The notes below the pieces were generated by a model. That model had not been told where the DNA came from, searched no databases, and saw nothing but the letters and a program-made list of their open reading frames with translations. Position numbers and translations under genes: made by a program. This document shows, piece after piece, positions 1 to 64,000 of a stretch of DNA of 64,000 nt; the stretch's first letter is position 1, and each line of letters starts with the position of its first letter. The stretch spans positions 434,001 through 498,000 of the forward strand of contig CANNAN010000001.1 in assembly GCA_947502635.1 (NCBI GenBank), given 5' to 3'. The stretch is from an uncultured Flavobacteriaceae bacterium (GTDB taxonomy: Bacteria > Bacteroidota > Bacteroidia > Flavobacteriales > Flavobacteriaceae).

Positions 1-102
1 ATTTACGCCTATTAAATTAATCCCAGATTCTCTTTGTATTTGTGAATAGCAGTTGTAGGTATATATTAGTAGAAACGAAATAATAATTTTTCTTAAAATC
101 AT
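1..102 (-). CDS. Secreted protein, N-terminal fragment (runs off left edge)
   Basis: An open frame starts with ATG at 102 and is still open at position 1, giving 34 residues. It begins MILRKIIISFLLIYTYNCYS followed by QIQRE. This is a good signal peptide: Arg-Lys, a hydrophobic core, then Ser-Gln, a common cleavage context in Bacteroidetes. The remaining visible residues do not identify a family. The call is supported by a promoter-like region just upstream (129-193) with the same architecture as the one in front of the FG-GAP gene at 213-1694, so the two are probably co-regulated. Whether it is a lipoprotein is unclear; the Cys at residue 18 lacks a normal lipobox. Confidence 0.6.
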   Translation of the reverse strand, partial: MILRKIIISFLLIYTYNCYSQIQRESGINLIGVN

Positions 103-128
103 GGCATTAGTAGATTTGGTTACGGAGG

Positions 129-193
129 CAAAACTAATTTGAGGCTTATAAAATGGCATGGTATATTGTTTCGGTAATAAGCACTATTGTTTC
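129..193 (-). promoter_or_regulatory. Promoter with tandem GAAACAATA repeats, left-edge gene
   Basis: On the minus strand GAAACAATAG (184-193) and GAAACAATAT (163-172) form a direct repeat with start-to-start spacing of 21 bp. TAGTTTTG (129-136), an exact match to the Bacteroidetes -7 consensus TAnnTTTG, lies downstream. The distance from the proximal repeat to the -7 element equals that at the 1726-1790 promoter (27 bp between corresponding edges). No convincing -33 element is present, consistent with an activator-dependent promoter. The activator is unknown. Confidence 0.6.
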
Positions 194-212
194 AAAAGGC
201 TACAAATGAATG

Positions 213-1694
213 CTACTGTTTAATAAACTTGAGTGTTGTTACCTTATTGATTGAGAGAAGTTTAATAAGGTATATGCCTTTTGTGTAATGACTTGTATCT
301 ATATTTAGATTTTGGGTATTGGTATGGGTTTTCGAGTCTATTAGTTTTCCTAGGGCATCATATATATTTAGGCTAACTGGGGTGCTAGCTGCATTTAAAT
401 TCAATGTAATATGACCACTGGTTGGATTCGGGTATATTGAAAAAGCCTTACCAAAATCATTGCCCTGGGTACTCAATACATCAAGGTTACTATAAATGCG
501 AGCATGCCCTGAATTGATACCGCCAGCATCGTTTAAATTTGCTCCTATGGCTAAAATACTTCCGTCGTCACTTATACTTATTGAACGGCCTGAACGATCA
601 CTAAGAGCTTCTCCATCTATGTCGTTATCTATTTGTACCCAATTGGACGATTGGTTTTTGTACACTCTAACGTGTCCAGCATCTATATCGGTTCCATCAT
701 TAAAATAACCACCTACAGCTACGATATCTCCCTCACCATTTAGACTTATTGAGATACCAAAATCGTCACCTGAACCTTCCCCGTCGATATCGCTCCCTAT
801 TTGTACCCAAGTCCCTGATTGATTTTCGAACACACGTGCGTGCCCAATACTATTATTATCGATAGCACCAACGGCTACAATAGTGCCTTCGTTATTTAAA
901 CTTACCGAAATTCCGAAGCGGTCATTGTTGGCTTCCCCATCAATGTCGCTCCCTATTTGTACCCAAGTCCCTAATTGATTTTCGTAAACCCGAACTTGTC
1001 CGTTGCCAGATCCAGCCCCATCATTAAAAGGTGCTCCTATAGCAACTATACTCCCGTCTTGATTTAAACTTACAGAATAACCTGAATTGTCGTCTGCTGC
1101 TTCTCCATCAATATCATCGCCAATTTGAGTCCAGATTCCCGATAGATTTTCATAAATACGCACATGTCCACTGTTTCCAATAGTTGTATCATTATCAGGT
1201 GCTCCAATGGCAACTATGTTTCCATCACCGCTTAAACTAACAGAAAACCCCGAGTGGTCTGATAAATTTTCACCAATAATACTGCTGCCTATTTGTGTCC
1301 AGTTTCCCAGTTCATTTTTAAATACCCGAGCTTGCCCAACTTCAAATTTTCCTGGAAGAGTATGGTCTGGTGCTCCAATGGCAATTGTAGAACCATCATC
1401 ACTTAAACTTATTGAAAAACCAGATTTGTCACTTGATGACTCACCAGATATATCATTTCCTAACTGAACCCAGTTTCCCGATTGGTTTTCATAAATACGA
1501 ACTTGGCCTGAAGTGCTTCCAGCTTCACTGTTAAAAGGGGCTGCTATGGCTACGATGGTGCCATCGGCATTTAAACTTAATGAATGGCCAAACTGTTCAT
1601 TGTCGGTTTCTCCGTCTATATCTAATCCAGATTGCACCCATTGTCCAAAAGTTATAAAAGGAATAATTAAAGCTAAATGTGTAATTTTTTTCAT
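213..1694 (-). CDS. Secreted FG-GAP-like beta-propeller protein with T9SS sorting domain
   Basis: A 493-residue protein with a signal peptide (residues 1-17, ending FGQW). About six to seven imperfect repeats of roughly 55-60 residues follow (about 20-400). Each has the pattern WVQIGxDIDGEA, a D-x-x-G-x-S-V-S-L-N stretch, IVAIGAP, and GHVRVYEN. These resemble FG-GAP/integrin-alpha-like propeller blades. The end is a type A T9SS C-terminal domain (about 415-493) with YPNPTSG and a final KFIKQ, so the protein should be exported across the outer membrane and anchored or released. The role is unknown; adhesion or surface binding is plausible. It lies downstream of HTCS 1 on the same strand but has its own promoter (1726-1790), so it need not belong to the sugar locus. 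Confidence 0.8.
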   Translation of the reverse strand: MKKITHLALIIPFITFGQWVQSGLDIDGETDNEQFGHSLSLNADGTIVAIAAPFNSEAGSTSGQVRIYENQSGNWVQLGNDISGESSSDKSGFSISLSDDGSTIAIGAPDHTLPGKFEVGQARVFKNELGNWTQIGSSIIGENLSDHSGFSVSLSGDGNIVAIGAPDNDTTIGNSGHVRIYENLSGIWTQIGDDIDGEAADDNSGYSVSLNQDGSIVAIGAPFNDGAGSGNGQVRVYENQLGTWVQIGSDIDGEANNDRFGISVSLNNEGTIVAVGAIDNNSIGHARVFENQSGTWVQIGSDIDGEGSGDDFGISISLNGEGDIVAVGGYFNDGTDIDAGHVRVYKNQSSNWVQIDNDIDGEALSDRSGRSISISDDGSILAIGANLNDAGGINSGHARIYSNLDVLSTQGNDFGKAFSIYPNPTSGHITLNLNAASTPVSLNIYDALGKLIDSKTHTNTQNLNIDTSHYTKGIYLIKLLSINKVTTLKFIKQ

Positions 1695-1725
1695 AAGTAC
1701 TACTATAATATATGTTAAGTAGCAC

Positions 1726-1790
1726 CAAAACTATAGTGTAGACCAAAAGGAGGATTACACTATTGTTTCTAATGTATGACCTATTGTTTC
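1726..1790 (-). promoter_or_regulatory. Promoter with tandem GAAACAATAG repeats, FG-GAP gene
   Basis: On the minus strand GAAACAATAG occurs at 1781-1790 and again at 1760-1769, 21 bp apart. TAGTTTTG (1726-1733) matches the TAnnTTTG -7 element and lies 32 bp upstream of the ATG at 1694. The same repeats, 21-bp period, repeat-to-(-7) distance and -7 octamer occur at 129-193. The 21-bp direct-repeat spacing is typical of activators that bind as a head-to-tail pair (AraC or LytTR type), which is inference. Confidence 0.65.
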
Positions 1791-1805
1791 AATAGCCCGT
1801 AATCA

Positions 1806-4800
1806 TTAGTTTTGAATGTGGTTTTCTCTAAAAGAAGTAGGGGAGACGCCAACAACTTTTTTAAATGCTTTAGAAAAATATGTAGGTGATTCAAAGCCTG
1901 TTTCATAAGCTATTTCACTTACATGGAGCGATGTTGTAGCTAGAATTTCTTTGGCTTTCTCAATACGGACAAAATTGATGTAATTGGTTATGGACTGTCC
2001 TGTTAAAGATTTTATTTTTCTGTGTAGTTGTGATCGGCTGGTTGATAACTTTTTAGCTAATTGATCAATGGTTAAACGTTGTTCTTTATTTAAGGCATAT
2101 TCTTGTATTTCTTTAATAAAATCTATATCTAATTTATTAATATCAATATCTTTTTTATCAGATTCTTTTAATTGTAGCAACTCACTAAAATATTCTATTT
2201 TATGTTGTTGTTTATCAAATAGATTCTTTATAATCAACAGTAATTCTTCTTCATTGAAAGGCTTGAACAAATAAGCATCTATGCCCAATTTGTAGCCTTT
2301 TATTTTATCTTCTACTTGGGTTCTGGCACTTATAATAACAAAAGGGATGTGCGAGGTTTTAAGATTCTCCTTTATATGTTTACAAAATTCAAAACCATCC
2401 ATTTCGGGCATCATAATATCACTTATAATAAAATCAATTTCTTTATTTTCGGCTAGCTTTATACCCTCTTTACCATTTTTGGCTGTATATATAATATAGA
2501 ATTCACCCAAGAGCTCTTTTACATAGTTTCTTATTTGACTGTTGTCTTCAACGATTAAAATAGAATGCTTTACTTTTTCTGTAATTATATCTGGTTCGCC
2601 ATTGTCATCATCGTTTTCAGAGTTGTTTCTATCTTCAATAAAAGGTAATGTATAATTTAATGTTTCTTGTGTTTTAACAAGATTCTTTATTGGAAGCTGA
2701 ATATTGAATTGGGTTCCTTTATTTAATTCGCTTGCAACATCAATATGCCCGCCCATTAATAGCACCAGTTCTTTTGTTAGAGACATTCCAATACCACTTC
2801 CTAGGTTTTCATCTAAATCGAATGTTTTGTAATAACGATTAAAAATATGAGGGAGATCTTCTGGTTTAATTCCTTTTCCGGTATCTGAAATTACAATTTT
2901 TAATGTATTATTTTGTTGAAAGACGGTTACATTTATAGACCCATTTTCTGGTGTGAATTTCAAGGCATTAGACAGTATATTGTTTAATGCTTTTTGTAAT
3001 TTATCATCATCAAAATCCATTTTAATTGATGAATGTTGCGAGTTAAATTTTAAATGTATTTGCTTTGATTCTGCTAAGGGTTTGTATAAAGAAATAGACT
3101 TTTTTAAGAAGTTAATAATGTCGCCGTTTTTATAATAAACCTCCATCTTTTTAGCATCTAAAGAGACTAAATCCAGCATTTGATTAACCAAATGTAATAA
3201 TTGATCACTGTTTTTTTCTATATTTTTGACCTTATAATCTATACTTTCTTCTAATCTAGATTTACCTATGTTTTTAGAAAGTCCTTTTATTATAGTAATA
3301 GGTGTTCTAAACTCGTGCGAAATATTGGCATACATTTTAGATTGTAACTCATTGATTTCTTTCGTTTTTTGAGTTTTTAATTCAGCAACCTTACTTTTTA
3401 CAAAAAGATATAGCACTAATATAATACCAGATACTATAAACAGGGCATATAAAATATATGCGAGTGTTGTTCTATACCAAGGGGGGGAAATTTGAATATT
3501 AATTTGAAGTGCATTGGTAAAGTCTGATTCGTCCAGATAGGCATTGTAAACGGGCTTTACCTTTAAAACATGATTTCCGTAAGAAATATTAGAAAAATAA
3601 GCTGTTTGCTTTTCGGTAGTTTTCCATTTGTCAGATCCCAATTTATAGGCATAATTGACATTGGAAATATGGCTATAATCGAAGTTAGAAAAACGAAGGG
3701 AAAAATCGTTTTGTAAATAAGATAATGTTATTTTATCTTCAAAAGGAGCTTTAAAATTAGATAAGTAGTCTTTGTGTTTTCCATTTATTAATATATCGGT
3801 TATTATAGGTTTTGGTTTTTCTTTATACATAGGGTGTTCTTTTACATCAATACTTTGAACACCCTCATATCCGCCAAAATAAAGAGTCCCAATTTCTCTA
3901 TCATAATAAGCAGAAGTGAATAAATATGAGTCAGATGCAAGTCCATCACCTGTTTTGTAATGTGTGAGCCGTTTTGCCAATTGATTATATACATAAATTC
4001 CATCATTGATAGTGGACATCCATATATTATTTTTAAAATCGCACCTTACTGCCATTATTTTTTTATCAAAAAGCTGTTTTTCATTCCGTAATCGAATAAA
4101 ACTCTTGTCTTTTTCATTGTATTTTGCCATGCCATTTTCTGTAGCAATCCAAATGTTTTCTTCATTATCTTGCGTTAAAGAAAACACAATATTTGAGTTT
4201 AATGAATGGATATCTGTACTTGTATACGTATAATGTTTAAAGGGAAGTGGTTGTTTGTTTAGATCTTGCAAGGATACATTTGGTAGCATAAACACGCCAT
4301 AAGTAGCAGTAGCAATCCAAAGGCGGTCTTTCGTGTCAATAAGCATTTTTAAAATCTTGGATTCTCCTATATCAGAACCCGTAGGTAGTTTTATACGTTG
4401 AATTACTTTTAGGTTTTCATCTACAATGCTAATGCCAGAAGACCAAGTTCCTACCCAAATTCTATTTAGATTATCCTGCTCTAAGTCGTAAATTCTAAAA
4501 TTGGTATAATTAGTAGATTCCTTTAATGAAATATCTTCATAAATACTGTCATTTTTAATCTTAAATAAGTCACCCTGTACATTGGTAGCCCATAACCAAC
4601 TTCCAAAGTTGCGTAAAGCCAAAACATGGTCATTAAGTAAGGCAAAATGATTATTTGTGTTATATAAACCTTTACGCCCTCCTAAATACAAGGATTCATT
4701 ATGTTTTTCAATTTTTCTAGCCAAAAAAGGAATAGGCGTTTTTTTAAATAAAGGAAGTTTTAAAGATTCTCTATAAATACCTTTGGATGTGCCTATCCAT

Positions 4801-5672
4801 AAATTATTTTGATTATCGATAAATAAGGTATTAATACTAGCTGTTTCAGTTTTTATATTAGAAGTAATTCTTACTAATTTGTTTTTTTTAGGACTAACAG
4901 TATATAAATTATAGTTTGAAGCAAAGTAAACTAAACTATCATTTTGTACAGAATAGTATATTTCATCTTCAACAGATACTTCATTGTGAATTTTATTACC
5001 TTTATAAAAAAGTAGCTTATTATTAAATGACAAAACTAAATTTTCCTGTACAACACTTATCATTTTAATCGTGTCATCAAAATTTTGAGTGAATAGTATT
5101 TTATCATCAGGAATACTATATTTATACAAAACTTTTCTATTAGTAAACCATAAATAATTACCATCTACAGCCATTAGACTAACAGTGGCGCCTTTATCTA
5201 TTTTTTTTAGATTCTGTGTTTTTTTGTTAAAAGTATAAATCCCTTCATCTGTAACCATTGCAAGTAAATTAGAAGATACCTTTTGAATTCTGAATATAAG
5301 AGGAAACATTTTGTTGTTACGATTCACCACTTTTTTAATCTCCTTTTTTTTAGGATTAAAAACGTTTAAACCACCTCCTTGGGTTGCTATCCAATAGCTA
5401 TTATTGGAAAGAATTTCTATTTGATTAATTCCATTGGCAGAAAGCGAATTTTTATTTTCTATAGAACGACGAAGTGCATCAAATTTATACCCGTCATATC
5501 TAAAAAGACCATTATTAGTTCCTGCCCAAATAAAGCCATAGTCATCTTGTGCAATCGAAGAGATATATTCGTTACTTAAGTCTTCTATTTTTTGAAAGCG
5601 CTTTTCATTTTGAGATACTCCAGCAGTAACAATTAAAAAGAATAAAATGGAGGTTAAAATATTATGGGGCAT
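1806..5672 (-). CDS. Hybrid two-component system sensor/regulator (HTCS 1)
   Basis: A 1288-residue one-protein signalling system. The order is signal peptide (1-20), periplasmic two-bladed Reg_prop-type propeller repeats (about 25-620), a Y_Y_Y domain (about 655-725), one membrane helix (about 735-758), HisKA with SHEFRTP (phospho-acceptor His at 786), HATPase (DTGKGI, GSGIGMSL), receiver with ISDIMMPEMDG (phospho-acceptor Asp at 1085), and a C-terminal AraC-type DNA-binding domain (about 1180-1288, ending FRENHIQN). All expected catalytic residues are present. HTCS proteins sense PUL oligosaccharides in the periplasm and activate nearby genes. This one points away from the main locus and could control either the PUL or the minus-strand genes to its left. 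The ligand cannot be read from the sequence. Confidence 0.95.
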   Translation of the reverse strand: MPHNILTSILFFLIVTAGVSQNEKRFQKIEDLSNEYISSIAQDDYGFIWAGTNNGLFRYDGYKFDALRRSIENKNSLSANGINQIEILSNNSYWIATQGGGLNVFNPKKKEIKKVVNRNNKMFPLIFRIQKVSSNLLAMVTDEGIYTFNKKTQNLKKIDKGATVSLMAVDGNYLWFTNRKVLYKYSIPDDKILFTQNFDDTIKMISVVQENLVLSFNNKLLFYKGNKIHNEVSVEDEIYYSVQNDSLVYFASNYNLYTVSPKKNKLVRITSNIKTETASINTLFIDNQNNLWIGTSKGIYRESLKLPLFKKTPIPFLARKIEKHNESLYLGGRKGLYNTNNHFALLNDHVLALRNFGSWLWATNVQGDLFKIKNDSIYEDISLKESTNYTNFRIYDLEQDNLNRIWVGTWSSGISIVDENLKVIQRIKLPTGSDIGESKILKMLIDTKDRLWIATATYGVFMLPNVSLQDLNKQPLPFKHYTYTSTDIHSLNSNIVFSLTQDNEENIWIATENGMAKYNEKDKSFIRLRNEKQLFDKKIMAVRCDFKNNIWMSTINDGIYVYNQLAKRLTHYKTGDGLASDSYLFTSAYYDREIGTLYFGGYEGVQSIDVKEHPMYKEKPKPIITDILINGKHKDYLSNFKAPFEDKITLSYLQNDFSLRFSNFDYSHISNVNYAYKLGSDKWKTTEKQTAYFSNISYGNHVLKVKPVYNAYLDESDFTNALQINIQISPPWYRTTLAYILYALFIVSGIILVLYLFVKSKVAELKTQKTKEINELQSKMYANISHEFRTPITIIKGLSKNIGKSRLEESIDYKVKNIEKNSDQLLHLVNQMLDLVSLDAKKMEVYYKNGDIINFLKKSISLYKPLAESKQIHLKFNSQHSSIKMDFDDDKLQKALNNILSNALKFTPENGSINVTVFQQNNTLKIVISDTGKGIKPEDLPHIFNRYYKTFDLDENLGSGIGMSLTKELVLLMGGHIDVASELNKGTQFNIQLPIKNLVKTQETLNYTLPFIEDRNNSENDDDNGEPDIITEKVKHSILIVEDNSQIRNYVKELLGEFYIIYTAKNGKEGIKLAENKEIDFIISDIMMPEMDGFEFCKHIKENLKTSHIPFVIISARTQVEDKIKGYKLGIDAYLFKPFNEEELLLIIKNLFDKQQHKIEYFSELLQLKESDKKDIDINKLDIDFIKEIQEYALNKEQRLTIDQLAKKLSTSRSQLHRKIKSLTGQSITNYINFVRIEKAKEILATTSLHVSEIAYETGFESPTYFSKAFKKVVGVSPTSFRENHIQN

Positions 5673-6090
5673 ATTTTAAAATGGGTTATTCATCTATTTT
5701 GGATATTTTGAAGACAATATTTTGTTCATTTTAATGAATGATAAAAATAAGTATAATTCTTAAAATGCACATAATAAAGATTATACAGTATAAAATAGTT
5801 TACTAAAAGTAGTTTGTGGTGTATATTGATTTTAAGATTAGCTTTGGTATTTATGTCAATAAGAATACAAAATTCATTTTGATGATTCTTCTTTTTAGTA
5901 TGCTAATTGGTAAATTATACAGAATTGATAATTGTTAAAAAATATTGATGACCAATTAGTTGTGAAGTAATAGATATAAATCCTCCTCTATTGAGAGTAT
6001 TTCAAAACAAAAATGTATTTTCTATCAAGAAAGAATTTCTTAAGCTTGCAATACTTTTATTTTTATAAGTGAGTGTTGAGAATATCTCTG
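5673..6090. other. Intergenic gap between HTCS 1 and rhodanese gene
   Basis: 418 bp, very AT-rich. It must hold the HTCS 1 promoter and the 3' end of the rhodanese transcript, but I found no TAnnTTTG match on the minus strand near 5672 and no strong hairpin plus T-run. A six-bp stem with a three-base loop near 6026-6040 is too weak to call. No small ORF with a credible start was seen. Confidence 0.5.
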
Positions 6091-6480
6091 TTAATTTTGA
6101 AAATTAAAATCTTTTTTTTGTGATACTAGATCTACGATTTCTTTAAGTTCAGACCAACCTCCGCCATTATATACTTTTTTAAATCCTCTTTCTTTAAGAA
6201 GTGATTCAACTTTAACACTTCTTAGTCCATGAGAACAACAAGTAATATATGTTTTACTGGTGTCAAGTTCTACATATCGTTCTCTTATCGATCCCAATGC
6301 TATGTTTATTGAACCTTTAATATGTCCTGTCTTAAATTCTGTTTCTGTTCTTACATCTAAAATTACTGCGCCGTTTGCTATTTTATTTTCTAGCCCGTTA
6401 TCAAGTGTAGCAAAACGAAAGATACGGTATGAAATATATATAAGGAGTATAATGCTTAATATAATTAATAGGTTTTTCAT
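6091..6480 (-). CDS. Membrane-anchored rhodanese-like protein
   Basis: A 129-residue protein with an N-terminal hydrophobic helix (residues 3-18) followed by a single rhodanese domain (about 28-115). Family marks are ILDVRTETEF, GHIKGSINIALG and a loop with Cys81-Cys82 then SHGLRS, then YNGGGWSEL. The second Cys sits where the catalytic persulfide Cys of single-domain rhodaneses is found. The likely role is sulfur transfer or thiol chemistry in the periplasm or at the membrane, substrate unknown. It has no obvious link to polysaccharide breakdown and is flanked by long gaps on both sides, so it is probably transcribed alone. Confidence 0.85.
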   Translation of the reverse strand: MKNLLIILSIILLIYISYRIFRFATLDNGLENKIANGAVILDVRTETEFKTGHIKGSINIALGSIRERYVELDTSKTYITCCSHGLRSVKVESLLKERGFKKVYNGGGWSELKEIVDLVSQKKDFNFQN

Positions 6481-6983
6481 AATTTACTTGAAATTTTAAG
6501 GTCTAACTAAAATGTAAATACTTAAATAGACAATAGGTACAAATATACAAAAAAACATACTATTTAGTATGTTTTTTTGACACAAATGAATTTATCTATT
6601 ATACCTAATTGTCAAATAGAATAACGAAAGTAATTCATGCCTTAATTCTTTACTATAATTATATAATTTGTACATTTATCTCAATAAAAAGAGCCTATAT
6701 TGTTTTTACCGTTCTATTTGATTTTAGTGTATAATTTGGTGAACTATACTAAATTAAATTTTTTAAAATACTGTGAAATAATGAGTTACGGAGAAGTAGA
6801 TAGTTCTGTTATTCAAACAGTTTAATTATAGATTAAATCGAAGCACTGTTAATTTTATGATTTTCAGTGTTTTGTTTTTTGTGTAATCCTAACTAAAAAA
6901 ATTTATAATCTGACACATTGTAAAATGTTTATTAAAACAATGGGTGGAGATAAATAGTATCTTTTAAAATACGTATATATATT
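6481..6983. other. Divergent intergenic region with a perfect palindrome
   Basis: 503 bp between the minus-strand rhodanese gene and the plus-strand propeller hydrolase, so it should hold two promoters. The clear structure is a perfect inverted repeat at 6548-6579, listed separately. I found no exact TAnnTTTG box near either gene and no ORF that I would call. Confidence 0.5.
6548..6579. repeat. Perfect 15-bp inverted repeat with A/T ends
   Basis: The arms 6548-6562 (CAAAAAAACATACTA) and 6565-6579 are exact reverse complements around a TT centre. Each ends in seven A or T, so on either strand it looks like a bidirectional intrinsic terminator. It sits between divergent genes, where neither neighbour needs a terminator. 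It could end a short non-coding transcript or be an operator. Confidence 0.55.
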
Positions 6984-9422
6984 ATGAATTTACGACATTT
7001 AGTTTCATTAATAATTGTTTTTGTTTTAACCCTGCCAATGCATGCCCAAATAGTTCTTTTAGGCGATAATGCACCATATAAAAACGTAAATGATGGAGAC
7101 TTTTCATCTATATGGGGCTACTGGAGACAAGGAAAACAATCGCCATTTTGGACAACTCGCGGTATAAAAGGAGACAGTGAATATCCTGTGGGACTTCATC
7201 ATGGAACTTTGTTTTCTATGTATGAAGTAGCTGTAGCCGAATCGAAAATATTAAATACAAATCCAGAATACCAACAACCCAATGCAGATGATGTTTTAAA
7301 TTGGAGTTTTGGAGCCGATTTAGAGTATATAAGTGATGGTACAATGACTGTAAGTTTGGTTTTTGGAGAGCATGAGCGTATTCTTGCAGAAAAGGTGAAA
7401 TTAAAAGGGTCGGACAAGATTGTAGAACATTTTAAAGGGACTTATACCTTAACAAAAGAAGATGCTAAGGCAGGCCTACCTTTTGTTAGAGCTACTTTTT
7501 ATTCAGGAGAAGGTGTTAAAGTGTATTTACATTACGTAAATATAAGCGTAATGTCATCAGAAAAAACAGGGCCTATATTAAAAGCAAATACCTCAGGCAC
7601 TGGAATACAGTTAAATTGGGATGATGAAAAAATAGAAACAGACACTAAGTTTAAAGTATATAGAGGTCGTGAATTTGAAAAAGGTATTGCTTACGATTTA
7701 ATAGGTGAAACAGCATCAAATAATTTTGTAGATAACAATTTTATAACTGGAGTTAAATACACTTATGTTGTTACCCGATTTAATACTGAAGAATCAGCAG
7801 GCTCTAATAAAGTAAGCATAACAAAGTTTGATAAAGAAGCACCAGCTCCCCCTGCAAGCTTAAAAGCAGAAGTGTTTGATGCAGAGTTAAAAATTACCTG
7901 GACAAAAAATTCAGAGACAGATATTAAAAATTATGCGGTATATCGAGGAGATGCAGGAGGTGAAAATATGCAGGAAATTGCTCATGATATAACGGGGAAT
8001 GGATACTTAGATTTTACTCCAATAAAAGGTGTTGAGAATACATATATAGTGTATGCTTACGATTTTAGTGGTAATAGAAGTATGGCATCTAAACCCGTAA
8101 AAGCAAAAGTAAAAATGATATCTGGAGCATCTTTTAGTGATTTAATTCGTCCAATGCCAATTCATAATGAACTACGTTCAGATTTATGGGGAGCAGAAAG
8201 TGTACTTCCTCGTGATCCAGATAATGGTATCGAGGATCCTGATTGGAGTTATTGGGGAGGCCGTCCAGTAAAAGATAAAGACGGTAAATATCATATGTGC
8301 GTGACGCGTTGGCCAGCAAATGCTACAAAAGGACATTGGGAATGGCCTAGCTCAACAGTGGCCCATGTGGTGTCAGACAAACCAACGGGGCCATACACTG
8401 TAAAAAGAGAAACAGCTTATGACTTTGCAAATGGTTATGGTCATAATCCAGATATTATTTTATTGAATGATGGGACTTATATGCTTTATTCTCTGATTAA
8501 TTGGAAAGCTACCTTGTTTGTTTCCGAAACAATGAGTGGTCCATGGAAACGTCTCGGTACCATAGCAGTTAATACAGAAACAGCTGATGAAATTCCAGAA
8601 AGATTTTATCGTTTTTATAGAAATTTGTCTGGAGTACATTTGGATGATGGTCGTTTCCTTTTCGTAACAAAAGGAGGAGCAATGATGCTAAGTGAAGGGA
8701 CTAATCCCCTTGGACCATATAATGTACTAACCAAACCAATAGAAGGAAACCCTATTATTCCAGAAAAATACCGAAATTCAAACTATGAAGATCCTGTATT
8801 ATGGAAAGATGAGGTGCAATATCATATGATGATAAATGCGTTTTGGGATTATCGAGCCATATACCTACGTTCTCCAGATGGTATTCACTGGAAATTTAAC
8901 CCAGGAACAGCTTATACGCCTAATAATACCTCTTATGAAAATGGTACACAAACACATTGGTATAAATTAGAAAGACCTCATATTTTGCAAGATGAATATG
9001 GGCGTGCAACCCATTTGTCTCTTGCCGTTATTGATGTACTAAAAGCAGATGATTTAGCTAGGGATAAACATAGTTCAAAAAATCTTATTATGCCGCTTAC
9101 ACTTCATAAACGTATGCAAATACTAAATAAAACTTCAGTTAACAAGGACACTAAAGTGATAAAAGTGCTTGTGATTTCAGAACCAGGATTTGATGCGCAA
9201 AAGGATATTGATATAGCATCATTACGTTTTGGAGCTTCAGAGGAAGTTAATTATGGAAGCGGGGCAAAAGTTATAAAAACAAAGAAAAAGGGAAAAAATC
9301 TTATTATTGAATTTGAAGGTAATGGAAACGGTATTACTGAAGATAATTTTGCGTGTAAAATGTTAGGAAAAACAAAGACTGGAGAGTTATTAATAGGTTT
9401 TACCAAACTATTTGCAAAATAA
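6984..9422 (+). CDS. Secreted beta-propeller glycoside hydrolase, GH43/GH117-like (paralog 1 of 3)
   Basis: An 812-residue protein: signal peptide (1-21, ending MHAQ), jelly-roll carbohydrate-binding-like domain (about 22-195), two fibronectin III-like modules (about 197-380), then a five-bladed-propeller-type hydrolase domain (about 390-725) and a short beta tail. The hydrolase region has LPRDPDNGIEDP, YWGGRPVKDKDGKYHM, YEDPVLWKD and SPDGIHWK. The same landmarks recur in the proteins at 49698-51983 and 55049-57106, so the three form one family. Acidic residues in the RDxxNGxED and YEDP motifs are the best catalytic candidates by analogy with GH43/GH32. I cannot assign a CAZy family. It lacks a T9SS domain, so a periplasmic site is likely. 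It is the first plus-strand gene of the locus, followed by HTCS 2. Confidence 0.7.
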   Translation: MNLRHLVSLIIVFVLTLPMHAQIVLLGDNAPYKNVNDGDFSSIWGYWRQGKQSPFWTTRGIKGDSEYPVGLHHGTLFSMYEVAVAESKILNTNPEYQQPNADDVLNWSFGADLEYISDGTMTVSLVFGEHERILAEKVKLKGSDKIVEHFKGTYTLTKEDAKAGLPFVRATFYSGEGVKVYLHYVNISVMSSEKTGPILKANTSGTGIQLNWDDEKIETDTKFKVYRGREFEKGIAYDLIGETASNNFVDNNFITGVKYTYVVTRFNTEESAGSNKVSITKFDKEAPAPPASLKAEVFDAELKITWTKNSETDIKNYAVYRGDAGGENMQEIAHDITGNGYLDFTPIKGVENTYIVYAYDFSGNRSMASKPVKAKVKMISGASFSDLIRPMPIHNELRSDLWGAESVLPRDPDNGIEDPDWSYWGGRPVKDKDGKYHMCVTRWPANATKGHWEWPSSTVAHVVSDKPTGPYTVKRETAYDFANGYGHNPDIILLNDGTYMLYSLINWKATLFVSETMSGPWKRLGTIAVNTETADEIPERFYRFYRNLSGVHLDDGRFLFVTKGGAMMLSEGTNPLGPYNVLTKPIEGNPIIPEKYRNSNYEDPVLWKDEVQYHMMINAFWDYRAIYLRSPDGIHWKFNPGTAYTPNNTSYENGTQTHWYKLERPHILQDEYGRATHLSLAVIDVLKADDLARDKHSSKNLIMPLTLHKRMQILNKTSVNKDTKVIKVLVISEPGFDAQKDIDIASLRFGASEEVNYGSGAKVIKTKKKGKNLIIEFEGNGNGITEDNFACKMLGKTKTGELLIGFTKLFAK

Positions 9423-9460
9423 TGTCAAACGAATTATTTCTTAATAATTTTAAAGTTCCC

Positions 9461-9477
9461 AAATACTTCTTGTATTT
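9461..9477 (+). terminator. Weak hairpin after propeller gene
   Basis: AAATAC (9461-9466) can pair with GTATTT (9472-9477) around TTCTT, with Ts continuing beyond. A six-bp AT stem is weak, so this may be chance. It lies 40 bp after the stop of the propeller gene and before HTCS 2, where separate transcription is expected. Confidence 0.25.
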
Positions 9478-9551
9478 TTACAAAAGACTTAAGTACTTTG
9501 CCAAGTCAATTTAATTTTGATACTTTAGTCATTAAAGTAAATTGTTTTCTC

Positions 9552-12500
9552 ATGCTTGAAAAGAAATATAAACTCTCTATTTCATTTTTCTTACTATTTT
9601 TTTTTGCATTTAATCTATTTGCTCAAAATAATATTTTAGAGCACGCTTCTAATTTTACAATTTCGGACGGTTTGTCTCATAATGGAATTACTTCTATTTT
9701 AGAAGATTCTAATGGATATTTATGGTTTGGTACATACGAAGGATTAAGCTTGTATGATGGATACGAATTTAAGGTTTATAAAAATAGAGTAGATGAAAAA
9801 TCTCTTGTAAGTAATCGGGTAAGAACATTATTTGAAGACGAAAAAGGTAAAGTTTGGATAGGTACCGATGATGGGATTAGTTTATATGATTTATCTACGC
9901 AAAAGTTTAAAAATTTATATTCGAATAAATCAATAAAAAAAGGGCTAAGTGGTCCAGTCGTTAGAAATATAATTTCTAATAAAAATGGACTCATTCTGTG
10001 TGCTACAGAAGCGTCTGGTATTTTGGTTTTCGATGATAATTATAATTTTATAAACAGATTCATTCCTGAAGGTTCGGTTTCTCAAAATATGGCACAGTTT
10101 TTTGAAGTTATCGCGCTTGATGAATCCAACTATTTGTATGCAACATCTAAAGGCCTTTTCATTTTTAACTTAAAAAATAAAAGTTATACTAGAGTTTTAG
10201 AAGATGAAATAACACAGAGCACTTCAATTTCTGTTCTTGATAAGCAAAGATTATTAGTGACTGTTTCTTTTGGAGCAGCTATCATTGAAATGAATAAGAC
10301 GGAAGGTAGTGAATACACATTCCAGCTCAAAAAAAGAGAATTAACCAATCATAGGTTTAATAGTACGATGGTTGATTCTACTGGAAAGATCTGGCTAGGA
10401 ATATTAAATGATGGTGTGATACAAATTAGTGATCGTAATGATTTTATAAATACAAATAATTATAAAAAAACATACTTTAAGTTTAATGCAGGATATGTAA
10501 AGAGTAGTTGTCTTTTCGAAACAACAACAGGTGATTGTTGGCTAGGAACTTTCAACGAAGGGCTTTTTAAGTTTGAGCTAAATCAAAACCCATTTAAAAA
10601 GTACAACATCACAATGGGATATAGGTATGGTGTTAAGGCTAATAATATAACCGAAATTTCTCCTATCGATGATCAAAAAGTGTACCTAAGTACCAGTGGA
10701 GGAGGTGTTGCTGTTTTTAATACGAATCTTCAAAAGTTTGAACCCATTAAAAACCCTGTGATAGATGACAGAAAGATGGACTTAGGGAGTGTTTTTTATG
10801 ATTCAAAACAAAATTTGTGGTTTAGAATTAATAGTGTCGGGTTGTGTCGGGTTAAAAAGAATGAGACAAAAATCGAGGTAATAAATAATGCAGAACCACC
10901 ACTTTTTAATTATATACATATCCAAGATTACACAGAGGATAGAGATGGAAATATATGGATAGTTGGGAATTATGGTGTTTTTAAAATAGTTGTAAATAAC
11001 AAAAATGAGGTTACAAATGTTGAAACTATAAATGACAATCCGTATTTTGAATCTGAAAAACTGACGTTTATAAGATGTATTTATACAGACCCGTTATATG
11101 ATTACGTATGGATAGGAACTGATAAAGATGGCCTATTAAGAATAAACACTAAAGCTCCTTTGTATAATACGGAAATAGATCAATATGTTAATGAAGAGGG
11201 AAATATAGAGTCGTTATCAGATAATTTTGTGAGTTCGATTATTAGATTGCCTAACAAAGAATTATGGGTTGGAACTGAAGGTGGAGGATTTTGTAAGATA
11301 TTAAATAGCGATAGCAAACCAAAGTTTGTTACTTTCTCAGAGAAAGAAGGGCTGTCAAATAATGTTGTAAAAAGTATTTTATATGATAATGAATATAATT
11401 TGTGGATTGCAACTAACATTGGTTTAAATAAATTTAATACAAAAGATTATACTTTTAGACGATTTACAGATTCTGATGGCTTACCCTTTGAAGATTTTTG
11501 GTACGCTTCAGAACACTTAAAAAATGGATATTTAATGTTTTCTGGTTTGGATGGTTTTTGCTATTTCAAACCCGAAGATATTCTTAATAAAGAAGTATTA
11601 CCTAGATTTGAACTTGGAAATCTTAAGTTATTTAATAGGCAAGTATCAGTAGGAGATTCTGTTAATGGCAGAGTATTATTAAATAAACGATTGGCTGAAA
11701 TAGAAGAGGTGAAATTAAAACATAATGAAAATGTATTTTCATTAGAGCTTACAAGTTTACATTTCTCTAATCCAAAAAACCATCATATAAGATATAATTT
11801 GTCGCCATTAAATGAAGAATGGGTTCAAGTACCTTCTAATCAAAAAACGGTTTATTTTAGTGGTCTTCAACCAGGTGAGTATACTTTAAATACTTCAGCT
11901 TCAAACTCTCTAAATGAATGGACACCAGTCCAATCTTTAAAAATAACAGTCTCTACTCCTTTTTGGAAAACAAAATTGGCATATTTCTTATATTTTCTAA
12001 TAGTTGCACTTCTTGCTTTTCTTATTATAAAAGTTGTTTTTAGAATTCAATCTCTAAATCATAAGGTTGAAATAGAGCAAATTGAGATTGATAACGTTAA
12101 GCATTTAAACGCTGCAAAGCTGAGATTCTTTTCTAATATTTCACATGAAATTAAAACACCTTTAACGCTTATTTCTGGACCAATAAATTTGTTGATGCAA
12201 GAATTTGGAAGAAATTTTAATGCTGTTGAAAAACTTAAACTTATTCAACGTCAATCTAAAAAAATGCTTCAACTTGTAGATCAGGTGCATGATTTTCAAA
12301 AAGCTGATTTCGAATTGCTTAAGATGAATTATTCGCATTTTTATTTTGATTTATTTATTGATGAACTTATTAAAGACTTTCATTTTTTAGCTAAAAATGA
12401 AGGTAAAGAGCTGTCTCTAAAAAATAATGCAAGCAATATTTATGTGTCTGCCGACAGGGAAAAGTTAGAAAAAATTTTTAATAACTTACTTAATAACGCC

Positions 12501-13685
12501 TTTAAATACACTAAAAAAGGTGATTCCATTTTTTTAGAAATTAATAAAATAGATAAAGATTTAATCGTTTCAGTTGTAGATTCTGGTAGGGGAATAGACA
12601 GTAAGGATTTAGAACATGTTTTTGAAAGATTCTATCAATCTCATAAAAGACACGAATCTTATATTGGAGGTTCTGGTATAGGACTAGCATTCTCAAAACG
12701 CCTTGTAGAAATGCACTATGGCTATATAACTGCTGAAAGTGAAATAAATGAAGGAACTACTTTTACAGTAAGATTGCCAATTGTTAAGAAGGAAAAAAGC
12801 AATAACGAGACAAAGCAAAAAGAAATTTTATTGACAGCTGAAAAAGAGCTAGAGACCAATACAATGTTAATTAATAGTGATGGTATTGCAGATATAAAGA
12901 TAGATTCGGAGTTTTCAAATGCTACTATTTTCTATGCAGAAGATAATTTGGATATGCGCATGTTTGTGTCAAAATCATTATCAAAATTCTTCAATGTAAC
13001 TACATTTGTTAACGGTCAAGAATGCCTGGATGCCATGGAAAATGAATGGCCAGATATTATTATTAGTGATTTATTAATGCCAGAATTAAATGGATTAGAT
13101 TTGTGTAAACGAGTAAAATCTGATGTAAAAACAAGCCATATACCAGTTGTACTGTTAACAGCTTGTGTTACTAGTGAGGATAGAATTCAAGGGTTAAGAG
13201 ATGGTGCCGATGCTTATATTAAGAAACCATTTAATATGGAGCATTTAGTAACAAGAGTAGAAGCTTTATTGCTAAATAGAAAACAGTTACGAGAGCGTTA
13301 TCAAATAGGTATTCCACTAACTAAAGAGAATAATAAGAACAATGCAAACGATAATGCGTTCTTGGAGAAACTCTATAACCTAATGGCCGAAAATTTAGAT
13401 AATCAAGATTTAGACATAAATCAATTTGCCAGAGAATTATTTTTAAATAGAACGTTATTTTACCAAAAAGTAAAAGCGCTTACCAATCATACACCATTTG
13501 AGTTGTTAAAAATGTATCGATTAACCAAAGGTGCAGAGTTTTTGGTTCAAGAAAAACTATCAGTTAAAGAAGTAGCCATGCGAACAGGGTTTAAAAGTAG
13601 AACTCATTTTACAAGACTATTCAAAGAAAAGTATGGTACAACTCCAGGTATGTATGCTGAAGAGAACGAGAGAAAATACTCTTAA
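9552..13685 (+). CDS. Hybrid two-component system sensor/regulator (HTCS 2)
   Basis: I chose the ATG at 9552 because it starts a proper signal peptide (MLEKKYKLSISFF, ending LFAQ); an upstream TTG at 9498 in the same frame adds 18 non-signal residues. With this start the protein has 1377 residues. Order: Reg_prop propeller repeats (about 30-700), Y_Y_Y domain (about 745-805), membrane helix (about 810-832), HisKA with SHEIKTP (His 865), HATPase (DSGRGI, GSGIGLAF), receiver with IISDLLMPELNG (Asp 1173), and an AraC-type helix-turn-helix (about 1255-1370). It sits between a propeller hydrolase and a GH29 enzyme and is the most likely oligosaccharide-sensing activator of the early PUL operons. 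Confidence 0.95.
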   Translation: MLEKKYKLSISFFLLFFFAFNLFAQNNILEHASNFTISDGLSHNGITSILEDSNGYLWFGTYEGLSLYDGYEFKVYKNRVDEKSLVSNRVRTLFEDEKGKVWIGTDDGISLYDLSTQKFKNLYSNKSIKKGLSGPVVRNIISNKNGLILCATEASGILVFDDNYNFINRFIPEGSVSQNMAQFFEVIALDESNYLYATSKGLFIFNLKNKSYTRVLEDEITQSTSISVLDKQRLLVTVSFGAAIIEMNKTEGSEYTFQLKKRELTNHRFNSTMVDSTGKIWLGILNDGVIQISDRNDFINTNNYKKTYFKFNAGYVKSSCLFETTTGDCWLGTFNEGLFKFELNQNPFKKYNITMGYRYGVKANNITEISPIDDQKVYLSTSGGGVAVFNTNLQKFEPIKNPVIDDRKMDLGSVFYDSKQNLWFRINSVGLCRVKKNETKIEVINNAEPPLFNYIHIQDYTEDRDGNIWIVGNYGVFKIVVNNKNEVTNVETINDNPYFESEKLTFIRCIYTDPLYDYVWIGTDKDGLLRINTKAPLYNTEIDQYVNEEGNIESLSDNFVSSIIRLPNKELWVGTEGGGFCKILNSDSKPKFVTFSEKEGLSNNVVKSILYDNEYNLWIATNIGLNKFNTKDYTFRRFTDSDGLPFEDFWYASEHLKNGYLMFSGLDGFCYFKPEDILNKEVLPRFELGNLKLFNRQVSVGDSVNGRVLLNKRLAEIEEVKLKHNENVFSLELTSLHFSNPKNHHIRYNLSPLNEEWVQVPSNQKTVYFSGLQPGEYTLNTSASNSLNEWTPVQSLKITVSTPFWKTKLAYFLYFLIVALLAFLIIKVVFRIQSLNHKVEIEQIEIDNVKHLNAAKLRFFSNISHEIKTPLTLISGPINLLMQEFGRNFNAVEKLKLIQRQSKKMLQLVDQVHDFQKADFELLKMNYSHFYFDLFIDELIKDFHFLAKNEGKELSLKNNASNIYVSADREKLEKIFNNLLNNAFKYTKKGDSIFLEINKIDKDLIVSVVDSGRGIDSKDLEHVFERFYQSHKRHESYIGGSGIGLAFSKRLVEMHYGYITAESEINEGTTFTVRLPIVKKEKSNNETKQKEILLTAEKELETNTMLINSDGIADIKIDSEFSNATIFYAEDNLDMRMFVSKSLSKFFNVTTFVNGQECLDAMENEWPDIIISDLLMPELNGLDLCKRVKSDVKTSHIPVVLLTACVTSEDRIQGLRDGADAYIKKPFNMEHLVTRVEALLLNRKQLRERYQIGIPLTKENNKNNANDNAFLEKLYNLMAENLDNQDLDINQFARELFLNRTLFYQKVKALTNHTPFELLKMYRLTKGAEFLVQEKLSVKEVAMRTGFKSRTHFTRLFKEKYGTTPGMYAEENERKYS

Positions 13686-13834
13686 AACATGACATTTTTG
13701 CAATAAATTACTCTCGTACTCTATTTAATTATTAGAAAAGACAAAGGTCATAGATTTATTATATTTCTTCGTAATAGGAAGCTTCCTTTATTATAGTTTC
13801 CTAAAAATAAAACGTTTAATTAAAAATTTATGTC

Positions 13835-15433
13835 TTGAAAATAAAAACAGTTCTTATAGCTTTACTTTTTGGTTCCATTTATTTAAATGCCCAACAGAAA
13901 TATGAGGCAGATTGGGAGTCTTTAAAAAAATATTCTGCTCCAGAATGGTACGAGGATGCTAAATTAGGGTTTTGGGTACATTGGGGAGTATATTCATTGC
14001 CGGCATTTAAAGGAGATCATGCTGCAGAATGGTATGGGCGTTGGATGTACAGTCAGAAAGGACAAAGTAGTAGAAATAATCAAGGGTATGCAACTCATTT
14101 GCATCATCATAATACTTATGGTCCTCCAGATAAGTTTGGGTACAAGGATTTTATTCCAATGTTTAAGGCTGAAAAATTTAATGCTAAAGAATGGGCAGGT
14201 TTATTTGAACAAGGAGGCGCAAAGTTTTTTACAATGATGGCTGCTCACCATGATGCTTTCTGTTTATGGGATACTAAGTTAAGTAAATGGAACTCTGTTA
14301 ATATGGGGCCTAAGAGAGATTTGGTAGGAGAAATAGCTACCGAAGTGAGAAAGAAAGGAATGAAATTTGGAGTATCAAACCATACAGCTTGGAATCATGC
14401 ATTTTTTCAATGGAATCATATAAACCGCTATGATGCATCGAATCCTGAATATGAAGATTTATATGGAAACCCAATAATTCCGTTAAGTTCAGATACTATT
14501 AGAATAGGAGTGAATGAAAAACGTTTTGATTGGTTAAAACGATCAAGATGGGATTTAGTGCAACCAAGTGACCGAGATTTAACCAGGTGGTTAGCGCGAA
14601 CTAAAGAATTAGCAGACATGTACCAACCAGATTTGTATTATTTTGATTGGGGAATTAATCCTAGTGTTTGGGAACCTTGGCGTAAAGAATTTGCTGCTTA
14701 CTATTATAATAAGGCGGTTGAAAATGGTCAAGGGCTTTATGGGGCTCCAAATGTGGTGCTAAACTATAAAAACCAAAAAACATTTAAACCAGGAAGTGCT
14801 GTTCGAGATTTTGAACATGGTGCTTTTGATGATATACATGATATGGTCTGGCAAACAGACGAATCGGTCTATTTAGGGCATAACTGGGGATACGGAGAAG
14901 GAATACCAGTTAAACCTACTAATATGATTATAGATCAATTAATGGATATAATTAGTAAGCGTGGTGTGCTCATGTTATCTTTTGCTCCAAGAGCCGATGG
15001 TAGTTTTCCAGAAGATCAAAAAAGATTGATGCTAGAATTAGGAGCATGGCTGCGTATTTGTGGAGAAGCTGTGTATGCTACTCGTCCTTATAAAATTTTT
15101 GGTGAATTAGGAAAACATTGGATTGAAAAGGATGAGCATGGGCATAAAAAGTATATTGCAACATCAGAAGATATCCGATTTACCAGAAATAAAGAAAATA
15201 CGATTCTCTACGCTACAGTCCTTGATTGGCCAGAAAATGGTAAACTTTTAATAAAATCTTTAGCAAATATTAATCTCAAAAAAGTTAGAAATGTCGAACT
15301 AATAGGCAGTGTTAATAAGGTAGATTATAAACTTGTAAAAGGAGGTTTAGAAGTTAATCTACCAAAAAGACCAGCATATAAATATGCGTATCCTATTAAG
15401 CTTTCTTTTACTAGAGGGATACCTTCAAAGTAA
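13835..15433 (+). CDS. GH29 alpha-L-fucosidase / alpha-L-galactosidase (copy 1)
   Basis: 532 residues from a TTG start, the only in-frame start that gives the signal peptide (MKIKTVLIALLFGSIYLNAQ). Family GH29 is shown by LGFWVHWGVYSLPAF, AAHHDAFCLWD, WNSVNMGPKRD and PDLYYFDWGI, where Asp271 matches the catalytic nucleophile. GH29 enzymes release alpha-L-fucose, and some members in agar/porphyran loci act on alpha-L-galactose, which differs only at C6. The usual nucleophile context WFDG is replaced by YFDWG, so its specificity may depart from classical fucosidases. A paralog lies at 59267-60775. A strong terminator follows at 15511, ending this block. The mature protein should be periplasmic. 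Confidence 0.88.
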   Translation: MKIKTVLIALLFGSIYLNAQQKYEADWESLKKYSAPEWYEDAKLGFWVHWGVYSLPAFKGDHAAEWYGRWMYSQKGQSSRNNQGYATHLHHHNTYGPPDKFGYKDFIPMFKAEKFNAKEWAGLFEQGGAKFFTMMAAHHDAFCLWDTKLSKWNSVNMGPKRDLVGEIATEVRKKGMKFGVSNHTAWNHAFFQWNHINRYDASNPEYEDLYGNPIIPLSSDTIRIGVNEKRFDWLKRSRWDLVQPSDRDLTRWLARTKELADMYQPDLYYFDWGINPSVWEPWRKEFAAYYYNKAVENGQGLYGAPNVVLNYKNQKTFKPGSAVRDFEHGAFDDIHDMVWQTDESVYLGHNWGYGEGIPVKPTNMIIDQLMDIISKRGVLMLSFAPRADGSFPEDQKRLMLELGAWLRICGEAVYATRPYKIFGELGKHWIEKDEHGHKKYIATSEDIRFTRNKENTILYATVLDWPENGKLLIKSLANINLKKVRNVELIGSVNKVDYKLVKGGLEVNLPKRPAYKYAYPIKLSFTRGIPSK

Positions 15434-16020
15434 ATGATAATCTTTCCATTCATTTCCTGAAATCTAAAAATGAAATGAGTCTTCGATTAAATTACAACTT
15501 ATAAACTTTAAAGTCCAGAAATAATAGTCTGGACTTTTTTATATTAGGACTTAGTATATTAGATATGTCACTATAAATAATGCTTTTATTGTATATAAAT
15601 AAGTCTTTCAATTCAAATTATAATTTATCAATAACCTTAATTAATTTATAAAGCTAATTTACTTTTTATAACAGATTTAGTAGACTAAAGCATTGTTCTT
15701 CACAATTATTTACTCTTAGGTACTTATAAATTATCTAGAAATACATCCTTTAGTTTGATTATAAGTTTCTTTGGTTAGTGTATAAGTGTTGATTGATTAA
15801 ACCGACCAGTATTAGGTGATTAGTTATTGTAAAGCGGATAACTAAGACATGTTTAGTACAGAGTTTAAAACAAAAAAACATGGCTTTTTATATATTAAAT
15901 ACTGATATTCAGTGATATAAATGCATTATTTACTGAGGTGTTCCTCTTTTTTACAGAGAAGCACACACTTTAAAAGCAAAAAAATCAATTTTAAACCCTA
16001 CAAATAATTTAAATTAAAAT
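15434..16020. other. Intergenic region upstream of the GH110-SusCD operon
   Basis: 587 bp. It contains the terminator at 15511-15538 and then about 480 bp of AT-rich sequence that must include the promoter and activator sites of the GH110-SusC1-SusD1 operon. I did not find an exact TAnnTTTG element at a sensible distance nor a clear 21-bp direct repeat. No ORF is supported. Confidence 0.5.
15511..15544 (+). terminator. Rho-independent terminator after GH29 gene
   Basis: AAAGTCCAGA (15511-15520) pairs perfectly with TCTGGACTTT (15529-15538) around an 8-base loop, followed by more Ts. It lies 78 bp after the GH29 stop codon and clearly ends block A. Confidence 0.9.
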
Positions 16021-17928
16021 ATGTCATCAATAAAATTTAGTTCAGCAATAGTTTTAATGAGTTTAGGACTTTCTCTATTCTTTTTAAACACAGGATGTTT
16101 TGCGAAAAAAATAGAAGCTGAATCTGTAGTTTTTAACAATAGTATAAAAGATGATGCCACTTCTGCTGTACTGAATAGAATATTGAATGCAGAAAACAAA
16201 CCCATTTCAGAAATTAAATTTGAAAAAGGAACCTATCATTTTTATCCAGATAAGGGCTTAGAGCAGTTTTGTTATATCTCAAATCATAATGATGTGGTTA
16301 TAAAAACAGCTTTTCCCATTTTTAATATGAAAAACTTAGTGATTGATGGTCAAGGGTCAACATTCATTTTTCATGGAAAAATGATTCCTTTTTTAATTGA
16401 TAAGTCTCAAAATATTGCATTAAAGAACCTAACTATAGATTGGGAAGTACCTTTTCATAGTGAAGGTTTGGTTGTGGCTAACGATTTAAAAAATCGCACG
16501 TTCGATTTAAAAATTTCTGATGACTATCCATATGAAATACGTAATGAACAATTGTATTTTATTAAAGAGTCTTATGAGCATAATCTTGGACAAGCTATTT
16601 TATATGATCCAGAACGAAAAGCTATCGCTTTTAATACAGAATCTTACACGCCGCTTACACTTTATCATCATTTACCAAAGAAAGAAAAATCGATAAAAAA
16701 TAATTTAAATTATAAATATAAATTAGACCCAATTGCACCAAGTCAGCGCATAATTGGTAGAGAGTTTAGATTGCGCGTAAAAGAAATAGAACCTGGGTTG
16801 ATTAGAATTTTTAATCATGGTAAAGAAATGCCTCCAGTTGGCAAAATATTGGTTTGTAAAGGAGAACAACATTTAAATAGGCTGGCACCAGCAATTCGAT
16901 TAACGGGAACTTATGGTTTTAATGCAACTAATGTTAATATTCATCATGCAGGAGGTATGGGCGTGATTGCTGAAAACTCAGCAGACCTTATTCTGGATAA
17001 TGTAAATATTACACCATCACATGGTCGTATGGTTTCAACAACAGCAGATGCAACACATTTTGTAGGCTGTAGAGGTAAAGTCGAACTTAAGAATTGCACG
17101 TTTAATAATCAGTTAGACGATGCTACTAATGTACATGGGACTTATCAAGAAGTTGTTGATTTGTTAGGGGATAATTCTATAGGAGTACGAATGGGACATT
17201 TCCAACAACAAGGATTTGTAATTGGAAAAACAAATGATACACTTGGTTTAGTGAGGTTAAGTGAATCATTTTTTCCATATGATGAATTAACTATAAAATC
17301 CACGAAACGATTAAACAGTAGATATCAAATTATAACTTTTAATGAAAGCTTACCTAAGACCTTAAAAACAGGAGATTTAATAGAAAACTTATGTGGCTAC
17401 CCTGAAGTGTTAGTTGAGAACTGTAACATTAGTCGTAATAGAGCACGCGGACTGTTATTATCGTCACCAAAGAAAACAATTATAAGAAACAATTTCTTTA
17501 GTACCGAAATGGAAGCTCTCTTAATACCTGTAGAAAGCGGGCATTGGTATGAGTCTGGTAATGGATCAAATATTATTATCGAAAATAATGTATTCCAAGA
17601 TTGCAATCATAGTGGTTATGATCGAGGTGTGATACGTTTTGTGACAGATGATGATAATGAAAACATTGCTTTTAATAATATCAAAATAACAGGGAATAAA
17701 TTCAATCATTTTGATAATCTGGTACTTGAAATAGCGAATACAAACAATCTTGAGTTTTCAAATAATACTATTTCAATGTCAAAAACATTCCCAAAACTTT
17801 TCAACCAAAAGTGTGCAATAACAGTAAAATCATCAAAAAATATAGAATTCAAGGATAATATATATAAGGGTGAAGCCCCCCTTATTTTAGAAACCGAAAA
17901 GGGCATGTCAAAACTAGCATTTAATTAA
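16021..17928 (+). CDS. GH110-type exo-alpha-1,3-galactosidase, beta-helix
   Basis: A 635-residue secreted protein with signal-like start (MSSIKFSSAIVLMSLGLSLF, Cys at 27) and a right-handed parallel beta-helix fold of repeated short strands with Asn/Val ladders. The match to GH110 rests on LTGTYGFNATNVNIHHAGG, TADATHFVGCRG and NQLDDATNVHG. Asp343 and the Asp366-Asp367 pair have the spacing of the catalytic acids described for GH110 (inverting alpha-1,3-galactosidases). Known members remove alpha-1,3-galactose from blood-group B antigens or, in marine bacteria, from carrageenan-derived oligosaccharides. It is first in the operon with SusC1/SusD1 (92 bp gap), implying an alpha-1,3-galactose-containing substrate. 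Periplasmic location is likely. Confidence 0.85.
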   Translation: MSSIKFSSAIVLMSLGLSLFFLNTGCFAKKIEAESVVFNNSIKDDATSAVLNRILNAENKPISEIKFEKGTYHFYPDKGLEQFCYISNHNDVVIKTAFPIFNMKNLVIDGQGSTFIFHGKMIPFLIDKSQNIALKNLTIDWEVPFHSEGLVVANDLKNRTFDLKISDDYPYEIRNEQLYFIKESYEHNLGQAILYDPERKAIAFNTESYTPLTLYHHLPKKEKSIKNNLNYKYKLDPIAPSQRIIGREFRLRVKEIEPGLIRIFNHGKEMPPVGKILVCKGEQHLNRLAPAIRLTGTYGFNATNVNIHHAGGMGVIAENSADLILDNVNITPSHGRMVSTTADATHFVGCRGKVELKNCTFNNQLDDATNVHGTYQEVVDLLGDNSIGVRMGHFQQQGFVIGKTNDTLGLVRLSESFFPYDELTIKSTKRLNSRYQIITFNESLPKTLKTGDLIENLCGYPEVLVENCNISRNRARGLLLSSPKKTIIRNNFFSTEMEALLIPVESGHWYESGNGSNIIIENNVFQDCNHSGYDRGVIRFVTDDDNENIAFNNIKITGNKFNHFDNLVLEIANTNNLEFSNNTISMSKTFPKLFNQKCAITVKSSKNIEFKDNIYKGEAPLILETEKGMSKLAFN

Positions 17929-18002
17929 AATTACTATATATGAAGAATAACTAACTAACAATGTAAGTTGCTAATATCCTGTTAATTGGATTTAAAACTT
18001 AA

Positions 18003-18018
18003 AATTAACTAAACTAAA
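18003..18018 (+). promoter_or_regulatory. Leader motif shared with SusC2
   Basis: AATTAACTAAACTAAA occurs just before the SusC1 start and identically at 29880-29895 before the SusC2 start. It is a candidate 5' leader or translation-initiation element common to SusC genes of this organism. Confidence 0.45.
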
Positions 18019-18020
18019 AT

Positions 18021-21000
18021 TTGAAATTAATTCACAAACAAATGAGACAAAAAAAATTATTGAAATCAAGAAAATTGCTAAGGATGAAGTGCCTAATGCT
18101 TTTTCTTTTTATCTTTTTGGGTGCTATTAACATCCAGGGGCAAAACACAACCATAACAGGAATTGTCAGTGATGCTAAAAATGGACTGCCAATACCTGGA
18201 GTTACTATAATTGTAAAAGGTACTAGTGTAGGCACCGTTACCAATTTTGATGGAAATTATTCGATTAATGCAAAAATTGGAGATGTTCTTTTATTCAGTT
18301 ACCTTGGAATGGAGGATAAAACTGTTACTGTGACTCAAACTACTATGAATGTATCTCTCGAAGAATCTGTTGAAGGTTTAGAAGAAGTAGTGGTTATAGG
18401 TTATGGTACTCAAAAGAAAAAGGAAATAACAGGGGCTGTGTCAAGTGTTAAAGCAAAGGATATAGAAAATATTGTAACAGAAGATTTAGGAACAGCTCTT
18501 CAAGGACAGGTTGCAGGGGTAAATATTATTAGTTCTTCAGAACCAGGAGGAGAATCGGAGATATTGATTAGAGGTATTACTTCAATATCAGGTTCAAATA
18601 CACCTTTATTTGTTGTAGATGGTATCCCTCAAGAGGGAGACCCGCGTATTCCACCAAGTGAGATACAGTCTATTGATATTTTAAAAGATGCGGCATCTGC
18701 GGCTATATACGGAACTAGAGGAGCAGCAGGGGTAATTCTTATAACGACCAAACAAGGAGAAGTAGGTTCATTGTCAATAAAAGTAAATGCCAGTTATGGT
18801 TTTCAACAAATAACATCTGGTACGCCTTTAATGAATGCAACGGAGCAGACTTATTTTGATTTAGTACGAGAAAGAAACTCTACAGGTTCTACAGATGATG
18901 TTACGGTGTTAGATTTTGTGAGAAGCCCAGGTAATTTTCAAAACGATACTGATTTATATAAAATAGCGTTTATAGATAATGCAGCAGTAGAAAATTATAC
19001 AGTAAATGTTTCTGGAGGAACAAAAGACATTACCTATAGTGTAAATACAGGTCTTTATGAAAAAGAGGGGCTTATTCTTAACTCAAATTTCAAACGATTT
19101 AGTACCCGTGCTAATACAACTTATAATCATGGGAAATGGCGTATAAATGCTACTGCGGGTTTAAACAAAGAAGAAACCGATAGAGCTCCTGGGGGATTAA
19201 TAACCCAGACAATACGTTATCAACCTACAAGACAAGGTTTAGTCATAAATTCTGATGAGCCTTTAGAAAGTATAGGAGGCGAAGTGGCCACAAGATTAGG
19301 TTGGGTAATCGATAGTTTTGATAATACAGATATCTCTAATAGAACCAAGGCTTATGCTAATTTTAATGTAAATTATGAACTCATAGACGGATTAAATTTA
19401 GTGGTTAGAGCAGGGATTAATGAAACTAATGAAATTAGAGAAAGATTTAATGGTTATACACCAGTGTTTAATGTTGTAACAGGAGAGTTATTAAGTAACC
19501 CTTCTAATAGTTTTGTAGAAAATAATGCTGTAAGATGGTCTTCTCTTAACTTTGATGGTATTGCAACTTATAAAAAACAAATAGAAGATCATGGACTAAC
19601 ATTTACAATTGCAGCTTCAAGAGAACAATACGTATCAAGAAGCTTTACGGCTAAAAAGTTTGGAGTTGTTAGTAATGATATAAGGGTGCTAAATAATGCT
19701 ACTTTAAGTCCAGATGCTAGATCAGGAAATAATTATAAGGATAAAATTGTAGGGTATTTAACTCGTATACAATACAATTATAAAGGTAAATATTTATTAA
19801 GCTCTAGTATTCGAAGAGATGGATCTTCTAAATTTGGAAGTGATTATACTTGGGGTACTTTCCCATCAATATCTGCAGGATGGAATATATCAAACGAATC
19901 TTTTTGGTCACCGCTAAAAAGAACAGTAAACAATTTTAAGCTTAGACTTAGTAGAGGTACCGTTGGTAATCAACGATTTAATTCATATGCTTTTTCAGCT
20001 GGAATTACTCAGGGAATAGATTATTCTTTTGGAAATGGTGAAGGTGTATTAAACTTAGGGGCTGCTCAAAATGTTTTTGCAAACCCTTTAGTAAAATGGG
20101 AAACATCAATACAAGATAACATCGGTATAGATTTAGGATTCTTTAAAAATAAGCTAACATTTTCTGCGGAATATTATAATACCAAAAAAGAAGATATGTT
20201 ATTTAACATTCAATTGCCAGGTTCTGCTGGTGGAGGTAATAACTCGCAAGTCGTTTTAAATGTTGGTAATATGACGAATGAAGGGTTTGAATTAACAGCA
20301 GGACATCGAGGAAAAATAGGAAAGTTAAATTATAGAATGAACGGTACTTTTACTACTAATAAAAATAGAATTACCAAAATAAATGGTGAAGGAGGATTTT
20401 TATTTACAAATGATGGAGGTTTAGTAAGCGGAGCAAAAAGTAGTTCTCAAGTAACTGTTTTAGCAGAAGGATACGAAGCTGGTGCGTTCTTTTTATATCC
20501 TACAAATGGTATAGTAGATACACAAGAAAAATTAACAGAATACCAAGAAATAGATCCAAATGCAAGAATGGGAGATGTAATATATGTTGATTCAGATGGA
20601 AGCGGTGATATTTCAGATTCTGACAGAGTTTATAAAGGAAGTGGATTACCTGAGTATGAAGTAGGGTTCAACCTTAATTTGGATTATAAAGGGTTCGATT
20701 TATCAATGCAATGGTATTCTGCATTGGGACATGAAATTATGAATGGAGCTAAGGCAAATGCTTACGCATATGGAAGACATAAAGACTTAATCTATGCATG
20801 GTCTGAAGTTAATTCAGATTCTCCTATACCAGCTTATAGAGGTGGTATAAAAGATCATTTTAATTTTAAAGGATTTACGGACTTATGGTTAGAAAAAGGA
20901 GATTATGTACGTTTAAAGAACATTACTCTAGGGTATAGTTTACCTCAAAAAATTGTTGAAAAATTAGGAATGTCAAAATTTAGAATTTATGCAACAGCCC

Positions 21001-21134
21001 AAAACCCTTTAACTATTACAGATTATGAGGGATACGATCCAGAAGTTGGAGGTCGTATAACTGCTAGAGGTTTAGATAAAGGAAGCTACCCAGTAACTTC
21101 TCAATATATATTTGGATTGAATTTTAACTTTTAA
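18021..21134 (+). CDS. SusC-like TonB-dependent outer membrane transporter (SusC1)
   Basis: 1037 residues from TTG at 18021; an ATG at 18042 (residue 8) is the alternative start. The TTG is followed by the same GAAATTA as the ATG of SusC2, both just after a shared leader motif, which favours it. Order: signal peptide (to about residue 40, ending IQGQ), carboxypeptidase-regulatory-like domain (about 43-115), plug with EEVVVIGYGTQKKKE and SIDILKDAASAAIYG (about 125-250), then the 22-strand barrel to the C-terminal Phe (NFNF). It imports oligosaccharides across the outer membrane with SusD1 as the lid. The next gene starts 13 bp downstream. Confidence 0.96.
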   Translation: MKLIHKQMRQKKLLKSRKLLRMKCLMLFLFIFLGAINIQGQNTTITGIVSDAKNGLPIPGVTIIVKGTSVGTVTNFDGNYSINAKIGDVLLFSYLGMEDKTVTVTQTTMNVSLEESVEGLEEVVVIGYGTQKKKEITGAVSSVKAKDIENIVTEDLGTALQGQVAGVNIISSSEPGGESEILIRGITSISGSNTPLFVVDGIPQEGDPRIPPSEIQSIDILKDAASAAIYGTRGAAGVILITTKQGEVGSLSIKVNASYGFQQITSGTPLMNATEQTYFDLVRERNSTGSTDDVTVLDFVRSPGNFQNDTDLYKIAFIDNAAVENYTVNVSGGTKDITYSVNTGLYEKEGLILNSNFKRFSTRANTTYNHGKWRINATAGLNKEETDRAPGGLITQTIRYQPTRQGLVINSDEPLESIGGEVATRLGWVIDSFDNTDISNRTKAYANFNVNYELIDGLNLVVRAGINETNEIRERFNGYTPVFNVVTGELLSNPSNSFVENNAVRWSSLNFDGIATYKKQIEDHGLTFTIAASREQYVSRSFTAKKFGVVSNDIRVLNNATLSPDARSGNNYKDKIVGYLTRIQYNYKGKYLLSSSIRRDGSSKFGSDYTWGTFPSISAGWNISNESFWSPLKRTVNNFKLRLSRGTVGNQRFNSYAFSAGITQGIDYSFGNGEGVLNLGAAQNVFANPLVKWETSIQDNIGIDLGFFKNKLTFSAEYYNTKKEDMLFNIQLPGSAGGGNNSQVVLNVGNMTNEGFELTAGHRGKIGKLNYRMNGTFTTNKNRITKINGEGGFLFTNDGGLVSGAKSSSQVTVLAEGYEAGAFFLYPTNGIVDTQEKLTEYQEIDPNARMGDVIYVDSDGSGDISDSDRVYKGSGLPEYEVGFNLNLDYKGFDLSMQWYSALGHEIMNGAKANAYAYGRHKDLIYAWSEVNSDSPIPAYRGGIKDHFNFKGFTDLWLEKGDYVRLKNITLGYSLPQKIVEKLGMSKFRIYATAQNPLTITDYEGYDPEVGGRITARGLDKGSYPVTSQYIFGLNFNF

Positions 21135-21146
21135 TACTCAATTGTT

Positions 21147-22874
21147 ATGAAACGAATTATTTTAATTTTAACTATAGGGTTATTGTCTCTAGTTGCATGT
21201 GAAAATGCAGATTTTTTAGAGGAAAAGAACCCAAATTTGATCGCTACAGATAATTACTGGAAAAATTTAGATGAAACGAATGCTACTTTGAATGCTACGT
21301 ATTCAGTTATGTTAAATCATAATGTACTTAGCTTACAAGAAGAAGCCTGGAGAGCAGATATGGGTTGGCCAGGATGGGGAAGACCTAATCCTAGTAATGA
21401 ACAAGGTAGAACGTTTTATTATAAAACCTATACGGATAGTGGTAACGCTATTGAAAATAAATGGAATGCACTGTATCAAGGGGTTTTTAGAGCGAACCAA
21501 GTGATTGAAGGACTTAATAGTCTAGAAGGCACTGTTAATGAAGAAGAGTGGGGCTTACAAATGGCGCAAGCACGTTTTTTTAGAGGATTATTTCATTTTT
21601 ATCTGCATAACAGTTTTAATTATGGAAATGTTATTATAAGAGATGCTGTGCCTGTAACTAGAGAAGATTTTAATAAAGGAGTATCCCCTTCTTCTGAAGT
21701 TATTGCTTTTTTTAGAGAAGATTTAGAATATGCTTACGATAACTTACCAGCTGGTTATGAGGGCAATTCAGATCAAGGTCGGGTTACTGCTGGTGTAGCT
21801 GCTACAATTTTAGGAACAAGTTATTTGCATGAAGGCGAATATGCGCAAGCGATACCTTTATTTAATGATGTTATAGAAAACCCTGATTATGGATATAAAT
21901 TAGTAGCTCCTGAAGTTTTATTTACAATTGATGGTGAATTTAACGATGAGTCAATTTTTGAAATTGGTTATAATACAAAACACCGACCAGAATTAGGACA
22001 CTGGGATGAGCTAAGTCAAACAACAAGATTAGCGCAGTTTTTTAGATCAGTAGGAGCACCTTCTTGGATATTATATAAGTATAAAACAGAGCCTATGGAT
22101 CCATTGGATGACAGAAATTATTATATAGACCCAGTTGATGGTAGGCAACTTAGAAATGTGCCGCTTAGAGCATCTCAAATGGTAACACTTTTAGAAGATG
22201 AACAAACGGTTTATTATGTGAATGGTACTGTGCCAGAGAAAATGTTGAAAAGTATAGATGGATGGGGTTTTGGTCACTTTAAAAAATATTCTAATCATGA
22301 CCATTTAGAAAGTGAAGATGACAATCCTGAAGGATCGTGGAACTCTGGAAAAAATGCAGTAGTTAATAGGTTAGGAGATGTGTATTTAATGCGTGCTGAA
22401 TGTAAAATTAAAACAGGAGATATAACAGGCGCTTTAGCAGATATAAATACTATTCGTGCCAGATGGGGACTTGTCTTGTTAGGTCCAGCATTAGATGGAG
22501 ATCACACATACGATTCTAACACTTATACAGAAGAATCCTTAATGAATCATTTGATGTATGTGGAAAAACCTCTAGAAACATCGAATGAAGGCTATTCAAT
22601 TAGATGGTCAGATTTACGTCGTTGGGGTATTATAAAAGAAAATTTTGATCGATTAGCAGGTGAGGTTTACCATTCAATTGATTATCAATACACAAAATTT
22701 GATGGTGAGAAGGCATGGAGCAATACATCGCTTCAATTAGGTCCAGATCCAGGTACTGCTAAACATGTTATAGATTATGAATATGATTTAACAAGCGAAA
22801 ATTATATTCCTGAATTACATGATTATTTGCCTATTCCATTAAGTGAGATTACTACCAATTCAAGTATAAACTAA
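21147..22874 (+). CDS. SusD/RagB-like glycan-binding lipoprotein (SusD1)
   Basis: 575 residues with lipoprotein signal (LLSLVAC, Cys18). SusD features: an N-terminal TPR-like helical part (TDNYWKNLDETNATLNATY), GVFRANQVIEG, ARFFRGLFHFYL, VYLMRAECKIKTGD, INTIRARWG, and C-terminal SIRWSDLRRWG and LPIPLSEITTN. It forms the outer-membrane import complex with SusC1 and helps bind the glycan at the surface. Gene order and the 12-bp spacing to SusC1 are typical. Binding specificity cannot be read. Confidence 0.95.
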   Translation: MKRIILILTIGLLSLVACENADFLEEKNPNLIATDNYWKNLDETNATLNATYSVMLNHNVLSLQEEAWRADMGWPGWGRPNPSNEQGRTFYYKTYTDSGNAIENKWNALYQGVFRANQVIEGLNSLEGTVNEEEWGLQMAQARFFRGLFHFYLHNSFNYGNVIIRDAVPVTREDFNKGVSPSSEVIAFFREDLEYAYDNLPAGYEGNSDQGRVTAGVAATILGTSYLHEGEYAQAIPLFNDVIENPDYGYKLVAPEVLFTIDGEFNDESIFEIGYNTKHRPELGHWDELSQTTRLAQFFRSVGAPSWILYKYKTEPMDPLDDRNYYIDPVDGRQLRNVPLRASQMVTLLEDEQTVYYVNGTVPEKMLKSIDGWGFGHFKKYSNHDHLESEDDNPEGSWNSGKNAVVNRLGDVYLMRAECKIKTGDITGALADINTIRARWGLVLLGPALDGDHTYDSNTYTEESLMNHLMYVEKPLETSNEGYSIRWSDLRRWGIIKENFDRLAGEVYHSIDYQYTKFDGEKAWSNTSLQLGPDPGTAKHVIDYEYDLTSENYIPELHDYLPIPLSEITTNSSIN

Positions 22875-22887
22875 TTAAGATATAATT

Positions 22888-24537
22888 ATGAAAAACATAA
22901 AAATATTTATAATGTTCTTTGCCATGCTTTTTATAGTAGCGTGCCAAGATGACGATTATGTAGCTCCAGATAAGCTTTCAGATGTTACATGGTATACAAG
23001 CGTAAATCCAGGAGACTCTTTCTTAAGAGCAATAGAAGATCATATTTCTTTTTTAGATGCTTCTCAAGGAGTTATTTCTCATGAATGGACTATAGAAGAA
23101 GGGAATTACTTTTTAAAGACTGGGTTTAATGATAGAGATTCTTTACCCAATTTTATTGATTCTAGTAAGGGGCTAGTAACCGATGATGAAACAGTTCATG
23201 TACTCTTTATGAAAGAAGGGATTAATACGGTTTGCCTTAAGAATACTTTTGAAGAACAAGTTACTTTTCAAGGTGAAGATGGACCTATTGAATCTACTCA
23301 AGTGGGAGATAAATGGGTTTTTGAAAAGTGTTTTGAAGTAGATGTTTTAGCGAAAGAAATAAAACCAGCATTTAGAGTTCTACAAGATGGTATTGAAGTG
23401 TTAAGTGTTAGTGCAGATGATGAGATTGATATTGCTGATAGTGGAACATGGCCTGTAATAGATGTAGAAGTGAATAAAACACTTACTTTTATAGACGAAT
23501 CTACTGTCGGTAGACCAAACGACAGATTATGGCGTATTAATGGAGGTACTCCAGAAACTTCCAATGAGGTTACTGCGGAAATTGCATTTTTAAATTTTGG
23601 TACTACAACCACTTTAGGAAGAATAGAATCTAACAGAATAGATCCACTTCCTAATAAAACAAATTGGAAACAAATACCACTTAAAGTAAGAGTTATTTCT
23701 TCTTCAGAACCTTTCGAAATTCTTGGAGGTATAACAGAAAATGAATCTGAAGTACTTTCTTTTCAAGTAGCAGGGATCGTTGATACAGCATCAATAATTG
23801 GAAAAGGTGCTAATTTTACGGTAAACGTTGTTAATAGCTCTGGTTTCAATCAGGATATAGCGGTGCAATCTATTTCATTAAATTCTAATAATGAGTCCAT
23901 TATTGAATTAACTTTAGCTGAGCCTATATATAATTCAGATGTTATTACGGTTTCATACAGTGGAGGAAGTATTCAGTCCACTGATGAAAGACAGTTAGAT
24001 GATTTTTCTAATATTGAAGTTGATATGTTTTTCGAAGACAATGCTGTTGCAGATAGTTTTGAAAGGTTCAGTTTTGAAACTTACAACGATGAAGGTGTAG
24101 GTAGAGGTGATGCGCTTGGTTGGTGGGCACAACATATGTTCTATCAAAGAACTGATGAGCAAGCTGCCTCAGGTTTGTACTCTTATAAGTTTAGTCATCC
24201 AGATTTTGCAACTGCTGGAGGAGGTATGACAAGTCATGGTGCTAGTGATTTAGCAATACCTGCAGGAAATTATAAAATGATAATAAAAATATTTATGGAA
24301 TCTGGATCAAGTATTGGAGGTGTAAGAACAAATTTAACACCATGGAAATTGTTGGTTTGGGATTTGAATGGTATAGCAAAAGGAGAATGGGTAACTTTAG
24401 ATAGGGTAGTAACTACTGACGCTATAACGACTAAAGTATTAATTCAAGTACATACTGGGGAAAGTCCTGGACTTACAGGGCCTCAAACAATGTATATTGA
24501 TGATATTCAGTTTGTTCCATTGGAATTAAGACCTTAA
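22888..24537 (+). CDS. Surface glycan-binding lipoprotein (SusE/F position)
   Basis: 549 residues. The lipoprotein signal ends IVAC (Cys19), followed directly by QDDDY; acidic residues right after the Cys match the Bacteroidetes lipoprotein export signal, so surface exposure is likely. It has an N-terminal PKD-like region (about 30-170), a middle beta-sandwich (about 175-285), a SwmB-like module (about 290-385) and a C-terminal jelly-roll (about 390-549) resembling CBM4/9/22-type carbohydrate-binding modules, ending MYIDDIQF. Position just after SusD and before a terminator is the classic place of a surface glycan-binding protein. It has no catalytic motif I recognise. Confidence 0.8.
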   Translation: MKNIKIFIMFFAMLFIVACQDDDYVAPDKLSDVTWYTSVNPGDSFLRAIEDHISFLDASQGVISHEWTIEEGNYFLKTGFNDRDSLPNFIDSSKGLVTDDETVHVLFMKEGINTVCLKNTFEEQVTFQGEDGPIESTQVGDKWVFEKCFEVDVLAKEIKPAFRVLQDGIEVLSVSADDEIDIADSGTWPVIDVEVNKTLTFIDESTVGRPNDRLWRINGGTPETSNEVTAEIAFLNFGTTTTLGRIESNRIDPLPNKTNWKQIPLKVRVISSSEPFEILGGITENESEVLSFQVAGIVDTASIIGKGANFTVNVVNSSGFNQDIAVQSISLNSNNESIIELTLAEPIYNSDVITVSYSGGSIQSTDERQLDDFSNIEVDMFFEDNAVADSFERFSFETYNDEGVGRGDALGWWAQHMFYQRTDEQAASGLYSYKFSHPDFATAGGGMTSHGASDLAIPAGNYKMIIKIFMESGSSIGGVRTNLTPWKLLVWDLNGIAKGEWVTLDRVVTTDAITTKVLIQVHTGESPGLTGPQTMYIDDIQFVPLELRP

Positions 24538-24551
24538 TAAATTTTTATTTT

Positions 24552-24589
24552 TCCCGATCTCTATAAAATCTAGAGATCGGGATTTTTTT
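24552..24589 (+). terminator. Rho-independent terminator after SusCD operon 1
   Basis: TCCCGATCTCTA (24552-24563) pairs perfectly with TAGAGATCGGGA (24571-24582) around a 7-base loop, followed by seven Ts. It lies 15 bp after the stop of the glycan-binding lipoprotein. Confidence 0.93.
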
Positions 24590-24622
24590 AACCTTAGTAT
24601 AATAATTTAAGGCACCTTAGCT

Positions 24623-27600
24623 ATGAAGAAAAATTTACAAAGAACATTCACCTACATCATTATTTGCATAATTTTCTGTTTTCAAAGTCAAATTATTTTA
24701 GCACAAATTCGTGTGCCTAAAATTAATATTGAAGAGTTTTCAGGTACAGAAGAACAAGCAAATGAAAAGATAACTGCTTTAGAGGTGTTGATAACTGAAG
24801 CAGAAAATAATGGAATAGATGCTACAAAAGAAAAGATGACGGTTAGAGTAGCTAAAGTATTCCTTGTATATGCAACTTGGGATGAAAATAATAAAAGCAT
24901 TCATGAAGGCTTCTTTGACGGGTTGCACACATTTCATGAAACAACTCCCGAAAACTTAGCAGAGCATTTAGCGACTTACGAACGTAGTTCGGTTATAACA
25001 ATTTTAGATGAAGCAATTTCAACTATAACAGCATTGATAGCTGGCGAAATTACACGAAAACCTATTCCGGATATCGATTGGTCACAAATAGATTATGATG
25101 GTAATCAATTGGTATATAATGGAAAGCCCATTTATATTTCGGAATATATTTGGCAACCTGATAAAGCAGGAGAACATGATTTAACAGAATATTTTGGTGC
25201 TTTTGATGGGCAATATATTGATCCAGGTCATGTCTCAAATGAAAATGGAGATATAGCTCCTTGGCTTAGAAATGATTTAATGAGTAAGCCAACTGGGAAT
25301 TTTGGGACGATTTTTTTCGGACAAAGGAGGATCCCTAATTGGCTTAAACAAAAATATCCCAATATAGAAGATGGTAAAGCCCTTTATACAGGTTACGATA
25401 TTAGTAGCCCAGGTTCCAGAGAGGTTATGGAAAAATTGTGTGCTGGTATAGTGCCTTTGGTTAAAGGAAAAAATTATACTAAGCAAGGTTATATGCTTAC
25501 CAACGAACCTCATTGGAATTTAGCAGGGACTTGGGAAGTCGTTCAGTTTTCAGAACATGCAAAAGACAGTTTAAAAACTTGGTTACAAAATAAGCACGTA
25601 GATATAGCAAACTTAAATAGTTTGTGGGGCAAAAGTTTTACAGATTTTGATGCCATTACTATTGATAATTTTCCGATGCCAGAAAATCAGCGAGGAACAC
25701 CTATGTGGTATGACATTATGCGATTTAATCAGGAACGGGTTACCAATTGGTTTTCATTCATAAATGGAGAGGTACTCAAGCATGATCCTGATGCCAGAAC
25801 ACACATAAAGGTCATACCGTTTCATTGGAGTGATAATGGTAGACATAATGGTTTAGATTTCGAAGCGCTTACAAGTTTAACAGGTAATATAGGTAACGAT
25901 GCTGGAGCGAAGAATTCTTTGAGATGGGGTGCGCCAAAACCGTGGCAAGACCGCTACCATTATTCATGGAGAAGTTTTGCTATGACATACGATTTTTTTA
26001 GATCAGTCTCGCCTAACAAAGTAAATTACAACTCAGAAGGGCATTATATACAAGCAACAGCCTTTACAGATTTATTTTTAGATCCATCATACGTAAGATC
26101 TGTTTTTTGGCAGGCTACGCTACAAGGTATGAATTCATGCCAATCATGGTTTTGGCCTAGAAAAGCAGATGGATCATTAGATCCGAATTCAAACGAAAAA
26201 ATGGCTGGTTCATTAATTGAACAACCAAGAGTAGTTAATGAAATTACATCAACCTTAATGGATTTAACAGCACATGGAGAACATATAGCAGCTTTACAAC
26301 ATCTAAAACAACCTATTCGCTTATTTTATTCAGAAACTTCGGCTATTAACAAGCCGACTCATATGGATGATGTATTTGATTTATATGAATCATTGTATTT
26401 TGAAGGATTATCTATAGGATTTGCAACTAAAAATATTATAGAAAAACAACCAAATTCTGAATGGGATGTTATTTTGGTTTCTAAAACAGAATTTGTTAGA
26501 GAAGCTGAACTTGATGCTTTACAATTGTATTTAGATAATGGAGGGACGGTAATCGTTGATGCAGAAAGTTTGAAAAAAGATGAGTATGGTAGAAATCTAG
26601 CCAAAAGTTTAAACACAAATAATGGTGGGGTATTATTAACAGCATCGTCTGCAACAGATTTTACAACTAAGGCATTAACTATAGTAAATGATAAAGGACA
26701 TTCACCTAATTTTACAGTAACAGAAACCAATGCAATTAATCAAAAAGGGTGTTTATGGAGAAGTTATAAAAGTGTTGCGGGTGAAGAAGTCATTAATATA
26801 ATTAATATTGGAAAAGGAGAAGCATCAATAGAATTAGGTTTAAAAAGTACGAGTAACTCGCTTATATGTACTAATTTGTTGACTGGAGAAGAATTAGATG
26901 CTACTTTTACAATGCAGCCAGAAACAGTTTATTTACTTTCTGTAAAAGAACGCTCGGCTGAGGACAACCGATTTACCATTACAACTACAGGAGAAACTTG
27001 TCCAGACCAAAATAATGGACAGATTCATATCCTAGCAGATGCAGTACAAAATTATACAGTAACATTTAATGGCTCTGATACTAATTTTACAGATGAACTT
27101 ACTTTAGAAAATATAGACCCTGGGACTTATGAGTTGTGTATAAGCACAGAAGGCCTTACAACAAGTACTTGTTATAATTTAGAAATTAAAGAAGCAGCTT
27201 CAATAGCAGGTAAGTCTAGTGTCGATGTTAAATCGAACAAGATGTCAGTTGAAATAGAAAAAGGAACAGCGCCATACACAGTCTCTATTAATGATGTTGA
27301 GGTTTACCAAACAAGTGCTTCTTCATTTAATATTCAGGTTAATCAAGGCGATGTAGTTCAAATAAAAACTGAGGTGGCTTGCGAAGGGCTTATGGTTAAA
27401 AATGTAGATTTTCTTGAAAGTATTAGAGCATACCCTAATCCGACAACTGGTCTAATAGAACTTGAAATACCTTTAGCTATAAAATCAGTCTCCGTAGATA
27501 TATATGGTTTACAATCTCAATTAATTTCTTCAAAAGTATATCCCGTGGTTTCTGGAAAAGTGAATTTAAATATTCAAGATAAGCCAGATGGAATTTACTT

Positions 27601-27652
27601 TGCAAAAATATTACTTGAAAGACCAATAAATGTGAAAATTGTAAAAAAATAA
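24623..27652 (+). CDS. T9SS-secreted clan GH-A glycoside hydrolase, GH42-like (paralog 1 of 3)
   Basis: 1009 residues. Signal peptide (1-27), helical N-terminal domain (about 40-150), a short beta region, then a (beta/alpha)8 hydrolase (about 170-560). Candidate acid/base is Glu295 in LTNEPHW and candidate nucleophile Glu472 in NYNSEGHY, the two-Glu arrangement of clan GH-A. LKTWLQNKHVDIANLNSLWG resembles GH42 and GH50 enzymes. A trimer-like/Rossmann region (about 570-690, DNGGTVIVDAESLKKDEYG) also recalls GH42. Two Ig-like modules and a T9SS sorting domain (about 935-1009, YPNPTTG) finish the protein, so it is exported to the surface. I cannot fix the CAZy family; GH42, GH50 or a carrageenan-acting GH42-like family are options. 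It follows a terminator and is paired with a lipoprotein gene 11 bp downstream. Confidence 0.72.
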   Translation: MKKNLQRTFTYIIICIIFCFQSQIILAQIRVPKINIEEFSGTEEQANEKITALEVLITEAENNGIDATKEKMTVRVAKVFLVYATWDENNKSIHEGFFDGLHTFHETTPENLAEHLATYERSSVITILDEAISTITALIAGEITRKPIPDIDWSQIDYDGNQLVYNGKPIYISEYIWQPDKAGEHDLTEYFGAFDGQYIDPGHVSNENGDIAPWLRNDLMSKPTGNFGTIFFGQRRIPNWLKQKYPNIEDGKALYTGYDISSPGSREVMEKLCAGIVPLVKGKNYTKQGYMLTNEPHWNLAGTWEVVQFSEHAKDSLKTWLQNKHVDIANLNSLWGKSFTDFDAITIDNFPMPENQRGTPMWYDIMRFNQERVTNWFSFINGEVLKHDPDARTHIKVIPFHWSDNGRHNGLDFEALTSLTGNIGNDAGAKNSLRWGAPKPWQDRYHYSWRSFAMTYDFFRSVSPNKVNYNSEGHYIQATAFTDLFLDPSYVRSVFWQATLQGMNSCQSWFWPRKADGSLDPNSNEKMAGSLIEQPRVVNEITSTLMDLTAHGEHIAALQHLKQPIRLFYSETSAINKPTHMDDVFDLYESLYFEGLSIGFATKNIIEKQPNSEWDVILVSKTEFVREAELDALQLYLDNGGTVIVDAESLKKDEYGRNLAKSLNTNNGGVLLTASSATDFTTKALTIVNDKGHSPNFTVTETNAINQKGCLWRSYKSVAGEEVINIINIGKGEASIELGLKSTSNSLICTNLLTGEELDATFTMQPETVYLLSVKERSAEDNRFTITTTGETCPDQNNGQIHILADAVQNYTVTFNGSDTNFTDELTLENIDPGTYELCISTEGLTTSTCYNLEIKEAASIAGKSSVDVKSNKMSVEIEKGTAPYTVSINDVEVYQTSASSFNIQVNQGDVVQIKTEVACEGLMVKNVDFLESIRAYPNPTTGLIELEIPLAIKSVSVDIYGLQSQLISSKVYPVVSGKVNLNIQDKPDGIYFAKILLERPINVKIVKK

Positions 27653-27663
27653 AATAAATTATA

Positions 27664-28362
27664 ATGAAAACGATAAAAACAATAGCTTTAGCCTTTTCTG
27701 TAACATTTTTATTTTCATGCGGTGGCGGTGGTGATGATTCTCCACCAGCTTCAGAAGAAAATAAGGCTCCCGAGAAAGTAGAAACATTAACGTACCCTAC
27801 AAACAATTTATTATGTATAGACAATACATTAGATTTTCAATGGGGAGCATCATCAGATCCTAATGGAGATGAAATAACTTATACGCTTGAAATAGCAACT
27901 GAAGGTGATTTTTCAGATGCTGAAACTCATTCAGCAACAACCGCAACAACAACAGTCACCTTAGAAAAAGGAAAGGCGTATCACTGGAGAGTTCAAGCAA
28001 AAGATAGCAAAGGTTTAACAAGTGATTATTCTTCTGTGTACCAGTTTTATACAGAAGGTATTGGAGAGATAAATCATTTGCCTTTTTCTCCAGAATTGAT
28101 TGCGCCGGTAAATGATTCGAATACTTCTGATGCATCCATAGATTTAAAATGGAATGCAAGTGATGTCGATGACGATACGTTAACTTATGATGTTTATTTC
28201 GATACAGTAAACCCACCATTAACTAAGGTCGGAGATAATCAATCTGAAAAGCAAAAGAATGTAGCACTAAGTGCAGCAACTACATACTATTGGCAAGTAG
28301 TTGTTAAGGATGGGAATGGAGGAGAGTCTATAGGACAGGTTTGGAGTTTTATAACCAATTAA
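27664..28362 (+). CDS. Small lipoprotein with two FnIII-like domains
   Basis: 232 residues, lipoprotein signal ending FLFSC (Cys19) followed by GGGGDD. Two fibronectin-III-like modules follow (about 35-130 and 140-232), each with a WNAS/WGAS-DPDGD type strand and a Y-x-W-x-V strand (YHWRVQAKD; YYWQVVVKD). No catalytic motif. It probably acts at the surface as an accessory glycan-binding or spacer protein working with the GH-A enzyme encoded 11 bp upstream. The substrate is not evident. Confidence 0.72.
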   Translation: MKTIKTIALAFSVTFLFSCGGGGDDSPPASEENKAPEKVETLTYPTNNLLCIDNTLDFQWGASSDPNGDEITYTLEIATEGDFSDAETHSATTATTTVTLEKGKAYHWRVQAKDSKGLTSDYSSVYQFYTEGIGEINHLPFSPELIAPVNDSNTSDASIDLKWNASDVDDDTLTYDVYFDTVNPPLTKVGDNQSEKQKNVALSAATTYYWQVVVKDGNGGESIGQVWSFITN

Positions 28363-28398
28363 AATTATATTAGTTAGTTTAATTATTATTTAGTTTTT

Positions 28399-28430
28399 AA
28401 ATGGAGATACTTTTATGTGTCTCCATTTTT
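28399..28430 (+). terminator. Terminator between convergent genes
   Basis: AAATGGAGA (28399-28407) pairs with TCTCCATTT (28420-28428) around 12 bases, followed by further Ts. It lies 37 bp after the FnIII lipoprotein stop, with the LacI gene converging from the right. Confidence 0.8.
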
Positions 28431-28446
28431 GTTTATTATAATAAAA

Positions 28447-29460
28447 TCATTTCTCCTTTATAGAAGATTTTCTAATATTAAGTTCTCCATTTATAATAAC
28501 AGTTTCAATTTCTGCCTCACTATTTTCTATTCTCTCAATTAATAATTCCCCAGCCTTTTTTGCCATTTCATATGTTGGTTGTTTAACACTACTTAATTGC
28601 GGAGTAACAAGTTCGGCCATGCTAGTTTCTGTAAACCCAACAAAAGCAACATCTTCAGGAACTCGATACCCGTTATCCTTTAGTTTTTTAATAGCCCCTA
28701 AGGCTATCATATCATTTACACAAAAAAAGGCATCGGGTATATCATGATTAAAGATTAAATCTTCAATGATTTCCATACCTTCTTTTGCTAATAAACCAGT
28801 TTCAATAATTTTATAATTTTCTATTGGAACCTTATGCTTTCTCATAGCTTTTTTAAAACCTTGAATCCTTTCCTCCGAAACACATAAATCTTTATAACCA
28901 GCCAAGTGATATATTTTTTTGTAATTCTGTCTTATAAGATGCTCTGTTGCAAAGAAACTCCATTTTACATTGTTAAAAATAACTTTGGAAGCAGGGATAG
29001 ATTCTTCAACTCTATTTAAAAAAACGATAGGATACCCTTCTCTGTGGTGCTGTAAATAATAAGACATATTATTATTACCGACAGTAGGAGCTATAATTAA
29101 ACCATCAGTCATACTATGAATTAAGGTTTTTACGTTTTTTAATTCTTGTTCTACATTTTCATTAGATTGCATTACCAATACCTGATATCCTTTTGAAATA
29201 AAAAACTCTTGTAAAGCTATGACCATTTCTGAGTAATATTCATTTATAAATTCAGGTACTATAACGCCTATATTTAAAGAACGGTTTTGACTTAATTTTT
29301 TCGCAATTGGGTTGGGGAAGTACCCCATCTCCTCAGCAGTCTTTAAAATTAATTCCTTAGTTTCTTTTTTAATATCATACTTGTCATTAAATGCCCTGGA
29401 AACAGAAGAAACAGAAACATTAAGTCTTTTTGCCACATCTTTTATTGTTACATGTTTCAT
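28447..29460 (-). CDS. LacI-family transcriptional regulator
   Basis: 337 residues. The N-terminal LacI helix-turn-helix (about 3-60) reads TIKDVAKRLNVSVSSVSRAF with hinge region NPIAKKLSQNRS. The rest (about 62-330) is a periplasmic-binding-protein-like sugar-sensing domain with LNIGVIVPEF, DGLIIAPT and PEDVAFVGFTE. It is divergent from SusC2 and the shared 441-bp region holds two CGGAAACG-type sites, repeated before the symporter operon. I infer that it represses SusC2D2 and the downstream catabolic operon until an intracellular sugar binds. The effector is unknown; a monosaccharide product of the locus is likely. Confidence 0.93.
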   Translation of the reverse strand: MKHVTIKDVAKRLNVSVSSVSRAFNDKYDIKKETKELILKTAEEMGYFPNPIAKKLSQNRSLNIGVIVPEFINEYYSEMVIALQEFFISKGYQVLVMQSNENVEQELKNVKTLIHSMTDGLIIAPTVGNNNMSYYLQHHREGYPIVFLNRVEESIPASKVIFNNVKWSFFATEHLIRQNYKKIYHLAGYKDLCVSEERIQGFKKAMRKHKVPIENYKIIETGLLAKEGMEIIEDLIFNHDIPDAFFCVNDMIALGAIKKLKDNGYRVPEDVAFVGFTETSMAELVTPQLSSVKQPTYEMAKKAGELLIERIENSEAEIETVIINGELNIRKSSIKEK

Positions 29461-29773
29461 TTACTTAAAATTAAAAGATAAAAATATACTCATTTCAATT
29501 AGTTCAGTATCAGTATTGTATTTTAATTATTGGAATTTTTTCTGAAAATACCGAAAATGTTTACTAAAGTTATTCAAAAATATATAATAAGTTAGTTTGA
29601 GCTATAAAGGTAAAAAGTAAATGCCTATGATTTCTAAATTTATTTAATAGCTTAACTAAGATCGGTTTTATTTTTTAGTTATCTGTTTATTAGTTATTTG
29701 TGGTTTTTTTTAGATTTAAAAGGATTAAGTTTTAAACTAGAATGTTTAATTTGAATATCTAAAACTATTCGTT

Positions 29774-29818
29774 CGGAAACGTTATCGGTAAACGAGAACG
29801 ATGCCGAAAACGATATCG
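29774..29818. promoter_or_regulatory. Paired LacI-type operators upstream of SusC2
   Basis: CGGAAACGTTATCG (29774-29787) and CGAAAACGATATCG (29805-29818) are imperfect palindromes around a central CG, 31 bp start to start (about three helical turns). LacI-family operators are palindromes centred on CpG. The first differs by one base from the site at 34858-34871. Confidence 0.7.
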
Positions 29819-29879
29819 AAATTATTTCTCAGAGAAAAAAAGCAATTCTTCATGAGCAGAGAGTAATTTACATGAAATT

Positions 29880-29895
29880 AATTAACTAAACTAAA
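29880..29895 (+). promoter_or_regulatory. Leader motif shared with SusC1
   Basis: AATTAACTAAACTAAA ends 6 nt before the SusC2 ATG. It is identical to 18003-18018 upstream of SusC1. Confidence 0.45.
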
Positions 29896-29901
29896 TATTT
29901 T

Positions 29902-32900
29902 ATGAAATTAAAGTACTCTCTGGTAATGGGATTACTGTTGTTTACTACGACATTTTTGGCGCAGCAAATAACAGTTAAAGGTGTCATTACTGACGAACAA
30001 GGTGTTCCACTAGCTGGAGCAAACATTTTGGAAGCAGATACCAGCAATGGTGTCCAAGCAGATTTTGATGGTAACTATGCAATAAATGTTAGCAAAGGAG
30101 CAGCATTGTTGTATTCTTATGTTGGGATGGTTACCAAAAATATTGTAGTGAGTGGTAAGACTACAATTAATATTATACTTCAAGAAGATACCGCTTTATT
30201 AGATGAAGTGGTTATTGTGGGGTATGGTTCGCAGAAAAAGATAAACCTAACAGGTTCTGTTGAAACTGTAAAAGCGGAAGAAATTGCTAGACAACCTGTT
30301 ATGCAAACATCGCAAGCCTTAGCAGGTTTAGTGCCGGGTCTTAGTGCCACACAAAATAGTGGGCAACCAGGTGGTGATGGCGCAACTATACGTATTCGTG
30401 GTATTGGCACACTAGGTAATGGTGCTAAAAACAATCCACTCATCTTAGTCGATGGTATTCCAGATGATATTAATGGTATAGATCCAAGCGATATTAAATC
30501 TATCTCGGTATTAAAAGATGCCTCTGCTGCTGCTATTTATGGTTCAAGAGCTGCTAATGGTGTTATTTTAATTACAACTAATAGAGGGAAAGAAGGTGTT
30601 TTAAAAGTAACATACAATACCTATGTAGGTGTGCAAGGACAAACACAAAATTTAGATTTTTTAAACTCCTTAGAATATATGGAAGCATTTAATGATGCTG
30701 AACCAGATTCATTTCCAGATTCAATTCTTGATGAATATAGAGCTGGTGTCGGTTTAGGAACAGAAGCATTTCCAGATACCGATTGGGTTGATTTATTATT
30801 TTCTAAACCAGGTTTTCAGCAATATCATAATTTTAGTGTAAGAGGAGGTTCAGAGAAAGCTAAAATAGCCGCATCTGTATCATATATGAGTCAGGATGGT
30901 AACGTTGCTAATTTTAAATTTGAAAGAGTTAATGGGCGATTTAATACCGATTTAAAACTAAGTAATAAATTTGAAATAGCTTTCGATCTTAACTTTAGAA
31001 GAGAAATTCAAAACCAACCAGCAGATTTAAATAATGTTACTAGAGGTGCCTACCGTTTACAGCCTTTATTCAATGCATTTAATGATGATGGCTCGTGGGG
31101 AGAAGGATTTAGTGGAGGCAACCCAGTAGCTTTAGCAAATTCGGGTTCACAAGACGAAAGAATAACCAACTACTTTAGAGGTGTTATTAAAGCTACTTAT
31201 AGACCACTGGAAAACGTATCTGTAGCAGTGACTTATGCACCACAATTTACAGATATAGACCGAGATGATTTTAACCGTCCTTGGATTTGGAAAAGTAGTT
31301 CTTCTGCAGAACCTAATACACTAGGTCTATCGTCAGTAGCCAAGGAAACTACGACAACTTTTACAGACAACTTTAATGTAGTGATAAATTACAACAAAGA
31401 CTTTGGAGAACATAGCTTATCTGGATTACTAGGCTATGAATTTCAAAAGTTTAAATCTGAAGAATGGGCTGCCAGTAGAGGCGGATTTGTTTTACCTGAA
31501 TTTCGTACACTCAACAATGGAGATGCCGACACACAATTAAACTCTGGTACCGCGACACTTAATGGGTTAGAATCTGTTTTCGGAAGAATAAATTATTCTT
31601 ATAAAGGAAAGTATTTATTTGAAGCCAATGTAAGACGTGATGCATCGTCTCGTTTTCAAGCGGGATATCGTTCGCAAACTTTTCCATCATTTTCTGTAGG
31701 ATGGCGTATTTCAGATGAAGATTTCTTTCCAGAAGATTCTTTTGTCTCAAGCTTAAAATTAAGAAGCTCTTGGGGGCAACTAGGTAATCAATTTATATTT
31801 GATAGCGACGGCAACCCTGTAAACTTTGCCTATGCATCCTTATTTGGTTTAGGAAACGCGAACCCTGTATTAGGTAATGCACCTGTAATAGGGGGTGCTC
31901 AAAATGTTTTAGCCAATTCATTATTGCAATGGGAAACAGGAGAAACTTCAAATATAGCTGCCGATGCACGTCTCTTTAATAATAGACTAACATTCACTGG
32001 AGAGTATTATGTGAGAAAGACGAAAGATATCCTGTTAGGCGTAACGATACCTACTTCTAATGGATTTGAAGCGCCAGTACAAAATGCAGGTGAAGTTCAA
32101 AATAAAGGATGGGATTTTGCTATCGGTTGGCAAGACTCCATTGGAAGCGGCTTTAAATATGGCTTTAACGCGAACTATTCTACATTTAAAAACGAAATTA
32201 TAAACTTAGGAGGCCTTGATCAATTGCCGCCTGGTAATACGATTAATCGTATTGGAGAAAGTATTGGTGCTATATATGGGTTAAAAGTTGAAGGTTTGTA
32301 TCAAGAAGATGATTTTACAAATGGTACTCTAAATGCAGGGCTTCCAGTTCCAGCTTTTGGAGCTATACAGGCTGGAGATATTAAATATGTCGATATTTCT
32401 GGCCCAGACGGTATTCCAGATGGGGCTATTACAAATGATGATCGTACAATAATAGGTAGCAGTATTGATACCAAAAATTGGGGGTTTGATGTTTTTGCAG
32501 AATATAAAGGGGTAGACTTATCTATTTCTGTTTTGGGTGTAAGTGGTAGAGATGTATACCTTCAGGGAGATGCTGGCTGGTCGTTCTTTAATGCTGGTAA
32601 AATTCAACGCTGGCAAACTGACTATTGGACTCCTGAAAACACAAATGCGTCGCTCCCACGTTTAACTGCGCTAAGTGCACATCACAACTGGAGGGTTAAT
32701 GAAACTTGGACGCATGATGCTTCTTATGTAAGAGTGAGAAATATTACATTGGGTTACAAGCTTCCTAAGACTATAATCGATAAGCTAAAAATAACAAATG
32801 CTAGATTCTATATTTCAGGTCAAAATTTATTCACATTTGATAATATGCCCGATGGAATAGATCCGTTAATACCCAATTTTAGTAGTGGAGCCTTTTACCC

Positions 32901-32943
32901 TGTATCTAAAGTGTATACAGCTGGTTTAAGTATAGGATTTTAA
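29902..32943 (+). CDS. SusC-like TonB-dependent outer membrane transporter (SusC2)
   Basis: 1013 residues. Signal peptide (1-20, ending FLAQ), carboxypeptidase-regulatory-like domain (about 22-95), plug with DEVVIVGYGSQKKIN and SISVLKDASAAAIYGSRAA (about 100-230), then the barrel ending in Phe (GLSIGF). It is clearly diverged from SusC1, so the two importers probably take different oligosaccharides. It has its own regulation through the paired LacI-type operators upstream, and SusD2 starts 16 bp downstream. Confidence 0.96.
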   Translation: MKLKYSLVMGLLLFTTTFLAQQITVKGVITDEQGVPLAGANILEADTSNGVQADFDGNYAINVSKGAALLYSYVGMVTKNIVVSGKTTINIILQEDTALLDEVVIVGYGSQKKINLTGSVETVKAEEIARQPVMQTSQALAGLVPGLSATQNSGQPGGDGATIRIRGIGTLGNGAKNNPLILVDGIPDDINGIDPSDIKSISVLKDASAAAIYGSRAANGVILITTNRGKEGVLKVTYNTYVGVQGQTQNLDFLNSLEYMEAFNDAEPDSFPDSILDEYRAGVGLGTEAFPDTDWVDLLFSKPGFQQYHNFSVRGGSEKAKIAASVSYMSQDGNVANFKFERVNGRFNTDLKLSNKFEIAFDLNFRREIQNQPADLNNVTRGAYRLQPLFNAFNDDGSWGEGFSGGNPVALANSGSQDERITNYFRGVIKATYRPLENVSVAVTYAPQFTDIDRDDFNRPWIWKSSSSAEPNTLGLSSVAKETTTTFTDNFNVVINYNKDFGEHSLSGLLGYEFQKFKSEEWAASRGGFVLPEFRTLNNGDADTQLNSGTATLNGLESVFGRINYSYKGKYLFEANVRRDASSRFQAGYRSQTFPSFSVGWRISDEDFFPEDSFVSSLKLRSSWGQLGNQFIFDSDGNPVNFAYASLFGLGNANPVLGNAPVIGGAQNVLANSLLQWETGETSNIAADARLFNNRLTFTGEYYVRKTKDILLGVTIPTSNGFEAPVQNAGEVQNKGWDFAIGWQDSIGSGFKYGFNANYSTFKNEIINLGGLDQLPPGNTINRIGESIGAIYGLKVEGLYQEDDFTNGTLNAGLPVPAFGAIQAGDIKYVDISGPDGIPDGAITNDDRTIIGSSIDTKNWGFDVFAEYKGVDLSISVLGVSGRDVYLQGDAGWSFFNAGKIQRWQTDYWTPENTNASLPRLTALSAHHNWRVNETWTHDASYVRVRNITLGYKLPKTIIDKLKITNARFYISGQNLFTFDNMPDGIDPLIPNFSSGAFYPVSKVYTAGLSIGF

Positions 32944-32959
32944 TTAAAAAAGTTATAAA

Positions 32960-34759
32960 ATGAAAAAAATAAAATTTATTATCGCTTTGTGTTTTCTAGC
33001 ATTGTTTTTTAATAGCTGCGAAGACACTGTTTTAAACTTGGAAGATCCAGGAAGCCCTACAGATGCTACTTTCTTTCAAAGTGAACCCCAACTAGAGGTT
33101 GCTTTAGCTGGAATTTATGAAAACCTTGCTTATGTAAGGGCTGTGCCATTTCCGCAAGTTCTTGATCATTCAACAGATCTGGCTTTTAATAGAGGAAATG
33201 TGGCTGGAACTGCAGAAGCAACTCAAGGAGGTCTATCCTCTACCAGTGGTTTAATCAACGATTTTTGGAATCAATTCTATGCTGGTATACAGCGTTCTAA
33301 TAACTTGTTGAATAATATGTTTAAAGCTGAAGAGGTATCAAACCCAACTCGCTTTGAAGAGATAAGAGGTGAAGCATTATTTCTTAGAGCTTTATTTTAT
33401 AGTTATCTAACAGAATTGTATGGAGATGTACCGTACAGAACTGAAATTGTAACATCATTAACAGACGAAAAATTAATATCACCAAAAACACCAAAAGCAG
33501 AAATTGTTGCAAATATTATAGCAGATTTAGAAACTGCAGCAAACCTTTTACCGAGTTCTCCATCAGAATTGGGACGAGCATCAGCAAATGCAGCTAACGC
33601 CTTAGCGTCTAGAATTGCATTGTTTAATGGCAATCATGCTATGGCAATTAGTAAAGCTCAATTGGTAATGGGAGCAGGCCCAGTCTTGCATAATGATTAC
33701 AAATCTTTATTTACTGCAGAAAGTATTGATTCTCCCGAGATTTTATTAAGTATTTCTTTTGCCGATGGAACAAAAACACATAGCTTATCAAGAAGGCAAG
33801 GGACTCGTTTTGGTGGTTGGTGCCAACTTGTACCCGTACAGCAAACACTCGATAGCTATGAAACTATAAATGGATTACCAATAAATGAAGACCCAACATT
33901 CGATCCTGTAAATCCATTTGAAAATAGAGATCCAAGATTAAAAGCTTCAATAGTAATTCCAGGTGATGTTTGGAGTGGTCATGAAATTTGGCAACATAGT
34001 GATAGTATTGCGGTTTGGAAAATTGAAAATGGCGCTAAAATTGAGCGTGTCTTTAACCCTAACTCTGCAAATCCAGGAGGAATTGATATTGTAGATCCAA
34101 TTAGTGGAGAAACTTTTAAAACGGGAGGCGCTAATAGGTTTACATCTTTCACAGGCTATTTTTGGAAAAAGTTTTCAGATGAACCAAACCTTAAGCAGGA
34201 ACTTTTAGTAAACCCATCAAGATCAGAGCATCCTATTATTTTAATTCGCTATGGTGAAGTGTTATTAAATTATGCTGAAGCTAAAATTGAAGCGAATAAC
34301 ATTGATGCAAGTGTCCTTGATGCCATTAACCAAATAAGAGCACGCGCTTATAATGGTTCTGGTATACCTTATCCTGAAATTACAACAATGGACCAATCAG
34401 AATTACGAAGAATTATAAGAAGAGAGCGTAAAGTTGAGCTGGCAGACGAAGGATTGCGTTTATTTGACATTAGAAGATGGGGTATTGCAGAGAAAGTTAT
34501 GAATGGTAAAGCCATTGGAGGTCCAGCAAATGGGTTTAGTAAAATAGGTGGAGATTTAGGATTAACACCAAGTATTGATGAAGATGGACATGTTACTTAT
34601 CCAGGTGCGCCTATAGAACCTAGAAAAGAAAAAGGAGATCTGAATTATAGAGATCTGGAAACTAGAGTCTTTAACCCAAGTAGAGACTATTTATGGCCAA
34701 TACCTCAGGCAGAAATTGATGCCAGTGGAGGTATAGTTTCTCAAAATCCGAATTATTAA
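32960..34759 (+). CDS. SusD/RagB-like glycan-binding lipoprotein (SusD2)
   Basis: 599 residues with lipoprotein signal ending FFNSC (Cys20). SusD marks: GIQRSNNLLNNM, RGEALFLRALFYSYLTELYGDVPY, IRYGEVLLNYAEAKIEAN, INQIRARAYNGSG, ELRRIIRRERKVELADEGLRLFDIRRWG cut into its parts along the C-terminal third, and YLWPIPQAEIDASGG near the end. It partners SusC2. No SusE/F-like gene follows; a terminator comes 26 bp downstream. Confidence 0.95.
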   Translation: MKKIKFIIALCFLALFFNSCEDTVLNLEDPGSPTDATFFQSEPQLEVALAGIYENLAYVRAVPFPQVLDHSTDLAFNRGNVAGTAEATQGGLSSTSGLINDFWNQFYAGIQRSNNLLNNMFKAEEVSNPTRFEEIRGEALFLRALFYSYLTELYGDVPYRTEIVTSLTDEKLISPKTPKAEIVANIIADLETAANLLPSSPSELGRASANAANALASRIALFNGNHAMAISKAQLVMGAGPVLHNDYKSLFTAESIDSPEILLSISFADGTKTHSLSRRQGTRFGGWCQLVPVQQTLDSYETINGLPINEDPTFDPVNPFENRDPRLKASIVIPGDVWSGHEIWQHSDSIAVWKIENGAKIERVFNPNSANPGGIDIVDPISGETFKTGGANRFTSFTGYFWKKFSDEPNLKQELLVNPSRSEHPIILIRYGEVLLNYAEAKIEANNIDASVLDAINQIRARAYNGSGIPYPEITTMDQSELRRIIRRERKVELADEGLRLFDIRRWGIAEKVMNGKAIGGPANGFSKIGGDLGLTPSIDEDGHVTYPGAPIEPRKEKGDLNYRDLETRVFNPSRDYLWPIPQAEIDASGGIVSQNPNY

Positions 34760-34784
34760 GTTGTTTTAGTTTGTTTAAATTAGT

Positions 34785-34815
34785 AAAAATGGGGCACTAA
34801 GTTGTCCCATTTTTT
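34785..34815 (+). terminator. Rho-independent terminator after SusD2
   Basis: AAAAATGGGGCA (34785-34796) pairs with TGTCCCATTTTT (34803-34814) with one G-T wobble and a 6-base loop, ending in a T-run. It separates SusC2D2 from the symporter operon. Confidence 0.88.
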
Positions 34816-34857
34816 AATTCAATTTAAAAATGATTTAGTAATGAAACTACTTCGTTT

Positions 34858-34903
34858 CGGAAACGTTTTCGGAAAAAAAAAGCTGATTTCCGAAACAATA
34901 TCA
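34858..34903. promoter_or_regulatory. Paired LacI-type operators upstream of symporter operon
   Basis: CGGAAACGTTTTCG (34858-34871) is a near-perfect palindrome and matches 13 of 14 bases of the site at 29774. A weaker second copy, CCGAAACAATATCA, lies at 34890-34903, 32 bp downstream start to start, close to the 31-bp spacing at SusC2. The symporter ATG is at 34973. Confidence 0.62.
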
Positions 34904-34972
34904 GGGTAAAAATAACATTGAGTAGTTCTTTTTTAAGACAAATAGTACCTTTAAAAAATAAATGACTTCATT

Positions 34973-36619
34973 ATGACTAATATTGATATTGCCGTAATTC
35001 TCATATTTACATTATTGGTATTTATTTGCGGAATGAGTTTCTCCAAATCGGGAAAAAACATGAAATCGTTTTTTGCTGCAGGAGGTGCTTTGCCATGGTG
35101 GATGAGTGGACTGTCTTTATTTATGAGTTTCTTTTCTGCGGGAACTTTTGTGGTCTGGGGATCCATTGCATATTCAAGCGGATGGGTAGCCATTACTATT
35201 CAATGGACGATGTGCATTGCAGGAATTATTATAGGCTTTTTTATAGCCCCAAAATGGCAAAAAACGAAGGCACTAACGGCAGCAGAATTTATTACAAACA
35301 GATTAGGCAAATCCACCCAAAAAATATACACTTACTTATTTTTATTCATTTCTATTTTTACTACAGGTGCATTTTTATACCCCGTAGCTAAAATTGTAGA
35401 AGTTTCTACAGGAATTCCAATATCAACCAGTATTATTTTTCTGGGCATTCTTATCTTAGTTTATACTGCGGTAGGAGGTTTGTGGGCTGTAATTGTTACC
35501 GATGTGCTACAATTCATAGTACTAACAGCAGCAGTATTAATAGTTGTACCACTTTCATTTGATAAAATAGGCGGTATAGACAATTTTATTTTACAAGCTC
35601 CCGATCGATTTTTTGAATATACAAATTCTGAATATTCGTGGGGGTTTATGATAGCTTTTGGCTTATATAACCTGTTTTTTATAGCAGGAAACTGGGCTTA
35701 TATACAACGATATACAAGTGTAGCAACACCAAAAGATGCAAAGAAAGTAGGTTGGCTTTTTGGTAGTTTATATGTCATTAGTCCTGTAATATGGATGATT
35801 CCACCAATGATTTACCGCATTCTTAATCCAGAATTAGGAGAATTGGCAGATGAAGGTGCCTATCTTTTAATGTGCAAAGAAGTATTGCCTATTGGAATGC
35901 TGGGACTTATGCTAGGTGGTATGATTTTCGCAACATCCAGTTCTGTAAATACCACTTTAAATATTTCAGCAGGCGTACTTGCTAATGATGTATATAAGGG
36001 GCTTTTTCCAAATACACCCGATAAAAGTTTGGTGAGGATTGGGCGAATCGCCACAATTTGTCTAGGTGTTTTAACCATTATTATAGCCTTATTAGTGCCT
36101 TATTTAGGTGGTATCGTTGAAGTAGTAATGAGTTTAGCCGCATTAACGGGAGGTGCTATGTTTTTACCGCCATTATGGGCATTATTCTCAAAAAGACAAA
36201 CAGGGAAAACAGTTTTAGCAGTTACGCTAATCTCTTTAGCAATTAATGCTTTCTTCAAATTTTTTGCACCTAACATTTTAGATATTACCCTTGGAAGAGC
36301 TATGGAAATGGGTGTGGGTATGGGAGTTCCTATAATATTATTAGTACTAATAGAATTAGTATTGATTCAGTCTAATAGTGATATCTCAGCATACGAAAAT
36401 TATGAAACGAAAAGAAAACAAAAAGAAAAAGAATCAGAAGTAGAATCTTCAGAAAGTAATAAAAAAGGAACCAGAGTTATTGGAGTTGGTGTTGCGGCAA
36501 CAGGATTATTGATAGTGTTGCTATCCTTTATTGGTAACTCGGCTCAAATACTAGTTGGCGGTATGGGAACAGCTGTTCTTTTATTGGGCTCTTATGTGAT
36601 TTGGAAAACGAAAAATTAA
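34973..36619 (+). CDS. Sodium:solute symporter (SSS family), sugar importer
   Basis: 548 residues, about 13-14 hydrophobic helices and no cleaved signal peptide. SSS-family marks are FFAAGGALPWWMSGLSLFMS near the N-terminus, AAEFITNRLG, YTAVGGLWAVIVTDVLQF and SSSVNTTLNISAGVLANDVY. A charged, Lys/Glu-rich cytoplasmic loop precedes the last two helices (about 485-548). It should import a monosaccharide or anhydro-sugar released in the periplasm. As first gene of the long catabolic run and behind the LacI-type operators, it is a good candidate carrier for the sugar that the regulator senses. Confidence 0.93.
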   Translation: MTNIDIAVILIFTLLVFICGMSFSKSGKNMKSFFAAGGALPWWMSGLSLFMSFFSAGTFVVWGSIAYSSGWVAITIQWTMCIAGIIIGFFIAPKWQKTKALTAAEFITNRLGKSTQKIYTYLFLFISIFTTGAFLYPVAKIVEVSTGIPISTSIIFLGILILVYTAVGGLWAVIVTDVLQFIVLTAAVLIVVPLSFDKIGGIDNFILQAPDRFFEYTNSEYSWGFMIAFGLYNLFFIAGNWAYIQRYTSVATPKDAKKVGWLFGSLYVISPVIWMIPPMIYRILNPELGELADEGAYLLMCKEVLPIGMLGLMLGGMIFATSSSVNTTLNISAGVLANDVYKGLFPNTPDKSLVRIGRIATICLGVLTIIIALLVPYLGGIVEVVMSLAALTGGAMFLPPLWALFSKRQTGKTVLAVTLISLAINAFFKFFAPNILDITLGRAMEMGVGMGVPIILLVLIELVLIQSNSDISAYENYETKRKQKEKESEVESSESNKKGTRVIGVGVAATGLLIVLLSFIGNSAQILVGGMGTAVLLLGSYVIWKTKN

Positions 36620-36643
36620 AGAAAAAGAAAGCAAATATATTTA

Positions 36644-38923
36644 ATGATTATAGATACATTTAGTAAGGATGTAAGAAACAACAAATTGGTAGAAATCAAT
36701 GCTGATTTTACTGTTGTTGGTGGTGGAACAGCTGGTGTTTGCGCTGCTATAACCTCTGCAAGAAAAGGTTTGAAAACAATTTTAATTCAAGATAGACCTG
36801 TATTAGGTGGAAATGCCTCATCAGAGGTCCGACTTTGGATTTTAGGAGCCACATCTCATATGGGAAATAACAATAGATGGGCTCGAGAAGGCGGGGTAAT
36901 GGATGAGATTCTTGTTGAAAACTTATATAGAAATAGAGAAGGTAACGCTGTTATTTTTGATACTATTTTATTGGAAAAGATATTAAACGAAGAAAATATT
37001 ACGCTTTTGTTGAATACAAGTGTTTATGACGTTAATAAATTAGATGATAAGAATATAGAGTCTGTAAAGGCATTTAATTCACAAAATTCAACAGAGTATA
37101 TTGTTAAAGCACCCTTGTTTTGCGATACCTCAGGTGATGGAATCGTAGCCTTTAAGACAGGAGCTTCTTTTAGAATGGGTGCAGAATCTAGGGAAGAGTT
37201 TGGTGAGCTTTTTGCTCCCGATAAATCTTATGGAGAACTATTAGGGCATTCCATGTATTTTTATAGTAAAAACACGAACAGTCCCGTAAAATTTGTTGCT
37301 CCCGATTTTGCACTTAAGGACATTACGAAAATTCCACGTTATAAAGCTATTGGGAAGGATGATAAAGGTTGTCGATTTTGGTGGTTCGAGTATGGCGGTA
37401 GGCATGATACCATTCATGAAACAGAGCATATAAAGTATGAACTTTGGAAAGTTATTTACGGTGTTTGGGACTACATTAAAAACTCAGGTAATTTTGATGA
37501 CGTTGAAAATATGACCTTAGAGTGGGTAGGAACAATTCCTGGAAAACGGGAAAGTAGACGTTTTGAAGGTTTATATATGATGAAGCAACAAGATGTTATT
37601 AAACAAAGTGAATTTGATGATGCAGTTGCTCATGGTGGTTGGGCTATTGATTTACACCCAGCAGACGGTGTTTATAGTAATCTTTCTGCCTGTACACAAT
37701 GGCATTCAAAAGGCGTATATCAAATCCCGTATCGTTCTTTTGTAAGTAAAGATATCAGTAATTTATTTTTAGGAGGTAGAATTATGAGTGCCACTCATGT
37801 TGCTTTTGGTTCAACAAGAGTCATGGCCACAACAGGTTTATGTGCTCAAGCAATTGGTATGGCAGCATCTTTATGCAAAAAACATAAAATTAAACCAGCA
37901 GATATTTTAGAAAAAGGACTCATAACAGAGCTACAAAATGAGCTTAACATTTTTGGACAAAGTATTCCTAATATTCCAATAAATAAAGCAAGCAGTTTGA
38001 TTGCCTCCGCAAGTATTGAAGCATCATCAATATTAAAACTTTCAGAAATACCTTCAAGCAAAAATTGGTTTACTTTGCAAACTTCAACGGCTCAATTGTT
38101 ACCTTTTAAGGCGCATCAAACTTATCTTTTTAAGCTTCAGGTAAAAGCATCTCAAGTAACGACTTTAGAAGTACAATTACGAACTTCAAAAAAATCTAAA
38201 AATTATACGCCAGAAGTGATTTTAGAAACTCAAAAAATTGAACTAAAACCTGGTGAGCAGACTATTGAAATAGTCTTTAAAGCTACAACAAAAGAAGATC
38301 AATATGCTTTTGTAACTTTTATGAGTAATGAGTTTGTCGAATTACAAAATAGTGAAGAACGCTACACGGGAGTGCTTTCGGTATTTAATGGTGTGAATAA
38401 AGCAGTTTCTAATAACGGGAAACAAACACCTCCAGAAAATATAGGTGTAGATGAATTTGAATTTTGGATACCGCATCGCAGACCAGAAGGCAAGAATATT
38501 GCTATGAAGATTTCACCTGCAATTGATGCTTTTAATACATCAAACATAGGAAATGGATACGTAAGACCTTGGGGACAGGTAAATTCTTGGACAGCAAGTT
38601 TAGAAGACGAAAAACCAACACTGCACATTAAATGGGATGAAGAAAAAAGAATTTCTGAGATAAAACTATTCTTTGATCCAGATTACGATCACCCTATGGA
38701 ATCAACTTTAATGGGACATCCAGAAGATGTTGTTCCTTTTTGTGTTCGTAATTATACTATCAAAGACTTATCAGGAAATATACTTTTTAATAAACAAGGA
38801 AATTATCAAACGATAAATATTTTTAAGCCAGAAGCACCTTTACTAATCGATGGCTTTAGTATTGAATTAGAACATCCATCCAGCGTTGTTCCAGCTTCTA
38901 TATTCGAAATTTTATGTAATTAA
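36644..38923 (+). CDS. FAD-dependent oxidoreductase with C-terminal beta-sandwich
   Basis: 759 residues, no signal peptide, so cytoplasmic. The N-terminal FAD_oxidored fold (about 18-435) has the dinucleotide motif VVGGGTAGVCAA, then RPVLGGNASSEVRLW, FCDTSGDG and the C-terminal FAD-contact motif FLGGRIMSATHVAFGSTRVM. After it come a beta-rich region (about 465-600) and a discoidin-like module (about 610-759, GYVRPWGQVNSW). The family is common in PULs and often misannotated as xanthan lyase; its reaction is mostly unknown. Immediately downstream of the symporter (24 bp) it may oxidise an imported sugar. It could instead act on a cofactor or a non-sugar group. Confidence 0.75.
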   Translation: MIIDTFSKDVRNNKLVEINADFTVVGGGTAGVCAAITSARKGLKTILIQDRPVLGGNASSEVRLWILGATSHMGNNNRWAREGGVMDEILVENLYRNREGNAVIFDTILLEKILNEENITLLLNTSVYDVNKLDDKNIESVKAFNSQNSTEYIVKAPLFCDTSGDGIVAFKTGASFRMGAESREEFGELFAPDKSYGELLGHSMYFYSKNTNSPVKFVAPDFALKDITKIPRYKAIGKDDKGCRFWWFEYGGRHDTIHETEHIKYELWKVIYGVWDYIKNSGNFDDVENMTLEWVGTIPGKRESRRFEGLYMMKQQDVIKQSEFDDAVAHGGWAIDLHPADGVYSNLSACTQWHSKGVYQIPYRSFVSKDISNLFLGGRIMSATHVAFGSTRVMATTGLCAQAIGMAASLCKKHKIKPADILEKGLITELQNELNIFGQSIPNIPINKASSLIASASIEASSILKLSEIPSSKNWFTLQTSTAQLLPFKAHQTYLFKLQVKASQVTTLEVQLRTSKKSKNYTPEVILETQKIELKPGEQTIEIVFKATTKEDQYAFVTFMSNEFVELQNSEERYTGVLSVFNGVNKAVSNNGKQTPPENIGVDEFEFWIPHRRPEGKNIAMKISPAIDAFNTSNIGNGYVRPWGQVNSWTASLEDEKPTLHIKWDEEKRISEIKLFFDPDYDHPMESTLMGHPEDVVPFCVRNYTIKDLSGNILFNKQGNYQTINIFKPEAPLLIDGFSIELEHPSSVVPASIFEILCN

Positions 38924-38940
38924 ATTGAAATAAATCAAAA

Positions 38941-40356
38941 ATGAAAAAATATATAATCTATCTAATACTCGTAAATGTTCTAATTGTTGGGTGTAAACAA
39001 AAGAGTCAGGTAGCTATAAAAGAAACACCAACCGTTAGTAAAAAACAACCAAATGTATTATTCCTGTTAGCGGATGATTTAGGATATGGAGAGTTAGGTG
39101 CATACGGACAAAAAACAATAAAAACACCGTTTTTAGATAGTCTAATAGGGCAAAGTATGAAGTTTACAAACTTCTATGCAGGTAGTGCGGTATGCTCACC
39201 TTCTCGTGCTGTATTAATGACAGGTAAAAGCTCCTCAATAAATACCATACGAGGTAATAATGGACTCCTGCCAAATGGGCGCGGAGGTAGGATAGCATTA
39301 CGTAAAGATGAGATAACTTTAGGAGAAATGATGACCAATGCAGGTTACGAAACTGCATTTGTTGGAAAATGGCATCTTGGAGATCCTGATGATGTGTCTA
39401 CATGGGCTCACGATCGAGGATTTAGTTATGCCGTACAAGAGCAATGGTCTAATAAAAGTAATAAGAGAAATTTTGATGGACCCATGGAATATATTAATGG
39501 GATGAAAGATTCTATTAATTTTGATTGGACCAAATGGCAAAGTCATGACGAGTATAGAACAGATTTAGCTTTAAAATATTTAGATAAAAAAGAAAACGAT
39601 AAACCGTTTTTTCTATTCATGTCTTACAGAGCACCACATGGCGCCGAAAAAGTGATAGGAAACCAAACCTTATATGCAGAAAAAGGTTGGAAAGAACCAC
39701 ATAGAATACACGCTACTCAAATAACACTTTTAGATAGCTATGTAGATAGATTACTCAAAAAAATAGATGCTATGGGTGAATTAGATAACACCATAATCTT
39801 TTTTACCAGTGATAATGGGCCACATAGTGAGGGTAATGGACATAATCATGAGTTTTTTGAAAGTAATGGTGTTTTAAATGGTTTTAAGAGAGATGTTTAT
39901 GAAGGCGGAATTCGCGTCCCATTTTTCGCCTACTGGAAAGGGAAAATTATCCCAGGCTCAGTCTCGCAGCATATGGGTAGTGGACAAGATTTTATGCCAA
40001 CTCTGGCTGAGATTGTAGGTATAGAAACCCCAGAGCAATCAAATGGTATTTCATTTCTGCCAGCCCTTATTGGAAAAGAACAACCAAAGCATGATTATCT
40101 TAATGTAGAAGGTTACTTTTCTGGTAAAAATGCTTTTCGTCAATCTATTAGATACGGAGACTTAAAGGGAGTTCGCTATGGCGCTGATAACCCTGTAGAG
40201 ATATACGATCTTAGTAAAGACATTGCAGAAGAACATAATATAGCCGATAAACATCCAGAACTAGTTGCAAAAATTGAAAAATTCTTTAAAGAAGAGCGTA
40301 CAAACCCTCCATCCTATCCTTACGGAGGATTACATTATAATAAGAATAAAAAATAA
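38941..40356 (+). CDS. S1-family sulfatase (copy 1)
   Basis: 471 residues, lipoprotein signal ending LIVGC (Cys18). Type I sulfatase: metal-site ADDLGYGELGAYG, formylglycine motif CSPSR (Cys85, followed by ...LMTGK), GKWHLG, and FFTSDNGPHSEGNGH. The Cys must be matured to formylglycine by an anaerobic or FGE-type enzyme encoded elsewhere. It removes sulfate esters from the polysaccharide or its oligomers; position on the sugar unknown. It overlaps nothing if the next gene starts at 40358, one base after this stop. Confidence 0.93.
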   Translation: MKKYIIYLILVNVLIVGCKQKSQVAIKETPTVSKKQPNVLFLLADDLGYGELGAYGQKTIKTPFLDSLIGQSMKFTNFYAGSAVCSPSRAVLMTGKSSSINTIRGNNGLLPNGRGGRIALRKDEITLGEMMTNAGYETAFVGKWHLGDPDDVSTWAHDRGFSYAVQEQWSNKSNKRNFDGPMEYINGMKDSINFDWTKWQSHDEYRTDLALKYLDKKENDKPFFLFMSYRAPHGAEKVIGNQTLYAEKGWKEPHRIHATQITLLDSYVDRLLKKIDAMGELDNTIIFFTSDNGPHSEGNGHNHEFFESNGVLNGFKRDVYEGGIRVPFFAYWKGKIIPGSVSQHMGSGQDFMPTLAEIVGIETPEQSNGISFLPALIGKEQPKHDYLNVEGYFSGKNAFRQSIRYGDLKGVRYGADNPVEIYDLSKDIAEEHNIADKHPELVAKIEKFFKEERTNPPSYPYGGLHYNKNKK

Positions 40357-40357
40357 G

Positions 40358-42325
40358 ATGATAAGCATCAAACAAAATATGGGTTTAATTAAAAGAGTAG
40401 TATTTGGAACATTGATTTTAATGGTGTTAACGTCACTGTTATCATGCAATAAGGTTGAAGATAAGTTTGTGTTAAACGATAATAAAAACCAAGTACAGCT
40501 ATTTAAAGCAAGTAGTGGAGCATTAACTTATCAAATAATTTCTAATGGCAAAGTGGTAATAGACTCTTCTACAATTGGTATCACAGTAAATGGTAAAACG
40601 TTAGGAGTAAATTCAAATATAAAACTAATAGAAGAGGATTCGTTTTCTACAGAATTCCCTTTGTTAGGAGTAAAAAATAAAGCTGTTTATAAAGCTAAGA
40701 CTTCAACATTTGAGTTAACAGAATTAAATGGGTTTGTTTGGTTTTTAGATTTTCAGGTTTCAGACCAAGGCGTAGCATACAGGTATCGCGTTCCAGGAGC
40801 TGAAAAACAAATAGTTAATAGTGAAGAAACATCGTTTAAAATACCTTCAAATACAAAAGTTTGGTTTTTTGAAAGAAATAGCAATTGGAAACTTAAATCA
40901 CACGCAGGAGAGTGGATATCTGCGGATATTTCTAAGATGCCTAAAATTTCGAAAATGGGACCCATCCAAGGGCTTACATTAACTTTAGAATTACCACAGG
41001 GAGGTTACGCATTATTGGCAGAAGCTGCGCTTTGGAATTATAGCGGTATGCGCCTTGAAGCTATTGGAAATAATACGTTTAAAGCAAATTTTACCGAAGG
41101 TAACAAAGGTTTTGAAATAGATGGAGTTATAAAAACCCCATGGCGCTGTGTTTTATTGGCCGATAACTTAAATGATTTAGTAAATAATACCATGGTACCA
41201 TCATTAAATCCTGAACCAGATAAAACACTTTTTGCAGATCGAAGCTGGATAAAGCCAGGAACATCTGTATGGCACTGGTGGACTAAAAAGTTTGCCACTT
41301 TTAAAGATGAAAAACGAATGGTTGATGATGCCGTAGCATTAGGTTTAGATTATTCTATGGTTGATGAAGGTTGGGAAAAATGGGCCGATAAATGGGAAAC
41401 AACAACCCAATTATGCAACCGTGCTAATAAAAATGGTATTGGCATATTCTTATGGAAGCGTTCTAAAGAAATAAATTTTCCAAAAAACGACTGGGAGGTG
41501 ATGCGTCATTTTTTAGATAGTGTCCAAAACACAGGAGCAAAAGGAGTTAAAGTAGACTTTATGAACGGGCAAACAAAAGATTTGATAGACTTTGACGAAG
41601 CACTTTTAAAGAAAGCAGCCGAACGTAAACTCATGGTTAATTTTCATGGATGCCAACAAAGTGCAGGAGAATACAGAACCTATCCTAATGAGGTAACCAG
41701 AGAAGGTATTCGAGGGCTAGAAGTTAATGGTATGCAAGAAGGGATGTTAACGGCAACTCATAATGCCGCATTGCCTTTTACAAGATTTGTTGCAGGACAT
41801 GGCGATTATACACCAATTGGTTTTACAAACCCAGGAGAAACTACTTGGGCACATCAATTAGCAACCTTGGTTTGCTTTTATTCGCCATTTCAATGTTTGG
41901 CAGAAGGTACCGACTTTTTACAAAAATCTCAGCACGTAAAACCAGCTTTAAATTTTATAGATAAGATACCATCAGTTTGGGATGAAACTATAGTTTTACC
42001 TCAAAGTAAAATAGGTGATTTAGCAATTATAGCAAGGCGTAGTAAAAATGATTGGTATTTAGGTGTTTTAAATAGTGGAGACGCTACAAGTATTACAGTT
42101 AATTGCGATTTTCTATTTGATAGTGATTACGCAAGCGAAGTTTTTACAGATGATTTAAACGCACCTAAGTTTGATATATCTGGATTACACCCCAGACAAT
42201 ATTTTAAAGAGTATAACAAAGTAACGCTCTTTAAAAGAGAAATAGTAAAGGTTACAAAAACAAGTACATTAAAACTGGATTTAGCAGAAAATGGAGGTGC
42301 GGTAGTTTGGTTTAAATCAAATTAA
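40358..42325 (+). CDS. GH97 glycoside hydrolase, probable retaining alpha-galactosidase
   Basis: I chose ATG 40358 (655 residues) over an upstream in-frame start at 40265 that would overlap the sulfatase; ATG 40379 is equally possible. A lipoprotein signal ends TSLLSC (Cys30). GH97 marks: an N-terminal beta-supersandwich (about 35-275), SVWHWWTKKF at the barrel start, LDYSMVDEGWEKW, GVKVDFMNG (Asp400) and MVNFHGC. An Asp at the VDFM position marks the retaining GH97 subgroup, which contains alpha-galactosidases, as opposed to inverting alpha-glucosidases with a Glu base. It should cut terminal alpha-galactose in the periplasm. Neighbouring GH2 and GH117 genes fit a galactan. Confidence 0.87.
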   Translation: MISIKQNMGLIKRVVFGTLILMVLTSLLSCNKVEDKFVLNDNKNQVQLFKASSGALTYQIISNGKVVIDSSTIGITVNGKTLGVNSNIKLIEEDSFSTEFPLLGVKNKAVYKAKTSTFELTELNGFVWFLDFQVSDQGVAYRYRVPGAEKQIVNSEETSFKIPSNTKVWFFERNSNWKLKSHAGEWISADISKMPKISKMGPIQGLTLTLELPQGGYALLAEAALWNYSGMRLEAIGNNTFKANFTEGNKGFEIDGVIKTPWRCVLLADNLNDLVNNTMVPSLNPEPDKTLFADRSWIKPGTSVWHWWTKKFATFKDEKRMVDDAVALGLDYSMVDEGWEKWADKWETTTQLCNRANKNGIGIFLWKRSKEINFPKNDWEVMRHFLDSVQNTGAKGVKVDFMNGQTKDLIDFDEALLKKAAERKLMVNFHGCQQSAGEYRTYPNEVTREGIRGLEVNGMQEGMLTATHNAALPFTRFVAGHGDYTPIGFTNPGETTWAHQLATLVCFYSPFQCLAEGTDFLQKSQHVKPALNFIDKIPSVWDETIVLPQSKIGDLAIIARRSKNDWYLGVLNSGDATSITVNCDFLFDSDYASEVFTDDLNAPKFDISGLHPRQYFKEYNKVTLFKREIVKVTKTSTLKLDLAENGGAVVWFKSN

Positions 42326-42383
42326 AAACAGTAAGATGAAGCTTTCTTTTTTTAGAAAAATCACTAAGTGCAATAACCAAATC

Positions 42384-44114
42384 ATGATAAGAATACCTGT
42401 TTTCTTATTACTCTTACTTACAGTTTTAACTTGTAGTAAAAATGAATCTGAAAACACTAAAGTTATTCCCCTGAATGGGACTTGGCAGTTTTTAGCTTCC
42501 AACGATACAACAGAAGAGGAGGCCTTAAAAGCGTCTTTTAGTGAATGGGATACTATTCAAGTACCAGGAAACTGGGACACAAGAGCACGTTATTCAGAAT
42601 ATGTAGGGAAAGGTTATTATCAAAGAGATTTTACTTTACCTAAAAACTGGAAAGGCAAACAAATCAGGTTAAAATTTGATGCCGTATATGAAACCGCAAA
42701 GGTTTGGCTAAATGGTAATGAGCTAGGAGAACATGTTGGAGGCTACACACCATTTGAATTTAATATAACCAATAAAGTAGATTTTAATAAAGAAAACTCT
42801 GTTGTAGTTATGGTAGATAATACCTATAAACGAGGTGCTTGGTGGGCATGGGGAGGTATAAGTAGAAACGTCTCTTTAATAGCTAATCAAGATGTTAGAA
42901 TTGTGTATCAACACATCACATCAGTACCCAGTTTTGAGAAAAATGTAGTTGATTTTACAATCAAATATAAAATTGAAAATAACGGTAACGCATTAGCTTC
43001 TACTAAAATATATTCTGAAATTGAAGGTGTTCATAAAGATTCTGTGTCTTTAACGGTTGAAAAAGCTTCAACCACAGTTTCGTATTTAAAGTTTAAAAAA
43101 TCACTTTCAGATATAGAACTATGGCACTTTAATTCGCCAAATCTTTATGAATTAAATAGTTCTGTTTCAATAAACAACAATATTGTTGATGCAGCTTCAG
43201 ATAAATTTGGAATAAGAAAATTTGAAGTTCGTGGGGAGCAATTCTTTCTAAATAATGAGGCTGTAAGAATGAATGGGATTAATCGTGTTCATGACCACCC
43301 AGATTATGGTAATACAGAACCTGATGATTTAGTATTAAGAGATATGTTAGATATTAAATCTATAGGATGTAATTTTTCACGTTTAATGCATGCACCACTC
43401 TCTGAAAATTTATTAAAAGTATGTGATAGTATTGGTTTTTTATTAGTGGAAGAAATTCCAGTTTGGGGAGATGATGATCCACAAGCGTTTCCTGATAACC
43501 CTCTAACCAAAAAATGGATAAAAGAAATGATAGAACGCGACTATAATCATCCATCTGTGGTTGCTTGGAGTGTTGGTAATGAGTTACGAGAGAATGATTC
43601 AATCACAGCAACATGGCCAGAAAAAAAGATGACCAAAAATCAATACGATTACGCAAACGCCATGTTAGATTATGTTGAGGAATTGGATCCTTCAAGATTA
43701 AAAACCTACGTGACTATAACTTCGTATAGAAAAGGAGAAATAGGTAGTGAACCTTATGAAAAAGTAGATTTTATTTCTATGAATTCTTATGGAAATGCTG
43801 TAGAGTTTGCAAAAATAACTAATGAGAAATTTCCAGGGAAACCTATTTTTATTTCAGAAATTGGATTAAAACAAATAGGAGGGGAGGCAAATTCTCAATT
43901 ACCAGAAAAATTAGTACAATATATAAAAGACTTAAAAGATTTGCCATATGTAACAGGTGTATCTGTTTGGAGTTATAATGATTATAGAAGTAACTATCGA
44001 GGTACACCAAAATCTGGTTTCAGAGAATGGGGTATTGTTAATGAGAAACGAGATAGGAAAATAGCATACAATGAGCTTAAAATACTTTATAAATATTGGG
44101 ATGTTGAGGACTAA
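42384..44114 (+). CDS. GH2 beta-galactosidase-like lipoprotein (short form)
   Basis: The start at 42384 gives 576 residues and a lipoprotein signal ending TVLTC (Cys17); ATG 42336 in frame would put 16 polar residues before it. Domains: sugar-binding jelly-roll (about 25-170), Ig-like (about 180-275), (beta/alpha)8 barrel (about 280-576). Candidate acid/base is Glu400 in SVGNEL and nucleophile Glu492 in FISEIG. It lacks the additional C-terminal domains of the larger GH2 encoded at 45493. Likely activity is beta-D-galactosidase on algal galactan oligosaccharides, but beta-glucuronidase and others also belong to GH2. Part of the catabolic run, 59 bp after GH97. Confidence 0.87.
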   Translation: MIRIPVFLLLLLTVLTCSKNESENTKVIPLNGTWQFLASNDTTEEEALKASFSEWDTIQVPGNWDTRARYSEYVGKGYYQRDFTLPKNWKGKQIRLKFDAVYETAKVWLNGNELGEHVGGYTPFEFNITNKVDFNKENSVVVMVDNTYKRGAWWAWGGISRNVSLIANQDVRIVYQHITSVPSFEKNVVDFTIKYKIENNGNALASTKIYSEIEGVHKDSVSLTVEKASTTVSYLKFKKSLSDIELWHFNSPNLYELNSSVSINNNIVDAASDKFGIRKFEVRGEQFFLNNEAVRMNGINRVHDHPDYGNTEPDDLVLRDMLDIKSIGCNFSRLMHAPLSENLLKVCDSIGFLLVEEIPVWGDDDPQAFPDNPLTKKWIKEMIERDYNHPSVVAWSVGNELRENDSITATWPEKKMTKNQYDYANAMLDYVEELDPSRLKTYVTITSYRKGEIGSEPYEKVDFISMNSYGNAVEFAKITNEKFPGKPIFISEIGLKQIGGEANSQLPEKLVQYIKDLKDLPYVTGVSVWSYNDYRSNYRGTPKSGFREWGIVNEKRDRKIAYNELKILYKYWDVED

Positions 44115-44181
44115 CTAATGTGGGTTGTTATTCTGGTTTATACAAGTGATAAAATTTAAAATCTTAAGTAATAAAATTAAT

Positions 44182-45489
44182 ATGAAACTAACAATGTATA
44201 TACATAAAATAGGACTTATACTATTAATGATAAGTTTTGTTTTTTCATGTGATCAAAATACCCCCCAAACAGAAGTTGTTCAAGAAACAAAAAGAAGTCG
44301 TGTTTTTCCCTTTAAAATGCCAACTGAAAAACCTAATATTCCATTAAGCACTGCCTCAGAACGTATGTTTGATTATCCAACTCCGAGAGTTCAGGATAAT
44401 GAACTTTTTTCACAGTTTAAATATACCCGTTTAAAAGGGTTTGATTATAGTAATGGAGACGGAACGGTATCTCGTAGAGACCCATCTAGACCTATTTTTG
44501 AAAATGGTAAATATTATGTTTGGTATACAAAGCGACATACAAAAGTTCCACCAATTGGTTGGAACCGAGCTGCAGAAGCTACAGATGTAATTCCTTCAAC
44601 AGATTGGGACTTATGTGATATTTGGTATGCTACTAGTAATGATGGTATGACTTGGGAAGAGCAAGGGGTGGCAATTTCAAGACCAGAAAAACCAAAACCA
44701 GGATGGCGTTCTGTAGCTACACCAGATATTTTAGTTTGGAAAGGTAAATTTTATCTTTACTATCAAGCCTTTGATGAGCCTAGTGGTTTAAGAGGAGATT
44801 TATGTCCTGTATCTATTTCGTATGCAAACTCTCCCGATGGACCTTGGATTCATGGAGGTGATCAAGTAATACCTTTTGGAAAAGAAAATGAATGGGATCA
44901 TAAAGCAACACATGACCCTCAGCCTATAGTTCACGAAGGAAAAATATATGTATATTACAAAGCGGCTTATAACAAATGGCCAGATAATAGATCTAATTAC
45001 GCGGTTGGACATGGTTTGGCTATTGCTGAAAATCCATTAGGGCCTTATAAAAAACATCCTTTAAACCCCGTCATGCAATCAGGTCATGAAACTACCTATT
45101 GGCCATATAAGAAGGGAATTGCAACCTTAGCTATTAAAGATGGGAATGAGCGAGAAACTATACAGTATGCTGAAGATGGGGCTAATTTTAAAATAGCATC
45201 ATGTGTTTCTTTTACTCCAACAGCAGCAGCTCCATTTACAGCTGATGCTTTTACAGATACAAAAGATGGTAGAGGTTTTACTTGGGGGCTATCTCATTTT
45301 ATAAATGCAGGAACATCCAAAAAGGCGTATTCAATTATAGCACGTTTTGACTGTGATTTAAGTTTAGATTACAATGAGCCAGCTTATAAAAAGACAGGAG
45401 TGTGGCATAAACCAGATGTGTATTTTAAGCAAGGGTTGAATAATGAGCAAATGGAGCATATAAAACAATCTAGCAAAAAAAATGATTAA
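44182..45489 (+). CDS. GH117 3,6-anhydro-alpha-L-galactosidase-like lipoprotein
   Basis: I chose ATG 44182 (435 residues), which gives a lipoprotein signal ending FVFSC (Cys23); the TTG at 44125 adds 19 residues. GH117 is recognised by SRRDPSRPIFENGKYYVWY, STDWDLCDIWYATSNDG, GWRSVATPDILVWKGK, THDPQPIVHEGK and QSGHETTYWP. Asp100, Asp245 and the His302-Glu303 pair match the catalytic Asp residues and the unusual general-acid His described for this family. Members remove 3,6-anhydro-L-galactose from the non-reducing end of agar oligosaccharides. Some clades are uncharacterised, so a different anhydro-sugar cannot be excluded. It sits between two GH2 genes, consistent with alternating exo-cleavage of alpha and beta linkages. 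Confidence 0.9.
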   Translation: MKLTMYIHKIGLILLMISFVFSCDQNTPQTEVVQETKRSRVFPFKMPTEKPNIPLSTASERMFDYPTPRVQDNELFSQFKYTRLKGFDYSNGDGTVSRRDPSRPIFENGKYYVWYTKRHTKVPPIGWNRAAEATDVIPSTDWDLCDIWYATSNDGMTWEEQGVAISRPEKPKPGWRSVATPDILVWKGKFYLYYQAFDEPSGLRGDLCPVSISYANSPDGPWIHGGDQVIPFGKENEWDHKATHDPQPIVHEGKIYVYYKAAYNKWPDNRSNYAVGHGLAIAENPLGPYKKHPLNPVMQSGHETTYWPYKKGIATLAIKDGNERETIQYAEDGANFKIASCVSFTPTAAAPFTADAFTDTKDGRGFTWGLSHFINAGTSKKAYSIIARFDCDLSLDYNEPAYKKTGVWHKPDVYFKQGLNNEQMEHIKQSSKKND

Positions 45490-45492
45490 TAA

Positions 45493-48054
45493 ATGGAGTC
45501 AGTTGTTATAAAAAAGAGAGTGAAGAGTTCTTATTGCCTAATTATATTACTATTGTTTGGGAATATAATAGCATCATTTTCTCAAAATGATAGATATTCA
45601 AAAAAGAATCATTTAACTAATAAAGTTTCTTTAAATGGAGATTGGCAATTTGCCGATAGTACTCAGGTGAAAACAAATAAATGGAATGTTTTACCCGTAC
45701 CAGCCAGTTGGAATACATTCACAGCGTATGCAGATTATGTGGGAGATGCTTGGTATAAAAAAACAATTTCGGTTCCTAAAGACTGGTCAGGGAAACGTGT
45801 TTTCTTAAAGTTTGATGCTGTTTATGATATAGCCGATGTGTGGTTAAATGATAACTATTTAGGCCAGCATGTAGGAGGTTACACTCCTTTTGAATTTGAT
45901 ATAACCCCATATATTTCATCTGGAGAAAAAGGCACTGTGAAAGTAAAAGTTAATAACGAGCATGTTGTAGGTGCATGGTTTCAATGGGGAGGTATAAATA
46001 GAGATGTTCATTTAATAGCGCATGATGAATTAAGACTGCTAAGACAGAAAATAGAGCCAATACTGGATGTTGTTACAGGAACAGCTCAAGTAAAATTAAA
46101 GGTGACTCTTGAAAATAGTTCAGATACAAACAAAAATATATCAATTAAAGGCACTATTAAAGAATTGGATGATGTAGCTTTTTTACTTTCAGGAAATGTA
46201 AAAGCAGGGAGTCAAACTACTCTAACAACAAGAGTTTTTCTAAACACAAAACAAACACGCCTATGGCATTTTGATGATCCGCAATTATATCATCTAGAAA
46301 CAGTATTGTTTAATAGCGATAAAAAAATAGATGTTTTACATACACATTTTGGTATTAGAAGCATTGAAATTAAACCAGACGGGCTTTACCTTAATGGAGA
46401 AAAGGTTCGTTTAATGGGGTATAACCGTGTGCATGACCATAGAGCTTACGGTAATACAGAACCAGAGCATTTGGTGAAATCAGATATCGATATGATGAAA
46501 CGTTCAGGGGCAAATTTTTCCAGAATTATGCATGCTCCTAGTTCTCCAGAATTATTAGATTATTGTGATGAAGTAGGGTATTTAATTTGGGCAGAAATTC
46601 CTATGTGGCAAACAGTTTATAGAATGCCAATGAATAACGAAGAGGATGCTGAAAAAGCAAAAAGCCTCTATCCAGGAAATGCTTTAAAAGAAATGATACA
46701 GCGTGATTGGAATCATCCATCTATAATTGGTTGGTCATCAGGTAATGAATTAAGAGCTGAAGCGAGCTTATATGTTAAAGCAATGCGCCCATTTGTAAAA
46801 GCACTAGATTCAACAAGGTTATATGCTAATATACACGATGCAGGGTTTGATAAATCATCTCAAGGAGGTTACAAAGGTATTGATTACAATAGTGTGGATA
46901 TCTTGTTTATGAACAAATATGGAGGAACAGACAATAAAATAAAATCTGTTTTAAAACAGCGCGAACTTGTACCAGAATTACCAATTTTTTATAGTGAATA
47001 TGGAGAGAAAAGAAGTGAGTCATTAAATTTTATGATAGATTTTACTAGATTATGGGAAGAACTAGGTAAAGAACCTTATGTTATTGGAGGTGCACATTGG
47101 ACTTTTAATGATTATAGAAGTTATTTTAAACTAACACCTCCCAGTCAAAACAGAGATTGGGGTATCGTAGATATTTGGCGTAACCCAAAGACTATCTACT
47201 ATCATATGTCAAAAATTAATGCACCAGTAAATAGCATTAATGTGACGTTTAATAAATCAGAAGCTCATGTTACTATTAAACCACGAGGTGTTTTAGAAAT
47301 ACCGTCATTTACATTAAAAGGCTATTCATGGATTTATGAAGTTATAGATGAAAAAGGGTTGACCATTAGTGGTAAAATTTATGATTTACCAGATATAGAA
47401 CCAGGAGCCGAAAACATTACTAAAAGTATTGAAGTTAATAGTTTTAAGGGGGAAGTTTTAGTCATATCAATAATATCTAATAACGGTTACACAGTGGCGA
47501 AATCACGCTTTGATATTAAAAGCCAAAAAGAACTCCCCCTACCAACATTTGCTGAGGCTAAAAATCCTGAAGTTAGAAAAGTGCTACCACTAGATAAAAG
47601 TTTTATGATTGGCGTTACAAGCCTTGAAGGTGATATTGGACTAGAAGTTGAATATGGAACAAAGTCAGGAAAGTACACAAACCAGATGAAAGCGAATGTA
47701 AAAGGAGCGATAAGAGTGAGCGCGTTAAAGAATGGTAAAACATATTTTGGCAGAGTAAGACATATTCTTTCAGAAGGTTTTAGTCCATGGTCTAGTGAAT
47801 TTAAAGTAACTCCAGATGGTGGACAATTGCCTAAGCCTCCAAAAATTTTAGGAGTCATTAAAGGTGAAGATAAAATAGCAGTAAGACTAGAGGCTCCAGA
47901 AAAAATAACAGGATATCATGTTGCTTTAAAAAAGGGAGGTACTTTAAAAATAGAAAAAGTGAATCCTGGATTTCTAATCTTACCTAAAAATAGCATTGAC
48001 ATTTTTTCAATTAATAAATATGGGAAATCTAAATCGGTTTCAATAAAAGACTAA
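45493..48054 (+). CDS. GH2 beta-galactosidase-like enzyme (long form)
   Basis: 853 residues with signal peptide (about 1-30, ending ASFSQ). Jelly-roll (about 45-185), Ig-like (about 190-290), barrel (about 295-590) with candidate acid/base Glu419 in SSGNEL and nucleophile Glu502 in FYSEYGEK. Two further beta-sandwich/FnIII-like modules fill about 600-853. The N-terminal 450 residues are clearly paralogous to the GH2 at 42384, sharing QHVGGYTPFEF-type and NRVHDH..YGNTEP motifs. It starts 3 bp after GH117. Probably periplasmic exo-beta-galactosidase with different size preference or sulfate tolerance from the short form. Confidence 0.88.
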   Translation: MESVVIKKRVKSSYCLIILLLFGNIIASFSQNDRYSKKNHLTNKVSLNGDWQFADSTQVKTNKWNVLPVPASWNTFTAYADYVGDAWYKKTISVPKDWSGKRVFLKFDAVYDIADVWLNDNYLGQHVGGYTPFEFDITPYISSGEKGTVKVKVNNEHVVGAWFQWGGINRDVHLIAHDELRLLRQKIEPILDVVTGTAQVKLKVTLENSSDTNKNISIKGTIKELDDVAFLLSGNVKAGSQTTLTTRVFLNTKQTRLWHFDDPQLYHLETVLFNSDKKIDVLHTHFGIRSIEIKPDGLYLNGEKVRLMGYNRVHDHRAYGNTEPEHLVKSDIDMMKRSGANFSRIMHAPSSPELLDYCDEVGYLIWAEIPMWQTVYRMPMNNEEDAEKAKSLYPGNALKEMIQRDWNHPSIIGWSSGNELRAEASLYVKAMRPFVKALDSTRLYANIHDAGFDKSSQGGYKGIDYNSVDILFMNKYGGTDNKIKSVLKQRELVPELPIFYSEYGEKRSESLNFMIDFTRLWEELGKEPYVIGGAHWTFNDYRSYFKLTPPSQNRDWGIVDIWRNPKTIYYHMSKINAPVNSINVTFNKSEAHVTIKPRGVLEIPSFTLKGYSWIYEVIDEKGLTISGKIYDLPDIEPGAENITKSIEVNSFKGEVLVISIISNNGYTVAKSRFDIKSQKELPLPTFAEAKNPEVRKVLPLDKSFMIGVTSLEGDIGLEVEYGTKSGKYTNQMKANVKGAIRVSALKNGKTYFGRVRHILSEGFSPWSSEFKVTPDGGQLPKPPKILGVIKGEDKIAVRLEAPEKITGYHVALKKGGTLKIEKVNPGFLILPKNSIDIFSINKYGKSKSVSIKD

Positions 48055-48061
48055 AAATCAA

Positions 48062-49531
48062 ATGAAAAAAATAGAAATTTTAAAAACCGTTTTATTTGTT
48101 TTAGTAACGTTTACTTTTTTAAGTTGCAATAAATCAAAAGAAAAGAAAAAAGCTATAGAACAACTAAATGTACTTTGGATAAATGCAGACGATTTAGGTC
48201 GAGAATTAGCATGTTATGGTAATCCCGATGTCGCAACGCCATATATCGATAAGTTAGCAGGTGAGGGTGTATTATATACCAATGCTTTTTCTACAGCGCC
48301 AATATGTTCTACAAGTAGGTCTTCAATCATTACAGGAATGTATCCAACATTTATCAATAACCAAGATCATAGAACATTGAATATGACTCAACTTCCTGAG
48401 GGCATAGTACCTATAACCAGTTATTTTCAAAAGGCAGGTTATTTCTGCACCAATGCAAGTTCAGAAGATTTTACTAAGAATGGTAAAGAAGATTTTAATT
48501 TTTTAAATGACGGACTTTTTGATGGTACAGATTGGAGCGAAAGAGCAAAAGGACAGCCGTTCTTTGCACAGGTACAAATTCATAATCCACATCGTTTATT
48601 TGTAAGTGATAACGAGCATCCTATTAATCCAGATAACGTTTCGGTTCCAGAATGTTACCCAGACCATCCTATAATTCGTGCAGATTGGGCAGCCTATTTA
48701 GAGAGTGTGCAGGAATGTGATAGACAAGTAGGTAAAATTATTGAGAAACTTGAAAAAGAAGGTTTGGCAGAAAATACGATTGTGTTTTTATTTGGAGACC
48801 ATGGACGTCCGCATTTAAGAGACAAACAATTTTTATATGAAGGCGGGTTACAGGTACCGCTTATTGTAAAATATCCTAAGCATTTAGAGTCAGGGAAGAA
48901 AAATAATGAGTTAGTGAGCCTTATAGATGTCGCCGCAACATCTCTTGATGTGGCAGGGTTAGAAGTACCAGATTATATGCATGGAAAGCTGTTTTTAGGA
49001 GGTGAAAAAGTCAAGAGAGACTATATTTATGGATTTAGACAACGTGCTGGAGATGCTCCTGAGGATATGCGAAGTATTTCCGATGGGCGATATAAATTAA
49101 TTTGGAATAGAACAGCCGATAGGCCATGGATGCAATTAAGTAGCTACAAAAAATTACAATATCCAGCATTTACACTTTATAGAGTTTTACATAAAAGAGG
49201 AGAGTTGGAAGCACCTTACAATCACTTTATGGCAGAAACAAAACCAGTTATTGAATTTTATGATCTTAAAAACGATCCTTCAGAATTTTCTAATCTAGCT
49301 GAACATGAAGATTTTCAAAAGGAAAAAAACAGATTATTTTCTATATTAAAAACAAATTTACAAGCGTTTGAACAAAATATGATTATAGAAGATGAAGCTA
49401 CTATCGAAAAAGCAAAAAGAGGATCTGCTAAGTATTATATTAATTCACTAAAGAAAGAAAAACCAGAATTATCTCCAGATGCTTCAGATGAAGATATCCT
49501 AAAAGATTGGGAAAATAGACTGCTTAAATAA
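48062..49531 (+). CDS. S1-family sulfatase (copy 2), CSTSR active site
   Basis: 489 residues, lipoprotein signal ending FLSC (Cys22). Sulfatase marks: INADDLGRELACYGN, CSTSR with Cys82 followed by SSIITGMYP, LFGDHGRPHLRDK, and FYDLKNDPSEFSNLAEH at the end. The formylglycine motif has Thr at the third position, where Pro or Ala is usual. This variant is known among S1 sulfatases and should still be matured. Substrate unknown. A 166-bp gap with a nested hairpin follows, so this may be the last gene of a transcript. Confidence 0.92.
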   Translation: MKKIEILKTVLFVLVTFTFLSCNKSKEKKKAIEQLNVLWINADDLGRELACYGNPDVATPYIDKLAGEGVLYTNAFSTAPICSTSRSSIITGMYPTFINNQDHRTLNMTQLPEGIVPITSYFQKAGYFCTNASSEDFTKNGKEDFNFLNDGLFDGTDWSERAKGQPFFAQVQIHNPHRLFVSDNEHPINPDNVSVPECYPDHPIIRADWAAYLESVQECDRQVGKIIEKLEKEGLAENTIVFLFGDHGRPHLRDKQFLYEGGLQVPLIVKYPKHLESGKKNNELVSLIDVAATSLDVAGLEVPDYMHGKLFLGGEKVKRDYIYGFRQRAGDAPEDMRSISDGRYKLIWNRTADRPWMQLSSYKKLQYPAFTLYRVLHKRGELEAPYNHFMAETKPVIEFYDLKNDPSEFSNLAEHEDFQKEKNRLFSILKTNLQAFEQNMIIEDEATIEKAKRGSAKYYINSLKKEKPELSPDASDEDILKDWENRLLK

Positions 49532-49630
49532 TATTTTATAATATGTAACTGTCTGTTTGTGAGTTGTTATGTCGTAAAATTATTCTCAGACCCTTATTAA
49601 TTATTACCGCAGACACCATTTGATTGCTAA

Positions 49631-49675
49631 TTAAATACTTTGGTCGTACCATAATAATGGTTTTTAAGTATTTAA
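49631..49675 (+). promoter_or_regulatory. Nested hairpin upstream of propeller gene 2
   Basis: Outer arms TTAAATACTT (49631-49640) and AAGTATTTAA (49666-49675) are perfect complements. An inner stem ACCAT (49648-49652) / ATGGT (49657-49661) sits inside. It lies 22 bp upstream of the GTG start at 49698 within a 166-bp gap. It may be a 5' UTR structure, an operator or a processing site; there is no T-run beyond it, so it is a poor terminator. Confidence 0.45.
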
Positions 49676-49697
49676 TAAATAATAAAATAGTATCAGA

Positions 49698-51983
49698 GTG
49701 AATTATTACCTCAAAGCGATCTACCCAAGCAAATGGCTTCTAAGTTTTCTATGCCTATTTAATGTTTCAGTTTTCTTCTCTCAAGAAAAAACCTTAAAAG
49801 ATTTTTTTCTACCAATGGAACCTCAATCTGCTTTAGTGGCATTTGGCGAAACTTGGGGAGATAAACCTTTAATGCCTAGAGATACTGCAAATGGATTAGA
49901 GGATGCTAGTATGAAAAACTGGTGTTACTGGGATGGTAGCATTGTTAAAGACGATGCAGGTAAGTATCATATGTATGCAAGCCGTTGGGATCAAAAACAT
50001 CACCATAGTCAAGGTTGGAGAAAAAATTCAAAAGCAACGCATGCTGTTGCAGATAAGGCTATAGGACCATATAAAGATTTAGGTATGACATGGCCTTATT
50101 GGTGGGAAGGTGCTGCACATAATACTATAGGTTTAAGAATGCATGACGGCAAATATGCTATGGTAACAAGTGAGCTTACTATGGGAGAGGTATTTGTTTC
50201 AGATAGCCCATATGGACCGTTCAAATTTCATGGTGAATTTACCACAGACCTTAATGGATATAGAAGGGGGTTAACGAGATATAATAATCCGCCACACAAA
50301 ATGGCTAATGTGATGATTATTAGGAGGCCAGATGATCGATATATGATGATGGCCAGATGGTGTGCACCACTCATTAGTGATAATGGAATTTTAGGACCAT
50401 ATAAAGTTATGGGAGAGGCCGTTTGGAGAGGTTTGCCTGGAGTACCGCAAAAATATATGGAAGACCCAACAATTTGGTATAGCGATGGTATGTATCATGT
50501 TGTAGTGAATCATTATATGACTGGAGATGAAACGTACCATTTAACTTCAGAAGATGGTATTCATAATTGGAAAAACAGAGGGATTGCTTTTGAACATGAT
50601 GCTGAAGTTTTTAGATATACCAATGGCGATATTGATGAATGGTTTACCGTTCAGCGTCCCACGGTATATGTAGAAGATAATAAAATAAGTCATTTTAATT
50701 TTTCTGTAATAGATGTACATAAAGGAAAAGATAACGGGAATGATAATCACGGTAGTAAAGTAATTGTAATTCCTTTTGATGGCAATGGCTTTGGTAAGCA
50801 TATGAAAGCAATTTTAGATGAAGAGCATGCAAAAGCCGATGCTACACCAGCACCAGCAGAATGGAAATCTGTTGACATTGGGAACCCTAAAGTAAAAGGA
50901 AATACAGGTTATAGTGAAGAGTTTAATACGATTAGAGTAAAAGCCTCAGGAAATTCATTTAACAAAAAAACGGATGCATGTAGGTTTGTTTACAAAAAAA
51001 TGTCTGGAGATGTTGTAGCGAGTACCTTAATAATGTCTCATGATGTTACCCCAGATGCTATTAAAGCAGGCTTAATGTTTCGTCAAAATTTAAAACCAAA
51101 ATCAAAATCGCTATGTGCTGCTATAGAAAAAAATAAAGGCTTTAGTTTAGATAAAAGAGCAGGTAAAATTGCTAAAACTATTGTTTCAAAAAAAATAGTA
51201 GCCCCTTACTGGATTAGAATGGTTAAGCAAGGCAATAAAGTATCAACATATCTTTCACAAACCAACATGTTCAACTGGGAAAAAATAGATGAAACTAATA
51301 TAGACCTTGATGGTGCGTTTTATGTAGGTGCAGTAGCCTCATCTTTAAATGAAAACAGTTTAAACATTGCAAGATTTAAAGACTTAGATGTACATACATT
51401 AGGTCTTCCTAAAACAGATATTATCTACACACATAACTTACCTGATTCGATACCACAATCTCAGAAAGTAAAGGTGAAAGTTGAGTATGAATGTGCTCAA
51501 GAAAGAAAGATTACCCTTGGGATGCATAATACTTCTACCTGGAAACCATACAATTCTGTAAACAAACTTGTTAAAGGGTATGGCGTTCTAGAGTTTGAGT
51601 ATGTGCCAGATAAACAATTGACTATAGAGGATGGTTATCGATTTAATTTAGCATTATTGCCAAAGGATAAAGATTGGAAAAGTAAAATACAAAGTACTCA
51701 AAAAGAAGCTGAATTAGAGAGACCATTTGTAAGGGCTAATACAATTAAAATTTCAGATACGACAATTCATCTCAAAGTTGGAGAAACCTATCAATTAAAT
51801 GCAGAAGTATTACCAGAAAATGCATGGTATAGAAAAATATTTTGGTCTACAAAAAACAATGAAATAGCAGAGGTAGACCAAGTGCTAGGCAAGGTATACG
51901 CATTAAAAAAAGGGGAGACTATTATTGAGGTTAAAAACTCGGAAGGCATACAATCTAAGTGTAAAGTAATAATACAAAAATAG
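49698..51983 (+). CDS. Secreted beta-propeller glycoside hydrolase, GH43/GH117-like (paralog 2 of 3)
   Basis: 761 residues from a GTG start; the signal peptide ends FFSQ (about residue 30). Hydrolase propeller about 35-370: MPRDTANGLEDAS, CYWDGSIVKDDAGKYHMY, YMEDPTIWYSDGMYH, YHLTSEDGIHNWK, FTVQRPTVYVEDNK and FSVIDVHKGKD. A concanavalin-like DUF1349-type module (about 390-565, GLMFRQNL), a beta-sandwich (about 570-680) and a Big_2 Ig-like domain (about 685-761) follow. Closest in the window to the protein at 55049. No T9SS domain. I cannot name the substrate; position next to a GH-A enzyme suggests sequential action on the same oligosaccharide. Confidence 0.72.
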   Translation: MNYYLKAIYPSKWLLSFLCLFNVSVFFSQEKTLKDFFLPMEPQSALVAFGETWGDKPLMPRDTANGLEDASMKNWCYWDGSIVKDDAGKYHMYASRWDQKHHHSQGWRKNSKATHAVADKAIGPYKDLGMTWPYWWEGAAHNTIGLRMHDGKYAMVTSELTMGEVFVSDSPYGPFKFHGEFTTDLNGYRRGLTRYNNPPHKMANVMIIRRPDDRYMMMARWCAPLISDNGILGPYKVMGEAVWRGLPGVPQKYMEDPTIWYSDGMYHVVVNHYMTGDETYHLTSEDGIHNWKNRGIAFEHDAEVFRYTNGDIDEWFTVQRPTVYVEDNKISHFNFSVIDVHKGKDNGNDNHGSKVIVIPFDGNGFGKHMKAILDEEHAKADATPAPAEWKSVDIGNPKVKGNTGYSEEFNTIRVKASGNSFNKKTDACRFVYKKMSGDVVASTLIMSHDVTPDAIKAGLMFRQNLKPKSKSLCAAIEKNKGFSLDKRAGKIAKTIVSKKIVAPYWIRMVKQGNKVSTYLSQTNMFNWEKIDETNIDLDGAFYVGAVASSLNENSLNIARFKDLDVHTLGLPKTDIIYTHNLPDSIPQSQKVKVKVEYECAQERKITLGMHNTSTWKPYNSVNKLVKGYGVLEFEYVPDKQLTIEDGYRFNLALLPKDKDWKSKIQSTQKEAELERPFVRANTIKISDTTIHLKVGETYQLNAEVLPENAWYRKIFWSTKNNEIAEVDQVLGKVYALKKGETIIEVKNSEGIQSKCKVIIQK

Positions 51984-51987
51984 CGTT

Positions 51988-54900
51988 ATGAAATTAATAA
52001 AAAACTACATTTTACAAACAGTTTTAATACTTTTAATGGCAAATACTGTTTTTGCCCAAACTACCAAAGAAACAGCTTTGGCTAAAATAGATGAGCTAAA
52101 TGCTTTAATTACATCAGCTGAAAATCAAGGTTTTGATGCAACCAGAGAAAAAATGAGTATAAGAGTTGCAGAAGTATTCATATATTATGCAGATAGAGAT
52201 GAAAATAGCATTGATTATAATGAAACTATTTTTGCTAGCCAAATAGCTTTACCAAAAGGGGTTAGTGATAATTACACAGATCGCCAATTGGCTGAACTTC
52301 TTCCAGAATTTGAGCGTACTGAAGTGGTTAAGCTTCTAGATTTAGGTATAGAAACACTTACCAAAGTGATTGCAGGTGATATTGTAAGAAAAGCAACCTT
52401 TAACCCAGATTATACAAAGTTAGATATCAATGGTACACATATAGAACAAGATGGGAATCCTGTATTTCTAGCAGATTGGGTATTTAAACCAGAACGAGCT
52501 GGAAGCATTAATCTAAAAGAATATTTTGGAAGTATAGGAGGTGCTTTTATTCGTCCTGCTGATATGGAAAAAAATGGATCTGGTGAAATTGTTTTGAAGG
52601 CGGCTACCAAAAGAGATCTTGAAGGTTTTTCACAGCCAGGAGATTTTGGCGTGGGCTTTCTTTCGCAAAAAAATGTAGCCATACCAGATTATATAAAAAA
52701 TGATTATCCAGAAATTGTAGATGGGTTTAGTTTACATACGGGCTTTGATATAGATCATCCTAAAACACAAGAATATCATGCAGACTTTTTTAGACTGGTC
52801 GTACCACATATGAAGGAAGGTAACCATAGTAAACTTGGGTACCTTTTAACTAATGAACCACATTGGAATATAGATGGCACATGGGCAGTTGTAAATCCTA
52901 CACCATATACACAAGCAAAATTTGGAACTTGGTTAAGTGATAAACATGGCGATATAGGGACGTTAAACACGCTTTGGAGTACGAGTTTTACTGATTTCAT
53001 AGAAGCAGGAAACACGTTTCAAACACCTATTTCTAATCTAGCAACTCAAGGTTCTGCACGTTGGTACGACATGGTACGTTTTAATCAGGAAAGAGTAAAT
53101 CAATGGTACGATTTTTTAAATGCTACTATAAAAACGCACGATCCAAATGCTAAAACGCATTTAAAGTTGATACCAACTATGTGGTCCCAAGGAAGGCGTA
53201 CACATGGTTTGGATTTCGAATATTTAACCACAACAAGTACAATTATTGGTAATGATGCAAACTCAGCTAATTCTGAAGCATGGAATGGAGCATCAGTATC
53301 CGATTATTGGATGAATACCTATGCCTTAGAATGGAGAAATACAGCAATAACCTTTGACTTTTTATCTTCAATTTTACCTAATGCTATTAATTATAATTCA
53401 GAATCTGGTTTCACAGGCTGGGGAAGATTTAGAAATTTATTTTTAGAACCGTCTTATCTAAATGCCGTACATTGGTTTGCAGTTATTCAAGGTATGGATA
53501 TTGTAAATAGTTGGGAATGGGGAAGAAATTCTAATGGTGTTTTAAGATTAGGAGGTGTCGCTTATGTAGATATGATGCCGCAAACGCTTCATACGACACA
53601 TTTAGCTATGTTAGAAATGACTGCACATGGAGAAGAGCTATCTAAACTTCAAGATATGGACAGGCCTATCAGAGTGTTTTATTCTGAAACATCTGCTATT
53701 AGTGATATAGATTATATGGAAGGTGAAATTCAGCAGTTATATGGCGATTTATTTTTCTATGATTATAAAATAGGATTTGCTACAGCTAACATTATTGATA
53801 CCCAAAATAATAGAGATTGGAATGTCATTGTAATTAGAAATACGCCTAATGTAACAACAGACGAGTTTAACTCTTTACAAACATATTTGAATAATGGAGG
53901 TACTATAATAATGGATAGTGGTAGTATTGTTAAAGATGAATATGGGAATAATTTAAGCACACAATTAACAGCAGGAGGAGGTAAACTAGTAGTTGCTTCA
54001 ACCGCAAATTTAGCAACTAGAACCATTTCAGAAATAGAAAGTTTAGGAGTAAGACCTGTTGTAAAAGTAGAAGAAGTAAATACCCAGGGAGGAGATTTTC
54101 AAGGAGTACTACATCGTTCTGTACAAATGAACGATGGAAGAAAAGTTGTGGCATTAATTAATCTCGGGATTACAGATGCAACAATTAATTTATCCTTAAC
54201 TGGAAATCCAAAATTAGCCATTAAAAATATGGTGGATGGTACGGCATTAGAGAATGAATTTGTTATGAAGCCAGAAGATGTGTTGCTTCTAGATGTAAGT
54301 AAGTTTTATGTGGGAGATGATAGTTATACTATAAAGGTTACAGGAGAGACATGTCCTGATAAAGATAATGGGATGATTGAAGTTTCAGCTAGAGATACAG
54401 GTAATTATACAGCTAGTATTAATGGTACTGATTATGACTTTACCAAAACGACAACGATACCAAATCTAGTCCCTGATTCATATGAATTATGTGTTTTAAA
54501 TACAGATAATAGTGTTGAGCAATGCTTTAATTTAACAGTAGAAGAAGGAGAAACACTTACGGCAAAAATTACATCTGTTAAATCAAGTGTTGTTGCAGTC
54601 GATATTTCAGAAGGAACAGCTCCTTTTCAAGTTTTGGTTAATGGACAAGAGGTTCTGGAAACATCAAATAAATCATTTAGAATTTCTGCAGAAGGAGGAG
54701 ATATTGTTGAAGTTAAGTCTGGAGTTACATGTGAAGGTGCTTTTTCAAAAAGAATGGCTTTCAAAGATGATATTTATCCAAATCCTTTCAAAAGTGAAGT
54801 AACTTTAAGGGTAGATGGAACAGAAAATAGCATGTCGCCAGAAATAAGCATGTTTAATATTTTAGGAAAACGTATTCTTGATTTAAAAATATCAAGTGCA

Positions 54901-55020
54901 AAAAGAGGTGATTTTTATGAAATAAATATTCGTGAAATGAATAAGTTACCTACGGGTATATATATTGTCAATGTCACTTTAGAGGGCGAAGTGAAACAAT
55001 TTAAATTAGTGAAAAACTAA
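51988..55020 (+). CDS. T9SS-secreted clan GH-A glycoside hydrolase, GH42-like (paralog 2 of 3)
   Basis: 1010 residues: signal peptide (1-24, ending VFAQ), helical N-domain (about 28-135), barrel (about 155-545) with candidate acid/base Glu290 in LTNEPHW and nucleophile Glu472 in NYNSESGF, a Rossmann-like region (about 560-680), Ig-like modules with GETCPDKDNG, and a T9SS sorting domain (about 935-1010, YPNPFKSE). The whole architecture equals that at 24623. It starts 4 bp after the propeller gene and ends 28 bp before another propeller gene. Surface exposure makes it a candidate depolymerase. The family is not fixed; GH42- or GH50-related are the options. Confidence 0.72.
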   Translation: MKLIKNYILQTVLILLMANTVFAQTTKETALAKIDELNALITSAENQGFDATREKMSIRVAEVFIYYADRDENSIDYNETIFASQIALPKGVSDNYTDRQLAELLPEFERTEVVKLLDLGIETLTKVIAGDIVRKATFNPDYTKLDINGTHIEQDGNPVFLADWVFKPERAGSINLKEYFGSIGGAFIRPADMEKNGSGEIVLKAATKRDLEGFSQPGDFGVGFLSQKNVAIPDYIKNDYPEIVDGFSLHTGFDIDHPKTQEYHADFFRLVVPHMKEGNHSKLGYLLTNEPHWNIDGTWAVVNPTPYTQAKFGTWLSDKHGDIGTLNTLWSTSFTDFIEAGNTFQTPISNLATQGSARWYDMVRFNQERVNQWYDFLNATIKTHDPNAKTHLKLIPTMWSQGRRTHGLDFEYLTTTSTIIGNDANSANSEAWNGASVSDYWMNTYALEWRNTAITFDFLSSILPNAINYNSESGFTGWGRFRNLFLEPSYLNAVHWFAVIQGMDIVNSWEWGRNSNGVLRLGGVAYVDMMPQTLHTTHLAMLEMTAHGEELSKLQDMDRPIRVFYSETSAISDIDYMEGEIQQLYGDLFFYDYKIGFATANIIDTQNNRDWNVIVIRNTPNVTTDEFNSLQTYLNNGGTIIMDSGSIVKDEYGNNLSTQLTAGGGKLVVASTANLATRTISEIESLGVRPVVKVEEVNTQGGDFQGVLHRSVQMNDGRKVVALINLGITDATINLSLTGNPKLAIKNMVDGTALENEFVMKPEDVLLLDVSKFYVGDDSYTIKVTGETCPDKDNGMIEVSARDTGNYTASINGTDYDFTKTTTIPNLVPDSYELCVLNTDNSVEQCFNLTVEEGETLTAKITSVKSSVVAVDISEGTAPFQVLVNGQEVLETSNKSFRISAEGGDIVEVKSGVTCEGAFSKRMAFKDDIYPNPFKSEVTLRVDGTENSMSPEISMFNILGKRILDLKISSAKRGDFYEINIREMNKLPTGIYIVNVTLEGEVKQFKLVKN

Positions 55021-55048
55021 AAAGAAAGTAGAACCTAACTTGTTTTTT

Positions 55049-57106
55049 ATGAGCCGTGTTATAAGTATTTTAGTTCTGACCGTATTATTTTTTCAGTGCC
55101 AGCGAGAGCCAGAAAAAGAAATTGTACAAGAGAAAACAAGAACGCTTATAGATTTTTTCTTGCCTTTTGAAAAACAGGCACCTTTAGTAACAGAAGGTAT
55201 TTGGGGAGATGCTGCGGTAATACCAAGAGATACTGCTAATGGTTTAGAAGATGCTACTTTAAAAAATTGGTGCTATTGGGATGGAAAAGTAGTTAAAGAT
55301 GATTCAGGGAAGTATCATATGTATGCCAGCAGATGGTCACAAGGATTTCATCATGGTCAGGGATGGACAAAAGATTCTAGAGGAGTGCATGCCGTTAGTG
55401 ATAATCTGTACGGACCTTATAAAGATTTAGGATTAACCTGGCCAAAGTGGAAAGAAGGTAAAGGGCATAATGTTATAGGCTTGCGTATGCACGACGGACG
55501 TTACGCTATAGTAACAAGTGAAGTTGTTCCAGGTCAAGTTTTTGTCTCCGATAATCCCTATGGACCTTTTGAGCTATTAGGCGAATTCAAGATAAACCCC
55601 AATGGATATTACCCTGGATGGGGACGCTATAACGAGCTAGACGATGGAGCACTAAGAGGTAAAGGTGTTGGAAACCTAGCCAATGTCATGATTATTTTAA
55701 GGCCAGATGGGCGCTATATGATGATTGCACGTCATTGTGTAACAATGATAAGTGACGACGGTATTTTAGGGCCTTATAAAATGCTCTCAGACAAAGCATG
55801 GTTGGGAGTAAAAGGATTACCTCAATTTAAAATGGAAGACCCAACGGTTTGGTATAGCGATAGCTTATACCATATTGTAGTCAACCATTATGGAGGTGGT
55901 GATACCACATATCACCTTACATCAGAAGACGGTATTCATAATTGGAAAAGCAGAGGAAAAGCATTTGAAAGACATACAGGTGTTTTTAGACATAAAGATG
56001 GTACCATAGAGAAATGGTTTACTGTACAACGACCTACAGTTTATACAGAAGAAGGTAAAGTGAAAGCCTTTAATTTTTCGGTTATAGATGTACATAAAGG
56101 ACAAGATGGCGCTAATGATGAAAATGGGAGTAAAATTATAGTAGTGCCTTTTGATGGCGAAGGCTTTAGTAAGCATATCAAATCCATTGTAAATAAAGAA
56201 AACAAACAATCAGATGCCACATTACCTCCAAAACCTTGGCAGTCCATAGATATTGGAAGTATAGCTAAAAAAGGTAATACAGGTTTTGATGACATTGTTA
56301 ATACCATTCGAGTTAAGAGTACAGGTAACAATTTAGAAGGAAAAAATGATGCTTTTAGGTTTGTGTATCAGGAAAAGACTGGAGATATTTCAGCAAAAGT
56401 AATGGTGTTGTCTCAGGATATTTCTAATGTTTCAGCTAAGTCTGGATTAATGATTCGAAATAGTCTTAAAGAAGATGCGCCATTTGTTATGATATCTATC
56501 GATGAAAAAGAAGGCATTAAATTAGAACAACGCTCAAAAGACGGTGTGGATTCAGAAGTCATAAAAAGCTTAAAAATAGAAGCCCCTTATTGGTTAAGGT
56601 TAGAGAAAAAGAACCATACAGTAACATCATATATCTCATCCAGTAACAGATTAAACTGGACAAAAGTTGGTGAAGTAAACATAGATTTAAATGAAACATT
56701 TTATGTAGGAATGGCTTCAACCTCTAAAAATGAGTCTGCCACTAGTTTAGCTAGGTTTAAAGATATAGATGTGCATAACTATGGTGAACCACTTTCTGAT
56801 GGGATTGTGTCGCATACATTTCCAGACACTATTCCTGCTTCTGGAGTTATAGATTTTGAAGTAGAATTAGAATCTGTAAAAACCTTGGATGTATGGGTAG
56901 AGATAGAAAATGTACAAACCCATGAAAAACACAAGGTTTTACGTAAGCGTTTTTGGAAAAACGGCACAAAAAAGTTGACCTACGATGCGGGCTCAAAACT
57001 AGACCCAAATGCGACCTATTGGTTTGTTATAAAAGCAGTTCCTATGCACTTTCACGATAGTGAGCATATACATGCATCATTCAAAAAAGTATTTGTAGAA
57101 CAATAA
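55049..57106 (+). CDS. Beta-propeller glycoside hydrolase lipoprotein, GH43/GH117-like (paralog 3 of 3)
   Basis: I chose ATG 55049 over TTG 55040; it gives 685 residues and a lipoprotein signal ending VLFFQC (Cys17). Propeller about 30-385 with IPRDTANGLEDAT, CYWDGKVVKDDSGKYHMY, KMEDPTVWYSDSLYH, YHLTSEDGIHNWK and FTVQRPTVYTEEGK. A DUF1349-like module (about 405-580, GLMIRNSL, APYWLRLEKK) and a C-terminal beta-sandwich (about 585-685) follow. It lacks the Big_2 domain of paralog 2. The lipid anchor versus free periplasmic form of paralog 2 suggests different sites or steps for otherwise similar enzymes. Confidence 0.72.
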   Translation: MSRVISILVLTVLFFQCQREPEKEIVQEKTRTLIDFFLPFEKQAPLVTEGIWGDAAVIPRDTANGLEDATLKNWCYWDGKVVKDDSGKYHMYASRWSQGFHHGQGWTKDSRGVHAVSDNLYGPYKDLGLTWPKWKEGKGHNVIGLRMHDGRYAIVTSEVVPGQVFVSDNPYGPFELLGEFKINPNGYYPGWGRYNELDDGALRGKGVGNLANVMIILRPDGRYMMIARHCVTMISDDGILGPYKMLSDKAWLGVKGLPQFKMEDPTVWYSDSLYHIVVNHYGGGDTTYHLTSEDGIHNWKSRGKAFERHTGVFRHKDGTIEKWFTVQRPTVYTEEGKVKAFNFSVIDVHKGQDGANDENGSKIIVVPFDGEGFSKHIKSIVNKENKQSDATLPPKPWQSIDIGSIAKKGNTGFDDIVNTIRVKSTGNNLEGKNDAFRFVYQEKTGDISAKVMVLSQDISNVSAKSGLMIRNSLKEDAPFVMISIDEKEGIKLEQRSKDGVDSEVIKSLKIEAPYWLRLEKKNHTVTSYISSSNRLNWTKVGEVNIDLNETFYVGMASTSKNESATSLARFKDIDVHNYGEPLSDGIVSHTFPDTIPASGVIDFEVELESVKTLDVWVEIENVQTHEKHKVLRKRFWKNGTKKLTYDAGSKLDPNATYWFVIKAVPMHFHDSEHIHASFKKVFVEQ

Positions 57107-57132
57107 TAGTTTAATACAGTAAGTAGATTAAA

Positions 57133-59262
57133 ATGAATTTAATGAGAGTTTTATTCTGTGTATGTTGTTTAATTTCAGTAAACATTTTTGCACAGAAAAC
57201 AGATAGCGTTACCGAGAAAAAAATAACAACACTCCTGTCTAAAATGACGCTTGAAGAAAAGATAGGGCAATTATCTCAACCTGTTTTAGATGAGCATAGT
57301 AAAGACGTAGAAAATGAAATTGCTGCTGGAAAAGTAGGGTCTTTTTGTAGTTTTAATAAAAGGCATTACACGCCATCAGAAAGAAATCGTTTGCAAAAAA
57401 TAGCAATTGAAAAATCGAGGTTAGGTATACCTATCATCTTTACATACGATGTTATTCATGGTTTTTCAACGATATATCCTATTTCTCTGGGGTTGTCTGC
57501 ATCTTGGGATTTAAATCTAGCCAAACAAGTAGCGTCTATGGCTGCAAAAGAAGCCCGGTATTATGGAATAGATATGACCTTTAGTCCAATGGTAGATGTG
57601 TCACGAGACCCTAGATGGGGAAGAATTTCTGAGTGCTATGGCGAAGATGTGCTCTTAAACTCAGTCTTTGGTAAAGCTACGGTAGAAGGCTATCAAGGTA
57701 ATGATTTAAGCAAACATGAAAACATAGGATCTTGTGTAAAGCATTTTGTAGGTTATGGTTTATCAATGGGAGGCCGCGATAAACAGTTTACAGAAATATC
57801 AAAAAACACCTTGTTAAATACATATTTGCCACCCTTTAAAAGTGCCGTAGATGCGGGAGCTGTTTCTGTAATGACAGCATTCAATGATATCTCTGGTATT
57901 CCAGCATCTGCAAATAAATTCACTATGACAGATGTTTTAAAAGACCAATGGGGGTTTGATGGTTTTACATTGAGTGATTGGGATGCTGTGTTAGAGTTGC
58001 AAAACCATGGAATAGCAGGTAATGATAAAGAAGCTGCGGAAAAAGCAATTAATGCAGGTTTAGATATGGAGATGAGAAGCGATATGTATTTAAACCTAGT
58101 AAAATCTGTAAAAGAAGGAAACGTTAAAGAGTCTGTTGTTGATGAGGCTGTTCGTAGGGTATTACGAATAAAATATAAATTAGGCTTATTTGATAATCCG
58201 TATATCGATGATAAAAAATCAAATAAAGTGCAACTTACAGAAGAGAATAGAAAATTAGCCAGAAAAGCAGGAGCAGAATCTATGGTGTTGCTTAAAAATA
58301 ATGGCGTTTTGCCTTTAGGTAAAAAAGGGCGCTTAATTATAGATGGACCATTTACCAATAGCAAAGACATGTTAGGTTGGTGGATAGGTAATGGAGATGA
58401 TCAAAATGTTGTTACTGTAGAGGAAGGGATTAGAAATAAAACAGCGGGTAAACTTCAAATTATTCATGGGTCTTTATCTCGTAATTATGATAAAACGGTA
58501 TTAATATGTTTAGGCGAATCTGGAGGTAACTTTGGGGAATCTAATTGCATTACAGATGTAACCATTCCTAAATCTCAAATAGAGTTAGTTAAAGAAGCTA
58601 AGGCAAAAGGGAAAAATGTTATTGCCGTTATTTTTAATGGACGTCCTTGGGTTTTAACCCCTATAATGGACTATGCCGATGCTATTTTAATAGCATGGCA
58701 TCCAGGAACTGAAGCAGGAAATGCCGTTGCAGATGTTCTTTTTGGAGATGTAAACCCTAGCGGAAAATTAACGTGTTCATTCCCAAAAATGAACGGGCAA
58801 ATTCCTATTTTTTATTCAGATAGAATAAGTGGTAGACCAAGAGAAAATAAATATAAAAATATAGATGCGAATCCTTTATTTGAATTCGGGTTTGGATTGA
58901 GTTATACAAAATTTGAATACTCTAATTTAAAAATGTCATCAAATACATTAAAAAAAGATGGTAGTATTACCGTAAGTATTGATGTTAAAAACATTGGAAA
59001 ACGAGAAGGTAAAGAAGTCGTACAACTTTATATTCATGACAAAGTTGCAAGTATCTCACGACCTAAAAGAGAGCTCGTTAAGTTTGCTAAACCAAACATA
59101 AAAGCAGGAGAAACCCAAACAATCACATTTAATTTATCAGCATCAGATTTAGCTTTTTATAATATTGATGATCAATATACATTGGAGTCTGGAGCGTACG
59201 ATTTGTGGGTTGGAGGAAGCAGTAATTGTGAGTTGAGTTCAAAATTTACTTTAGAAGATTAA
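57133..59262 (+). CDS. GH3 family beta-glycosidase (BglX-like)
   Basis: 709 residues with signal peptide (1-22, ending IFAQ). GH3 two-domain core: barrel with FTYDVIHGF, FSPMVDVSRDPRWGR, CVKHFVGYG and the nucleophile motif LSDWDAV (Asp282), then the alpha/beta sandwich (about 385-590), and a C-terminal FnIII-like domain (about 615-709). Length and order match periplasmic beta-glucosidases, though GH3 also includes beta-xylosidases and others. In this context it may remove a beta-linked side unit (glucose or xylose) or act on beta-galactose. It follows the propeller gene by 26 bp and precedes GH29 by 4 bp, so it is in the same transcript. Confidence 0.92.
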   Translation: MNLMRVLFCVCCLISVNIFAQKTDSVTEKKITTLLSKMTLEEKIGQLSQPVLDEHSKDVENEIAAGKVGSFCSFNKRHYTPSERNRLQKIAIEKSRLGIPIIFTYDVIHGFSTIYPISLGLSASWDLNLAKQVASMAAKEARYYGIDMTFSPMVDVSRDPRWGRISECYGEDVLLNSVFGKATVEGYQGNDLSKHENIGSCVKHFVGYGLSMGGRDKQFTEISKNTLLNTYLPPFKSAVDAGAVSVMTAFNDISGIPASANKFTMTDVLKDQWGFDGFTLSDWDAVLELQNHGIAGNDKEAAEKAINAGLDMEMRSDMYLNLVKSVKEGNVKESVVDEAVRRVLRIKYKLGLFDNPYIDDKKSNKVQLTEENRKLARKAGAESMVLLKNNGVLPLGKKGRLIIDGPFTNSKDMLGWWIGNGDDQNVVTVEEGIRNKTAGKLQIIHGSLSRNYDKTVLICLGESGGNFGESNCITDVTIPKSQIELVKEAKAKGKNVIAVIFNGRPWVLTPIMDYADAILIAWHPGTEAGNAVADVLFGDVNPSGKLTCSFPKMNGQIPIFYSDRISGRPRENKYKNIDANPLFEFGFGLSYTKFEYSNLKMSSNTLKKDGSITVSIDVKNIGKREGKEVVQLYIHDKVASISRPKRELVKFAKPNIKAGETQTITFNLSASDLAFYNIDDQYTLESGAYDLWVGGSSNCELSSKFTLED

Positions 59263-59266
59263 ACCA

Positions 59267-60775
59267 ATGAATATCATGAATTCAAAGTATGTTTTTTTCG
59301 CTATGTTTTTACTAATTTTTGCTCAGGTTTTTTCTCAAGATGAAATTAGTGTTTTAGAAGCAAAAGACACATACCAAGCTAATTGGGAGTCTATAAGAAG
59401 TCAGTATAAAATACCAGATTGGTTTAGAGATGCCAAGTTTGGAATTTTTATTCATTGGGGGCCTTATGCAGTGCCAGCCAAAGGAGATGAAAAATATCCT
59501 AAATACATGTATTATAAAGATCATGTAAAAAACGATGGTTTTAATAATTATGAGTATCATCAAAAAACATATGGTAACCATAAAGAATTTGGGTATAAAG
59601 ATTTTATTCCAATGTTTAAAGCAGAAAAATTCAATGCTAAAAAATGGGCTAAACTCTTTAAAAAATCGGGAGCAAGATATGTAGTGCCTGTAGCAGAGCA
59701 TCATGATGCATTTGCCATGTATAATTCAAAATTCACACGTTGGAATTCTGTAAACATGGGCCCAAAAAGAGATGTTTTGGGTGAATTGGCAATAGCAGTG
59801 AGAAAAAAGGGAATGAAATTTGGGGCCTCGTCACATCTTGCCAATTGGCGAAATTATTATTGGAAAAAAACAGAATACGATAATTCCAATCCAGAATATG
59901 TGGATTTATATTGGAAATCGGTTAAAAACAAATCAAAACCATCTCAAGAGTTTTTAGATCTCTGGTGGAACAGAACCACAGATATCATCGACCAATACCA
60001 ACCAGATGTATTATGGTTTGATTTTGGATTGGATAAACCAGGTTTTGAATCGGTACACCCCAAAATACTTTCGTATTACTATGGTAAAGGTGAAGAGTGG
60101 AACAAAGACGTTGTATTTCAGAATAAAAATATGAGAAACAAATCTTTTCCCGAAGATTTAATTGTTCTGGATATAGAACGTGGTAGAATGGATACCATTT
60201 TTAAATACCCATGGCAAACAGATACCTCGGTAGGCTATAAGTCTTGGGGATATATAGATCATGAAGATTATAAAACCTCAAACTATTTGATAGACGAACT
60301 TATTGATATTGTAAGTAAAAATGGCTGCCTGTTATTAAATATTGGTCCTAAGGCAAATGGTACTATTCCTGATGAGTCTCAAAGAATTTTAACGGAAATA
60401 GGAGCTTGGTTAAAAGTAAACGGTGAAGCTATTTACGATACCAGACCATGGAAAATTTATGGTGAAGGTCCAACACAAGTAAGTAAGGGGCATCACTCTG
60501 AGAAGAAAAATAAAATATCAACATCTCAAGATGTTAGGTTTACTCAAAAAAATAATGTTTTGTATGCAACGGTACTCGATTGGCCAGATAACAATGTGTT
60601 TACAATTAAAACATTATCTAAAGGCAGTACTATAGAAAATAAGGCGATTAAAGCTGTTGAGTTTATAAGCGGAAAACATAAAATTAATTGGTCGCAAACC
60701 AGTGAAGGGTTAGTTATAAAAACTAAAGGTAAAAGACTGTCTGAAGCTGCTTATGTATTTAAAATTGAGTTTTAG
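59267..60775 (+). CDS. GH29 alpha-L-fucosidase / alpha-L-galactosidase (copy 2)
   Basis: 502 residues, signal peptide (about 1-24, ending VFSQ). GH29 marks: AKFGIFIHWGPYAVPA, VAEHHDAFAMYNS, WNSVNMGPKRDVLGE and DVLWFDFGLD with the nucleophile Asp252. It shares FGYKDFIPMFKAEKFNAK and surrounding sequence with the copy at 13835, so they are paralogs, but here the WFD context is closer to the classical one. The pair may split work between fucose-like and L-galactose ends, or between sulfated and plain ends. ATG is 4 bp after GH3. Confidence 0.9.
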   Translation: MNIMNSKYVFFAMFLLIFAQVFSQDEISVLEAKDTYQANWESIRSQYKIPDWFRDAKFGIFIHWGPYAVPAKGDEKYPKYMYYKDHVKNDGFNNYEYHQKTYGNHKEFGYKDFIPMFKAEKFNAKKWAKLFKKSGARYVVPVAEHHDAFAMYNSKFTRWNSVNMGPKRDVLGELAIAVRKKGMKFGASSHLANWRNYYWKKTEYDNSNPEYVDLYWKSVKNKSKPSQEFLDLWWNRTTDIIDQYQPDVLWFDFGLDKPGFESVHPKILSYYYGKGEEWNKDVVFQNKNMRNKSFPEDLIVLDIERGRMDTIFKYPWQTDTSVGYKSWGYIDHEDYKTSNYLIDELIDIVSKNGCLLLNIGPKANGTIPDESQRILTEIGAWLKVNGEAIYDTRPWKIYGEGPTQVSKGHHSEKKNKISTSQDVRFTQKNNVLYATVLDWPDNNVFTIKTLSKGSTIENKAIKAVEFISGKHKINWSQTSEGLVIKTKGKRLSEAAYVFKIEF

Positions 60776-60835
60776 GCTAAATAATTTAGGCTTAAAATTT
60801 TAAAATAACATTTTGTTTAAAATTAAGACTAAGTT

Positions 60836-62305
60836 ATGAATAAGCTATTCCTTGTTACAATATATGTATTCTTATGCTTCCTAAGTTGTACTGAATCAAA
60901 GAAGAATAAAGAAAAAGAATCCAGATCAGCATCAGATTCACCCAATATCATATTGTTTGTGGCCGATGATCATGGAATCGATGCATTAGGCTGTTATGGG
61001 AATCCAGTAATAAAAACGCCAAATTTAGATAAATTAGCTTCTGAAGGTGTCAAGTTTACTAATGCCTATTGTACCAGTGCAAGCTGTGCTGCCAGCAGAT
61101 CTGTAATATTATCTGGGTTATATGGGCACGCCACGGGGTCTTATGGGCATGTTCACGATTACCATCATTTTAGTACTTATGATGAGGTTAAATCACTTTC
61201 AAACCGATTGTCTGAAGCAGGTTATTTAACTGCACGAATTGGCAAATATCATGTAGCTCCAGAAAGTGTCTATAAATTTGATGAAGTTTTAAAGGCAAAT
61301 CCAAGAAACACAGTAGAAATGGCAAATGCTTGTATTGATGTTTTAAATTCAGAACAACCTTTCTTTTTATATTTCTGTACAGATGATCCGCATCGAGGAC
61401 AGCCACTTATTCCTGGTGGAGAGTGGGATACACCGAATTCCTTTGGAAATAAAGCAAAAGGCTATAAAGGCGTGAATCAAATTACATATGCACCCGAAGA
61501 TGTGTTAGTACCCGAGTTTTTACCAGATAATAAGCAAACAAGAGAAGAAATTGCACAATATTACCAAAGTGTTTCTAGAATAGATCAAGGCTTTGGGGAG
61601 TTGATGACTCATTTAAAAAACTCAGGAAAAATAGATAATACCATAGTGTTTTATATCTCAGATAACGGAATGGCTTTTCCAGGTGCTAAAACTACAGTTT
61701 ATGAACCAGGAATTAAATTGCCATGTATTATTAAAAACCCTAAAAATTCGAAAAAAGGTATTACAAATACGGCAAGAATTTCATGGGTAGATTTAACACC
61801 TACAATTTTAGATATGGCACAGGTAAATTATGATACCAATACTTTTCATGGTAAGTCTTTCAAGAATATCATAGATCATGAAAGTGTAGATGGATGGAAC
61901 CGAATTTATGCATCACATACATTTCATGAAATCACCATGTATTACCCCATGCGTGTTGTAATTGCTGATGATTACAAATTAATTTGGAATATCGCTTATC
62001 AATTGGATTATCCCTTTGCTTCAGATTTATGGGCAGCATCTACATGGCAAGCTATTTATAGAAATGATGAGAAATATTTTGGAAATCGTACTGTGAAAGA
62101 CTATCTGTTTAGACCAGAATTCGAATTATTTAATTTATCAATAGATTCTAGTGAATCTAATAATTTAGCTAGGGATGATAATTATAAAGACATTTTGGAA
62201 TCTATGAAAGCTAAAATGAGAGATTTTCAGCGTAAAACCAAAGATCCTTGGTTAATTATGTGGGAACACGATAGTTCTTTACAAGGTACAGGGGTAAATC
62301 TTTAG
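60836..62305 (+). CDS. S1-family sulfatase (copy 3)
   Basis: 489 residues, lipoprotein signal ending CFLSC (Cys18) followed by TESKKN. Marks: VADDHGIDALGCYGNP, CAASR (Cys84, followed by SVILSGLYGHATG), GKYHVAPE, YISDNGMAFPGAKTTVYEPG and the ending FNLSIDSSESNNLA. It is clearly of a different S1 subgroup from copies 1 and 2, resembling heparan N-sulfatase-like members in SDNGMAFPGAKT. It probably removes a different sulfate. It starts 60 bp after GH29. Confidence 0.92.
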   Translation: MNKLFLVTIYVFLCFLSCTESKKNKEKESRSASDSPNIILFVADDHGIDALGCYGNPVIKTPNLDKLASEGVKFTNAYCTSASCAASRSVILSGLYGHATGSYGHVHDYHHFSTYDEVKSLSNRLSEAGYLTARIGKYHVAPESVYKFDEVLKANPRNTVEMANACIDVLNSEQPFFLYFCTDDPHRGQPLIPGGEWDTPNSFGNKAKGYKGVNQITYAPEDVLVPEFLPDNKQTREEIAQYYQSVSRIDQGFGELMTHLKNSGKIDNTIVFYISDNGMAFPGAKTTVYEPGIKLPCIIKNPKNSKKGITNTARISWVDLTPTILDMAQVNYDTNTFHGKSFKNIIDHESVDGWNRIYASHTFHEITMYYPMRVVIADDYKLIWNIAYQLDYPFASDLWAASTWQAIYRNDEKYFGNRTVKDYLFRPEFELFNLSIDSSESNNLARDDNYKDILESMKAKMRDFQRKTKDPWLIMWEHDSSLQGTGVNL

Positions 62306-62418
62306 CAATTCTTTTAATTCACTCAGAATAAACCAAGAGATACATATAATAAACAGAGAGAAACAACAACCTCACCTAATTGTTATTAATTTGATGTTGT
62401 AATATTTGTTTATAGAAC

Positions 62419-64000
62419 ATGAAACTAAAAAATAAAACACAATTTGTTTCAATACTAAAAAAAGGCATTCTTTTTACTTTTTTACTTATTGGGATTTTTA
62501 CTTCTGCACAATCACTAGAAAAGGAAGCTAAAGAAAAGATAAATAATCTTGAAAAACTTATAAAAAAAGCAGAAAAAAAAGGTATTGATGTATTAAAAGA
62601 AAAAACAACAGTGAGAACTGCAGAGATCTTTTTGGTTTATGCTAATTGGGATGAAAAAAATATTGAAGAAAACGAAGCATATTTTAAAAAAATGGCTTTG
62701 TATAAAGATCAAGCTCTAGAAAAGGCAAAAGAGCTTCCCGATTTTGAGCGTAAAGATGTTGTACTAATGTTAAATGAGGCAATAGAATATTTACAATTAT
62801 TACTCGATAAACAAGTTTTTAGAAAACCATCCCCAAAAATAGACTGGAGAAAGGTTAGTGTAGAGGGAGATCAATTAACTTTTGACAAAAGACCCGTATT
62901 TTTAGCAGATTATACATGGAAGCCTAATACAAAAAGACTAACAGAGTATCATGGTGATCAAGATGGGTTTTTTATGACACCTTCTTATGTGAAGAAAGAT
63001 GGTACTTTAATACCTGGAATTTGGAGTAAATTAATAAATAAGTCTAATGGCTCTCTAGGCTTTATATTCTTAAATCATAAATCGGCTCCTAAATGGGCTC
63101 TTAAAAAGTATGGAGACTCTCTTATTTTACCAACAGATAGATATACTATTTACGATATAGATAACCCTGGAGCTAAAGATTTTCAGAAAAAACTAATAAA
63201 AGCGGTAGTACCATATACAGCAGGTAGAAAATTTTCAGAATTGGGATATATGTTATGTAACGAGCCTCATTTTTTTACCCAAAAAACAGGCGATAAATTA
63301 GCTTGGGCATCTGGACCAGTAACAGAATATACCAAGGATAAATTTAGAAGTTGGTTGAAAGAAAAACATCAAAATATAACGTCGTTAAATACTTTATGGG
63401 ACACAAATTTTTCCAACTTTAGGAAAGTAACTATAAAAATACCTATAGATACGAATCTTAGAGGAACGCCGATGTGGTATGATTGGTCGCTTTTTAATAT
63501 GTACCGTGTAACAGAGTGGTATAAGTTTTTAAAATCTGAGATTAGAAAATATGATAAAGAAGCTAAAGTACATTTAAAAATAATGCCTAATCTATGGACA
63601 GAAAATAAACGAGCTCATGGTATAGATTTAGAGTCGCTTACAGAAATGAGTGGTATTATTGGAAATGACTCAGGGGCAGAGCATAATAGAATGTGGGGGG
63701 CACCATACGAATGGGAAGCTCATTATGCATTTGAATGGCGAGAATTATGTATGGGATTTGACTTCATGAAATCGGTGAGTCCAGAAAAAATCAATTTTAA
63801 TTCTGAACTACATTATCTATCGACAGGAAGATCAAGAAATTTGTATTTAGATCCTCAGTATGCAAGGGCTACATTTTGGTTGGCACATACTTATGGAATG
63901 ACGGCGAGTCAAATATGGTTTTGGCCTCGAAGAGAAGATGGTTCCATTCCAAAAAGATCTGGAAATGGCTATGCTGGTTCAAACAGCCAACAACCTAGAA
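62419..64000 (+). CDS. Clan GH-A glycoside hydrolase, GH42-like (paralog 3 of 3), cut by right edge
   Basis: ATG at 62419 opens a frame that stays open to the end of the window: 527 complete codons. Signal peptide (about 1-31, ending TSAQ), the same helical N-domain (about 33-135, with KTTVRTAEIFLVYANWDEKN), then the barrel with candidate acid/base Glu282 in MLCNEPHF and nucleophile Glu463 in NFNSELHY. LKEKHQNITSLNTLWDTNF matches the same site in the other two paralogs. C-terminal parts, including any T9SS domain, are beyond the window. It follows the sulfatase by 113 bp and ends the visible run of the locus. Confidence 0.75.
   Translation, partial: MKLKNKTQFVSILKKGILFTFLLIGIFTSAQSLEKEAKEKINNLEKLIKKAEKKGIDVLKEKTTVRTAEIFLVYANWDEKNIEENEAYFKKMALYKDQALEKAKELPDFERKDVVLMLNEAIEYLQLLLDKQVFRKPSPKIDWRKVSVEGDQLTFDKRPVFLADYTWKPNTKRLTEYHGDQDGFFMTPSYVKKDGTLIPGIWSKLINKSNGSLGFIFLNHKSAPKWALKKYGDSLILPTDRYTIYDIDNPGAKDFQKKLIKAVVPYTAGRKFSELGYMLCNEPHFFTQKTGDKLAWASGPVTEYTKDKFRSWLKEKHQNITSLNTLWDTNFSNFRKVTIKIPIDTNLRGTPMWYDWSLFNMYRVTEWYKFLKSEIRKYDKEAKVHLKIMPNLWTENKRAHGIDLESLTEMSGIIGNDSGAEHNRMWGAPYEWEAHYAFEWRELCMGFDFMKSVSPEKINFNSELHYLSTGRSRNLYLDPQYARATFWLAHTYGMTASQIWFWPRREDGSIPKRSGNGYAGSNSQQPR

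Follow-up and report, generated by a model that had tools for sequence, protein, structure and literature searches.

The left edge of the 64,000-nucleotide stretch of DNA analysed here (the window), from an uncultured Flavobacteriaceae bacterium, raises the question of which regulator acts at two minus-strand promoters that carry the same tandem repeat. An earlier note on this DNA had described two such promoters sharing a layout of repeat and box, and the analysis confirmed them, with exact coordinates and spacings. The features concerned are as follows.

1..102, minus strand: start of the left-edge gene, encoding a 601-aa T9SS-tailed protein and continuing outside the window (L008:12297-14102); the start is a presumed one
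129..136, minus strand: -7 box TAGTTTTG of promoter A, of the sigma-A TAnnTTTG type (consensus from PMC9723704)
164..172, minus strand: proximal half-site GAAACAATA of promoter A, kept in the genus genomes G306 and G305
185..193, minus strand: distal half-site GAAACAATA of promoter A, kept in G306 and G305
213..1694, minus strand: FG-GAP protein with a T9SS sorting tail (Pfam), putative target of promoter B
1726..1733, minus strand: -7 box TAGTTTTG of promoter B, present in G306 and gone in G305 along with the FG-GAP gene
1761..1769, minus strand: proximal half-site GAAACAATA of promoter B, kept in G306 and G305
1782..1790, minus strand: distal half-site GAAACAATA of promoter B, kept in G306 and G305
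1806..5672, minus strand: HTCS1, with Reg_prop propeller sensor, HisKA, HATPase_c, receiver and AraC-type HTH (Pfam), proposed as the regulator from site co-occurrence and covariation

Both promoters have the layout GAAACAATA-N12-GAAACAATA-N27-TAGTTTTG, with a repeat offset of 21 bp and a gap of 27 nt between repeat and box, and the proximal repeat lies 61 nt from the start codon in promoter A (ATG at window 102-100) and 66 nt in promoter B (ATG at 1694). The longest frame of the left-edge gene opens at window 159, within the promoter, and the start at 102 is therefore a presumptive one. Outside these elements, the identity between the two regions is about that expected by chance (11/40 upstream, 4/12 in the 12-nt spacer, 9/27 in the 27-nt gap and 10/40 downstream), in agreement with the claim that the rest of the two regions is dissimilar. 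The TAGTTTTG of both promoters matches the flavobacterial sigma-A -7 box, TAnnTTTG, which spans positions -12 to -5 in Flavobacterium psychrophilum (PMC9723704). When the box is placed at these positions, the distal half-site would span roughly -69 to -61 and the proximal one -48 to -40. The two promoters resemble those of F. psychrophilum in their -7 box (PMC9723704), but here a tandem operator precedes the box at constant spacing, and the transcription starts are predicted ones.

Predicted HTCS operators with direct repeats of about 21 bp are already known from Bacteroides (PMC3878776), and the two elements are therefore best read as another HTCS operator of this known type. In B. thetaiotaomicron, motifs were predicted for 16 of 36 HTCSs, all of them direct repeats with a mean spacing of 21 bp (Ravcheev et al. 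2013, PMC3878776), and that paper takes the dimer to sit on one DNA face, two turns apart, with similar HTHs going with similar motifs. The elements described here share with those operators the two-half-site direct repeat of about 21 bp and the location of the promoters near the HTCS gene, as HTCS1 lies directly upstream of promoter B and promoter A is 1.6 kb further. However, the half-site letters are new as far as can be seen from PMC3878776, and the available part of that paper makes no mention of a constant 27-nt distance to the -7 box. Nothing apparently related was seen among the literature matches listed for the 9-mer GAAACAATA; PMC12125979 deals with XylRA in Vibrio.

The two elements are very probably operator-promoters of HTCS1, to which HTCS1 would bind and which it would activate. 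At the araBAD promoter of Escherichia coli, AraC occupies two half-sites arranged head-to-tail at a spacing of about 21 bp, immediately upstream of where polymerase binds; the arrangement here is alike, although HTCS1 carries its DNA-binding domain on a membrane-bound kinase and the box is the Bacteroidota one. The most probable mode is activation by a tandem dimer of HTCS1 that occupies about -69 to -40. The propeller sensor domain would detect a signal, the kinase would phosphorylate the receiver fused to it, and the HTCS dimer would grip the two GAAACAATA half-sites head-to-tail with its pair of AraC-type DNA-binding domains, two turns apart on one helix face. As the proximal half-site ends near -40, bound HTCS1 would then aid sigma-A RNA polymerase at the -7 box TAGTTTTG. 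The predicted targets are the FG-GAP/T9SS gene and the gene for the T9SS-tailed protein that heads six same-strand genes.

Orthologs of HTCS1 (E at most 1e-200) were found in three of the 12 genomes of the genus, namely the own genome, G306 (94%) and G305 (75%), with 54 candidates scored per genome as part of all candidates. Tandem sites with at most one mismatch numbered two in the own genome, two in G306 and three in G305, while the other nine genomes gave two matches in total, both within ORFs, against two control matches. Non-coding tandem sites are limited to the three genomes that have an HTCS1 ortholog, and the T9SS protein of promoter A is found in the same three. G306 is syntenic across the stretch fetched. 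G305 has no FG-GAP gene, and the operator at that place is box-less. Comparison of the T9SS-gene promoters of G000 and G305 showed that the half-sites are identical at 17-18 of 18 letters and the gap at 12-16 of 27. The T9SS target gene of G305 is tandem-duplicated (L099:8094-12089), each copy with its own 9-12-9-27 operator followed by TAATTTCG, which agrees with the TAnnTTTG -7 box.

In G306, the left-edge T9SS protein has a further, unlinked copy (L125:8079-12525, 74%), with an AraC/DUF6597 regulator after it, a similar-looking regulator before it and a collagen-like gene nearby; the GAAACAATA tandem is absent there. In a phylum sample of 395 genomes including the own one, homologs of the left-edge protein occur in 11 other genomes, at 12 loci, and nothing like the GAAACAATA or GTTACATAT motif was seen upstream of these 12. 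One of them, a distant homolog from another family (L124, gene at 1468-3285), is preceded at about 180 nt by an exact direct repeat of 14 bp with a 21-bp offset and other letters. An exact search of 299 family genomes returned one tandem in G294, which lies inside an ORF and was set aside as chance, and one control match (G259).

More distant homologs of HTCS1 (E at most 1e-180, 31-44% identity) were found in 11 genomes beyond the own one among 397 of the family, with two candidates scored per genome, and 18 kb was fetched around each. In G724 (44% identity), an exact GAAACAATA tandem at 21 bp is followed after 27 nt by TAGCTTTG, before a divergent T9SS-tailed gene, and in G156 a near copy of the tandem lies upstream of the HTCS gene itself. 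When the loci were scanned for the geometry irrespective of letters (offset 21, gap 27, TAnnTTTG), repeats of 8-9 of 9 letters were found at 6 of 71 non-coding boxes near the homologs, compared with 0 of 208 boxes in 20 control regions and 2 of 62 in ten HTCS loci, all from the own genome, the last two matches being the known sites. At a threshold of at least 7 of 9, the numbers were 9/71 and 3/208, with two of the nine seemingly unrelated. A survey of 620 offset-gap cells gave the highest count, six, at (21,27), and the next were adjacent cells at offset 21.

The half-sites in six of the homologs (G211, G120, G781, G218, G026 and G288) have a different set of letters, resembling GTTACATAT. 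A scan with both motifs and a TAnnTT box gave 11 matches at 10 of the 11 homolog loci, 13-294 bp from an HTCS end, against one match in 20 control regions of 20 kb, a comparison in which the GTTACATAT motif was derived from the same sites that are counted and all control regions belong to the own genome. The sites of G285 and G074, both from one genus, are weak (14/18 letters), and the locus fetched around the homolog of G054 (32%) has no such site. Relaxing the scan by omitting the box gave three further chance-like matches in seven loci (L182 on the minus strand, L189, and a second one in L181).

The half-site letters track the class of the HTH domain, the two letter classes matching two HTH classes. 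Among the GAAACAATA group, the HTH identity to HTCS1 is 96/97 for G306, 82/97 for G305, 58/97 for G724, 46/97 for G156 and 54/97 for both G285 and G074; the corresponding values are 29-35 for the GTTACATAT group and 34 for G054. In a rapidly built tree covering 49 HTCSs, from which two of 27 distant HTCS loci were left out for length (L023 and L034), the 14 clade members fell into one group (SH-aLRT 100); this unity alone is unsurprising, since the 14 were picked by similarity to HTCS1. Within the group, the GAAACAATA and GTTACATAT letter classes form two subclades (SH-aLRT 100 each), with G054 outside both. The suggestion in the earlier note that HTCS1 next door, as an AraC-type activator, is one candidate is favoured by these results: operator and ortholog occur together in 3 of the 12 genus genomes, the geometry adjoins 10 of the 11 distant homologs, and the repeat letters shift with the HTH domain.

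It is very unlikely that another AraC-type regulator, either HTCS2 or an unlinked one, acts at the sites. AraC-type HTH domains are common, and the own genome has 11 HTCSs (HTCS1 and ten paralogs); moreover, a GAF-domain AraC-type regulator gene lies directly behind HTCS and tandem site in three of the six GTTACATAT loci (L187:11018-11920, L188:5483-6379 and L190:5711-6640). However, this gene is not the next one in G211, G120 and G781. For HTCS2, which belongs to the PUL to the right of HTCS1 (with fucosidase, sulfatases and SusC/SusD), the HTH matches that of HTCS1 at 33 of 98 residues, and its PUL promoters lack the site: some 21-bp repeats of 9/10 or 10/12 letters occur beside HTCS2, ahead of 16021 and 62419, but all of them lack a box 15-35 nt away. 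The earlier statement that the PUL holds no second exact tandem was borne out by the same promoters. Furthermore, G305 retains the sites and HTCS1, but no HTCS2-type PUL within the 20 kb fetched. A Y_Y_Y match (Pfam, E 0.001) is present in HTCS2 and in neither HTCS1 nor its G305 ortholog.

That HTCS1 binds the repeats and represses is very unlikely, although the B. thetaiotaomicron HTCS BT2391 has been reported as a repressor (PMC11253607). The sites lie upstream of the -7 box and end near -40, which would be the usual place of an activator, and a protein bound at about -69 to -40 could touch the polymerase. In addition, HTCS1 carries the consensus SHIP, part of the S/CHIP-DK signature that has been linked to phosphorylation-dependent DNA binding, whereas BT2391 deviates from it (PMC11253607). 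Activation by HTCS1, presumably under phosphorylation control, thus remains the preferred mode.

Binding of the repeats by a LytTR-type response regulator is highly improbable. Such regulators recognise direct repeats about 9 bp long at a distance of 21-22 bp or so, and the spacing here fits, and G305 has a kinase and a LytTR response regulator upstream of the HTCS, the LytTR gene being 1.8 kb away. However, neither the proteins scanned near the sites of the own genome nor the scanned neighbours of the distant homologs showed a LytTR domain; linkage to the sites was seen in G305 only, among scanned neighbours that are part of all neighbours. The sites instead go with the HTCS at 10 of the 11 distant loci, their letters change with its HTH, and by eye the 9-mer fits the LytTR consensus poorly. 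The earlier note had left the activator as AraC or LytTR type, and of these two the former is favoured and the latter disfavoured, with HTCS1 as the preferred protein.

Chance can be practically dismissed: short repeats are plentiful in A+T-rich sequence, and both strands of the window hold 92 tandem 9-mers at offsets of 10-40 bp, compared with 36-56 in random sequences, but no other word-plus-offset (10-40 bp) occurs at two places in the window, six random sequences gave none, the flanks match at chance level, and geometry and letters are preserved in other genomes and genera. The tandem was found in none of 100 shuffled windows. In the own genome (5,439,710 bases, 81 contigs), the exact tandem has two matches, which are the two promoters. 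Allowing two mismatches added five matches, all within ORFs, against three for a reversed-pattern control. The genome search for the composite that the earlier note had proposed gave, with TAnnTTTG and at most three mismatches, two matches and no control match; the two are promoters A and B, 5′ of genes, and no third composite site was found in the own genome up to three mismatches. With two promoters and no third site in the own genome, the regulon looks small and local. The idea of a separate regulon of secreted proteins holds in that the first genes of both promoters encode T9SS-tailed proteins, but its extent is small and local, with two promoters; a genome-wide regulon was dismissed, as the composite yields two sites only and the five looser tandem matches sit in ORFs. 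A lone GAAACAATA lies before an SSF transporter gene (window 34860-34900), with a partial repeat 20 bp off and no -7 box at a fitting distance.

Repeats of similar spacing were also found near the other HTCSs of the own genome. In the intergenic pieces near the 11 HTCSs, 7 of 13 exact 10-bp direct repeats (offsets 12-60) are at 20-22 bp, compared with 2 of 25 in 20 control regions; the seven include promoter B, come from 6 of the 11 neighbourhoods, and some are possibly chance. Repeats matching at 11 of 12 letters gave 8 of 31 at 20-22 bp near HTCSs and 3 of 53 in the control. This enrichment suggests that the 21-bp rule of Bacteroides probably holds in this genome too. Three candidate operators near other HTCS genes (L142:12292-12330, L144:7641-7680 and L147:9123-9155) are intergenic exact direct repeats of at least 10 bp at 20-21 bp, with differing letters.

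The left-edge T9SS gene heads six closely spaced same-strand genes (gaps -4 to 73 nt), a putative operon in which it is followed, in order, by genes for a protein with no Pfam match, a YadA-head/Peptidase_S74 protein, a short T9SS-tailed protein, a collagen-like protein (Pfam Collagen score slightly under the cut-off) and a SIMPL-domain protein. In the left-edge protein itself, Pfam and NCBIfam recognised no named domain except the T9SS tail, and a search of the PDB matched solely the tail region; the idea of a glycoside hydrolase, raised by eye from an SNELWN stretch, was dropped for want of search support.

The neighbourhoods of the clade members are poor in sugar-uptake genes. SusC/SusD was found in none of the 14 stretches fetched around them, which differ in reach: opposite the targets they cover 0.3 kb for the own genome and about 4 kb for G306 and G305. 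Other HTCS loci of the own genome, by contrast, have SusC in 7 of 9 and SusD in 5 of 9, and the controls in 4 and 2 of 20, respectively. The first SusC of the own PUL starts at window 18021, 12.3 kb from HTCS1 and outside the scanned stretch, in a PUL with its own HTCS2. The B. thetaiotaomicron HTCSs analysed in PMC3878776 adjoin susC/susD loci, a co-location that was a selection criterion there and not a property of every HTCS, whereas the first targets here are T9SS-secreted proteins.

Collagen-like proteins, on the other hand, are encoded at 8 of the 14 clade loci, a count in which the own genome and G306 are near-duplicates, and at none of the nine other HTCS loci or the 20 controls. In all six loci of the GTTACATAT group, the collagen-like gene is the first, second or third behind the HTCS, and Kelch propellers are present in four of the six among the genes scanned (G218, G026, G781 and G288). 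The own collagen-like protein aligns with that of G218 over nearly the full length (75/220 positions), and the collagen-like target therefore looks conserved. The two proteins (L008:7691-8317 and L187:11975-12601) have a common C-terminal domain across genera, with NVIYSDW near its start and SYEEV near its end. Other findings speak against a tighter relation among the targets: the FG-GAP protein has no clear homology to the Kelch protein of G218, the match between the G724 target and the left-edge protein is confined to the tail, and no collagen-like protein was seen in the fetched stretches of G305, G724, G156, G285, G074 and G054.

The absence of SusC/SusD from the 14 stretches and the collagen-like proteins in 8 of the 14 suggest that the role of the clade may lie in the control of surface proteins and not of sugar uptake. 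The HTCS1 clade may well have left the control of polysaccharide uptake to govern secreted and surface proteins through a rigid 9-12-9-27-TAnnTTTG promoter, with letters co-evolving with the HTH. The surface proteins would then plausibly be collagen-like proteins with the shared C-terminal domain, FG-GAP or Kelch propellers and T9SS proteins. At the level of titles and abstract openings, no description of an HTCS clade tied to collagen-like and T9SS proteins was found in the literature. For an HTCS from outside gut Bacteroides, a regulator candidate is now available together with exact half-sites and natural variants that match, and the recognition of operator by HTH becomes directly testable between two letter classes, GAAACAATA and GTTACATAT. 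The results also suggest a clade of HTCSs associated with collagen-like and T9SS-secreted proteins and not with SusC/SusD uptake.
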